Source: Nitrospirae bacterium MYbinv3
GTDB lineage: Bacteria; Nitrospirota; Thermodesulfovibrionia; Thermodesulfovibrionales; Magnetobacteriaceae
Direction: 5' to 3'
NCBI GenBank assembly: GCA_002753395.1
Contig: PEAB01000027.1
Span: forward strand, 1 to 40,054
DNA: 40,054 nt
The number at the start of each line of letters is the position of its first letter. Position 1 is the first letter of the stretch. A program made the position numbers and the translations under genes. Below the pieces are notes generated by a model. It made no database searches and was not told the DNA's origin. It worked only from the letters and a program-made list of their open reading frames with translations. Positions 1 through 40,054 of this stretch are shown piece by piece.

Positions 1-413
1 AGCGATATTCTGTCACCTCTGGCTCTATCGGGGGTATTTCAAATACTTGCCATCTCCGGGGATCCTTTATACTCTCCTTCGATAACTCTGTCTTACAACA
101 TTGGCAAATTTTAGGGTATATATCAATTATATGGTCTACATCCTCAATTGGAACTAACTATCTCGCTGTACCCTTATGCCCTGGCTGACCACCAGCTTTA
201 CGTCTTTTACTTTTACCACTCTTCTCTTTTTCCTTGTTACCTTTGAAATGATCCGTAGAGGGAGGTTTGGACGAGTTTTGGGAGTTCTTATCCAAACCAG
301 CTAATTTCTCCTTTTAACTGTATATTCTCAAGGTGATACTCAAGCAGCTTTGCTACTGTCGGCTCCTTGCCTGAATCATATAATGTCTCTGCTGCTATTC
401 TATCCACTTCTTA
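1..413 (-). pseudogene. IS66-family transposase (TnpC) N-terminal remnant
   Basis: Conceptual translation of the minus strand gives IS66 TnpC hallmarks in order. First is a helical leader (ETLYDSGKEPTVAKLLEYHL), then NSQNSSKPPSTD, then a basic stretch ending in GGQPGHKGTA, then a zinc-binding-like CQCC segment, then RRWQVFEIPPIEPEVTEYR running off the left edge. The reading is broken by a one-base frameshift near 310, between the leader and the NSSKPPS part, and by an in-frame TAG about 160 that directly follows GHKGTAR. The catalytic DDE domain would lie outside the window. No intact start is visible; a GTG near 409 is possible. This is a dead insertion-sequence fragment. The identification rests on family motifs I know; the breaks are seen directly. 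Confidence 0.8.
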
Positions 414-528
414 TCTCTTATCATATTATTGACAAAACAATTATAACTTAATTTGTATTTACTGTCAAGTTAATTTTGTACTCTCTATAGGAGGTGAACT
501 ATTACAATTTTTTAGTAGTGGCCCCTCT

Positions 529-637
529 TACCTCAACACTATATAAGAGGAGTCTTTTTGTCTAATCTCTGAAATGGTACGTCAGGGTCAATGCAGCTTT
601 CAGGCGTGCCTGTGAGGGTGAACATTAGACAAAATGG
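529..637. repeat. Island repeat copy A (79-bp core with inverted ends)
   Basis: The core at 556-634 starts with TTTTGTCTAAT and ends with the exact reverse complement ATTAGACAAAA, enclosing about 57 bases that include the small palindrome CAGGC/GCCTG. The upstream part reads as the last codons of a lost gene (..KRSLFV-stop). The same end is found before copy C (..KRSHFV-stop) and copy B (..SLFV-stop). It lies just before the higBA pair. It resembles an integron attC site in size and in GTCTAAT/ATTAGAC box symmetry, but lacks the GTT/AAC triplets integrases need. Confidence 0.7.
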
Positions 638-700
638 ACGGGATTGGGTTCTCTAAAAAAGAGCTTGCAAAGTGGTGACAAATATGTCATCATAGCCTTG

Positions 701-1045
701 ATGAGAAACACCAGACAGATTTCGTGGATCAAGGCAGCGCGTAGAGACTTCGAGGAATTTCCTGAAGACGTGCAAGATGACATCTTTGACGCGCTTACGG
801 TTGCTGCCGAAGGCGGCAAATCGGACAAGGCAAAACCGTTCAAGGGTATTGACGGCGGCGTGTTTGAGATTGCGATTCGGTATCGCGGCGATGCTTTCCG
901 CTCAATTTACGCCGTTAAAATCGGTGAAAAAATTTGGGTAATCCATGCCTTTCAAAAGAAATCGAAATCTCGAGCTAAAACGCCACAAATGGATGTCGAT
1001 CTTATCCGTGAACGTCTTAGACGACTAAAGGAGGTTTTAAAATGA
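701..1045 (+). CDS. higB: HigB/RelE-type toxin (Gp49-like mRNA interferase)
   Basis: A 114-residue protein with the pattern of the phage-derived Gp49/HigB family. It has an N-terminal ISWIKAARRDFEEFPEDVQ helix, a central GGVFEIAIRYRGDAFRSIYAV strand pair and a C-terminal WVIHAFQKKSKS segment followed by a basic helix. Family members cut mRNA at the ribosome and are inhibited by a downstream HTH antitoxin, the reverse of the usual antitoxin-first order. The start at 701 was chosen because the family match begins at MRNTRQISW; an open frame continues upstream to 644 without similarity. The stop overlaps the next start by four bases (ATGA), so the two are co-translated. Copy A of the island repeat lies immediately upstream. 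The gene looks intact. Confidence 0.85.
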   Translation: MRNTRQISWIKAARRDFEEFPEDVQDDIFDALTVAAEGGKSDKAKPFKGIDGGVFEIAIRYRGDAFRSIYAVKIGEKIWVIHAFQKKSKSRAKTPQMDVDLIRERLRRLKEVLK

Positions 1046-1365
1046 AAAACGTCGATATGGAACTGGTGCATGGAAGTGGCAACATTTATCGTGACTTTGG
1101 ACGACCGAACGCGGGACTTGCGCAGGCTCGTGCTATCATAGCGGCTAAGATCATCGCCATACTTGACGAACGCAAGCTCACGACGCGCGACGCTGAGAGG
1201 CTGACAGGGGTTTCGCACTCCGAGTTTTCGCGCATCCGTAATACACAACTTAGGAGATTTACACTCGACCGGATGATTACAATTCTCGGCAAGCTCGACG
1301 AGGATGTAGAGGTAAATGTTACCTTTGTGCCACGTCCTTCTTTGCAAGAAGGTGTACACGTCTAA
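1042..1365 (+). CDS. higA: HigA-type antitoxin, HTH/XRE protein
   Basis: 107 residues. A helix-turn-helix is visible around residues 35-75 (KIIAILDERKLTTRDAER, then LTGVSHSEFSRIRN), followed by FTLDRMITILGKLDEDVEV, the usual C-terminal part of the HTH_37/HigA2-like antitoxins that pair with Gp49-type toxins. The start overlaps the toxin stop by four bases and is preceded by AAGGAGG, a strong ribosome-binding site, so the antitoxin is probably made in excess from the shared mRNA. It should neutralise HigB and repress the operon. It is apparently intact, although its neighbours on both sides are degraded, which makes this the only complete toxin-antitoxin pair of the classical kind in the island. 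Confidence 0.85.
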   Translation: MKNVDMELVHGSGNIYRDFGRPNAGLAQARAIIAAKIIAILDERKLTTRDAERLTGVSHSEFSRIRNTQLRRFTLDRMITILGKLDEDVEVNVTFVPRPSLQEGVHV

Positions 1366-1367
1366 GC

Positions 1368-1553
1368 GATGACATAGTGCAAATACCCTCTGGTATAGGT
1401 AAACTGAGGGAAGTTCCTGGTGTGTTTAGTCAGGGCGAAACACACCAGGAATTAGAGGATAATATTCGAGAGGCCTATAAGCTCATCAAGGGTGAAGATG
1501 AAGGTGTGAATCACACTGATATTGTTACTAAAAAAATAGCAGTTGAAGTTTGA
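1368..1553 (+). pseudogene. hicB: HicB-like antitoxin remnant, 5' truncated
   Basis: The open frame contains LREVPGVFSQGETHQELEDN followed by an IREAYKLI helix. This is the core of the HicB partial-RNase-H fold, where families read roughly PGCxxxGET followed by an ENIREA helix. The N-terminal strands expected before LPG are missing and no ATG exists in frame after the higA stop; a GTG at 1377 is a poor candidate. The C-terminal DNA-binding part seen in longer HicB proteins is absent. The stop TGA at 1551 overlaps a TTG that opens the hicA frame, matching normal hicB-hicA coupling. It is probably non-functional, or a minimal antitoxin at best. Confidence 0.65.
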
Positions 1554-1622
1554 AGAGACGCGAGCTTATACGTGATATTATGAGCTTGGTATGCTATCTA
1601 AAGCAACATAGCAGTAATAATG

Positions 1623-2607
1623 TAAAATGCCTATGCAGTTAACTCCGTCCAAGTAATTCCGGAGGAAGAGACACATGCTGTTACTAAACGATCAAACAAT
1701 TGTCCTTCCCACCTTCTTCTGTTCAAACGATAGCAAAACTCATCAAGATACCTTTGAAGATGCTTTTTAGCTGTGCCGTGATATGTACCTTCTAAGAAAG
1801 ATTTTGCATTCGACGCCAATATGTGAACCCATTTTAGCACTGTGTGAGCTTTTTTGCCTTTTACAACCTTTTTGTCATGTTGGTGTTCTGTCGTGTTTAT
1901 AATGTTATACGCATTAAAGCCATCGGTTTTTAAGACTTATTTTGGCTGTATATCGCTGTTAATGGAATTCAAAATGTTTTCACCGTTAACTGCATCCACA
2001 ACAGTCATTTTGGCATAGTTCATAGCATCACCATCTGTTGCTACTTCTATAAGAACTGGTGTTTTACCTGTGCCACGCCCTCTCTTATCTCCTTCTCTTG
2101 TTCCCCCAAAGTACGAATCGTCTAGCTCGATAATCCCAGCAAGCTTATAATCAGTATCTCTGTCGGACATTGCTTTACGTATCTTATGTAACATAGTCCA
2201 GGCAACCCACGTGCTCACATCTAACTTCTTTGATAATGCTAAGGCTGATATACCTCGTTTATCTGTACTTATCAGATATATCGCCCAAAACCATTTCACC
2301 AACGGAGTTCTAGTCTTATGCATCACTGTACCTGCTGTCACAGATGCTTGATATTCACACTTCTTGCACTCATATAGTTCCCTTTTGGGTAGGTTGATAT
2401 ACTCAGTATGATTACACTTGGGACAAACAAAACCTGATGGCCATCTAAGTTCGAATAACCTCTTCTGGCACGCCTCCTCTGTGCTATACTTTTTTTGAAA
2501 ATCTATAAGGTCTATTTCTTCATATTGCTTTTTCATATCTACCTCCTTAATATCATTTTCCCTATATTCTACCATACTACCGGAGCTAACTCAATAGGCA
2601 ATTAATG
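1623..2607 (-). mobile_element. IS1595-family insertion sequence inside hicA
   Basis: A single transposase gene is flanked by imperfect terminal inverted repeats, which match at about 17 of 20 positions in the block TGCCTAT..AGTTA.CTCCG (1628 onward, and the reverse complement ending at 2600). The 8-bp direct repeat TAATAATG is present on both sides (1615-1622 and 2608-2615), the duplication length expected for IS1595-family elements. The exact outer base of each end is uncertain by one or two bases because the flank and the end are both AT rich. The element is about 985 bp, similar to other short IS1595 members. Confidence 0.85.
1631..2536 (-). pseudogene. IS1595-family transposase with one in-frame stop
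   Basis: The start at 2536 is set by AAGGAGG six bases upstream. The protein begins with a zinc ribbon (CPKCNH, then YECKKCEYQAS) and continues with the WFWAIYLI helix and the DDE nuclease. The first catalytic Asp lies in GIIELDDSYFGG, the second in LKTDGFNAYN, and the third acidic/Asn region in HILASNAKSFLEGTYHG. A TAA at 1937-1939 interrupts it three codons before the second catalytic Asp. The downstream part continues in the same frame to 1631 with full family similarity, so only one nonsense change separates it from an intact protein of about 300 residues. It is probably inactive unless the stop is read through. Confidence 0.85.
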
Positions 2608-2719
2608 TAATAATGATATTTATGTTAATCCACAAAATGGAAGGAAAGCACCTGTGCCTAGACATACTGAAATAAAAGAGAGCTTATGTGCCCTGATAAA
2701 GAAACAACTTGGACTGTAA

Positions 2720-3058
2720 TAGTCAGTGGTTGACATATGCTTCGGTGTAACTTCTATTAGTGTTGATAACAAATCCTTCGGTAATTCATGCCTTTTTCTT
2801 TTACTATTAGCTATTATCGACAGTATACTATTATTATTGCCATGCTAAGACATGAGGGTTCTGGGTTGCTGCTTCATACCGTTTACAGCGCTAACCGTGT
2901 TCATAGAACGGGGTGTCATAAGGACATACCAACGCTCAAAAATACTGCATTAATCCATGGTTTCAAGTCGCTTACAAGTGTCCTCACGAGGTTGCCATCG
3001 TAGCGATATAGGGGTTAGAATATCTCCTGTAAATATGCCACTTTACCGTAACATTAGC
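2720..3058. other. Stretch with no recognisable gene
   Basis: This lies between the end of hicA and a miniature element. A 71-codon open frame at 2788 shows no family resemblance and no ribosome-binding site. I see no RNA gene or repeat here. Confidence 0.4.
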
Positions 3059-3193
3059 AGCAATTCTCACTGAATTTGCAGAATGGCTTTTTATAAGGAT
3101 TTTACTGTGTATATGAAAAATGTTTTTCGCGGTGTATTTATAGTATATTGCCTATATATCAATAAGTTATATTCATTATCAGTGAGAATAGCT
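3059..3193. mobile_element. Miniature inverted-repeat element, family 3, copy 1
   Basis: The ends AGCAATTCTCACTGA (3059-3073) and TCAGTGAGAATAGCT (3179-3193) are inverted copies with one mismatch. The interior is closely similar along its length to 9252-9386, and both units are 135 bp. No transposase is encoded. No clear target duplication is left around this copy, so it is probably older than the copy in the arsR-like gene. Confidence 0.75.
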
Positions 3194-3502
3194 GGTGATC
3201 CTCCTGGTGGATATACTGGTGAAAAGTTATATACTGGTGCAGAATTAGCAAGCGTTATCAAGTTTGAAACCAAAAGTGTTAATATGGTTGAAAAATTTAA
3301 TGGAAAACATAATCCTCCAGAGATGATCTTTGAAAATCCAAAAGCATATAAATCATCTACTAACCCTGCATCTTTAGCCTTCAACAGTATATTTGATGAA
3401 CATTTTTTACCAGCGTTTTTAATACTTGTACTCAGGACTTTTGGCTCTATCCCTCTCATAAACGCCATCAATGCAAAGAAATCGGAAGTTTCAGTAAAAT
3501 AG
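3194..3502 (+). other. Open frame fragment of unknown origin
   Basis: An open frame of 139 codons begins at 3083 inside the miniature element and leaves it near 3193. The part outside reads GDPPGGYTGEKLYTGAELAS and continues to a stop at 3502. I recognise no domain. Because the start lies in the mobile element and no ribosome-binding site is present, it is best seen as the 3' end of a gene cut by the element, or as a chance frame. A HEAT-repeat remnant follows 40 bases later but in a different frame. Confidence 0.25.
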
Positions 3503-3541
3503 ACGAATTAAACTTACGTATTGAAAAAATGCGCTTAATAG

Positions 3542-3691
3542 GGGGCACTTGAAAAGACAAAGGATCCACGTGCGCTAGAGCCGCTAATTAATGCACTTAA
3601 GTAAGAGGATATCGTTGTCAGAAAAAAAGTGGTAAATGCATTGAAAACGATACCAGGTAAGAGTTTTCCTCTCGATCCAGGGTCTAAATAG
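3542..3691 (+). pseudogene. HEAT-repeat protein remnant
   Basis: Fifty codons read GALEKTKDPRALEPLINALK, an in-frame TAA, then EDIVVRKKVVNALKTIPG and a short tail. The pattern of a short helix, DPRALEPL, a second helix, then a D/E acidic turn and VRKKVVNAL is the classic PBS-lyase HEAT-like repeat. There is no start codon, only about one and a half repeats remain, and a stop interrupts it. It is therefore a fragment of a longer repeat protein whose other parts are not nearby. The TAA replaces one codon between the two helices of the repeat. Confidence 0.65.
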
Positions 3692-3774
3692 CAGTTGAGT
3701 AGAATTATGGGTAAATTTGCATATATAGGTAAAAACCGATATATACCAAGATAAGTCAGGTTTGCAAAAATCTT

Positions 3775-3850
3775 GTCATTCCCGCGTAAGCGGGAATCCA
3801 CTCCGTAATCCCGTCAAGACGCATAGATTCCTGCTTTTGCAGGAATGACA
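3775..3850. repeat. Palindromic REP-like repeat
   Basis: Two hairpins sit back to back: CCCGCGTAAGCGGG near 3781 and ATTCCTGCTTTTGCAGGAAT further on, bracketed by GTCATTCC and GGAATGAC. The same type occurs at 15576-15670. It is a common bacterial intergenic palindrome and could act as a transcript end or stabiliser. The sequence from 3692 to 3990 holds no gene. Confidence 0.7.
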
Positions 3851-3992
3851 TTTTCATGTTATTGGATGTCAAGGTCAAAATCTTTTTGCAAACTCCATTT
3901 AGTTTAGTATACATAGCATCATTAGACAACAGGAGTCATTTGGTAACCTTACCCTTAATCGTAACGCGATAAGGTAAAAGCTATGCCTGCGT

Positions 3993-4211
3993 CTAAGGTT
4001 TTCTCCTTGCAGCGTCTATTACGCGACGAAAGACAGGCGACCCGAACAACGGGCGTTCACACAGCTTGAGGGTCTTTTCGGCAACTTCACCGAAGGGGTC
4101 AGCCTTGATTACGGTTACCAAAGGAACCCAGTCAGGCGCTTGACCTCTGGTCAGGATGTCTTCTATCGCAGCAACCGTAAATTCCTCATGTACCAAGTGC
4201 CTGTGTTTCAT
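3993..4211 (-). CDS. Small protein paired with the nucleotidyltransferase, unknown function
   Basis: 72 residues beginning MKHRHLVHEEFTVAAIEDIL with GQAPDWVPLV in the middle and a basic C-terminus (FRRVIDAARRKP). I do not recognise a family. The start codon overlaps the stop of the nucleotidyltransferase by four bases (ATGA), so translation is coupled. Such coupling is typical of toxin-antitoxin or two-part defence modules, and the partner is AbiEii-like. Known AbiE systems place the small regulatory protein first and have a winged helix, which is not evident here. A regulatory or antitoxin role is therefore only an inference from context. It might also be the remaining N-terminal part of a longer protein. 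Confidence 0.5.
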   Translation of the reverse strand: MKHRHLVHEEFTVAAIEDILTRGQAPDWVPLVTVIKADPFGEVAEKTLKLCERPLFGSPVFRRVIDAARRKP

Positions 4212-5011
4212 GTGTCAAGACCAGGCAACGAGGCGGGAGGAGGTGTTTGACCGGAAGCTCGGGTATCACGCCAAGCGTCAATTCTGCTTTGCGTCTGTTG
4301 GGCTGACGATGAAGGGTCAACGCGCAACGTTTTTTCACAGGCATTTAGCAGCCAATCTGATATTTTACCGCACACGGCGGCCACATGTTCCCAGCGGTTA
4401 AACGGAGGGCGAACGCCTTTGTATTCGGAAAGGTCAACTTTATCGAGGTCATAGGGTGGTGGAGCAGCTAATTGCATCATCAATTGGGTGCGCACAACCC
4501 ACACGTCGCCGCTCTTTTGCGGATAGAAGTCATCCATACTCCACAGAGCCTCACCGGCGACGTCTATTCCCATGTGCGCTGCCAGAGCTGCCAAATCAAG
4601 ATAGTCTCTTGTCGCGTTGCGTTCGAGGCACAGGAATGCCTTGATGCGGAGCACTTCAGGCAATGTCGGTAGAACCACATCGTATTCGCCCACACGCATG
4701 ACCGTTGTTTCCAAAGGTTGCGCACGGCGTAATTGACGCACGCCAGTTTCGACCCCATCCAGCGAACCAAGAATCAGGACTGGACGCTTGAATCGCGCCG
4801 TCTCCCATCCGGCAACCGACTCCAGTTCGGTTAGGACGGTGTCAAAGCGTTCACGGAGATCGGAGAGAACATGATCATGGTCAAACGAGAAACGATGACC
4901 AGCGTAAAGCGCCGAGGCTGTTCCGCCGACAAGCACAGCTTCCGGTAACACGCCTTGCAACCGGCACAGCGAAGCCAGCACGTCTTCCCATGTTTCGTCT
5001 GTTTTGCTCAT
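4208..5011 (-). CDS. Nucleotidyltransferase, AbiEii/MNT-like
   Basis: 267 residues. Near residue 28 the segment VLVGGTASALYAGHRFSFDH fits the pol-beta-type nucleotidyltransferase fold of AbiEii proteins, with the GG loop followed by an R.S.D.D signature (here FDHDHV with two Asp). Later IKAFLCLERNATRDYLDLAA matches the K...R...RD(Y/F)LDLA helix of the same family. Relatives are toxins of type IV toxin-antitoxin systems, or act by transferring nucleotides to tRNA or other targets. The C-terminus is long and polar (SSSAQQTQSRIDAW..). It is transcribed opposite to most genes of the island. TATAAT lies six bases before the ATG, suggesting a leaderless mRNA. It appears intact. Confidence 0.7.
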   Translation of the reverse strand: MSKTDETWEDVLASLCRLQGVLPEAVLVGGTASALYAGHRFSFDHDHVLSDLRERFDTVLTELESVAGWETARFKRPVLILGSLDGVETGVRQLRRAQPLETTVMRVGEYDVVLPTLPEVLRIKAFLCLERNATRDYLDLAALAAHMGIDVAGEALWSMDDFYPQKSGDVWVVRTQLMMQLAAPPPYDLDKVDLSEYKGVRPPFNRWEHVAAVCGKISDWLLNACEKTLRVDPSSSAQQTQSRIDAWRDTRASGQTPPPASLPGLDT

Positions 5012-5017
5012 GAGCCC

Positions 5018-5023
5018 ATTATA
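5018..5023 (-). promoter_or_regulatory. Possible -10 element for the nucleotidyltransferase
   Basis: A perfect TATAAT on the minus strand ends seven bases before the ATG and no Shine-Dalgarno sequence is present, so a leaderless transcript is plausible. No good -35 box was found. Confidence 0.3.
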
Positions 5024-5301
5024 TCACAAACGGCCTTGTTGTAGCAGGTGAGAAAAAAAACGCCAGAGACAAGCGAGGGCATTTGAACGGAAACGACCTA
5101 CAGCGTCGCGCGTCGAGAGGACTCCTGCCCTTATCGGTGTGGGACGACACAGCGTCAGACCGATCACAAGTATCACCGTCTTGCGTGAGCAGCAGAGGGC
5201 TGCAGCAAGGGCAGTGGGTCGGAAAATCCTTGAGGAAGAAAGGCAGAAGGCCAAGGCGGCGCGTAAGGCAGCCCGCCCCTTGCTGCAAACCCTGTCTGTG
5301 C
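5024..5301. other. Stretch without a convincing gene
   Basis: Several short overlapping frames occur, one with a charged Ala/Arg-rich end (LREQQRAAARAVGRKILEEE, plus strand near 5139-5300). No family is recognisable. It may be a gene remnant upstream of repeat copy B. Confidence 0.3.
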
Positions 5302-5402
5302 ACATTAGACAATTTGAGTCTTTTTGTCTAGTGTCTAAAACACCACCCCTGTATTGACGCGGGTTTCCGGCCTTTCCAAACCCACAAACATTAGACAAAA
5401 TG
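5302..5402. repeat. Island repeat copy B
   Basis: The core at 5322-5400 is 79 bp, the same length as copy A. It begins TTTTGTCTAGTGT and ends ACATTAGACAAAA. An extra half-end ACATTAGACAA lies just upstream at 5302-5312. The interior differs from copy A but the ends and the size are conserved. It precedes the brnTA remnant. Confidence 0.65.
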
Positions 5403-5475
5403 GTAACCTATCACAAAAACTGTGTGATGAGGAGTTTTGTCTTGGCTATACCCACAATTGTGGTTACAATAGAAC

Positions 5476-5749
5476 ATGGTATTTGAATGGTCTGAACCAA
5501 AACGGCTTGCCGTTCTGAAAGCGCGGAATCTGGTTTTCTCGATGCATGATCTTTGTTTGACGGGAGGCCTTTATACACCTTTCCAACAAGAAGCACATCA
5601 ACATTCGCGTGGATGCCGATGTGCTTGACTGGTTCTGTAGCAAGGGCAGAGGGTATCAAACCTACATGAACAACGTGTTACGTGCTTTTGTGGCATCGAG
5701 AGCGCAAGGCGAACAAAAGAAGATAAAACGCACTGACCGGACTGAATGA
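5476..5749 (+). pseudogene. brnTA: BrnT toxin / BrnA antitoxin remnant fused by an internal deletion
   Basis: The ATG at 5476 opens MVFEWSEPKRLAVLKARNLV, which fits the BrnT N-terminus (family pattern xFEWDexKRxxNLxKHGlxF). After about 28 residues the similarity stops. From 5588 another frame reads KKHINIRVDADVLDWFCSKG, then GYQTYMNNVLRAFV and a charged tail to a stop at 5747-5749. This is the ribbon-helix-helix part of BrnA (family: INLRVDxDVLxWFRxxGxGYQTRMNAVLRAYV). Most of brnT and the start of brnA are missing, consistent with one deletion. Neither product can work as in intact systems. The BrnA part is the more certain identification. Confidence 0.65.
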
Positions 5750-5885
5750 TCGAGCGCAAACATCTGACCGGCATTCGAGTGTTTAGTGATGGTGACACAA
5801 AAATATAGCCTTGGTGTACTTTATATGGTACTCTACTCTCAATCAAGACAGCCCGCGTTATTCTGTCAATATCGACAAAGACAGT

Positions 5886-6110
5886 GTTTAGGCCTATGTG
5901 GAACAAGCAGGGTGGAAGCCACTAAAGTGCGGAGCCGTAAACGGCTTGCTGCTCAATAAAATATATCGACCGGCTGATGTTAAGAAACCTAAAGCGCCCC
6001 GAGGTTGAAAACGACCTGAAGAAATCTGGCTTTATGTGGTTCAAGACAACCCTGACAAAGCTGACATACTCCTTTTACCTCAACCAGATAAGAGGAGTCA
6101 TTTTGTCTAA
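5886..6110 (+). pseudogene. Unidentified gene remnant ending in island repeat C
   Basis: The plus strand reads AYVEQAGWKPLKCGAVNGLL, then IYRPADVKKPKAPRG, a TGA, then KRPEEIWLYVVQDNPDKADI and LLLPQPDKRSHFV before a stop inside repeat C. The continuous sense on both sides of the TGA suggests a once-functional gene now carrying at least two stops. I do not recognise the family. The final codons match the end preserved in front of repeat copy A, so related genes probably preceded both repeats. Confidence 0.4.
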
Positions 6111-6173
6111 TCTCTGAAACGATACACCAGCAATGACGCCGCTTTTCGACGTGCCCAAGAGGGTGACAAAATG
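6076..6173. repeat. Island repeat copy C
   Basis: It shares with copy A the block ACCTCAAC, AAGAGGAGTC, then TTTTGTCTAATCTCTGAAA and most of the interior, including the GAGGGTGA near the right end. The right terminal box is shortened (GACAAAATG instead of ATTAGACAAAATG), so this copy lacks a complete inverted end. It precedes the DUF1778/GNAT pair. Confidence 0.65.
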
Positions 6174-6203
6174 ATAACCTCCATGTTTGTGTTGATATTT
6201 TCT

Positions 6204-6240
6204 ACACAACACTGTAAACTAAAAGTATACAGTGTTGTGT
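6204..6240. promoter_or_regulatory. Perfect 13-bp inverted repeat, probable operator of the tacAT-like operon
   Basis: The arms ACACAACACTGTA and TACAGTGTTGTGT are separated by 11 bases, and the right arm ends three bases before the ATG at 6244. No U-tract follows, which argues against a terminator. TacA-type antitoxins repress their own operon by binding palindromes at this position. Confidence 0.65.
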
Positions 6241-6243
6241 CCT

Positions 6244-6523
6244 ATGACAGGCAAAAAGGAAGGAAGCCGTAACCATCAACATACGCGCCAAAGCGCAACG
6301 ACGTGATCTCATTGACCAAGCCGCAGAACGACTTGGCCGCAGTCGTTCAGATTTTATGCTTGGGGTTGCGTGTTGTGAAGCTGAAGACGTGTTGCTTGAT
6401 CAAGCGTTTTTTACGGTCAACGCTGTAACTTTTACCCAGTTTCAGGAGATGTTTGACCAGCCGTTACCGCCAACCGACAAGCTACGCCGGTTGCACAAGA
6501 CGAATGCTCCTTGGGAAAAATGA
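6244..6523 (+). pseudogene. tacA: DUF1778 ribbon-helix-helix antitoxin (TacA-like), frameshifted at the N-terminus
   Basis: The frame ending at 6523 reads EAVTINIRAKAQRRDLIDQA, then AERLGRSRSDFML and a C-terminal region ending LHKTNAPWEK. This is the classic DUF1778 layout of a ribbon-helix-helix DNA-binding half followed by a toxin-wrapping tail ending near (D/A)P(F/W). The only good ATG (6244) is in another frame, and the two are separated by an A-run (CAAAAAGG), so a one-base change there broke the start. Repairing it gives about 92 residues. The stop overlaps the next ATG by four bases. Antitoxins of this type bind and inhibit the GNAT toxin and repress the operon; the palindrome upstream fits. 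Confidence 0.75.
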
Positions 6524-7032
6524 CAGCCTTAGTTCTGACGTCCCCGACTCCCATCTCAGCCGATCATGTTCTTGACGGTTTTGACTGTGGAGAGCCGACA
6601 CTGGATGAATGGCTGAAAAAGCGGGTACTCAAGAACCATACTTCAGGAGTCTCACGCTGCTTTGTTCTTTGCCACGATGCGGATGTTATTGGTTATTACA
6701 GCTTATCAGCAGGGGTAATCAGGCAGGAATTGGTCGCTAAAACAATGCGATGCAATATGTCCGAACCCCTGCCGGTTTTGCTGTTTGGTCGACTGGCGGT
6801 TGACCGGCGTTATCACAATCAGGGACTTGGTCGCGATCTGTTACGAGACGCCATGATCCGAGCCGTTACCGTCTCTGGCGATGCGGGTATATTTGCTCTT
6901 ATTGTTCATGCGTTGTCGGAACAGGCAAAGCGTTTTTATCTGCCGCGTGGATTCGTATAGTCGCAGTTGCAGTCGATGACGCTTATGATGACTTTGACAA
7001 CAGTGCGCTCCATTCTGGCTGAACCGGATTGA
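6520..7032 (+). pseudogene. tacT: GNAT acetyltransferase toxin (TacT-like) with premature TAG
   Basis: The start ATG at 6520 overlaps the antitoxin stop. The protein shows FDCGEPTLDEWLKKR near residue 25, the family signature F.c....Ld.wL, then IGYYSLSAG, LLFGRLAVDRRYHNQGLGRD with the Q-x-x-G-x-G/R acetyl-CoA loop, and AKRFYLPRGF. A TAG at 6958-6960 ends the frame there, but the next 23 codons (SQLQSMTLMMTLTTVRSILA..) continue in frame to TGA at 7032 and match the usual C-terminus, where MTLML-like strands close the fold. A single CAG-to-TAG type change explains it. Intact relatives acetylate aminoacyl-tRNA and stop translation. Loss of the last strand probably inactivates this one. Confidence 0.75.
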
Positions 7033-7157
7033 ATGACCGAACGGAGAAAACCTATGAACTTGCAAAGAAACACAGTGTTCAAAAGATTGCCTAATGATAC
7101 ATCGTCTGATACCGCATTATAATTTACCGCATACTCAAGTACTCAAGAAGTTGCTTG

Positions 7158-7551
7158 GGTGCATAAGAACCACCATGACCTTACGGACACAACAAGCAAT
7201 GAAAGTCCTTGATTATGTAGGTTATTTTTAGACTTTCATATAAAAGTCATGGGAGTTTAATGGGGTCAAGAGGGCAGGCCCCCTTGGGGGGGGCTGAGGG
7301 GTAATGCTGTTGACTTAAGCATTAATATGTATGCACATGGGCGATATTTTAAGCAGCCACTCCTGACATTTACAGGGTCAAGGGAACAAGCTCCCTTGTG
7401 GGAGAGTCTAAGGGAGGGCAAAGCCCTCCTTTTTTCATCTTCACAACCTTAAGTCAACAACATTAGATCTGAGAGGAGGGGTTGCGAACCCCTGCGACAG
7501 TGGGCAGAGCCTCTCCTTCTTTGACAAAACCCACGACTTTCTTATGCGCCC
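7158..7551. mobile_element. Composite miniature element (family 1 carrying family 2)
   Basis: The left end GGTGCATAAGAAC and right end CTTATGCGCCC are inverted family-1 ends. The 10-bp direct repeat AGTTGCTTGG lies on both sides (7149-7158 and 7552-7561, sharing one base with the element end), consistent with a 9-10 bp target duplication. Inside are an 83-bp block (7161-7244) also found inverted at 25490-25572, a family-2 element (7302-7465), and GC-rich hairpins including GGGGTTGCGAACCCC. No protein is encoded. Confidence 0.75.
7302..7465. mobile_element. Nested miniature element, family 2
   Basis: The ends TAATGCTGTTGACTTAAG and CTTAAGTCAACAACATTA differ by one base. The flanks GGGCTGAGGGG and GATCTGAGAGG look like decayed copies of an 11-bp duplication with consensus GGTCTGAGGGG, the same site used by the copy at 34363. 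Confidence 0.75.
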
Positions 7552-7568
7552 AGTTGCTTGGAGTTGCT

Positions 7569-7598
7569 TTGCGTTTTTTTGTATCACCATTATATAAT
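7569..7598 (+). promoter_or_regulatory. Probable sigma-70-type promoter
   Basis: TTGCGT at 7569-7574 and TATAAT at 7593-7598 are separated by 18 bases, 18 bases upstream of the ATG at 7617, with GGAGG in between. Confidence 0.55.
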
Positions 7599-7616
7599 GG
7601 ATTATGGAGGTTGCTC

Positions 7617-7853
7617 ATGAAAGCCACTCTTATATTTGATACACACGCATATGTGAAGAAGCTAAAGTCCGTTGGCTTTACGGAGGAACAGGCTGAGGTA
7701 CAGGCAGAGGCCATGTCCAGCTTGATAGAAGAGGGCTTGGCCACAAAGCGGGATTTGAGGGAGCTTGAGCTTCGACTCTCTATCAGATTAGGCACTATTA
7801 TGACAGCAGGTGTCGCAGCCATAGCCGTATTAATGAAACTTTTCACACACTGA
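7617..7853 (+). CDS. Small coiled-coil membrane protein, DUF1640-like
   Basis: 78 residues. The start at 7617 was chosen because of GGAGG seven bases upstream and the good promoter; the open frame extends further upstream into the repeat. The N-terminal half (FDTHAYVKKLKSVGFTEEQA, then EVQAEAMSSLIEE) and the helical LATKRDLRELELRLSIRL match the DUF1640/CCDC90-like pattern, where a long amphipathic helix is followed by a C-terminal transmembrane helix (here TIMTAGVAAIAVLMKLF). Many bacterial copies occur as short stand-alone genes of unknown role. The protein probably sits in the inner membrane as an oligomer. It stands alone between a repeat block and the convergent methyltransferase gene. 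Confidence 0.7.
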   Translation: MKATLIFDTHAYVKKLKSVGFTEEQAEVQAEAMSSLIEEGLATKRDLRELELRLSIRLGTIMTAGVAAIAVLMKLFTH

Positions 7854-7890
7854 TCTCCAGAGGATTTCCCTTAAAGTGAAGTAAATAGTA

Positions 7891-7907
7891 GGGGCTTCTT
7901 AGGCCCC
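7891..7907. terminator. Hairpin between convergent genes
   Basis: The stem GGGGC/GCCCC with a 7-base loop lies between the DUF1640-like gene and the 3' end of the methyltransferase. There is no strong T-run on either side, so termination is uncertain. Confidence 0.35.
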
Positions 7908-7920
7908 AATTAAGCGATAC

Positions 7921-8667
7921 TCATTTACTTGTATAGACGTCTGCAACCTCTGTATTTTCGTTCTTAGTTCTTTCGTTTCTGCTGGTTCTGAGGATACTTG
8001 ATTCTCTAAAACCTGCTCTTAAAAACTCGTCAAGAAAGGCACCGCCTTTCACAGCACCGGCGATTCAGGCAATCCAGTTCTTTATATCGCATACAGCCGT
8101 AGACTTTGCTGTCTCCTTCAGGATGATCTCGGAGGCGTAAACGGTACCGCCAGGGCGTAGGATGCGATACATCTCCTTAAAGATGGCTTCACGATTTGGG
8201 TTGAGGTTAAAGATACCATTTGCCAGGACAACGTCTGCGCTGCTGTCATTTAGTTCTATTTGGTCTACACCGCCCTGGTGAAACTGAACGTTTCCAACTC
8301 CGGTCTCTTGAGCTGCCATTACAGCACAGTCAACCATATCACTGCTAAAGTCGATGCCTATAACCTTTCCATTTACTCCTGTCTTAAGTGCCGCAATTAT
8401 AGTATCAAGACCAGCCCCGCATCCAACATCGACAACAACTGCCCCCTCAGGGATATCGGCAAACACAGATACATTAGAGACCCCAGCAAAAGAATCCAAT
8501 GCCCTCTTTGAAATCTTATCAAGCAACTCAGCGCTGTAACCAACGCTTTCAGCAAACGCCCTTCCTACAGGAAACGGATGCTTGTCTCTTGGGTTTACTG
8601 CAACGTTAGAGTACGCTTCACTAACCATCTTTTGCAAGTCACCGGCGTCATATCCTTTCTGTGACAT
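7921..8667 (-). CDS. Arsenic-methyltransferase-like SAM methyltransferase, probable selenoprotein (Sec201)
   Basis: The start at 8667 is fixed by AAGGAGG six bases upstream. The fold is a class I SAM methyltransferase: VVVDVGCGAGLDTII binds SAM near residue 75, IGIDFSSDMVD is the acidic loop, and VVLANGIFNLNP then YRILRPGGTVYASEI follow. The first frame ends at TGA 8065-8067 just after DIKNWIA, too early for the family. Reading TGA as selenocysteine continues for 47 codons with IAGAVKGGAFLDEFLRAGF and a basic RNERTK end, exactly what the family has after its conserved Cys (pattern W..C(I/L)(A/G)GA). In ArsM that Cys binds arsenic. The stem-loop at 8034-8050 fits a bacterial SECIS. The total is about 248 residues with Sec at 201. 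The divergent ArsR-type gene supports a metalloid role. It could alternatively be a nonsense mutation, but the intact tail argues against that. Confidence 0.8.
8034..8050 (-). promoter_or_regulatory. Candidate bacterial SECIS hairpin
   Basis: On the mRNA strand GAAAGGC-GGT-GCCTTTC forms a perfect 7-bp stem with a GGU loop. The loop begins 22 bases after the TGA. Bacterial SECIS elements sit immediately 3' of the UGA inside the coding region with a G/U-bearing apical loop about 16-37 bases away, as in E. coli fdhF, so position and loop agree. Confidence 0.65.
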
Positions 8668-8706
8668 AATGATCCTCCTTTTAAACATACATAGAAACTA
8701 TAATAA

Positions 8707-8886
8707 GGGTGGATAAGAATATCATGGGTTTTAGAAATAGAAGGGAGGGCTTTGCCTACTGTCGCAGGGGTTCGCAACCCCCTCCCTCAGACCCACCCAC
8801 AAGGGAAGGGGTGAGGCACCCCGGCCACAAAGAAGTCCTCTTGACCCCGTAAAAAATCTTCGTATCCGTGAATTTCTAATGCACCC
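8707..8886. mobile_element. Miniature element, family 1, between the methyltransferase and arsR-like genes
   Basis: The left end GGGTGGATAAGAATATCATGGG and right end GAATTTCTAATGCACCC are inverted family-1 ends. The heptamer ATAATAA flanks both sides (8700-8706 and 8888-8894). The interior holds the hairpins GGGGTTCGCAACCCC and AGGGGTGAGGCACCCC. It separates the two divergent genes and may have displaced a shared control region. Confidence 0.65.
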
Positions 8887-8946
8887 GATAATAAAATATT
8901 ATACAAACATTTATGTAAAATAGTTTAAAATTGTCATTACTGAAAA

Positions 8947-9267
8947 ATGAAGACTATAGAACAGAAGATAGAGCTGTTAAGGGTAATAGCTAATCCTGTG
9001 AGGATTAAAATTCTTATGGAACTTGGTAGTGGTATCAGGTGTGCAGGTGATTTTTTGAAGTTACTCGACCTAAGCCAGCCTAATATTTCACAGCACCTCT
9101 CTGTGCTTAGAAACCATAAGATCGTTGATTATTACATGGATCATAAACAGAGGTGCTATTTTGTAACTGAACCTATGGTCTCTGAGGTTATTGAATTACT
9201 CAATAAAGACTTCCCGGAAACAACTCCAAGGCCAGGATTGTGTGAGATCCACAGCAATTCTCAATGA
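8947..9267 (+). CDS. ArsR/SmtB-family transcriptional regulator
   Basis: 106 residues forming a winged helix: IELLRVIANPVRIKILMEL, then FLKLLDLSQPNISQHLSVLR (recognition helix) and a wing IVDYYMDHKQRCYFV. Members repress metal- or metalloid-resistance genes and release DNA on binding the inducer. The usual CxC on helix 3 is reduced to a single Cys (GIRCAGDF), with further Cys in the wing and near the C-terminus (GLC), so the inducer site differs from the classical arsenite site. It is divergent from the methyltransferase gene, the likely target. The last six codons lie inside a miniature element; before its insertion the protein ended CEIQE-stop. No clear Shine-Dalgarno is present. Confidence 0.85.
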   Translation: MKTIEQKIELLRVIANPVRIKILMELGSGIRCAGDFLKLLDLSQPNISQHLSVLRNHKIVDYYMDHKQRCYFVTEPMVSEVIELLNKDFPETTPRPGLCEIHSNSQ

Positions 9268-9386
9268 ATTTGCCGAATGGCTTTTTACAACAGTTTTGCT
9301 GTGGGTATAAAATGTTTTTTTCGTAATGATCTTACAACAGATTGCTTAGATATCAATAGGTTATATGTGTTTTTAGTGAGAACCGC
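9252..9386. mobile_element. Miniature element, family 3, copy 2, inserted in the 3' end of the arsR-like gene
   Basis: The near-terminal inverted repeats are GCAATTCTCAATGA and TTAGTGAGAACCGC. The 11-bp direct repeat TGTGAGATCCA stands at 9241-9251 and 9387-9397. Deleting the insertion plus one repeat restores a simple arsR end (TGT GAG ATC CAA GAA TAA). The interior matches 3059-3193. Confidence 0.8.
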
Positions 9387-9506
9387 TGTGAGATCCAAGA
9401 ATAAATTGACAAAGACAGCATAATATGTGTATTATCTGGTGAGTTGCCTTGTATAAGGAGGCTGTAAAATAGAGTTATCTAATGAAACGTTAGAAAGGGT
9501 TTAGAA

Positions 9507-10223
9507 ATGAGACAAATCAGGCAAACGTATTATGTATTGAGTATTGCAATCTTGTTATTACTGCTATATGCAAATAGTTCATGTACAAAGAAGGAGGAGC
9601 CAAAGCAAGAGGTACCCCTAAGTACACAGCAACTCTTAGAAAGCACTAAAGAATTAAAGACAGCACAAAACGTGCCTACTGAGAACAACAAAGCGGATAG
9701 CAAGGAAACGCAGCATAAGAGCAAGGAAACGGAAAGCAAAGAAAGTCAGGTTAGTAATAGTTCACCACATAAAACTGAGGGAGCAAGCAGCCACAGCAGC
9801 AGTGACGATATACATCAGAAGGCGGAGAACGTTCATAAAAGCGAAAGCGGAGAGACCCGTCATACTGCTGAGATAGTCGTTCCTGATAGCGTTAAGGGCA
9901 AGTGGGAGTCGGTTAAGCTGACTATTACCGATAAGCAGACCAAGAAGAGTCAGGCTGTAAACGTTAAGCTTGGTTCTGAGTACAAGGTGCATGGTTCTAA
10001 GTTAACGATAAAGGTAGGGGACTTTTTGCCAGATTTTAAGATGGATGCCCTTACTATAACCTCTATGTCTAACGAGACGAAAAATCCAGCTGTCATCGTT
10101 ACAGTCAAGGAGGAGGATAAGGAGATTTTTAAGGGATGGCTTTACTCGAAGTACCCTGAGATACACCCTTTTGAGCATGACAGATACGGCGTAATCCTCA
10201 TGGAGGGGATTAAAACGAATTAG
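9507..10223 (+). CDS. DUF2155-domain lipoprotein
   Basis: 238 residues. An N-terminal hydrophobic helix (VLSIAILLLLLYA) is followed by NSSCTKKEEP. The Cys near residue 26 fits a lipoprotein signal peptidase site loosely, since the lipobox residues (NSSC) are atypical. A low-complexity linker rich in Glu, Ser, Lys and His covers roughly residues 30-125. The C-terminal part from IVVPDSVKGKWESVKLTI contains VGDFLPDFKM, NPAVIVTV and IFKGWLYSKYPEIHPFEHDR, which matches DUF2155 as I know it from proteobacterial periplasmic proteins. The function is unknown. It lies 23 bases upstream of purD in the same direction and is probably co-transcribed. Confidence 0.75.
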   Translation: MRQIRQTYYVLSIAILLLLLYANSSCTKKEEPKQEVPLSTQQLLESTKELKTAQNVPTENNKADSKETQHKSKETESKESQVSNSSPHKTEGASSHSSSDDIHQKAENVHKSESGETRHTAEIVVPDSVKGKWESVKLTITDKQTKKSQAVNVKLGSEYKVHGSKLTIKVGDFLPDFKMDALTITSMSNETKNPAVIVTVKEEDKEIFKGWLYSKYPEIHPFEHDRYGVILMEGIKTN

Positions 10224-10246
10224 CCAACAGGTAAGGTGTAAAGGTT

Positions 10247-11539
10247 ATGAAGATACTCGTAATAGGTGGCGGCGGCAGGGAACATGCCATTGTATGGGCG
10301 CTTTCAAAGTGCAGGCGCGTTGATAAGCTCTACTGTAGTCCTGGCAATGCCGGTATTGCTGAGCTGGCCAGTTGTCTGGATATCAAGGCAGATGACATAA
10401 AGGCGCTTGTGGATTTCGCTAAGTACGAATGGATAGATTATACCATTGTAGGACCTGAGGTACCATTGGTTGCTGGCATAGTGGATGAGTTTAACAGGGA
10501 TGGGCTGAAGATAATAGGCCCAGGGCAGCAGGCAGCCAGATTAGAAGGTAGCAAGGTCTTTGCGAAGGATTTTATGAAGCGATATGGGATTCCTTCAGCC
10601 AAATACAAGGTGTTTACATCTTACATACATGCAGAGGAGTATGTCAGGATCGTGGGCACGCCTGTAGTTATTAAGGCTGACGGTCTTGCTGCGGGCAAGG
10701 GTGTTATTGTGGCTTGGTCGGTGGATGACGCCATAGAGGCTCTAAAACTCATTATGAAGGAGAAGGCCTTTGGTCATGCCGGAGACAGGGTGGTGGTTGA
10801 AGAGTACATAGAGGGTCAAGAGGCCTCTTTTATGGTCTTTACCGATGGAGAGCATGTGGTTCCAATGGTGAGTGCGCAGGACTACAAGCGGGCCTTGGAC
10901 GGCGACAGAGGGCCAAACACCGGAGGCATGGGGGCCTATACACCAGCCTCAGTCATCAGCAGCTCTATGTATCAAGTTGTAATGGACAAGGTAATAACCC
11001 CCGTGATACATGCCTTGCGCAAGGAAGGTATCTTATATAAGGGGATACTATATGCGGGGTTGATGATAAAGGACTATATCCCCTATGTCTTGGAGTTTAA
11101 CTGCCGGCTTGGTGACCCTGAGGCTCAGGCGGTACTAATGCGGTTGGAGACAGATCTGCTGGATATCATGATAGCCATACACAATCAAACGCTTGACAAG
11201 TTGGACGTCAGGTGGCGGCCTGGGGCGTCTATGACCCTTGTGGTTGCATCAGAGGGCTATCCGGGGAGTTTCAAGAAGGGCTTACCCATAAGCGGTCTAG
11301 AGAAATTAAAGGCAAGCAGCGACCTTTACGTTTTCCACAGCGGCACTGACTACGATAGCAACAACGTTGTTACCACATCAGGCAGGGTGCTCTCAGTTAC
11401 AGCAGCCGGACCAACCCTAAATGCTGCTTGTCAGATGGTCTACGACAACGTAAAGAACATCCACTTTGACGGCATGTTCTATCGCCGTGACATAGGGGCA
11501 TCACCTACTAACCTGAGCGCTTCCTGTGCCTCTTTGTAG
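10247..11539 (+). CDS. purD: Phosphoribosylamine-glycine ligase
   Basis: 430 residues. It catalyses ATP-dependent joining of glycine to 5-phosphoribosylamine, the second step of purine synthesis, in the cytoplasm. The N-domain starts MKILVIGGGGREHAIVWAL and continues with YCSPGNAGI and IVGPEVPLVAGIVDEF. The ATP-grasp part has VVIKADGLAAGKGVIVA, VVEEYIEGQEASFMVFTDG and DGDRGPNTGGMGAYTP, and the metal-binding EFNCRLGDPEAQ is present. The C-terminal part ends at YRRDIG, where the family usually stops. The last 13 codons (ASPTNLSASCASL) are an extension created by overlap with the 3' end of the convergent TPR gene (61 bp). Length is otherwise normal. Confidence 0.97.
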   Translation: MKILVIGGGGREHAIVWALSKCRRVDKLYCSPGNAGIAELASCLDIKADDIKALVDFAKYEWIDYTIVGPEVPLVAGIVDEFNRDGLKIIGPGQQAARLEGSKVFAKDFMKRYGIPSAKYKVFTSYIHAEEYVRIVGTPVVIKADGLAAGKGVIVAWSVDDAIEALKLIMKEKAFGHAGDRVVVEEYIEGQEASFMVFTDGEHVVPMVSAQDYKRALDGDRGPNTGGMGAYTPASVISSSMYQVVMDKVITPVIHALRKEGILYKGILYAGLMIKDYIPYVLEFNCRLGDPEAQAVLMRLETDLLDIMIAIHNQTLDKLDVRWRPGASMTLVVASEGYPGSFKKGLPISGLEKLKASSDLYVFHSGTDYDSNNVVTTSGRVLSVTAAGPTLNAACQMVYDNVKNIHFDGMFYRRDIGASPTNLSASCASL

Positions 11540-13122
11540 TCTGGTTTAAGCGACAGCGCCTTGAAGTAGAACTCTTTTGCTTTCGTGTAATCCATTTTAT
11601 ATTCGTATGACAGCCCAAGGTAGTAGTAGGCGGCAACTAAGTAGGGGTCATGTCTTATGGCCTGTTGGTAGTGGTCGATGGCTTTGTTGTAGTTGGCCTT
11701 TAGGATATAGACGTTGCCGAGATTCAACTGTGCCAAGGCGTAATCAGACCTTATTGAGATGGCTCTTAAGAACTGCACCATAGCCTCGTCATATCGCCTT
11801 ACCTTAAAAAGAGCGGTACCGTAGTTGTTGTGGGCCAGGTAGTTGTCTTGAGTTACCTTTGCGGCATGTCCAAAGACCTCTATATCGTTCTTCCAGCAGC
11901 CGATCTCCCTCCACGTTACAGAGATAAAGACTACCAACACAACTGCGACAGATGTAACCAACAAAGTTCTCAATGCCGGCCATCTTAAGATGGTGTCCGC
12001 TATCCCCCACGCTATGATCACGTAAAGGCCAATAAACGATATATACGAGTATCTATCTGCCATCGCCTGACCACCTGATTGGATGATCCCGATGTTTGGC
12101 AACAGGGTGCAGAGAAACCAGAACCAGCCGGTTATAAGGTAAGGGAGCCTCCTGCCATACCATAACACTAAAACGGTTAGCATGACCAAGACCGCGGTGG
12201 AGAAGATGACCTGAGTCGTGTCAAAGCTGCTGGGAAATGGATAATAAATAGCCAGATTGGAGGGCCACAGGAGTTTCCCTATGTATTGAACATAGGAGAT
12301 TAGGCTGTTGTACACCCTGTACTTAAGGGCCAGGGTTTCTAAGGACATGGTGGTGCCGCCTGTTTTCTGAGAGATATAGGTCAACACGCTTATAAACATG
12401 GAAAAGCACAACAGCGGCAATTTCTCCAGCAGCAAGGCAAAAGCCCTCCTGTAAGAGTCAATCCGCTTCAATGGCCACCAATCAAGGAGTAAAAGGGCAG
12501 CTGGGATGGTTACGAAGGTAGGCTTGGCCATATAGCCGCAAAAAGCAACTATTAACAGGACGGCATACCTATTCAGCGAGGTCTTTTTCACGTACCAGCT
12601 ATAGACCCATATAGTTAGAAACCACCACAGTCCAAGGAGTAGGTTTTTCCTCTCAGCGGCCCACGCCACAGACTCAACGGCAAGGGGATGCAGCGAAAAC
12701 AGGGATGCCACAATCAGAGACGGCCACTTCTGACCAGTTACACGGGTTAAAGCAAGAAACAGTACAACGGTATTGATGGTATGAAAGAGTGTGTTGGTCA
12801 GGTGATGTCCCCAGGGATTTAGACCGTATATCTGACAGTCGATCATGTGGGAGATCCATGTGAGGGGCATCCAGTATATCCCGTTGGTTTCAGTAAATGC
12901 CCACTTGAGGCCTTTAAGCGAAAGTCCGTTCTTTACACCATCGTTTCCCGTGATGTGCCAGCCGTCGTCATAAGAGACAAACGTGTGCCCAAGTGTCTGC
13001 CAGTACATGCCAAAGGCTATAGCAGCAACCAGGAAAATCAAGGCATAAGGAGTCCTTTCGTTTACTAAAAAGCAAGCGCTGCGCCTATAAAGAGAGGTAT
13101 TGCGGCCATCTGGTAATCGCAC
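11479..13122 (-). CDS. Polytopic membrane protein with C-terminal TPR, GT-C glycosyltransferase-like
   Basis: 547 residues. About ten hydrophobic segments occupy residues 25-400. After the first comes a loop HTFVSYDDGWHITGN with an acidic pair in the position where GT-C glycosyltransferases carry their metal or lipid-phosphate-binding residues; SLHPLAVESVAWAAERKNLL is another family landmark. The last 130 residues are three to four tetratricopeptide repeats (e.g. ALAQLNLGNVYILKANYNKA). The layout resembles the TMTC/TPR O-glycosyltransferase-like proteins common in Nitrospirota and deltaproteobacteria. A role in cell-envelope protein or polysaccharide glycosylation is inferred. The GTG start follows the stop of the upstream gene directly, so the two are coupled. 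The 3' end overlaps purD. Confidence 0.75.
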   Translation of the reverse strand: MRLPDGRNTSLYRRSACFLVNERTPYALIFLVAAIAFGMYWQTLGHTFVSYDDGWHITGNDGVKNGLSLKGLKWAFTETNGIYWMPLTWISHMIDCQIYGLNPWGHHLTNTLFHTINTVVLFLALTRVTGQKWPSLIVASLFSLHPLAVESVAWAAERKNLLLGLWWFLTIWVYSWYVKKTSLNRYAVLLIVAFCGYMAKPTFVTIPAALLLLDWWPLKRIDSYRRAFALLLEKLPLLCFSMFISVLTYISQKTGGTTMSLETLALKYRVYNSLISYVQYIGKLLWPSNLAIYYPFPSSFDTTQVIFSTAVLVMLTVLVLWYGRRLPYLITGWFWFLCTLLPNIGIIQSGGQAMADRYSYISFIGLYVIIAWGIADTILRWPALRTLLVTSVAVVLVVFISVTWREIGCWKNDIEVFGHAAKVTQDNYLAHNNYGTALFKVRRYDEAMVQFLRAISIRSDYALAQLNLGNVYILKANYNKAIDHYQQAIRHDPYLVAAYYYLGLSYEYKMDYTKAKEFYFKALSLKPDYKEAQEALRLVGDAPMSRR

Positions 13123-13530
13123 TTAATCCGTGCCTGTGAGCTTTTTTATAAACCTCTCGGCGGCCTTCATCTCATCTTTGACCGTGTCCACGTGGGTTAA
13201 CAGACCTCTGTAATATCCTGCAATATGAAGTGAGTCATAGAGTCTGTCAAGCTCTCTAACGAGCTTGCCATTGTTTACCGACAGGTACTTCTGTATGGCT
13301 GCCATAAAGCCTTCTACCGACTTTGGCATCTCTTTTCTGGTAACGCCTTTTTTGGACAGAGCCTCTTTGATCGCTTCTAACACGGCAAGATAGGCCGTTC
13401 CAAATGCCTCCCTCACTGACTTTACATCCAAGTAGATGTGGTCATCAATTACAGCGTTCTTTAGTATCTCCCTTGCGTTTTCCAGATACCGGACTGCCTC
13501 GCCTTCCTTTACCATCAATTTTTTTGGCAT
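13123..13530 (-). CDS. Small all-helical protein, DUF5618/HEPN-like
   Basis: 135 residues, predicted all alpha. It begins KEGEAVRYLENAREILKNAV, continues with VREAFGTAYLAVLEAIKEAL and ends with LHIAGYYRGLLTHVDTVKDE. Residue pattern and length recall the DUF5618 family, which resembles HEPN-type four-helix proteins, though the RxxxxH motif of nuclease HEPN domains is not evident. It is immediately upstream of, and touching, the membrane TPR gene, so the two form a small operon. Function unknown. Moderately sure of the family, not of the role. Confidence 0.6.
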   Translation of the reverse strand: MPKKLMVKEGEAVRYLENAREILKNAVIDDHIYLDVKSVREAFGTAYLAVLEAIKEALSKKGVTRKEMPKSVEGFMAAIQKYLSVNNGKLVRELDRLYDSLHIAGYYRGLLTHVDTVKDEMKAAERFIKKLTGTD

Positions 13531-13671
13531 CTATAGATCTCCCTTTCACAACTCAAAATTACATATTGCTAACATCCCTGCTTTAAGATTATTATATTAA
13601 GATTAACTACTGTAAATCAATATATACAAAATGTGTGTATATAAAATTAATGGGAACAGAGACATATTTTA

Positions 13672-13786
13672 ATGGGGTCAAGGGGACCAGTCCCCTTGCG
13701 GAGGGGTCTGAGGGGAGGGGTTGCGAACCCCTGCGACACTGGGCAGAGCCTCCCCTTCTTTGACAAAACCTACGAGTTTCTTATGA
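13672..13786. repeat. Family-1 repeat, right half, in front of cheR
   Basis: It contains the hairpins AAGGGGACCAGTCCCCTT and GGGGTTGCGAACCCC and the family-1 end TTTCTTATGAACC. The left end is missing. It stops about 15 bases before the cheR-like start and carries TTGACA 16 bases upstream of TATGAA, a possible outward promoter. The rest of 13531-13801 holds no gene. Confidence 0.7.
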
Positions 13787-13801
13787 ACCTGTCTACACAC
13801 C

Positions 13802-15313
13802 ATGCTTTTACATTTTAAGTACATCATATCATCGCGCATAGGGCTGCAGGTGGACGACTTGAAGTTGTTGCAAAATACAATAACAGCGCGTGTTCACTCC
13901 CTGGGCTTGACTAACTTCAGCCAGTACTATAACCTGATTGAAGGCCATTCAAATCAGAGCGCCGATGAATGGAACATACTGATTGAGACGCTAACTACGG
14001 GTGAGAGCTATTTCTTTAGAGATCGTGGTCAGTTTGAGATACTGCGCTCTCACATCTTCCCAGATCTCATCAGACGAAAAACGGGACAAAGGACCCTCCG
14101 TATTTGGAGTGCCGGCTGCGCCACAGGTGAAGAGACATACTCAATTGCCATTGAGCTATATGAAATGCTGATGCACATCAGACACTTTAACGTCTTCATT
14201 ATTGGCACTGATATCAACCAAAAGGCCATCGAGCGGGCGAGGCTTGGGTTTTACAACGACTGGTCATTCAGGATGGTTGAACCAGAGATTAAACTCCGTT
14301 ACTTCTTTAGAAAGGGCAGCGGCTGGATGCTTGATAAACAGATCAGGGACATGGTTACATTTAAAACAGGAAACCTTGTAAAAGACATCTATCCACAACA
14401 AGGTACAGACCTCTACGATATGGACCTAATTGTGTGCAGAAACGTCTTTATATATTTTGATAAGGACACTGTAACCTCAATTATTGAAAAGTTTGCAAAT
14501 ACACTAAATGAAGATGGCTATCTAATTACAGGACACGCCGAGCTGTATACAGTTAACATAGGCGTTCTAAAGTCCTTCATGCACCCCTCATCGATAATCT
14601 ACCAGAAGGTCTCAGGCCCTGCTGCCGATGAAGGAGCAAGTTCTCATTTGTATAGACCTACACCAGCGAAGGGCAACGTTATTGATGACAATCTAATAAA
14701 CATACCTGGTTATGCAGGCACGTCAACCCCCTTGATAAGTACCAGCATCCATGGTAGAGACGTTATTGACAAAAACAGCACTTACAAAGAACCTGCACCG
14801 CCAACCAGCGCTGCCCACACCCCTGAATCGCTGCTGTCCGATGCCGTGAGTTTTTATAAGAAGGGGATGTACAGTGCCGCAATTGAACGAGCTAGTAGTG
14901 TCTTAAAATTCGAACCAGATAACCTTGCCGCTATCGGTTTTTTAGCAAGAACTTATGCCAATACCGGAGACTACGCCCAATCCTCCAAATGGTGTGAAAA
15001 GGCCATACACCTTAATCCCCTTGAGGTTACATCCTATTTTGTTTTGGCACAGATTGCCGAGAACAAAGGACAAATAGAAAAGGCCAAGGAGTTGTATAAT
15101 AAGATCATGTATTTAGAGCCATCGTTTGTCCCCGCTTACATAGAGCTGGGTGCCCTGTACGAGCGTGAAAACGACCAAACCAAGGCCATAAAGATGCGAA
15201 AATCGGCTGTTGAGCTTTTAAGAAAACTACCCCAGGATAAAACAGTTGAACCCTACGACGAGTATACAGTAAAAGAACTGCTAGAATATGTGTTAAAACT
15301 GTATCCTCTTTAA
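13802..15313 (+). CDS. CheR-type protein-glutamate methyltransferase with C-terminal TPR
   Basis: 503 residues. CheR enzymes transfer methyl groups from SAM to glutamates of chemoreceptors. The N-terminal helical domain (YIISSRIGLQVDDLKLLQNT) is followed by ETLTTGESYFFRDRGQFEIL and the SAM site LRIWSAGCATGEETYSIAIE. Then come IIGTDINQKAIERARLGFYN, DLIVCRNVFIYFD and the NEDGYLITGHAE segment. After a linker, residues about 345-470 form three TPRs (YKKGMYSAAIERASSVLKFE and following). TPR-fused CheR proteins usually belong to alternative chemosensory systems controlling pili or signalling. No other che gene is adjacent. There is no clear Shine-Dalgarno because a family-1 repeat abuts the start. 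Confidence 0.9.
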   Translation: MLLHFKYIISSRIGLQVDDLKLLQNTITARVHSLGLTNFSQYYNLIEGHSNQSADEWNILIETLTTGESYFFRDRGQFEILRSHIFPDLIRRKTGQRTLRIWSAGCATGEETYSIAIELYEMLMHIRHFNVFIIGTDINQKAIERARLGFYNDWSFRMVEPEIKLRYFFRKGSGWMLDKQIRDMVTFKTGNLVKDIYPQQGTDLYDMDLIVCRNVFIYFDKDTVTSIIEKFANTLNEDGYLITGHAELYTVNIGVLKSFMHPSSIIYQKVSGPAADEGASSHLYRPTPAKGNVIDDNLINIPGYAGTSTPLISTSIHGRDVIDKNSTYKEPAPPTSAAHTPESLLSDAVSFYKKGMYSAAIERASSVLKFEPDNLAAIGFLARTYANTGDYAQSSKWCEKAIHLNPLEVTSYFVLAQIAENKGQIEKAKELYNKIMYLEPSFVPAYIELGALYERENDQTKAIKMRKSAVELLRKLPQDKTVEPYDEYTVKELLEYVLKLYPL

Positions 15314-15392
15314 AAAGCATGGTAAAAATTTTGGATAGTCCTGCAGAGGTAGTGATATTCAATCCCCCTCCCTTGATGGGAGGGGTTAGGGG

Positions 15393-15497
15393 TAATGTTG
15401 TTGATTTAAGCAGCACGCCCGACATTTACGGGTTCTAGGGAGGGCAAAGCCTTCTCTATTTTTTTTGCATCTTCACGGTCTTAAGTCAACAGCATTA
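15393..15497. mobile_element. Miniature element, family 2
   Basis: The ends TAATGTTGTTGATTTAAG and CTTAAGTCAACAGCATTA are inverted copies. The flanking 11-mers GGGGTTAGGGG (15382-15392) and GAGGTTAGGGG (15498-15508) match at ten positions, a target duplication. The interior carries the GGGAGGGCAAAGCC hairpin block. Confidence 0.8.
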
Positions 15498-15575
15498 GAG
15501 GTTAGGGGAGGGTGTTAAGTTTACAGTCACCGCTACTTGTGAGGGTCTACCAAATTCTTATGGTTTCAAGACTAT

Positions 15576-15670
15576 GGATTCCCACTTTCGTGGGAATGAC
15601 AGTTATGGCCGTTTTCCAAATATGTCATTCCACAGACTGCCCCTGGCTTGAACAGGGGTAAACAGGAATC
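15576..15670. repeat. Palindromic REP-like repeat
   Basis: The hairpin ATTCCCACTTTCGTGGGAAT is followed by GACAGTTATGG, a second GTCATTCC, and GGAATCC. It is related to 3775-3850. It lies between the 3' ends of cheR and livM, so it may serve as a transcript end. Confidence 0.65.
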
Positions 15671-15722
15671 CAGAAAGCGTAAAAGCATCGTTACCATGAA
15701 ATATAGAGAAGATATTTAAAAC

Positions 15723-16679
15723 TTATCTCTTCAAGCCATCGGGTCTAAGGCGCATCATCAGCACCAGTATTATTCCAAAGATCAGGTAGCGGGCGTTTAC
15801 GATATCAGGACTTATGAAGGTTATTCCTGCACTAGTACCCCATTGAGACAGGGCAAGAAGGGCTGCTCTCAGAAGTTCTGTGGTTGGAATCAAGACCAGG
15901 GCGCCAAGTATTATCCCTGAGACAGACCCCATACCTCCAATTATTATTATGCAGAGGATCAGGATTGACTCCCAGAAGTGAAACATGTCCGGGTGGGCAA
16001 CGCCGAGCCAGTGAGCGTAAAATGAACCGGCGGCAGCCCCAAAAGAAGCACTTAGGGCAAAGGCAAGCATCTTGTACCTGCGGGCGTCTATACCACAGGC
16101 CTCTGCTGCTACCTCATCATCCCTGATTGCGGCCATGGCCCGGCCAATGCGTGAGTTCTCCATACGTTTTATGATGACTATGGCTAACGTCAAGATAAAC
16201 AGTATCAGGTAAAAGAACTCCCAGTCCCTGCTGAGCGTATAACCAAACATTGATGGCCCCTTGATACCGGTAATGCCCATCGGCCCTCGCGTAAGCCAGA
16301 CCTCGTTGCGTATGATGAGGACAATCAACTCGCTGAAACCAAACGTCACTATGGCAAAATAGTCACCAGTAAGCCCAAGAGTCGGGATGCCCCTTAAGAT
16401 CCCCCAAAGACAGCCGTGCAAGATTACTACAAAAAATACGATCAAGTAAGGGATGTCATTGTACCCGCTTAAAAGCGCCGAGGTGTAAGCGCCTATTGCA
16501 TAGAAACCAACGTAGCCAAGGTCAAGGTATCCTATAAACCCAGTCACAACGTTCAGTCCAAGGGCCAGCACCATATACAACATCAACATGGTGGCTAAAC
16601 GTAAGACGTAATGGATAGGATCGCCTATTGGGATCCACGGTATCAGCAACAGGACTAATAAGATTAGCCCCCTCGTCAC
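15723..16679 (-). CDS. livM: Branched-chain amino-acid ABC transporter permease LivM
   Basis: 318 residues, about nine hydrophobic segments. LivM signatures include MLYMVLALGLNVVTGFIGYL, DLGYVGFYAIGAYTSALLSG and, in the cytoplasmic loop, RIGRAMAAIRDDEVAAEACG followed by YKMLAFALSASFGAAAGSFY, which contacts the ATPase. GGMGSVSGIILGALVLI completes the family pattern. With LivH it forms the membrane channel for leucine/isoleucine/valine or related ligands. The GTG start overlaps the livH stop by four bases (GTGA). The ATPase genes livG and livF, which normally follow, are absent; the next gene is cheR on the other strand. Confidence 0.93.
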   Translation of the reverse strand: MTRGLILLVLLLIPWIPIGDPIHYVLRLATMLMLYMVLALGLNVVTGFIGYLDLGYVGFYAIGAYTSALLSGYNDIPYLIVFFVVILHGCLWGILRGIPTLGLTGDYFAIVTFGFSELIVLIIRNEVWLTRGPMGITGIKGPSMFGYTLSRDWEFFYLILFILTLAIVIIKRMENSRIGRAMAAIRDDEVAAEACGIDARRYKMLAFALSASFGAAAGSFYAHWLGVAHPDMFHFWESILILCIIIIGGMGSVSGIILGALVLIPTTELLRAALLALSQWGTSAGITFISPDIVNARYLIFGIILVLMMRLRPDGLKR

Positions 16680-17596
16680 CTTCGTTGCACCACAGACTTA
16701 CCAAGCAGCCCAGCCGGTTTGAATATTAGAACTAGGATCATTATTGCATATGCAATGCCGTCCCGGTAGGCCGACGATATATAACCGGCGCCAAATGCTT
16801 CAGCAACACCCAGGATCGTACCACCTAGTATGGCCCCTGGCACACTTCCTATACCGCCTAAGACTGCTGCGGCAAAGGCTTTTATCCCTGCCATATAACC
16901 CATCGTGGGCCAGATAGCGTTGTAATACACACCCACAAGCACTCCAGCGACAGCGCCTAGAAAAGAACCGGCGGCAAAGGTAAAGGATATAACCCTGTTT
17001 AGGTTTATGCCCATCAACGAGGCCGCCTTTGCATCCTGAGCAATGGCACGCATGGCCATCCCTGTCTTCGTATGCCTAATTATGTAGTGAAGGACAAACA
17101 TCAGGACAACACTCAGTAAGAATATAAAAACCTGCAGATAGCTTAAGTTTATATCACCAAGCGTAAATGCCATAGAGGAAAAGAGCGAGGGCAGTTTTTT
17201 ATAAGGGAAGCTCTTCTGCTGCGCCCCCCATATGATAAGGGCAAGGTTTTGCAGAAATATGCTCATCCCTATGGCGCTAATGAGGGCAACTAGCCTGCGA
17301 GCATCTCTGAGGGGTCTGTAGGCAAAGTACTCCAGAAAAATACCAAAAGCAGAACATATAACAAGCGCTATGGCAAAGGCGGCAAAAAATGGGACATCGT
17401 ATACACTTACTAGATGATACGCTATAAAGGCCCCCATCATGTAGACCTCTCCGTGGGCAAAATTTATAAGCTCTAGCACGCCATAGACCATCGTGTAGCC
17501 AACGGCTATCAGGGCATAGATGCTACCTAGAGTAAGTCCATTAGTCAGTTGTAACAGAAATAGGGATGATCTGTCTAAAACCTCCTGCCAGTTCAA
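16676..17596 (-). CDS. livH: Branched-chain amino-acid ABC transporter permease LivH
   Basis: 306 residues, seven or eight hydrophobic helices. The LivH pattern is clear: LTNGLTLGSIYALIAVGYTM, VLELINFAHGEVYMMGAF, then the ATPase-coupling loop TKTGMAMRAIAQDAKAASLM, followed by FAAAVLGGIGSVPGAILGG and the usual C-terminus ending in LIFKPAGLLGK. It lies 20 bases downstream of livK and overlaps livM, so the three are one operon. Specificity is set by the binding protein; uptake of branched-chain amino acids or a related small acid or amide is expected. Confidence 0.94.
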   Translation of the reverse strand: MNWQEVLDRSSLFLLQLTNGLTLGSIYALIAVGYTMVYGVLELINFAHGEVYMMGAFIAYHLVSVYDVPFFAAFAIALVICSAFGIFLEYFAYRPLRDARRLVALISAIGMSIFLQNLALIIWGAQQKSFPYKKLPSLFSSMAFTLGDINLSYLQVFIFLLSVVLMFVLHYIIRHTKTGMAMRAIAQDAKAASLMGINLNRVISFTFAAGSFLGAVAGVLVGVYYNAIWPTMGYMAGIKAFAAAVLGGIGSVPGAILGGTILGVAEAFGAGYISSAYRDGIAYAIMILVLIFKPAGLLGKSVVQRR

Positions 17597-17616
17597 ATAA
17601 CCTCACACCTCGGCTG

Positions 17617-18750
17617 CTACTTCAACTGCTCTTTAGCGCTGCCCCATTGACCATCCTTTATTACTTTAATGAAAGCCGGCTTGAGGCAGTCGCCGTATTT
17701 ATCGAAATAAGTGCTTCCCGTAACACCCTTGTATGCCTTTTCAGGGGAATTGATAGCGACCATGTACTGCCTGATCTTCTGGCGATTGGCGCCTGCTTTT
17801 GCGATGGCCTCTGCGGCAATGCCCACGGCATCATAGGTATTAGCAGCGAACCAGTTAGGCTCTTTACCATATTTTTTTGTGTACACCTCTATAAACGCTT
17901 TTGCACTACCACCTGCCGCCTCAGCTAAAAACGGGGTTGTCACAAGGAGACCCTCGGCGTTTTTGTTGCTTAACATTATTACGTCATCTAGGCCGTCTGC
18001 CCCAAAGAAACTAACCTTCATGCCTAGCTTCGTAGCCTGGTTTATGATGAGAGTACCTTGTGGGGCATAGCCTGGGATAAAAAGGGCGTCTGGCTTCATT
18101 ATCTTAAACTTTGCCAGTTGCGGGGTAAAATCGGTTGTTGCCGAGGTATAGGCCTCCTCACCGATGATCGTTACCCCCCTTTTTTGGGCCTCTTGCACAA
18201 AGGCGGTTTTTAGCCCCATAGAGTAGTCATTGACCTCATAAAATATTGCTATCTTTTTAAACTTCATCACCTCTACTGCATAACGTGCTAAGAACGCTCC
18301 TTGGAATTCGTCCTGATAAACTGTTCTGAAATAGTATCCGCTGCTTTTGCCAATTGACGGGTTTGTCGAGGCAGGAGTGATGGCAACAAGTTCGGCCTTT
18401 TTGTAGATGGGTAGCGCTGCCAGCGTTGCCGAAGAACACAGATGCCCTATTACTATGACAACGTCCTTGTTGTTGGCTACTCGTGTGGCCACATTAGAGG
18501 CCTCCTTGGGCTCACACAGGTCATCCTCCATCTGTATCTCTATCTTTCTGCCGTTAATACCACCACTTGCATTTATCTCTTCTGCCTTTAACATGGCGCC
18601 GTTCTTTACACCCTCGCCAAAGGAGGCAAGTCCCCCCGTGTAGGGAGAAACCACTGGGAGCCTGATGCTGTCCTGAGCAAACAGGTCCAATGGAAGTAAG
18701 CTAAAAACAACTGCCAATAGTATAAATACTCTTATATATAACATCTTCAT
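17617..18750 (-). CDS. livK: ABC transporter periplasmic substrate-binding protein LivK-like
   Basis: 377 residues. A signal peptide (LYIRVFILLAVVFSLLPLDL, cut near FAQDS) leads into a periplasmic binding protein of the type 1 fold. Family features are GGLASFGEGVKNGAMLKAEE, INASGGINGRKIEI, VIGHLCSSATLAALPIYK, ITPASTNPSI and YFRTVYQDEFQGAFLARYAV. The Ser/Thr-rich pocket segments fit recognition of the amino and carboxyl groups of an amino acid. It is first in the livKHM operon. Whether the true ligand is Leu/Ile/Val, urea or short amides cannot be told from sequence. Confidence 0.93.
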   Translation of the reverse strand: MKMLYIRVFILLAVVFSLLPLDLFAQDSIRLPVVSPYTGGLASFGEGVKNGAMLKAEEINASGGINGRKIEIQMEDDLCEPKEASNVATRVANNKDVVIVIGHLCSSATLAALPIYKKAELVAITPASTNPSIGKSSGYYFRTVYQDEFQGAFLARYAVEVMKFKKIAIFYEVNDYSMGLKTAFVQEAQKRGVTIIGEEAYTSATTDFTPQLAKFKIMKPDALFIPGYAPQGTLIINQATKLGMKVSFFGADGLDDVIMLSNKNAEGLLVTTPFLAEAAGGSAKAFIEVYTKKYGKEPNWFAANTYDAVGIAAEAIAKAGANRQKIRQYMVAINSPEKAYKGVTGSTYFDKYGDCLKPAFIKVIKDGQWGSAKEQLK

Positions 18751-18802
18751 TTACACATATATTACATAATTGAGGGGATTTAATCAACCCCCTCCATCAG
18801 AC

Positions 18803-19010
18803 GGGCACGTAAGAAAGTCGTGGTTTTTTTAAAAGAAGGGGAGGCTCTGCCTGTTGCCGCAGGGGTTCGCAACCCCTCCCCTCAGACCTAATGCTGTTGA
18901 CTTAAGGTTGTGAAGATGAAAAAAGGAGGGCTTTGCCCTCCCTTAGACCCTCCCACAAGGGAACTCGTTCCCTTGACCCTGTAAATGTCAGGCGTGGTTG
19001 CTTAAAAACT
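18803..19010. mobile_element. Truncated composite of family-1 and family-2 repeats
   Basis: The family-1 left end (GGGCACGTAAGAAAGTCGTGG) and the hairpin GGGGTTCGCAACCCC are followed, after CCCCTCAGACC, by the family-2 left end TAATGCTGTTGACTTAAG. That is the same junction as at 34352-34363. The right ends are missing. The block lies upstream of the Rpn-like gene and accounts for most of 18751-19046. Confidence 0.75.
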
Positions 19011-19046
19011 ATTGAACATAGCGTATAAAATATGGTAAGGTAAAAC

Positions 19047-19973
19047 ATGCAGTTTGTAGACATAAGAAGTGATATAGCGTTTAAGAAGGTATTTGGCAAT
19101 GAAAACAAAAAGGAAATATTGCTATCCTTTTTAAATGCGGTATTAGACCTCAGAGGTGATAGAGAGATAGATGACATAACGATACTGAATCCCTATCAGG
19201 CGCCAAAGATAGAGGCTTTAAAAGAGACGATATTAAATATTAGGGCAACAGACAAGAGAAAGGTCACTTTTATAGTAGAGATACAGCTCCAAAAGCGCAA
19301 AGGCTTTGAAAAGCGTGTGTTGTACTATACGAGTAAGGCATATGTTAGTCAGTTAGCGAAGGGAGATGATTATCCCAAGTTGAATCAGGTGATAAATATA
19401 GTGATAGTAGATTTTGAGATATTTGATGGCGACAGGTATCTGACAAGACACCTAATACTAAATAAAGACACGCTTAAACAAGAGCTGAAGGACTTTGAGT
19501 TTAATTTCATAGAGCTTCCCAAGTTCACCCTGAGGGAGGATGAAGTCGAGAGTATTGTAGATAAGTGGGTACATTTCATAAAGAACGCGAGCTCTCTACA
19601 GATGATACCCAAGAGCGCTGACTTTATGGAGATAAGGAAGGCGTATGATATAGCGAATAAGATGCAGTGGAACAAAGAGGAGCTTGATATCTACGACTAT
19701 TGGCAGATGAGATTACAGGATGAAAGGGGTGCCAGAGATTATGCTTTTGAAGAAGGAGAGCGGAAGGGAAAGCTTGAAGGTAGGTTCGAAGGTAAGCTAG
19801 AAGGTCTCATAGAGGGGATCGAAGGGATGCTTGAGATCAAGTATGGAGATAACGGGCTTGAACTCATGGATGTTGTCAGGAGTCTTGGAAATGTAGAGAA
19901 ATTAGAGGCATTTAAGGGACTGATAAAGATGACTGCCTCTATAGAAGATTTGCTTGCAACACTCATACAATAA
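19047..19973 (+). CDS. Rpn-family PD-(D/E)XK nuclease-like protein (putative transposase)
   Basis: 308 residues. It opens with DIRSDIAFKKVFGNENKKEI, the standard start of Rpn/PDDEXK nuclease-family 'transposases'. This is followed by a conserved acidic block, VTFIVEIQLQKRKGFEKRVL (the E-x-Q variant of the nuclease core) and YYTSKAYVSQLAKGDDYPKL. The C-terminal third is a charged helical tail with repeated (E/K)GKLEGRFEGKLEGL motifs. RpnA-type proteins of E. coli are DNA endonucleases that promote RecA-independent recombination; family copies are numerous and mobile. There is no inverted-repeat boundary of its own, but a truncated repeat block sits just upstream. It appears intact. Confidence 0.85.
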   Translation: MQFVDIRSDIAFKKVFGNENKKEILLSFLNAVLDLRGDREIDDITILNPYQAPKIEALKETILNIRATDKRKVTFIVEIQLQKRKGFEKRVLYYTSKAYVSQLAKGDDYPKLNQVINIVIVDFEIFDGDRYLTRHLILNKDTLKQELKDFEFNFIELPKFTLREDEVESIVDKWVHFIKNASSLQMIPKSADFMEIRKAYDIANKMQWNKEELDIYDYWQMRLQDERGARDYAFEEGERKGKLEGRFEGKLEGLIEGIEGMLEIKYGDNGLELMDVVRSLGNVEKLEAFKGLIKMTASIEDLLATLIQ

Positions 19974-20118
19974 CATATAAGAGCCTCAATTTGTACCCTA
20001 TTGTACCCTATGTCCTGCGACAGTTCAATTGAATTGCCATATATCATAATGCTATACTTCAAATAGTTTTTTAATTGGATTTGTTTACGTATTTATAAAG
20101 ATATAACGGAGGGTACCA

Positions 20119-20970
20119 ATGGGAAGAAACATCCTTGTTGTTGATGACGATGACATAATAGTCAAGAGCTGTATGGCAGTCCTTGGTTCTGACGGACACC
20201 AGGTATCTGGTGTCACAAGCGCAAAAGAGGCTATGGAGCTGATCAAGAAAAACACATATGACCTCATAATAACCGACATCATAATGCCAACCATAGACGG
20301 ATTGGAACTGATAAAGTGGTTAAATGACAACTACCCTTATCTGAGGATCATTGTAATAACAGGATTTTCCTCTAAAGCGGTACTGAGGGACGCTATCGCC
20401 TTGGACATAAACGACTTTTTACCTAAGCCTTTCTTCCCTCAAACACTCATAGACACTGTAAATAGAACCCTAAGCACCCCGCCAAAGGTACCTGTACCAC
20501 AGAAAACCGTAGAGTTATTTGACACTGAAAGGCTGCTTGCAATAACACAGCAATATAGGAAGAAACGCGGTGCCCTCATCACTGTTCTGCAGGAGGCGCA
20601 GGAGCTGATTGGATACCTTCCCGCCTCAGCCCAGAAGATAATTGCCAAGGGTATGAAGATACCCGTCAGCGAGGTCTATGCCGTTGTGTCCTTTTACTCG
20701 TTCTTTAGCATGAAGCCTATGGGGAAGTATAACGTCAGGGTCTGCCAGGGCACTGCATGTTACGTAAAGAGAGCCAACGAAATCCTCAACAACCTTCAGA
20801 AGGACCTTGGTATAAACGAAGGTGAGATCACTCAAGACAACTTGTTTTCTCTTGAAACGGTAAGATGTATTGGCGCCTGCGGTCTTGCCCCAGTGGTGGT
20901 CATCGACAGCGACACCTTTGGCAAAGTAGATCCGGCAAAGACAAACGAAATATTGAAGAATTATAGGTAA
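20119..20970 (+). CDS. Receiver domain fused to NuoE/HndA-type [2Fe-2S] subunit
   Basis: 283 residues with GGAGGG before the ATG. Residues 1-120 are a response-regulator receiver: acidic pocket VVDDDD, phospho-acceptor Asp53 in LIITDIIMP, Thr81 in VITGFSS and Lys103 in LPKPF, all present and predicted functional. Residues 135-283 are a thioredoxin-like [2Fe-2S] subunit: helical GALITVLQEAQELIGYLP, then ligands Cys209 and Cys214 (VCQGTACYV), and Cys250 and Cys254 (RCIGACGLAP). This part delivers electrons between NuoF/HndC and partners. The gene is 10 bp upstream of the nuoF-like gene in a three-gene operon. The fusion suggests phosphorylation may control electron transfer or complex assembly. 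No histidine kinase is adjacent. Confidence 0.9.
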   Translation: MGRNILVVDDDDIIVKSCMAVLGSDGHQVSGVTSAKEAMELIKKNTYDLIITDIIMPTIDGLELIKWLNDNYPYLRIIVITGFSSKAVLRDAIALDINDFLPKPFFPQTLIDTVNRTLSTPPKVPVPQKTVELFDTERLLAITQQYRKKRGALITVLQEAQELIGYLPASAQKIIAKGMKIPVSEVYAVVSFYSFFSMKPMGKYNVRVCQGTACYVKRANEILNNLQKDLGINEGEITQDNLFSLETVRCIGACGLAPVVVIDSDTFGKVDPAKTNEILKNYR

Positions 20971-20980
20971 AGAGGTACTT

Positions 20981-22861
20981 ATGACTATATCAACCATAGA
21001 CGACCTTCACAAAATCAAAGAACGCGAAAATGCCAAACTAAATGATAAAAAGATTATGCTCTGTGGAGGAACCGGCTGTCTGGCTGGTGGAAGCCTAAAA
21101 ATAAAGGCAGAACTTGAAAAGGGGCTTGAACAGAACAACCTAAAGGACGACGTCAAGGTTGTGATGACCGGCTGTAACGGCTTTTGCGCACACGGCCCCC
21201 TGATGGTTACGCACCCCGATGGAGTATTTTACGAACAGCTTAACCCCGAGGCCGCCCCAAAGATAATCGAAGATCACTACGTAAAGGGACAGCCTATTGA
21301 AAGATATATGTACAGGGATACGGTCACGCGTAAACCCGTGTCAATATTAAATGACATCCCGTTTTTTAACAATCAGATATTAGTCGCCCTTAAAAACAGA
21401 GGGGTCATCGACCCAGAAAACATCGACGAATACATCGCCAAGGACGGTTATGTGGCCGCCGCAAAGGCGCTGACATCCATGACCCCCAAGGAGATCATAA
21501 AGGAGATAAAGGACTCCGGCCTCAGAGGCCGCGGCGGGGCGGGGTTTCTTACCGGCCTGAAGTGGGAGCTGTGCTCAGTCGTTGCCGGGCCGGAGAAATA
21601 CATCCTCTGTAACGGCGATGAGGGTGACCCGGGCGCCTTTATGGATAGAAGCATCATGGAGGCCGACCCCCACGTCGTCCTTGAAGGCATGATAATCGCT
21701 GCAAAGGCCATAGGCGCAAATTATGGCTATATATACGTGCGAGCCGAGTACCCATTAGCAGTAAAACGGCTGCGTATAGCGGTTCAACAGGCAAAAGAGT
21801 ATGGTCTGCTAGGACAAAACATCTTGGGCACTGGCTTTGACCTCGACATCGAGATTTACCTTGGAGCAGGGGCCTATGTCTGTGGCGAGGAGACTGCGCT
21901 CATGCGCTCTATTGAGGGAAAGAGAGGTTCACCTATCCCCCGCCCCCCATTTCCTGTTGAGAAGGGGGTGTGGGATAAACCATCTGTCCTAAACAATGTT
22001 GAAACCTTTGCCAACGTCCCGCAGATAATCATACACGGAGCTGAGTGGTTCAGGTCGATGGGGACGGAGAAGTCCGCAGGCACCAAGGTGTTTGCCCTCA
22101 CCGGAGCAGCCCTGAACACCGGCCTTATAGAGGTGCCATTTGGTATCTCCTTACGCAGGATAGTTGATGATATCGGCGGCGGCCTAAAAAAGGGACGCTA
22201 CTTCAAGGCCCTTCAGCTTGGAGGCCCTTCCGGCGGCTGCATACCGGAGCAGCTCTTAGACCTGCCCGTTACCTACGAGGATATCGTAAAGACTGGCGCC
22301 ATAGTAGGCTCCGGTGGGATGGTCGTCATGGACGACACCAACTGCATGGTCAACCTGGCCAGGTTCTTCCTTGAGTTTACCGCTCATGAGTCCTGTGGCA
22401 AATGTACGCCATGCCGTGTAGGCACCCGGGTGATGCTCAACATGCTAACCGAGATAACCCTCGGAAATGGCCGTGAAGGGGACATCGAGCTACTTGAGGA
22501 CCTTGCGGCAGATATTAGGGCAGCCTCCCTGTGCGGCCTAGGTCAGACGGCGCCAAACCCCGTCCTCACCACTATAAAATACTTCCGCAACGAGTATGAG
22601 GCTCACATCAGGGACAGGTGGTGTTACGCTGGTGTCTGCAAAAACCTCTGCACCTTCTACATAGATGAGAGCCTGTGTACCGGCTGCACAGCCTGCGCCA
22701 GGGCCTGCTCCACAAGTTGCATAGCCGGAGAGAAGAAAAAACCCCACACTATAAACCAGAGCGCCTGTGTTCAGTGCAGGTCGTGCTTTACTGCCTGTAA
22801 GTTTGGCGCAGTTAAGATTGGTTCAGCCGATAAATTTAAACAGCAGGAGGTTTCTATATGA
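20981..22861 (+). CDS. NuoF/HndC-type flavoprotein subunit (NAD(P)H- and FMN-binding)
   Basis: 626 residues. It binds NAD(P)H and FMN and passes electrons to iron-sulfur clusters. Domains: an N-terminal thioredoxin-like [2Fe-2S] part (Cys28, Cys33, Cys65, Cys69); the NADH/FMN part with LRGRGGAGFLTGLKWEL, CNGDEGDPGAFMDRSIMEAD and GAGAYVCGEETALMRSIEG; the N3-type [4Fe-4S] site SCGKCTPCRVGTR; and a C-terminal two-cluster ferredoxin (CTGCTACARACSTSC, then CVQCRSCFTACKFGA). This longer layout is that of HndC and HoxF/formate-dehydrogenase-associated forms rather than respiratory NuoF. The stop overlaps the next ATG by four bases. It is expected to be soluble and cytoplasmic. Confidence 0.93.
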   Translation: MTISTIDDLHKIKERENAKLNDKKIMLCGGTGCLAGGSLKIKAELEKGLEQNNLKDDVKVVMTGCNGFCAHGPLMVTHPDGVFYEQLNPEAAPKIIEDHYVKGQPIERYMYRDTVTRKPVSILNDIPFFNNQILVALKNRGVIDPENIDEYIAKDGYVAAAKALTSMTPKEIIKEIKDSGLRGRGGAGFLTGLKWELCSVVAGPEKYILCNGDEGDPGAFMDRSIMEADPHVVLEGMIIAAKAIGANYGYIYVRAEYPLAVKRLRIAVQQAKEYGLLGQNILGTGFDLDIEIYLGAGAYVCGEETALMRSIEGKRGSPIPRPPFPVEKGVWDKPSVLNNVETFANVPQIIIHGAEWFRSMGTEKSAGTKVFALTGAALNTGLIEVPFGISLRRIVDDIGGGLKKGRYFKALQLGGPSGGCIPEQLLDLPVTYEDIVKTGAIVGSGGMVVMDDTNCMVNLARFFLEFTAHESCGKCTPCRVGTRVMLNMLTEITLGNGREGDIELLEDLAADIRAASLCGLGQTAPNPVLTTIKYFRNEYEAHIRDRWCYAGVCKNLCTFYIDESLCTGCTACARACSTSCIAGEKKKPHTINQSACVQCRSCFTACKFGAVKIGSADKFKQQEVSI

Positions 22862-25335
22862 TAGAGTTGACCATAGATGACAAAAAGGTAAAGATTGCCA
22901 AGGGGACAACGATCCTTCAGGCGGCCCTTGAAAACCGCATCTATATCCCCCACCTGTGTTGGGACCCAAGGCTTAAGCCCTACGGGGGCTGCCGCCTGTG
23001 CGTGGTTGAGACAGAGGGGCAGCCAAGACTCCTTGCCTCCTGTGCATATCCAGCCGAAAACGGCATGGTCGTATACACCAACACACCAAGGCTTAATAAG
23101 ATAAGAAAGACGATGATAGAGCTTCTCCTTATTCATCACCCCTTGGACTGCCCTGTGTGCGATAAGTCAGGCATGTGCTCCTTGCAGGACCTCGCCCATA
23201 AGTTTGGGCCTTCGATAAACAGGTTTCGTGAGAAAAAGCACACCGTTGAAAGAGATACGGCAAGCCCGTTTATAGAGAGAAACCCCAACCGCTGCATCCT
23301 CTGTGGAAAATGCGTCAGGGTGTGTTGGGAGCATCAGGGCGTGGGCGCTATAAACTTCATTGGCCGCGGGTTTGAGTCAAAGATCAGCCAAGCCTTTGAT
23401 GAGACACTTGATTGTGAGTTCTGCGGGCAGTGCGTTGACGCTTGTCCCGTAGGCGCCCTTGGCAGTAAGCCGTTTAAGTACCGGGCAAGCGCATGGTTTC
23501 TTGAAAGCCACGACAGCATCTGTCCTTATTGTAGCGTGGGCTGTACCGTAACACTGGACATGCGGGAAGGGAAGGTAGTAAGAACCAAATCAGACGCCAT
23601 CCAGGGGATCAACAAGGGTGACCTATGTGTCAAGGGCAGGTACGGCACGGACTTCATATACGCCGAGAACAGGCTTAGTAAGCCCCTTTTAAGAAAAGAT
23701 GACCGCCTTGTAGAGGTCACTTGGGAGGAGGCTCTCTTTGTCTTATCAGAGCGCCTTACAGAGATTATAAACACCGGTGGCGCTGGCAGAATAGGCGCTA
23801 TAGGTTCATCCAAGTTCTCAAACGAGAGTAACTACATGTTGCAGCACTTTATGCGTAACATCGTTGGGACAAACAATATAGATTCAACCTCCCGATTTGG
23901 CTATGCCAAGGTACAGGAAGCTGTTATAAAGGCATTTGGTCTCATAAATCTCCCCATTAAACTCAACTCGCCCCTTGAACATGACGTTATCTTGGTTGTT
24001 GAGTCTGACATAGCCGCCACACACCCTGTTTGGGGTCTCAGATACATAGAGGCCAAACGCAAGGGGGGTAAGATCCTCGTCGTTGACCCGCGTGAGACCA
24101 AACTCTCAAAGCATAGCGACATGTGGCTGCGCATAAGACCCGGCACTTCTCATGTCCTCCTTAACGGCCTTATGCACATAGCTATTGAGGAAGGCTATCA
24201 TCTTAAGAACAACATGTCTACCACGGCAGCCAGCTTCGCAGAGATGGAAGCGCTCGTCAAATACTACTCCCCTGAGATGGTGGCCGATGTAACCCGCATA
24301 GAAGAAGAAGAGTTCATAGAGCTTGCGCACATGTTTTTAGAGGCTCAGAGTCGTATGATAGCCATGACCCTGGGCAGCGTTGAAAACAACAAGGGGATCA
24401 ACACCCTATATGCTGCGGCAAACCTTGTTATGCTTACGGGGGATGGCCCATCTGCCCTTCAAGTGCCAGTGTCCAATGCCAATACGTTTGGCATGTGGCA
24501 GATGGGTGTGACCCCTGATAATCTGCCTGGATATACAAAGATAACAGGCGCGCCAGGCAAGAACCTCTACCATATGCTTTATGGTAAGGGCGATGGCGTT
24601 GACGCCCTATACGTAATGGGTTCATTGGATACCTGCCCACAGTTCAAGACTGTGGAGGCTGCCCTCAAAAAACTAAAATTGCTCGTAGTGCAGGATATAA
24701 GGTCAACAGAGACGGCCAATCTGGCGCATATCGTGTTACCCATATCCAGTTGGGCCGAGGAGGATGCTACCTTTGTAAATGCAGCAGCCATACGGCAAAG
24801 ATTGGAAAAGATCGTGGCGCCCACCGGAGATTCCATCCCTGGCTGGCAGATATTTAGAAACCTGGCCAGGTTTATGAAAACCTCCCCAGGAGCCGAGAGC
24901 TTGCCAGCCCTCAGAGAACAGATAGATGCCATAGCCATAGAAGGCGGTAAAGAGAGATGGTGTTACGTACCAGCAACCTTTGACGAGTTAGAGCGCATAG
25001 ACAGGCACTACCCCCTGGCAATGGTAACTGGCAATCTGATGCAGCACTCAGGATCGCTCACTGCAATGTCAAAGAGTCTGTCCGAGGTGTTTTCAGAGGC
25101 ATTCGTGCAGGTAAACGAGCGTGATGCTATAAGGTATGGTATTACCGATGGCGGCCAGATAAGGATTGAATCCCGCCGCGGTCAGACCGTCGTTAAGGTA
25201 AAGGTCACTGACGAGGTAGTTGAAGGGATGCTCTTTGCTCCAATCCATTTCTCCAACGCAAGGCTGAACGATCTAACATACATAAGCGAAACCGGCGCTG
25301 CCCCCATCACAGCAGTAAACATCAGACCAGCCTAG
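22858..25335 (+). CDS. NuoG/FdhA-like large iron-sulfur subunit lacking the Mo-ligand Cys/Sec
   Basis: 825 residues. N-terminal [2Fe-2S] ferredoxin (Cys34, 45, 48, 62), a His-Cys3 cluster (HHPLDCPVC..C, near 94-107), two [4Fe-4S] clusters (CILCGKCVRVC and CEFCGQCVDAC, near 146-196), then a molybdopterin-oxidoreductase-type part beginning ICPYCSVGCTV with GDLCVKGR. In formate dehydrogenases the next landmark is VGTNNID..(A/S)R.C/U.H; here it reads VGTNNIDSTSRFGYAK, so the metal-ligating Cys/Sec is replaced by Phe-Gly. The C-terminal cofactor-binding domain is present (ending AAPITAVNI). It resembles NuoG of complex I or an inactive FDH-like scaffold. With the two upstream genes it forms a NADH-dehydrogenase-like module; the electron partner is unknown. 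Confidence 0.85.
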   Translation: MIELTIDDKKVKIAKGTTILQAALENRIYIPHLCWDPRLKPYGGCRLCVVETEGQPRLLASCAYPAENGMVVYTNTPRLNKIRKTMIELLLIHHPLDCPVCDKSGMCSLQDLAHKFGPSINRFREKKHTVERDTASPFIERNPNRCILCGKCVRVCWEHQGVGAINFIGRGFESKISQAFDETLDCEFCGQCVDACPVGALGSKPFKYRASAWFLESHDSICPYCSVGCTVTLDMREGKVVRTKSDAIQGINKGDLCVKGRYGTDFIYAENRLSKPLLRKDDRLVEVTWEEALFVLSERLTEIINTGGAGRIGAIGSSKFSNESNYMLQHFMRNIVGTNNIDSTSRFGYAKVQEAVIKAFGLINLPIKLNSPLEHDVILVVESDIAATHPVWGLRYIEAKRKGGKILVVDPRETKLSKHSDMWLRIRPGTSHVLLNGLMHIAIEEGYHLKNNMSTTAASFAEMEALVKYYSPEMVADVTRIEEEEFIELAHMFLEAQSRMIAMTLGSVENNKGINTLYAAANLVMLTGDGPSALQVPVSNANTFGMWQMGVTPDNLPGYTKITGAPGKNLYHMLYGKGDGVDALYVMGSLDTCPQFKTVEAALKKLKLLVVQDIRSTETANLAHIVLPISSWAEEDATFVNAAAIRQRLEKIVAPTGDSIPGWQIFRNLARFMKTSPGAESLPALREQIDAIAIEGGKERWCYVPATFDELERIDRHYPLAMVTGNLMQHSGSLTAMSKSLSEVFSEAFVQVNERDAIRYGITDGGQIRIESRRGQTVVKVKVTDEVVEGMLFAPIHFSNARLNDLTYISETGAAPITAVNIRPA

Positions 25336-25344
25336 GGATAGGGT

Positions 25345-25462
25345 TAATGCTGTTACAACAACTGACATTTACGGGGTCAAGGGGACTGGTCCCCTTGTGG
25401 GAGGGTCTAGGGAGGGCAAAGCCCTCCTTATTCATTTTCACAGCCTTAAGTCAACAGCATTA
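25345..25462. mobile_element. Miniature element, family 2
   Basis: Ends TAATGCTGTTACAACAAC and CTTAAGTCAACAGCATTA. The interior has AAGGGGACTGGTCCCCTT and GGGAGGGCAAAGCCCTCC hairpins. It begins nine bases after the large-subunit stop codon, so it probably also terminates the operon transcript. No target duplication was found. Confidence 0.7.
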
Positions 25463-25489
25463 TGAGTCGCTGCCCCCTGGCCCCATGTA

Positions 25490-25699
25490 TTTATATGAAA
25501 GTCTAAAAATATCCTACATAATCAAGGTCTTTCATTGCTTGTTGTGTCCGTAAGGTCATGTTGGTTCTTATGAACCCGGGTGCATAGAACCAACATGGGT
25601 TTTTTCAAAGAATGGGAGGCTCTGCCTCCCCTCGGACCCCTCCGCAAGGGGACCAGTCCACTTGACCCCATTAAACTCCCCATGAATTTATGTGCACCC
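25490..25699. mobile_element. Two family-1 elements meeting head to head
   Basis: 25490-25572 is an inverted copy of 7161-7244. It ends GGTTCTTATGAACCC and is joined directly to GGGTGCATAGAACCAACATG, so the junction near 25578 is a palindrome with arms of about 20 bases. The second element runs to CATGAATTTATGTGCACCC at 25699. No gene lies in 25336-25800. Confidence 0.65.
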
Positions 25700-25802
25700 T
25701 ATGAGACCTTTTTGCTTGACAGATTAGGAGAAGAATGATTATTCTTAACTACTATATAGATTAAATTAATAGATTAAATTATATGTTTAATAGGTGATTA
25801 TA

Positions 25803-26657
25803 ATGAAAGATGTACAGCAGAATATGTTAAAGATGGCCGAGGGTATGCCTGCCTTTCCAAAGAGCGTACATCGAGTCTTGGAGCTAACCTCTGATATAAA
25901 TTGTGACGCCAAGGAGCTTGTAAGGGTTATCGAGCACGATCCTGTGTTAATCCTTAAGATTCTAAAGTTAGTAAACTCTGCTAGCTTTGGACTGTACCAG
26001 AAGATAACGTCGATTAATCACGCTGTTGTTTATCTTGGGCTTAATACAGTTAAGAATCTTGCAATCATAACGGCTACTATAGGTGTGCTGCCGCGTAAGA
26101 ATAAGGCAGGACTTGAGATGGATCAGTTTCTCTTGCATTCTTTAGCGACTGCTGCTATAGCCAAGATTTTGGCTTCTAAAATGGGTGTTCCTGATGCAGA
26201 TCTTTTTGATTATTTCTTGGCGGGTCTTTTGCATGATATAGGAAAGGTTGTATTTGCACAGTTTGTTCCAAACAAGTACAAGACTGCGCTTGACAATGCC
26301 ATAAAAAAGGAGATACCTTTGTATGAGTCGGAGCGGGCGGCAGTAGGTGCTGATCACTGTCAGATGGGCTCAATGGTGGCGGCAAAGTGGCAGTTGCCGG
26401 CATCGTTGGTAGACTGTATAAGAGAGCATCATGGTGACACGGGGGAGAATATAAGTGATCAACGACTGTCAGACTATTTGTTTATAGCCAATCAGGTAAG
26501 CAAGGAACTAAAAATTGGCTTTGCTGGAGAGAGTCTTTTAGATGAGATTCCCGATAGGATTGCGAAGCGCTTTGGCAAGAATCTGCAGGAGATAATAGCC
26601 TTCATTGGTGATATAAGCGGTGAGGTAGATAAGGCGTTAGTATTTATTAAGAACTAA
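25803..26657 (+). CDS. HDOD-domain signalling protein
   Basis: 284 residues from the ATG at 25803; a GTG at 25794 is an alternative. The HDOD domain spans most of the protein: MPAFPKSVHRVLELTSDINC, VIEHDPVLILKILKLVNSAS, FGLYQKITSINHAVVYLGLN, then YFLAGLLHDIGKVVFAQFVP with the HD pair and LVDCIREHHGD. HDOD proteins are related to HD phosphohydrolases, usually lack activity, and act as scaffolds in signalling and motility networks. Here the HDIGK motif is well kept, so catalysis cannot be excluded. The next gene begins 16 bases later; the two are likely co-transcribed. Confidence 0.9.
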   Translation: MKDVQQNMLKMAEGMPAFPKSVHRVLELTSDINCDAKELVRVIEHDPVLILKILKLVNSASFGLYQKITSINHAVVYLGLNTVKNLAIITATIGVLPRKNKAGLEMDQFLLHSLATAAIAKILASKMGVPDADLFDYFLAGLLHDIGKVVFAQFVPNKYKTALDNAIKKEIPLYESERAAVGADHCQMGSMVAAKWQLPASLVDCIREHHGDTGENISDQRLSDYLFIANQVSKELKIGFAGESLLDEIPDRIAKRFGKNLQEIIAFIGDISGEVDKALVFIKN

Positions 26658-26673
26658 GAAGGGGGGTAGAGAG

Positions 26674-27549
26674 GTGAAGATAAAATTTTGGGGTGTTAGG
26701 GGTTCAATCCCTTCGCCAGGACCTAAGACGGTGAGGTACGGCGGTAACACAACCTGCATTTATATAGAGACTGATGAGGGTGAACATATTATCCTTGATG
26801 CTGGCACGGGGATATTCCCTTTAGCACATACTTTGTTGAGCAAGCTCCCGTTGAAGTGTCATATCTTTCTAACGCATACCCATTGGGATCACATTCAGGG
26901 GCTGCCATTTTTTGTGCCGATTTTTATACCAGGCAACGTGATTGATATCTACGGGGCGTTTGACCTCGTGACCAACAGGAATTTGAAAGATGTACTCTCG
27001 CGCCAGATGGATTACACATATTTTCCGGTGCGTGAGGCAGAGCTCAAGGCCGAGATCAAGTATCACGTCTTACACGAGAGACAAACCATTAATATTGGCT
27101 CTACTAAGGTTACCAACGTGTTGATGAATCACCCTGTACTTAACTTTGGATACAGGATAGACAACAACGGCAAGAGTATGTTTTTTACCGGTGACAACGA
27201 GCCTCTTTACAATATATACGACCCTGCGGATGATTTCTACGGTGAATATGAAAAGCTCATGGCTCAAAAGAACAACATGATCTTTGAGCTCATTCAGGGT
27301 GTAGACGTCCTAATAGCTGATGCTGCTTATACGGATGAGGAGTATAAGATGAAGAGGGGTTGGGGGCACGGCACTCATTCTAGCTGCATAGAGATGTCTA
27401 AAGTTGTAAGGCCAAGTGCCCTATACCTAACCCATCACGAGCCCACTAGAAGTGATGACGACCTCGAAAAAATATACCAAAATATAAATGTACCCTCCGG
27501 TGACACATCTTATTTCTTAGCCAAGGAAGGGCTTGAAATCATCCTTTAG
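26674..27549 (+). CDS. Metallo-beta-lactamase-fold hydrolase
   Basis: 291 residues beginning at GTG. The N-terminus MKIKFWGVRGSIPSPGP and TVRYGGNTTCI are typical of the PhnP/RNase Z-like branch. Metal-binding motifs are HIFLTHTHWDHIQGLPFF, the second His near NHPVLNFGY, the Asp in FFTGDNEPL/IADAAYT and the last His in YLTHHEPT. Such proteins hydrolyse phosphodiesters or cyclic nucleotides; several of this branch sit beside HDOD, GAF or response-regulator genes and are thought to act in signalling. A phosphodiesterase role fits the upstream HDOD gene but is an inference. Confidence 0.88.
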   Translation: MKIKFWGVRGSIPSPGPKTVRYGGNTTCIYIETDEGEHIILDAGTGIFPLAHTLLSKLPLKCHIFLTHTHWDHIQGLPFFVPIFIPGNVIDIYGAFDLVTNRNLKDVLSRQMDYTYFPVREAELKAEIKYHVLHERQTINIGSTKVTNVLMNHPVLNFGYRIDNNGKSMFFTGDNEPLYNIYDPADDFYGEYEKLMAQKNNMIFELIQGVDVLIADAAYTDEEYKMKRGWGHGTHSSCIEMSKVVRPSALYLTHHEPTRSDDDLEKIYQNINVPSGDTSYFLAKEGLEIIL

Positions 27550-27589
27550 ACAATTATTTTGAAAAAAAAAGTATTTATCGTAATAGTTC

Positions 27590-27790
27590 GCCCATATGTG
27601 TTTTAAGAATGGAGGGCTTTGCCCTCCCTAGACCCTCCCACAAGGGGACCAGTCCCCTTGACCCTGTAAGTGTCCAACGTTGTTGCTTATGATGTTATAC
27701 CAAGCTGCGTTCATACCAGTATTGGTATAGAAGGGGAGACTCTGTCTCCCCTCAGACCCCTCTGCAAGGGGACCAGTCCACTTGACCCCC
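27590..27790. repeat. Two GC-rich hairpin repeat blocks
   Basis: The first block (27608-27670) holds GGAGGGCTTTGCCCTCC and AAGGGGACCAGTCCCCTT; the second (27731-27788) holds GGGGAGACTCTGTCTCCCC and a decayed copy of the other hairpin. The ends are degraded. They occupy the space between two convergent genes and probably serve as terminators. The 27550-27863 stretch holds no gene. Confidence 0.65.
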
Positions 27791-27863
27791 CATTACAATA
27801 CAACATCTTACATTCTGAAACATAATATACCTCTTTGAATGCAACTTAGTATTACCTAGGTGA

Positions 27864-30776
27864 TTATTTAACCTGCCAAGAGTTTGTGAGGCCATTTGCA
27901 GCATAACCGCCACCAAAGATATATAAGCCATCCATGAGGTATATGTAGACATCACCGTTTGTGGTGTTTTGCCATAGGATGTCGGCCTTACCATCTCCTT
28001 TGTAAAATCCGGTTTTTTTGATCTGCCAACTGCTTGGTATCCCATGTCCTACGTACCCGCCGCCAGCTGAGGTTACACCGTCCATGAGGAATGCGTAGAG
28101 GTCACCTGTTGAGGTGTTTTGCCAAAGTATATCGCCCTTGCTGTCTCCGTTGAAGTCGTTGGCTGCCATTATCTGCCAATCATTAACTTGCCATCCATTT
28201 GGGACATTCAAGGATGCGTAGCCTCCACCTGAGATGCTTGTCCCATCCATAAGCCAGATGTAGATGTCGCCGTTGGCTGTGTTTTGCCAGATGATATCGC
28301 TCTTCTTATCACCATTTAGATCTGCGGCTGCTCTTATCGCCCATTCAGCCGAGATAGACTTTGCAGCGTAACCGCCGCTCTTTATGGTTGTCCCATCCAT
28401 AAGCCACACATAGACATCACCATTTGTGGTGTTTTGCCACATTATATCTGACTTACCATCCCCATCAAAATCACCTATCACTTTAAATACCCACTCGTTG
28501 GGCAGCCCATTGACGACATAGCCTCCAGTAGATATCGTTATACCATCCATATACCATATATAGACGGCATTGTTATTTACGTTTTGCCATAGTATATCGC
28601 TCTTGCCATCCCCATTAAAGTCACCCACACCCTTGATGACCCAGTCTGACGTAACACCCTTAGCGACATAGCTGCCTCCAACTATAGCGGTGCCTTGCAT
28701 CAACCATATGTAGATATCACCAGTAGAGTTGTTATACCATAGGACATCGCTGTAGCCATCGCCGTCAAAGTCATTAACAGTAGCCTTCTTTGGTGGGGGA
28801 TTAACGATGCTTTGGTTAAACTCGGCAGAGACATCCTTGGCCTCAGACATAGTCAACGAGCAGGTTGTGCTTGATCCCGAGCAAGCCCCGCCCCAGGTAG
28901 CAAAGGTTGAGCCAGTATCTGCTGCTGCTGTTAATATTACCTGTGTATCTTTTGCATATGTGATAGTGCCAACGTTGTCATACCATATCAGAGTTCCTGT
29001 TGATGGTGTTATAGTACCAACACCATTACCGTTCTTTGTAACAGTGAGTTTATATCTTGACTGTGAATTTGAAGTAAACGTAGCAGTTACAGATCTATTG
29101 GCTGACATGCCTACCGTGCATGTAGAGTTTGACCCGTTGCAGTCGTCGCTCCAGCCGCTAAAGACAGAGCCAGATGTGGGCGTTGCAGTAAGAACTACGG
29201 ATGTTCCTAGGTTATAGTATGCTGTGCCGGTCTTACCGCTCCATGTGATGCTTCCGGTTGAGCCTGTTACAGTACCTTCACCATCACCTGCCTTTATCAC
29301 CTTAAGCATGGGATAGGGATCAAAGATGGCATATACACTCTTACCTGTGGACATTGTTAGATTACAGGTTGTGCTTGACCCAGTGCAGTCGCCCCCCCAT
29401 CCGCCAAAACCTGCATTTGTCTCTGGTGTAGCGGTAAGAGTTACCGGATCGTTTAATTCGTAATAGGCTGTGCCTTGGTTCTTATTCCAAAACATCTTAC
29501 CCGCAGACACCGTTACAGTCCCTGAACTCCTTCCGGTTTTAAGAACACTTAGTTTGGTTAGTAATTCGTTTGAGGTAAAATTGGCGGCAACGCTCTTGTC
29601 ATCTGAAGTAAGCAGCGTACATGTTATGGTCTTTCCTTGACAGGCGCCGTCCCAGCCAGTAAAGGTATAATCCAAGTCGGCATTTGCCGTTAGGGTTACA
29701 TTGCTGGCTGTCTTGTACACGTATGAACAAACCCCTCTATCTTTTCTGCAAGAGATATTATAGTCAGAGCTTGAAACAAGTCCATTGCCAAATACTTTAG
29801 CTGTAATGCTGCCTACAGGGCATGAGACGACAAACTGCCAGGCAGTGCCGGAGGTGCCGCCTGAACAGTTAGGATTAACGAACACTGTAATGAGCGGTGA
29901 ACTTCCTGAAAAGCTAATGAGCACAGAATCTTGCTTGCCAACACATCCGGTATCATATAAGGTTTTGCCTTCATACATTACAACGATTTCGTCTTCTATA
30001 AAATAAGTATCATACTCTAGAGAGAAACGTCCTGAGTTAGCCCCCATGTTAAAGTCAAATGTCTCGGGTGTATCACCGCCTGCCTTTGTAATAGTAGCAC
30101 ATAATACAGCCTTTATTATCTTAGCTTCACCTATGACCATATAGGAAGCTGTGCCGCCGTCGTTCTCTGCTAAGGAGGCATAGATGACACCATTTTGAAA
30201 GCTGCTAGGTGTGGTTATAGAGCCGGTTAGTGATGTAAAAACAGTGCCGCCGCTGTTGTCATAACTGTTTGTAGCAGTTATCGATTTATATGTAACGTTA
30301 TCACTGTTAATCTTGATCCTCGTGTAATACCATGTATCATCAACTATGAGCGTTGAGCCGCCCACAGAGTGATCTGTAGTGGTGTTTCCATTAGTGATCA
30401 CCTCACTGGCTACATTCCCTATACCGACGACAGCTTTCATGTATCCGGCGCCATGTGCCTTCCACTTTATGTAAGTCTCCGAGTCTGTGAAGTCATAGGT
30501 ATTTTTTGTCTTTTCCAAAGAACCTTGTCTGATACCATAACCGTTGATTTGTATGCCATCTGCTACTGCTGCTACATCCACAGTGCCATATTGACTATAT
30601 CCTAGCCAATTTTCTGTTGTAAGTGGAATAATCTCTGTGCTTGCACTAACGTCATCTACAATATACGTTATACAGAGAAGGATCAGAGGAATAATTGAAC
30701 ACAACTTTAAAAGGTTGTTATAAAAAACATTTGCACCCCTTTTTGGGCAGAAGCATGGTTGTGAGCGCTTAATCAT
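27864..30776 (-). CDS. Large secreted protein with InlB-like B repeats and FG-GAP/VCBS-type repeats
   Basis: 970 residues with AGGAGG before the ATG. An N-terminal signal (LKLCSIIPLILLCITYI, cut near VSAS) precedes a beta-rich region of about 320 residues that I do not recognise. Four B-type repeats of about 75 residues follow (residues near 340-650), each with YY..G..V.LTATP, F.GW.GDC.GS.TTC and a final V.A.F strand; the paired Cys probably form disulfides. Six calcium-binding FG-GAP/VCBS-like repeats of about 50 residues end the protein, each with D.NGDGKSDILWQNT.NGD(I/V)Y(I/V)WLMDGT. The last stops abruptly after NSWQVK. It is a surface or extracellular adhesin-like protein without a visible anchoring motif. 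Confidence 0.88.
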   Translation of the reverse strand: MIKRSQPCFCPKRGANVFYNNLLKLCSIIPLILLCITYIVDDVSASTEIIPLTTENWLGYSQYGTVDVAAVADGIQINGYGIRQGSLEKTKNTYDFTDSETYIKWKAHGAGYMKAVVGIGNVASEVITNGNTTTDHSVGGSTLIVDDTWYYTRIKINSDNVTYKSITATNSYDNSGGTVFTSLTGSITTPSSFQNGVIYASLAENDGGTASYMVIGEAKIIKAVLCATITKAGGDTPETFDFNMGANSGRFSLEYDTYFIEDEIVVMYEGKTLYDTGCVGKQDSVLISFSGSSPLITVFVNPNCSGGTSGTAWQFVVSCPVGSITAKVFGNGLVSSSDYNISCRKDRGVCSYVYKTASNVTLTANADLDYTFTGWDGACQGKTITCTLLTSDDKSVAANFTSNELLTKLSVLKTGRSSGTVTVSAGKMFWNKNQGTAYYELNDPVTLTATPETNAGFGGWGGDCTGSSTTCNLTMSTGKSVYAIFDPYPMLKVIKAGDGEGTVTGSTGSITWSGKTGTAYYNLGTSVVLTATPTSGSVFSGWSDDCNGSNSTCTVGMSANRSVTATFTSNSQSRYKLTVTKNGNGVGTITPSTGTLIWYDNVGTITYAKDTQVILTAAADTGSTFATWGGACSGSSTTCSLTMSEAKDVSAEFNQSIVNPPPKKATVNDFDGDGYSDVLWYNNSTGDIYIWLMQGTAIVGGSYVAKGVTSDWVIKGVGDFNGDGKSDILWQNVNNNAVYIWYMDGITISTGGYVVNGLPNEWVFKVIGDFDGDGKSDIMWQNTTNGDVYVWLMDGTTIKSGGYAAKSISAEWAIRAAADLNGDKKSDIIWQNTANGDIYIWLMDGTSISGGGYASLNVPNGWQVNDWQIMAANDFNGDSKGDILWQNTSTGDLYAFLMDGVTSAGGGYVGHGIPSSWQIKKTGFYKGDGKADILWQNTTNGDVYIYLMDGLYIFGGGYAANGLTNSWQVK

Positions 30777-31006
30777 ATTACTAACCTCCTATCGGATTAT
30801 AATCGCACACGCAGTGCGTAATATAGTAAATATTGATGTTGATTAAATTACAGTTCATCTTCCATACCTATACATATCAAAGCTAATAGCAGTATTTTAC
30901 CATATTATCATTATTTGTTTTAAATATATATTACAAGTCGGTACAAACATTGGTACAGCAATAAATATGCCTCATATAAAACAGATTGGCTAGTGGAGTA
31001 AGAACA

Positions 31007-31152
31007 TTTACGGGGTCAAGGGGACTTCTTTGTGGCTGGGGTGCCTCACCCCTCCCCTTGTGGGTGGGTCTAGGGAGGGGGTTGCGAACCCCTGCGGCAG
31101 AGGCAAAGCCCTCTCTATTGTTTTGCATCAAAGCCTTAAGTCAACAGCATGC
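31007..31152. repeat. Decayed family-2 repeat
   Basis: A right end CTTAAGTCAACAGCAT is preserved with the GGGGTTGCGAACCCC hairpin and a variant block (GGGGTGCCTCACCCC) also seen near 8800. The left end is gone. The rest of 30777-31210 is AT rich and holds no gene; GGTACA occurs twice 14 bases apart near 30937. Confidence 0.6.
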
Positions 31153-31210
31153 GCCCTGATCCTTTGCGTCATTTGCCAAGAGACGTGATTACATGTTATA
31201 TTAAGAAGTC

Positions 31211-31636
31211 ATGAATACATTAATAGTAGATGATGAGCATTTGACGGCCAAGATGCTGAAGCGTTTGTTTGATCGCTACGGTAGGTGCGATGCTACTGTT
31301 AGCGGTGATGAGGCGCTGGCTTTTTTTAAGAAGGCATGGCAGAGTGAGGCGCCTTATGACCTTATAGTCATGGATATTATGATGCCCGGCGTTAGTGGTA
31401 TTGAGGTGTATGAGGCAATACGTGATTATGAGATAGAGAATGGAGTTAAAGACGGCTGTGAGACAAAGATTATTTTAATGACAGGGATGGGTGTTTCACT
31501 GGATATGTTTAAGATCTATACGACGTCGTGCATGGCTTATCTATATAAGCCTATTGACATGAAAGAATTAGTGAGCGTACTAAACCAGCTTAAACTGCCT
31601 TTAAGCAGCGACGTGAGTCTTCAGTCTCTCAAGTAA
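31211..31636 (+). CDS. Single-domain response regulator (receiver only)
   Basis: 141 residues, all of it one receiver domain. The acidic pair is in TLIVDDEHLT, the phospho-acceptor Asp near residue 57 in DLIVMDIMMPGVSG, the switch Thr in KIILMTGMG and the Lys in AYLYKPIDM. All active-site residues are kept. There is no output domain, so it acts by protein contact, like CheY or Spo0F. The long insertion EIENGVKDGCETK before the fourth strand is typical of receivers found beside HD-GYP or pilus systems. It stands alone between repeat blocks. No cognate kinase is near. Confidence 0.92.
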   Translation: MNTLIVDDEHLTAKMLKRLFDRYGRCDATVSGDEALAFFKKAWQSEAPYDLIVMDIMMPGVSGIEVYEAIRDYEIENGVKDGCETKIILMTGMGVSLDMFKIYTTSCMAYLYKPIDMKELVSVLNQLKLPLSSDVSLQSLK

Positions 31637-31673
31637 GGGCAAACTGCTAAAGTCAGATCTTTAAGGTTAATTT

Positions 31674-31765
31674 GTAATAGTTCGCCCGTATGTATTAAGA
31701 AGGGAGGGTTATGCCCTGCCTCAGACCCACCCACAAGGGTACTAGTCCCCTTAACGACATAATAT
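31674..31765. repeat. Decayed hairpin repeat
   Basis: It contains a degenerate GGGAGGGTTATGCCCTGCC hairpin and GGGTACTAGTCCCC. The left flank TAATAGTTCGCCC is shared with the block at 27580. It lies between convergent genes. Confidence 0.55.
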
Positions 31766-31824
31766 CGCATTTTTAGACACAATATTTCAATCGTATACTA
31801 GACTATTACGCTAATTTTATAGTG

Positions 31825-32370
31825 TTACCTGCCAGCAACAGTGTAACTGAATATTGGCAAGGTGTTTGAATCAGCATATCCGACAACTGAGACGCCGGAG
31901 TTTCCTAATGCTGTTAGGGATATAGTCCAGGGGGCTGCGTTATTAACAAACAAAAATGTTGAACCAGAGTGTGGGTCAACTTCTTTTCTACCCTGATGGT
32001 GGGCTATTATATAATTAACGATGTCGTTAATAGAGTTATAAACGTTACCATTGTTGCTTTGATTAAAGAGGGCCTGACAAGTGGTTAAAGGTCCAGCATT
32101 ATTGGATTGTACACAGATTTCTTGTCCAGCGGCATCTAAGACGATAAAAGGACCGCCTGAGTTATAAGCATCCAGATATTGCTGGATCTCCGCTATTGCA
32201 CCCTTGGCGCTTGCCTGTATAGTTCTGACAGCGGCCTTATCCCTATTTCCCAAGTACATCATAGCGCCTATGCTGATGAGAATCCCAATGATCACTATCA
32301 CAACAAGGAGCTCAATCAAAGTAAAGCCTTTATCGTCGTTATTTATAGTTAACCGCCTTGCTTTCTGCAT
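31825..32370 (-). CDS. Type IV pilin / type II secretion pseudopilin-like protein
   Basis: 181 residues. The start at 32370 was chosen for the AGGGAGG about seven bases upstream; a longer frame starts at 32403. A 15-residue leader ending DDKG is followed by FTLIELLVVIVIIGILISIG, a perfect prepilin-peptidase site (G/F, Glu at +5) and hydrophobic helix. The mature part (RDKAAVRTIQASAKGAIAEI, QQYLDAYNSGGPF) continues the pilin helix; the C-terminal domain has two Cys (QEICVQ and TTCQAL) that may form a disulfide loop. It would be secreted and assembled by a type IV pilus or type II secretion machine encoded elsewhere. It is a lone gene here. Confidence 0.9.
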   Translation of the reverse strand: MQKARRLTINNDDKGFTLIELLVVIVIIGILISIGAMMYLGNRDKAAVRTIQASAKGAIAEIQQYLDAYNSGGPFIVLDAAGQEICVQSNNAGPLTTCQALFNQSNNGNVYNSINDIVNYIIAHHQGRKEVDPHSGSTFLFVNNAAPWTISLTALGNSGVSVVGYADSNTLPIFSYTVAGR

Positions 32371-32658
32371 TAAATAGCCTCCCTTTTTGCCAATTAAACT
32401 CACTTAGCTCTTTGTTTGTAACATATTTTAATTGTTGCAATTTGTTTAATGAAAAGACCTTAGGTTAGGAAAGAGTTTTGCGACTTGTAGGGGGTTTGAT
32501 TTTCGTTTGAGCCTAAAAACACGCAGATATCCACATTATATTTTAAACAAGAGGTGCTTCTAAGCAACAGTTTTTTAGCACCTGGCTTTGACAGAACGCC
32601 TCCGCGGTATAAAAGAAGTTGTAATAGAGAGTGGTTTCATACCATACTATATAACATG
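32371..32658. other. Stretch with no recognisable gene
   Basis: It separates the pilin-like gene from the FHA gene on the same strand. I see no clear terminator, repeat or RNA gene. Confidence 0.4.
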
Positions 32659-33375
32659 TTAACTGGTTTCTTTTATGTAAAATTGCAGCTTAAGACCTCC
32701 TACCTCAACTATATCGCCTTCTTCCAGTTTATGAGCGCCTTCGTGATCTTTACCGTTGACCTTGACGCCCTTTCCTCCAGTGGCGGAGCTAATGGTGTAG
32801 CCATCCTTTCTTTTATTGACAAGGGCTGCAACCTTTGGAGCAAACATCCCTTTCAACTTTATAACTGCGCTTTTATCCTTTCCGATAGTTGTTATCCTGT
32901 CGATCAGTTCGTAGTCGTTTTTCTCAGTTGATCCTTCGATTACGACAAAGCCGCCCATTATGGGTGTCTCACCTTTTGCTTCCTTTTCAGGGGATTTTTT
33001 AAGTATCTCGTCTTTGAGTTTGGAGTCGATCAGGATAGTCTCATCCATTATGCTTGCTTCTTTTTCGACCGCTGGCTTTACCTTGTCTGTATCGGAGGCG
33101 TATGTAAGGGAGTGTTTACCGATTATAATTACGTCGCTGTTTGTAAGGTGGTGGACGGAGATCTTTTTACCGTTAACAAACGTCCCATTTAGGCTGTTGA
33201 GGTCTTCAATATAAACCTTGTCGTCCTTTTTAAATATCCTGGCGTGCACCCCTGAGACAGCCAGATTGTCCACGTGTATGTCGTTTGTTGGTTTCCGGCC
33301 AATAGTGAGTATATCTTTGTCCAGAGTGAATTCTTTAAGCACCGCATCTTTAAACTTGAGCAAAATTTTTGACAT
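32659..33375 (-). CDS. FHA-domain protein
   Basis: 238 residues. The N-terminal FHA domain (residues about 1-95) has TIGRKPTNDIHVDNLAVSGV with HARI and DLNSLNGTFVNGKKI, so the phosphothreonine-binding Arg, Ser, His and Asn are all present. A charged linker (about 95-140) carries Thr/Ser residues near METILIDSKLKDE-like sequence that could be phosphorylated. The C-terminal part (TIGKDKSAVIKLKGMFAPKV, YTISSATGGKGVKVNGK) looks like a second, degenerate FHA domain. It follows the PP2C gene directly, with AGGAGG overlapping that gene's end. It probably reads phosphorylation made by the Ser/Thr kinase located 2 kb away. Confidence 0.9.
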   Translation of the reverse strand: MSKILLKFKDAVLKEFTLDKDILTIGRKPTNDIHVDNLAVSGVHARIFKKDDKVYIEDLNSLNGTFVNGKKISVHHLTNSDVIIIGKHSLTYASDTDKVKPAVEKEASIMDETILIDSKLKDEILKKSPEKEAKGETPIMGGFVVIEGSTEKNDYELIDRITTIGKDKSAVIKLKGMFAPKVAALVNKRKDGYTISSATGGKGVKVNGKDHEGAHKLEEGDIVEVGGLKLQFYIKETS

Positions 33376-33376
33376 T

Positions 33377-34183
33377 TTACCTCCTTCTTCTTTTGAAAAG
33401 GTTGTACAAGAATGAGTACCATCTCTTCTTGTAGACGTAAGCTATCACGACTGTGATATTATCTCTTCCCCCTTTTTTATTAGCAAACTCGATTAATCTG
33501 TCGCATACCTCATTCGGGTTATAAGATGACTTGATGGTTCGCAGCATAGAGTTCTCTGGAACCATTGTATATAAGCCGTCAGAGCACAAAAGCAACACGT
33601 CGCCGTCATAAATGGTTAACTCGCCTAGATCTACCTCCACGTCGCTTGAATAACCTAGTGAGCGGGTTATAACGTTTCTCATCCCTACTTCTTTTGCCTC
33701 TTCCTGGGACATCAGCCCTTTGCGTATCTGTTCTGCTACGAGGGAGTGGTCATCGGTAAGCTGTTCTATCGTATCGCCGCGGATTAAATATAATCTGCTG
33801 TCTCCAGCATGAGCTATACTCAATCTGTCATCAGTTATCAGGGCAACAACAATAGTGGTTGCCATACCGTTTAATTGTGGACTCTTACTCGAGGCGTTGT
33901 TGATTGCCTTGTTGGCAACTTTAACGGCCATTGCTATCTTGTTTGTAGTGAAGGAATACTCTTGCCGGTATTCGGCTTCAACTGGTTCAAAGCCTTTCTC
34001 TCCGTTTACTATGTAATCACGTATAAGCTCTACGGCCATCTTGCTTGCAACATCACCGGAGGCAGATCCGCCTACTCCATCTGCTACTATGAAGAGTCCA
34101 TTACTACCTTCAGCATAAAAATAATCCTCATTTTTAGATCGCCTAAGCCCTATATCAGTCTTACCGCCTACGTCCAGAACCAT
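33377..34183 (-). CDS. PP2C-family Ser/Thr phosphatase
   Basis: 268 residues. PP2C motifs appear in order: VGGKTDIGLRRSKNEDYFY, GLFIVADGVGGSASGDVAS, ATTIVVALITDDRLSIAHAG, DSRLYLIRGDTIEQLTDDHS, VLLLCSDGLYTMVPE and GRDNITVVIAYV, supplying the metal-binding Asp residues. It reverses Ser/Thr phosphorylation. The last residues (RWYSFLYNLFKRRRR) are an amphipathic basic tail that may touch the membrane. The FHA gene starts one base after its stop, so the two form an operon. Pairing with an FHA protein and a nearby kinase is a common signalling set. Confidence 0.94.
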   Translation of the reverse strand: MVLDVGGKTDIGLRRSKNEDYFYAEGSNGLFIVADGVGGSASGDVASKMAVELIRDYIVNGEKGFEPVEAEYRQEYSFTTNKIAMAVKVANKAINNASSKSPQLNGMATTIVVALITDDRLSIAHAGDSRLYLIRGDTIEQLTDDHSLVAEQIRKGLMSQEEAKEVGMRNVITRSLGYSSDVEVDLGELTIYDGDVLLLCSDGLYTMVPENSMLRTIKSSYNPNEVCDRLIEFANKKGGRDNITVVIAYVYKKRWYSFLYNLFKRRRR

Positions 34184-34276
34184 CTAATATCCTTGTTTTC
34201 CTACCTATGCAATTCTTCACACTTTATTTGTTTTATATTATATCAAAGTATCAGGCAAAATACAATGTGGTATTTT

Positions 34277-34609
34277 GGGTGCATATAAAAGTCGTGGATT
34301 TTGTCAAAGAAAGGGAGACTCTGCCCACTGTCGCAGGGGTTCGCAACCCCTCCCCTCAGACCTAATGCTGTTGACTTAAGGTTGTGAAGATGAAAAAAGG
34401 GAAGGCTTTGCCCTCCCTTAGACCCTCCCACAAGGGAACTTGTTCCCTTGACCTTGTAAATGTCAGGCGTGGCTGCTTAAGACGTCGCCCATGTGTATAC
34501 ATGTTAATGCTTAAGTCAACAGCATTACCCCTCAGACCCTCCGCAAGGGGACCAGACCCCTTGCCCCCATTAAAATATATCTTTGTTTCCATGAATTTCT
34601 TATGCACCC
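34277..34609. mobile_element. Composite miniature element (family 1 with nested family 2)
   Basis: The outer ends GGGTGCATATAAAAGTCGTGG and GAATTTCTTATGCACCC are inverted. The flanks TGGTATTTT (34268-34276) and TGGTATTTC (34611-34619) look like a 9-bp target duplication. It is an inverted relative of 7158-7551. Two GC-rich hairpins lie on each side of the nested element. No protein is encoded, and 34184-34755 has no gene. Confidence 0.8.
34363..34527. mobile_element. Nested miniature element, family 2, with perfect ends
   Basis: The 165-bp unit has perfect 18-bp terminal inverted repeats (TAATGCTGTTGACTTAAG). The 11-bp target CCCCTCAGACC is duplicated exactly at 34352-34362 and 34528-34538. 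Removing the element plus one copy rebuilds an ordinary family-1 repeat. Confidence 0.9.
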
Positions 34610-34686
34610 TTGGTATTTCCTAAATATTTATTTCATTTGTTTCATTTGTTTGGATTATTAATATATATTATTTAGTTGATTTTGGG

Positions 34687-34692
34687 TATAAT
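34687..34692 (+). promoter_or_regulatory. Possible -10 element of the NYN-domain gene
   Basis: TATAAT lies 63 bases before the ATG at 34756, in an AT-rich stretch. AAAGGTG near the start is a usable ribosome-binding site. No convincing -35 box. Confidence 0.35.
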
Positions 34693-34755
34693 AGAAAAGA
34701 GGTAGTTAGAATATACATAGGCAAAAACAAATTTATATTAAAAGGTGCAAGCAAA

Positions 34756-35325
34756 ATGAATAGAGTAGCGATTTTTATCGACGGCGGTTATATGGCAGAT
34801 ATTTTAAGGAAGTACTTTGGGAAGGCAAGGATACATTATGGATTGTTTGCTAAGTGGGTAGCAGCTGACATGGAGATCTTCAGGACGTATTATTATGACT
34901 GTCTGCCGTATCAATCCCCTACGCCTACGTTGGAGGAGGCAAAGAGATTCTCAAGCAAGCAAAAATTTCTGAGCATTATAGACCAGCTCGAGAGATTTAA
35001 GGTCAGAACTGGTAAACTAGAGTTTAGAGGCATAGACAAAGACGGTAATCCAATTTTTATCCAGAAGTTGATCGACATGATGATTGGTATTGATATTACT
35101 CTGCTGTCGGTTAAGCGGGCTATCACTCATATAGCTATAATATCAGGAGACAGCGACTTCATCCCAGCCATAAAGGTGGCTAAAGACGAGGGAGTGCTTG
35201 TAAAACTCTTTCACGGGCCCAAAAACACTTTCCACGATGAACTCTGGAAAGAGGCAGATGAGAGACGAGAGATTACCCAGGATGTAATTGAATCCATTAC
35301 GATGAAAAAATACTCGCTCGTCTAA
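34756..35325 (+). CDS. NYN-domain (LabA/DUF88-type) putative ribonuclease
   Basis: 189 residues. The NYN/PIN-like fold shows VAIFIDGGYMADILRKYF with the first catalytic Asp, a central Asp pair in LIDMMIGIDITLLSVK, and AIISGDSDFIPAIKVAKDEG with the last Asp pair, followed by LVKLFHG. Proteins of this LabA/Limkain type are thought to be metal-dependent RNA nucleases. It stands alone between two miniature elements. The conserved acidic residues are complete, so the enzyme is probably active. The substrate is unknown. Confidence 0.9.
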   Translation: MNRVAIFIDGGYMADILRKYFGKARIHYGLFAKWVAADMEIFRTYYYDCLPYQSPTPTLEEAKRFSSKQKFLSIIDQLERFKVRTGKLEFRGIDKDGNPIFIQKLIDMMIGIDITLLSVKRAITHIAIISGDSDFIPAIKVAKDEGVLVKLFHGPKNTFHDELWKEADERREITQDVIESITMKKYSLV

Positions 35326-35407
35326 GAGTACGCATATCTATCACCGTGTTTGCATTCGTACCCCCTCCCCTAAACCCTCCCGTCAAAGGAGGGGAAGTGT
35401 TTATTCG

Positions 35408-35537
35408 GGTGCATAAGAATTTCATGGGGGACAATAAAATTAATGGGGTCAAGGGGACTGGTCCCCTTGTGGGTGGGTCTGAGGGAGGGCAAAGCCCTCA
35501 ATTCTATTCAAAAATCCCCACGACTTTCTTATGCACC
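35408..35537. mobile_element. Miniature element, family 1, short form
   Basis: The ends GGTGCATAAGAATTTCATGG and CCACGACTTTCTTATGCACC are inverted with about three mismatches. TGTTTATTC before and TGATTATTC after suggest a 9-bp target duplication. The 130-bp interior contains AAGGGGACTGGTCCCCTT and GAGGGCAAAGCCCTC. This is the simplest complete copy in the window. Confidence 0.8.
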
Positions 35538-35576
35538 TGATTATTCTGTGTCCTTTAATTATTTGTAACAATCCAT

Positions 35577-35582
35577 TATAAT
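35577..35582 (+). promoter_or_regulatory. Possible -10 element of the kinase gene
   Basis: TATAAT ends seven bases before the ATG at 35590 and no Shine-Dalgarno is present, so a leaderless message is plausible. The -35 region is poor. Confidence 0.35.
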
Positions 35583-35589
35583 AATAGCG

Positions 35590-36927
35590 ATGGTAGGATC
35601 AAGGATAGGTCGATACGAGATACTCGGAGTTCTGGGGGAGGGAGCTATGGGGATGGTATATAAGGGACACGATACCATCATAGAGCGTGTTGTAGCCATA
35701 AAGACCATCAAGATAGGGGTCAAGGGCAAGGCAAACGATGCCATAGAGCGGTTCTATCACGAGGCTCGTATAGCGGGCAGGCTGTCGCACCCTAACATTG
35801 CGCTTATCTATGATGTTGGAGAGGAAAAGGGGATACACTACCTTATCCTTGAGTACGTCGAGGGTGTAACGCTAAAGTCTGTTATCTTGGATGGTAAGGA
35901 ATTGCAGCCCCTCGATAAAATAAGGATACTTATATTGATCGCTCGTACACTCCATCATGCCCATCAGCGCGGCGTTATCCACAGAGACGTAAAGCCTGCC
36001 AACGTTATGCTTCTGAGCGACATGCAGATAAAGATAATGGATTTTGGTATAGCCATGCTTGCAACGCAGGCCGGCACTGCAACTGGCATCTTAATAGGAA
36101 CGCCATCTTACATGTCGCCGGAGCAGATCAACGGGGGTGAGTTGGACAGACAAACGGACGTCTTCTCTATGGGGGCGCTTGCCTACGAGTTTATAACTGG
36201 CAAAAAACCATTTATTGCCGATGCTATACCCGCTCTGATGGATAAGATCCTGACTGTTAACCCTATCCCCCCGCACATCATAAACCCTCTGGTCAGCGAG
36301 TACGTCAGCAGATTCATTTTAAAGGCACTCGAAAAGGACAAGGTTATCAGATACCAGTCGGCCAATGACTTTGCTGATGCACTTGAGGTCTACCTCAATC
36401 AGATGGAAATGGAACGAACACAGGACATAGTTACGGCGCATGGGTATGACAAGACCAAGCTGATTGAGTCTCTAAAGCAGAAGTATACGTTTTTCTCGGA
36501 CTTCACGTTTGAGGAACTCTTGAAGATCTTTAATATCAGTAGTAAGAAGGCCTACAAAAAGGGTGATGTTATATTTAAGGAGGGTTCATTAGGCACCAAA
36601 CTCTACGTGATAATCTCAGGTAAGGTGAAGGTTACCAAGATGTTTCCAAACAGCAGGGAGGCGACCGTCCTGGCTGAGCTTAGGGCGGGTGAGTGCTTTG
36701 GTGAGATGGCAATCATGGATAACTCCCCTCGCTTTGCCACAGTCACAGCCGAGACCGACTGCATCATGGTTGCTATAAGTGAGGTTATACTCAGGGTATC
36801 TGAACCGCAGTTGTGTCTGAAGCTATACAAGAATCTGGCCGCCGTGCTTTCAGAAAAGTTAAAAAAGAGCGACACCAAGATAAACGAGCTGTGGATGAAG
36901 ATAAGACAGCTAACCTCCCAAAACTAA
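35590..36927 (+). CDS. Ser/Thr protein kinase with C-terminal cyclic-nucleotide-binding domain
   Basis: 445 residues. The Hanks-type kinase occupies about 1-275: glycine loop LGEGAMGMVYKG, Lys38 in VAIK, Glu58, catalytic HRDVKPANV (Asp133), DFG at Asp151, GTPSYMSPEQ. From about 300 to 420 lies a CRP/PKA-like cyclic-nucleotide-binding domain (YKKGDVIFKEGSLGTKLYVI) with the phosphate-binding cassette GECFGEMAI and SPRFATV; Glu372 and Arg381 are kept, as in functional PKA and CRP sites. No transmembrane helix or PASTA domain is present, so it is cytoplasmic. Cyclic-nucleotide binding probably controls the kinase. The PP2C and FHA genes 1.4-2.9 kb away are likely partners. Confidence 0.93.
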   Translation: MVGSRIGRYEILGVLGEGAMGMVYKGHDTIIERVVAIKTIKIGVKGKANDAIERFYHEARIAGRLSHPNIALIYDVGEEKGIHYLILEYVEGVTLKSVILDGKELQPLDKIRILILIARTLHHAHQRGVIHRDVKPANVMLLSDMQIKIMDFGIAMLATQAGTATGILIGTPSYMSPEQINGGELDRQTDVFSMGALAYEFITGKKPFIADAIPALMDKILTVNPIPPHIINPLVSEYVSRFILKALEKDKVIRYQSANDFADALEVYLNQMEMERTQDIVTAHGYDKTKLIESLKQKYTFFSDFTFEELLKIFNISSKKAYKKGDVIFKEGSLGTKLYVIISGKVKVTKMFPNSREATVLAELRAGECFGEMAIMDNSPRFATVTAETDCIMVAISEVILRVSEPQLCLKLYKNLAAVLSEKLKKSDTKINELWMKIRQLTSQN

Positions 36928-36974
36928 GCTCACCCTGATAAACTCACAATGTTATGGCGTTACTTAAACACAGT

Positions 36975-37000
36975 TAAGGGGCGAGTCTGACAACCCCTTA
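36975..37000. terminator. Hairpin between the convergent kinase and HD-GYP genes
   Basis: TAAGGGG pairs with CCCCTTA. An alternative hairpin GTCTGA/TCAGAC overlaps it and enters the HD-GYP stop codon. There is no long T-run, so this is a weak call. Confidence 0.4.
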
Positions 37001-39931
37001 TCAGACCTTAAAGGTAAATCCATTCTCAAAGACCTTTAGACACGCCTGCACTACGTTAGTGTCGTAGAGGATTCCGCTGTTTGTGCTTATCTCCTCAATG
37101 GCTTTATCCATGCCCAGGGCTGGTCTATAGGGCCTGTGACTGGATATGGCCTCCACCACGTCTGAGACACAGACGATCCTCGCCTCTATGCGTATCTCTT
37201 CTCCCTTTAATCTATTTGGATAGCCGCTGCCGTTAACCTTTTCATGGTGCTGCAGTACTATATCTGCAACAGGGTACGGGAAATCGATACCCTTAAGGAT
37301 GTTATAACCTATCTCGGAGTGGTCCTTGATAAGCTCAAACTCATTTTGTTTAATCTTGCCAGCCCTGCTGAGGATCTCTGAGGGGATGGAGAGCTTGCCC
37401 AGGTCATGGATCTCAGCTGCTACCCTGACCCCCTCAATCTGGTCTTTGGAGAGTCCCATTTCAGTAGCTATAGAGCGGGCCAGATCCGCTACTCTACGCT
37501 GGTGACCGGCGGTGTAGGGGTCGCGTGCCTCAACTGCCACCGACATTGCCTGTATCACAGCACCCGTAATGCCTCGGAGCCTGATAAGGCTTTGTTCAAG
37601 CTCCAATATCGCATTCTTGCGTTTGGTTATATCTCTAACGATACCGGTGAAGAACGTACCGGTTCGAGCGCTCCACTTGGTTAACGAAAGCTCTATTGGA
37701 AATTCCACTCCGGCCTTATTTAAGGCAACAAGCTCGCTGGTTACTCCTATCATCTTCGATTGACCGGTAGCAAGATAATGCTTGATGCCTGCATGATAGG
37801 CGTCCCTAAAATACTCTGGCATGATCAGTGAAATATCTTTTCCAATTACCTCCTCTGCACTATAGCCGAAGATGTTTGAGGCCCCGTCGTTCCAGAAGGC
37901 GATCCTGCTCTCGGCGTCTATTGAGATTATAGCGTTCATAGCCGTCTGTATAACCGAACGGAGATGTTCTTCCCTTTCCTTGAGGATTTCCTCGGTTTTG
38001 TAACGCAAGATGATGCCTGCTAACGTATTTGTTACGGCAAGGAGGATATCCTCCTCGTCCTTCTCTCTCTTGTGTCCTTCTCTTGTAAAGACTGTAAACA
38101 CACCAATTACACGTTCCAGGTACATTATAGGCACGCAATAGTGTCCATGTTCCTCAACATCCTTGCCTACTACTTTATGGCGGGGATCTGTACGTACTCC
38201 GCTGGAAAACACTATCTCCTTTGTTAATGCGGCTGCCCCGCACAGACATTGTCCAAATGGAACTTCCTCACATACGTTTGAGTGTTCGTCGTAAATATTA
38301 ATGGAAGAATACATGTTTAAAACGTTGCCTTCATCGTTAGTGAGAAATATGCATGCCTTTGATTCCAGAGAGATCCAGGGGATTGAGACAACAAGTTCAA
38401 GGATGTTTTTGAGTGTCTCCCCAAGGGAACTTGCACTCAACGAGATCCTCAAGATCGAATTTATCGTCTGCTGGATTTTATAATTATGATCTAGCTGTTT
38501 TTTAGCGATCTTGGATTTATTTATTTCTGTATGAAGGATTTCGTTGGTTTTTAGCAGATCCAAGGTGCGCTGGCTAACTTTATCTTCAAGTTCTGCTTTT
38601 GCCTTTTGGAGCATGTCTTCCATCTTCTTACGCTCGACGATCCCTGCAATGGTTTTAGCGATGGCGGACAGGAACTCTTCCTCCCTCTGGTTTCTTCTAT
38701 GTCCGTGTCGCAGGTATAGGTTGATCACGCCTAAGACACTCTCATCAGCAGCTATTATAGGCACGCAGTAATGACCATGCTGCAATATGCCGTGATAGGT
38801 TGTTGTGTGTTCGTGGTTAATACAATCGGCGAAGACTATCTGCCTTGTAGAGGCTGCAATTCCGCATAGACATTTGTTAAACGGTACCCTTTTACATGCC
38901 TTTAGCAGATGTTCATCGAGGTTGATCTGGGCCTTCATAACCAATACATCCTTTTCCTCCTCAACGATGCTAATGCAGCCGATAGGCTCTATTGCGAACC
39001 TCGATACCGACAGGAGCAGCTCCAATATCTTGTGCAACTGTGCCTCCAAGGATATTGGAGACAGTGACAACGACAGGATTGAGTTTATAATACCCTGAAT
39101 GCGATAGCTCTCTTTTAGCTCCTCTGTGCGTTGATCGACCATCTTGTCAAGCTCGGCAGTTGTTACTAACGCCATCTCTTCTGTGACTGAGAGCAGGTTT
39201 TTTAGTATGTCGATCTTGGATTGTGATGTTTTTCTGTCTAACATAACTGGTGTTTCAGTGTCATCGCAAAACACGATATTACAAAAGGGGGCAACAGCAT
39301 ACTGTACACTCAGGGCAAGAGTCTTAAACATAGCAGCGATGTTGTCCGATACATGAACCCTGCAAAACATAATGATAGCAAAGAGCTCCCCGTTTAAAAG
39401 CTCTCCTCCAAATCCCAGTACCGATTTAACGCCGTAAGGGATGACAAACTCATTCTGGGCTGGAACTAGAGGATTGTCCTTTGCATCGTAGATGTGAAAA
39501 ACATTATAGGTATTACCGTAATTTGAGGGCTGTTTTTGCTTGTTGTTTTGTACTATGTCGTGGAGTTTTACACCAAATTGACTGAGCAGTCCTGAGAGCA
39601 TTGGTATAGATTTGACAAAGGTTTCACTGTACAACGGGATGACCTGATGCCCAGTGGAGGTCTGCCTTCTGTTCCATGTCTCCATAGATCCATATGTGGA
39701 CAGCAGGATTAGGCAGTGTGTATCGACTTTTGGGTTTTCGTCAAAGCGTTTTAAAACCACACCTTTTAGTTCATCGGGGAGGTCGCCGAAGGGGTGTGTC
39801 TTAAAAAACCTCACAAGGACAGAGTTATTATCGCCTGTTTGGGAGTCCTTAAAGCTGTCGTAGAGGATCCCCGTTATCTCTTGAGCTGCCTCCTCCATGC
39901 AGGTGCAGTTGGCGGTTGAGTTACGTAACAA
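37001..39931 (-). CDS. GAF-GAF-PAS-HD-GYP cyclic-di-GMP phosphodiesterase-like sensor
   Basis: 976 residues from TTG 39931. An N-terminal domain of about 230 residues (THPFGDLPDELKG, GSMETWNRRQTSTGHQVIPL) is not one I can name. Two similar GAF domains follow, each with a (K/Q)CLCG..A motif and HGHYCVPI, then coiled coils, a PAS domain (SVIQTAMNAIISIDAESRIA; FGYSAEEVIGKDI) and a C-terminal HD-GYP domain: GHQRRVADLARSIATEMGLS, AAEIHDLGKLSIPSEILSRA, QHHEKVNGSGYPNRLKG. The HD and GYP residues needed for cyclic-di-GMP hydrolysis are present. The coding sense continues upstream of TTG (KRLCGEL and before) to a double TAA near 40020 without any ATG, so the true start is doubtful. Confidence 0.9.
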   Translation of the reverse strand: MLRNSTANCTCMEEAAQEITGILYDSFKDSQTGDNNSVLVRFFKTHPFGDLPDELKGVVLKRFDENPKVDTHCLILLSTYGSMETWNRRQTSTGHQVIPLYSETFVKSIPMLSGLLSQFGVKLHDIVQNNKQKQPSNYGNTYNVFHIYDAKDNPLVPAQNEFVIPYGVKSVLGFGGELLNGELFAIIMFCRVHVSDNIAAMFKTLALSVQYAVAPFCNIVFCDDTETPVMLDRKTSQSKIDILKNLLSVTEEMALVTTAELDKMVDQRTEELKESYRIQGIINSILSLSLSPISLEAQLHKILELLLSVSRFAIEPIGCISIVEEEKDVLVMKAQINLDEHLLKACKRVPFNKCLCGIAASTRQIVFADCINHEHTTTYHGILQHGHYCVPIIAADESVLGVINLYLRHGHRRNQREEEFLSAIAKTIAGIVERKKMEDMLQKAKAELEDKVSQRTLDLLKTNEILHTEINKSKIAKKQLDHNYKIQQTINSILRISLSASSLGETLKNILELVVSIPWISLESKACIFLTNDEGNVLNMYSSINIYDEHSNVCEEVPFGQCLCGAAALTKEIVFSSGVRTDPRHKVVGKDVEEHGHYCVPIMYLERVIGVFTVFTREGHKREKDEEDILLAVTNTLAGIILRYKTEEILKEREEHLRSVIQTAMNAIISIDAESRIAFWNDGASNIFGYSAEEVIGKDISLIMPEYFRDAYHAGIKHYLATGQSKMIGVTSELVALNKAGVEFPIELSLTKWSARTGTFFTGIVRDITKRKNAILELEQSLIRLRGITGAVIQAMSVAVEARDPYTAGHQRRVADLARSIATEMGLSKDQIEGVRVAAEIHDLGKLSIPSEILSRAGKIKQNEFELIKDHSEIGYNILKGIDFPYPVADIVLQHHEKVNGSGYPNRLKGEEIRIEARIVCVSDVVEAISSHRPYRPALGMDKAIEEISTNSGILYDTNVVQACLKVFENGFTFKV

Positions 39932-40054
39932 CTCTCCGCAGAGCCTCTTGCAAAAAGAAAATAGAAGAACTTTAAAAACATCTACTTTACTACTTTCAAA
40001 AGGTCTATTGTGTATTTATTAACGCAAAAAATACTCAACTTTCTCTTTTATCGA

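Follow-up and report, generated by a model that had tools for sequence, protein, structure and literature searches.

A standalone branch of predicted ArsM-fold methyltransferases that always carries selenocysteine and lacks the other two ArsM thiols

What does an ArsM-like gene encode when its reading frame is broken by an in-frame stop codon, and does its product deserve the name of an arsenic enzyme? The question was raised by a 40,054-nucleotide stretch of DNA from Nitrospirae bacterium MYbinv3, which belongs to a magnetotactic family of Nitrospirota (contig PEAB01000027.1, positions 1 to 40,054), here called the window, which comes from a genome of 3.7 Mb that is 96.6% complete. A SAM methyltransferase frame at 8667-7921 is interrupted by a TGA at 8067-8065 and then continues for 47 more codons; the interruption and its continuation had been described in a first-pass annotation that gave no strand, and both were found on the minus strand. 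The gene starts at ATG 8667, which has GGAGGA before it and is preceded by the letters AAAAGGAGGATCATT. With the internal UGA read as selenocysteine (Sec), the product has 248 residues and Sec at position 201, counting from this ATG (counting from 8688, the Sec is residue 208). The terminal UGA (7923-7921, minus strand) was assigned as an ordinary stop, and TAA, TAG or TGA ends relatives at the same place. A second Sec at this terminal codon was rejected, since the sequence past it showed no conservation and relatives have TAA or TAG there, and genome-wide UGA recoding was rejected because the ArsR, LivH and NuoF-like genes of the window end in TGA. The methyltransferase gene is flanked by G/C-rich stretches that resemble each other (7262-7520 and 8736-8850; for example, CTGTCGCAGGGGTTCGCAACCCC and its reverse) and look like dispersed repeats. 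Upstream in the window, at 644-1365 and 1937-2575, lie a Gp49-like/HTH_37 pair resembling a toxin-antitoxin module and an IS1595-type transposase.

Our analyses revealed that the same codon is TGA in 66/66 members of a clade that includes the window gene, a few near-identical rows of which are second hits on a species already present. The clade forms one side of a branch with an SH-aLRT value of 100 and spans about ten phyla. Its members were collected with the patterns [AV]NGIFNLN and [VL][ED][SC]F[AT]GVSN, which spare the Sec codon and therefore do not bias the TGA count, and no Cys version was found among the 66 clade rows. In the sister groups and other relatives the position carries Cys codons (TGC or TGT), and the remaining groups of the tree contain both TGA and Cys codons, the tree as a whole having four changes. 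A chance mutation thus does not account for the TGA, since all clade members share the codon and relatives have TGC or TGT there. The codon is likewise TGA in four family relatives with 47 to 55% identity and in about 20 ArsM-like genes of the same order that are more distantly related. In L029 and L039 it is TGC. Candidatus Magnetobacteriaceae are among the named relatives closest to the window gene. An alignment-based search of named genomes yielded 64 loci in Acidobacteriota, Chloroflexota, Nitrospirota, Planctomycetota, Methylomirabilota, Myxococcota and others, while a scan for close relatives in genome contigs with a single protein gave no match and none were found in viral contigs.

The machinery for Sec decoding is present in the source genome. 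Specifically, searches recovered tRNA-Sec (75.5 bits, with which ARAGORN concurs), SelA (597.6 bits), SelB (378.8 bits) and SelD (315.8 bits). The selD gene (G000:C114:6874-7818) has its own in-frame TGA, and SelD is itself probably a selenoprotein. Among the 39 genomes searched via the loci of relatives, 34 contain tRNA-Sec, and the other five may be incomplete metagenome bins. The window gene also harbors the bacterial SECIS-like hairpin that had been noted from the letters, GAAAGGC-GGU-GCCUUUC, at 8050-8034 on the minus strand, with a stem of 7 bp, a GGU loop and its first base 14 nt past the UGA. When the window gene alone was compared with synonymous recoding, the hairpin was marginal and not significant (P about 0.06-0.12). 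Across 59 clade genes, however, the folding energy relative to synonymous recoding gave z values averaging about −1.0 to −1.2 in windows that start 1 to 4 codons past the TGA and −0.4 to 0 in all others, the null being drawn from each gene's own codon usage. The mean stem score for 59 to 62 clade members was 6.97, compared to 5.15 in the null, and scores of at least 7 were reached by 68% of the clade genes and 18% of the null. These comparisons, in which relatedness among the sequences is left uncorrected, argue clearly for selection on the downstream hairpin across the clade, at the SECIS site only. Purifying selection on the frame after the TGA is indicated by a median dN/dS of about 0.2 over the codons that follow it (44, close pairs). 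None of the three conditions that the first-pass annotation named as refuting a selenoprotein holds, as the genome encodes the Sec machinery, close relatives share the TGA and homologues have a Cys at this position. Judged in silico, the window gene is a genuine bacterial selenoprotein gene.

The predicted product has an ArsM-type SAM methyltransferase fold. Its AlphaFold2 model has a mean pLDDT of 91, the Sec loop being among the least certain parts, and its best structural matches are ArsM enzymes. The structures of CmArsM, CrArsM and human AS3MT (4fr0, 4fsd, 5evj and 8xt7) share this fold at 22 to 29% identity over the aligned part, and VIA-align superimposed the model on CrArsM with a Z of 24.3 and an rmsd of 2.2 over 200 residues. 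These enzymes differ from the window protein at the metal site, where Sec replaces one Cys and two other As-site cysteines are missing. In the alignment to CmArsM, Sec201 corresponds to Cys224, in agreement with the proposal that Sec occupies an arsenic-binding Cys position, while Gly151 corresponds to Cys174 and Val63 to Cys72. Hence the As(III) site retains just one of its three cysteine positions, that of Cys224, and there the residue is Sec. All 66 clade rows have at the Cys174 equivalent a Gly that the search pattern [AV]NGIFNLN itself fixes, and nearly all have Val at the Cys72 equivalent; in canonical NC-type relatives both positions are Cys in 21/21. CmArsM structures have a multi-thiol As(III) site, which is beyond the reach of a single selenolate. 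Because a lone selenolate cannot rebuild such a site, the protein does not merit the name arsenite methyltransferase, a label that should be regarded as unproven for the clade. The arsenic function implied by the first reading of the locus thus found no support, since the other two coordinating thiols are gone clade-wide and the protein falls short of the NF008823 arsenite methyltransferase profile (167.1 bits against a cut-off of 263). Small exogenous thiols could fill in for the missing As-site ligands.

The first-pass annotation had also proposed a new selenoprotein, but as a class it is known. A Sec-containing arsenite methyltransferase with the motif UxxG is tabulated in PMC13188914 as experimentally verified, citing Fomenko 2007; PMC5029168 counts 41 such proteins in 39 bacteria, and the inventory PMC9312934 lists the family as well. 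The window protein shares with the Sec arsenite methyltransferases (PRK11873/NF008823) the fold, the Sec position (UIxG) and an exchange of Cys and Sec among relatives. It departs from them at the two other thiols, as the equivalents of Cys72 and Cys174 are both Cys in canonical members (NCVINL), whereas the clade has Val and Gly (NGIFNLNP). Three related fusion selenoprotein families in NCBIfam, NF041537 (ArsM/AhpD), NF041536 (ArsM/DUF2284) and NF047649 (methyltransferase/UXPK-star), given as reference 64 of PMC13188914, contain the methyltransferase domains that score best with the window protein. Only the methyltransferase part matches, leaving the protein far below the fusion cut-offs (192.5/510, 171.8/575 and 158.7/460, respectively). 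These families carry a second Sec-bearing domain, whereas the window gene is standalone and without the Cys of FCGVGN. Nitrospirota relatives matching NF041537 have NG instead of NC and Sec at the same position, as in the clade. What is new is therefore not the Sec ArsM class but a standalone, always-Sec branch of it, devoid of the other two ArsM thiols and below the specific NCBIfam cut-offs checked, for which no description was found among the open-licence papers searched.

The neighborhood of the gene was examined as well. The divergent ArsR-type gene reported at the outset is real: it encodes an ArsR/SmtB-type regulator at 8947-9267 on the plus strand (NF033788, 59.4 bits, above the cut-off of 55). 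Homologues adjoin the methyltransferase orthologues of two other Nitrospirota genomes, G002 (54%) and G363 (45%), so that this arrangement occurs in three Nitrospirota genomes with that of the window included. The regulator does not contain an ELCVCDLC-type As(III) site, having IRCAGDF at that place, and other ArsR site types are possible. In the intergenic region (8668-8946) a weak inverted repeat, TATTATACA...TGTAAAATA, begins at 8897 and is a possible ArsR operator; in the source genome the divergent repressor probably controls the methyltransferase gene. In other phyla the neighbors differ. A putative selenate ABC binding protein (TIGR04553, cut-off 250) lies 107 bp from the gene in L108 (345.6 bits) and 360 bp from it in L087 (332.1 bits), and two sub-threshold relatives of it flank the gene in L061, these three loci representing Chloroflexota, Methylomirabilota and Acidobacteriota. 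A match to such a protein (E of 1e-45) was found in only 5/46 clade-bearing records, two of which are apparently one species with the protein on another contig, and it is adjacent to the methyltransferase in three of the four species that have it. Most clade loci have other neighbors, and in the window no selenate-type transporter stands next to the gene. In eight Acidobacteriota loci (L058, L066, L079, L088, L091, L098, L102 and L105) a PF01048 phosphorylase-superfamily gene is the immediate neighbor, on one side or the other; the one such protein checked was below all NCBIfam equivalog cut-offs, and this neighbor points clearly to neither selenium nor arsenic. In two Chloroflexota loci (L054 and L108), the region upstream of the Sec methyltransferase encodes a radical SAM protein similar to the Rv1681 family.

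Several explanations of the gene were weighed against these data. That it is a pseudogene or a sequencing error, with the TGA as a nonsense change, has nothing to recommend it beyond the stop itself and is refuted by the conservation of both the TGA and the frame that follows it, so that its probability is negligible. The Sec might instead serve as a redox residue rather than as an element ligand, for example by forming a selenenylsulfide with Cys193 in an enzyme that methylates an organic target. Indeed, a Cys lies eight residues before the Sec in 9/9 Nitrospirota clade rows, but its equivalent is missing from clade members outside this phylum, and therefore a selenenylsulfide is not the general mechanism. 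We consider this redox role improbable, and Cys193 was rejected as a general second ligand on account of the same confinement to Nitrospirota.

The two remaining explanations place an element on the Sec. On the first, the enzyme would be an arsenite methyltransferase of the ordinary kind, with Sec substituted for one As-binding Cys; arsenite would be bound by the Sec together with glutathione or other small thiols, and its methylation would proceed as it does in ArsM. The ArsM enzymes as closest solved structures, the divergent ArsR-type gene and the published Sec-ArsM family all agree with such a function, but the clade-wide absence of two of the three As(III)-site cysteines, the low NF008823 score and the ArsR protein without the arsenite motif speak against it, and we judge it unlikely. 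Alternatively, the lone selenolate would carry a selenium atom as a perselenide, or reduce a selenium oxyanion, for methylation by SAM, with a role in selenium detoxification or uptake balance. A chalcogen atom, in contrast to As(III), could presumably be held by just one ligand, and the adjoining putative selenate-type transporters in three phyla are consistent with this chemistry. However, the transporter is PhnD-like and of hypothetical specificity, its name "selenate transporter" being a hypothesis of curators, and the adjacency is seen in just 3 of about 60 loci. Selenium methylation is thus a tentative reading, well short of even odds. A more far-reaching proposal, that the clade is a separate, strictly Sec-requiring family of selenium or chalcogen methyltransferases that hold the substrate atom on a single selenolate and, in several phyla, have a putative selenium-oxyanion ABC transporter as a partner, is doubtful.

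Taken as a whole, the data are best explained by an always-Sec branch of the ArsM fold in which a lone selenolate holds a soft element for methylation, a reading to which we assign a probability of roughly 0.6. In this lone-selenolate model, SelB with Sec-tRNA would decode the UGA at 8067-8065 as selenocysteine, helped by the hairpin just downstream, to yield the predicted SAM-dependent methyltransferase of ArsM fold. Sec201 would be the sole position of the three in the ArsM metal site that still bears a thiol or selenol. The selenolate would hold one soft-element atom, with selenium and arsenic species as the likeliest candidates, through a single Se-element bond beside the SAM methyl, which would then move to the held atom, small thiols supplying further ligands if needed. 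Sec decoding, family, fold and loss of the other thiols are in silico results, and from them and the gene neighborhoods we infer the substrate, the chemistry and the regulation.

Standard gene callers cut the protein at the UGA, and the family is therefore likely to be misannotated. The branch also calls for caution in environmental surveys of arsM, in which such genes should not be counted as arsenic methylation genes. With about ten phyla, other metal thiols lost and an exchange of Sec for Cys never seen, the clade is a natural experiment on the capabilities of a lone selenolate in methyl transfer.
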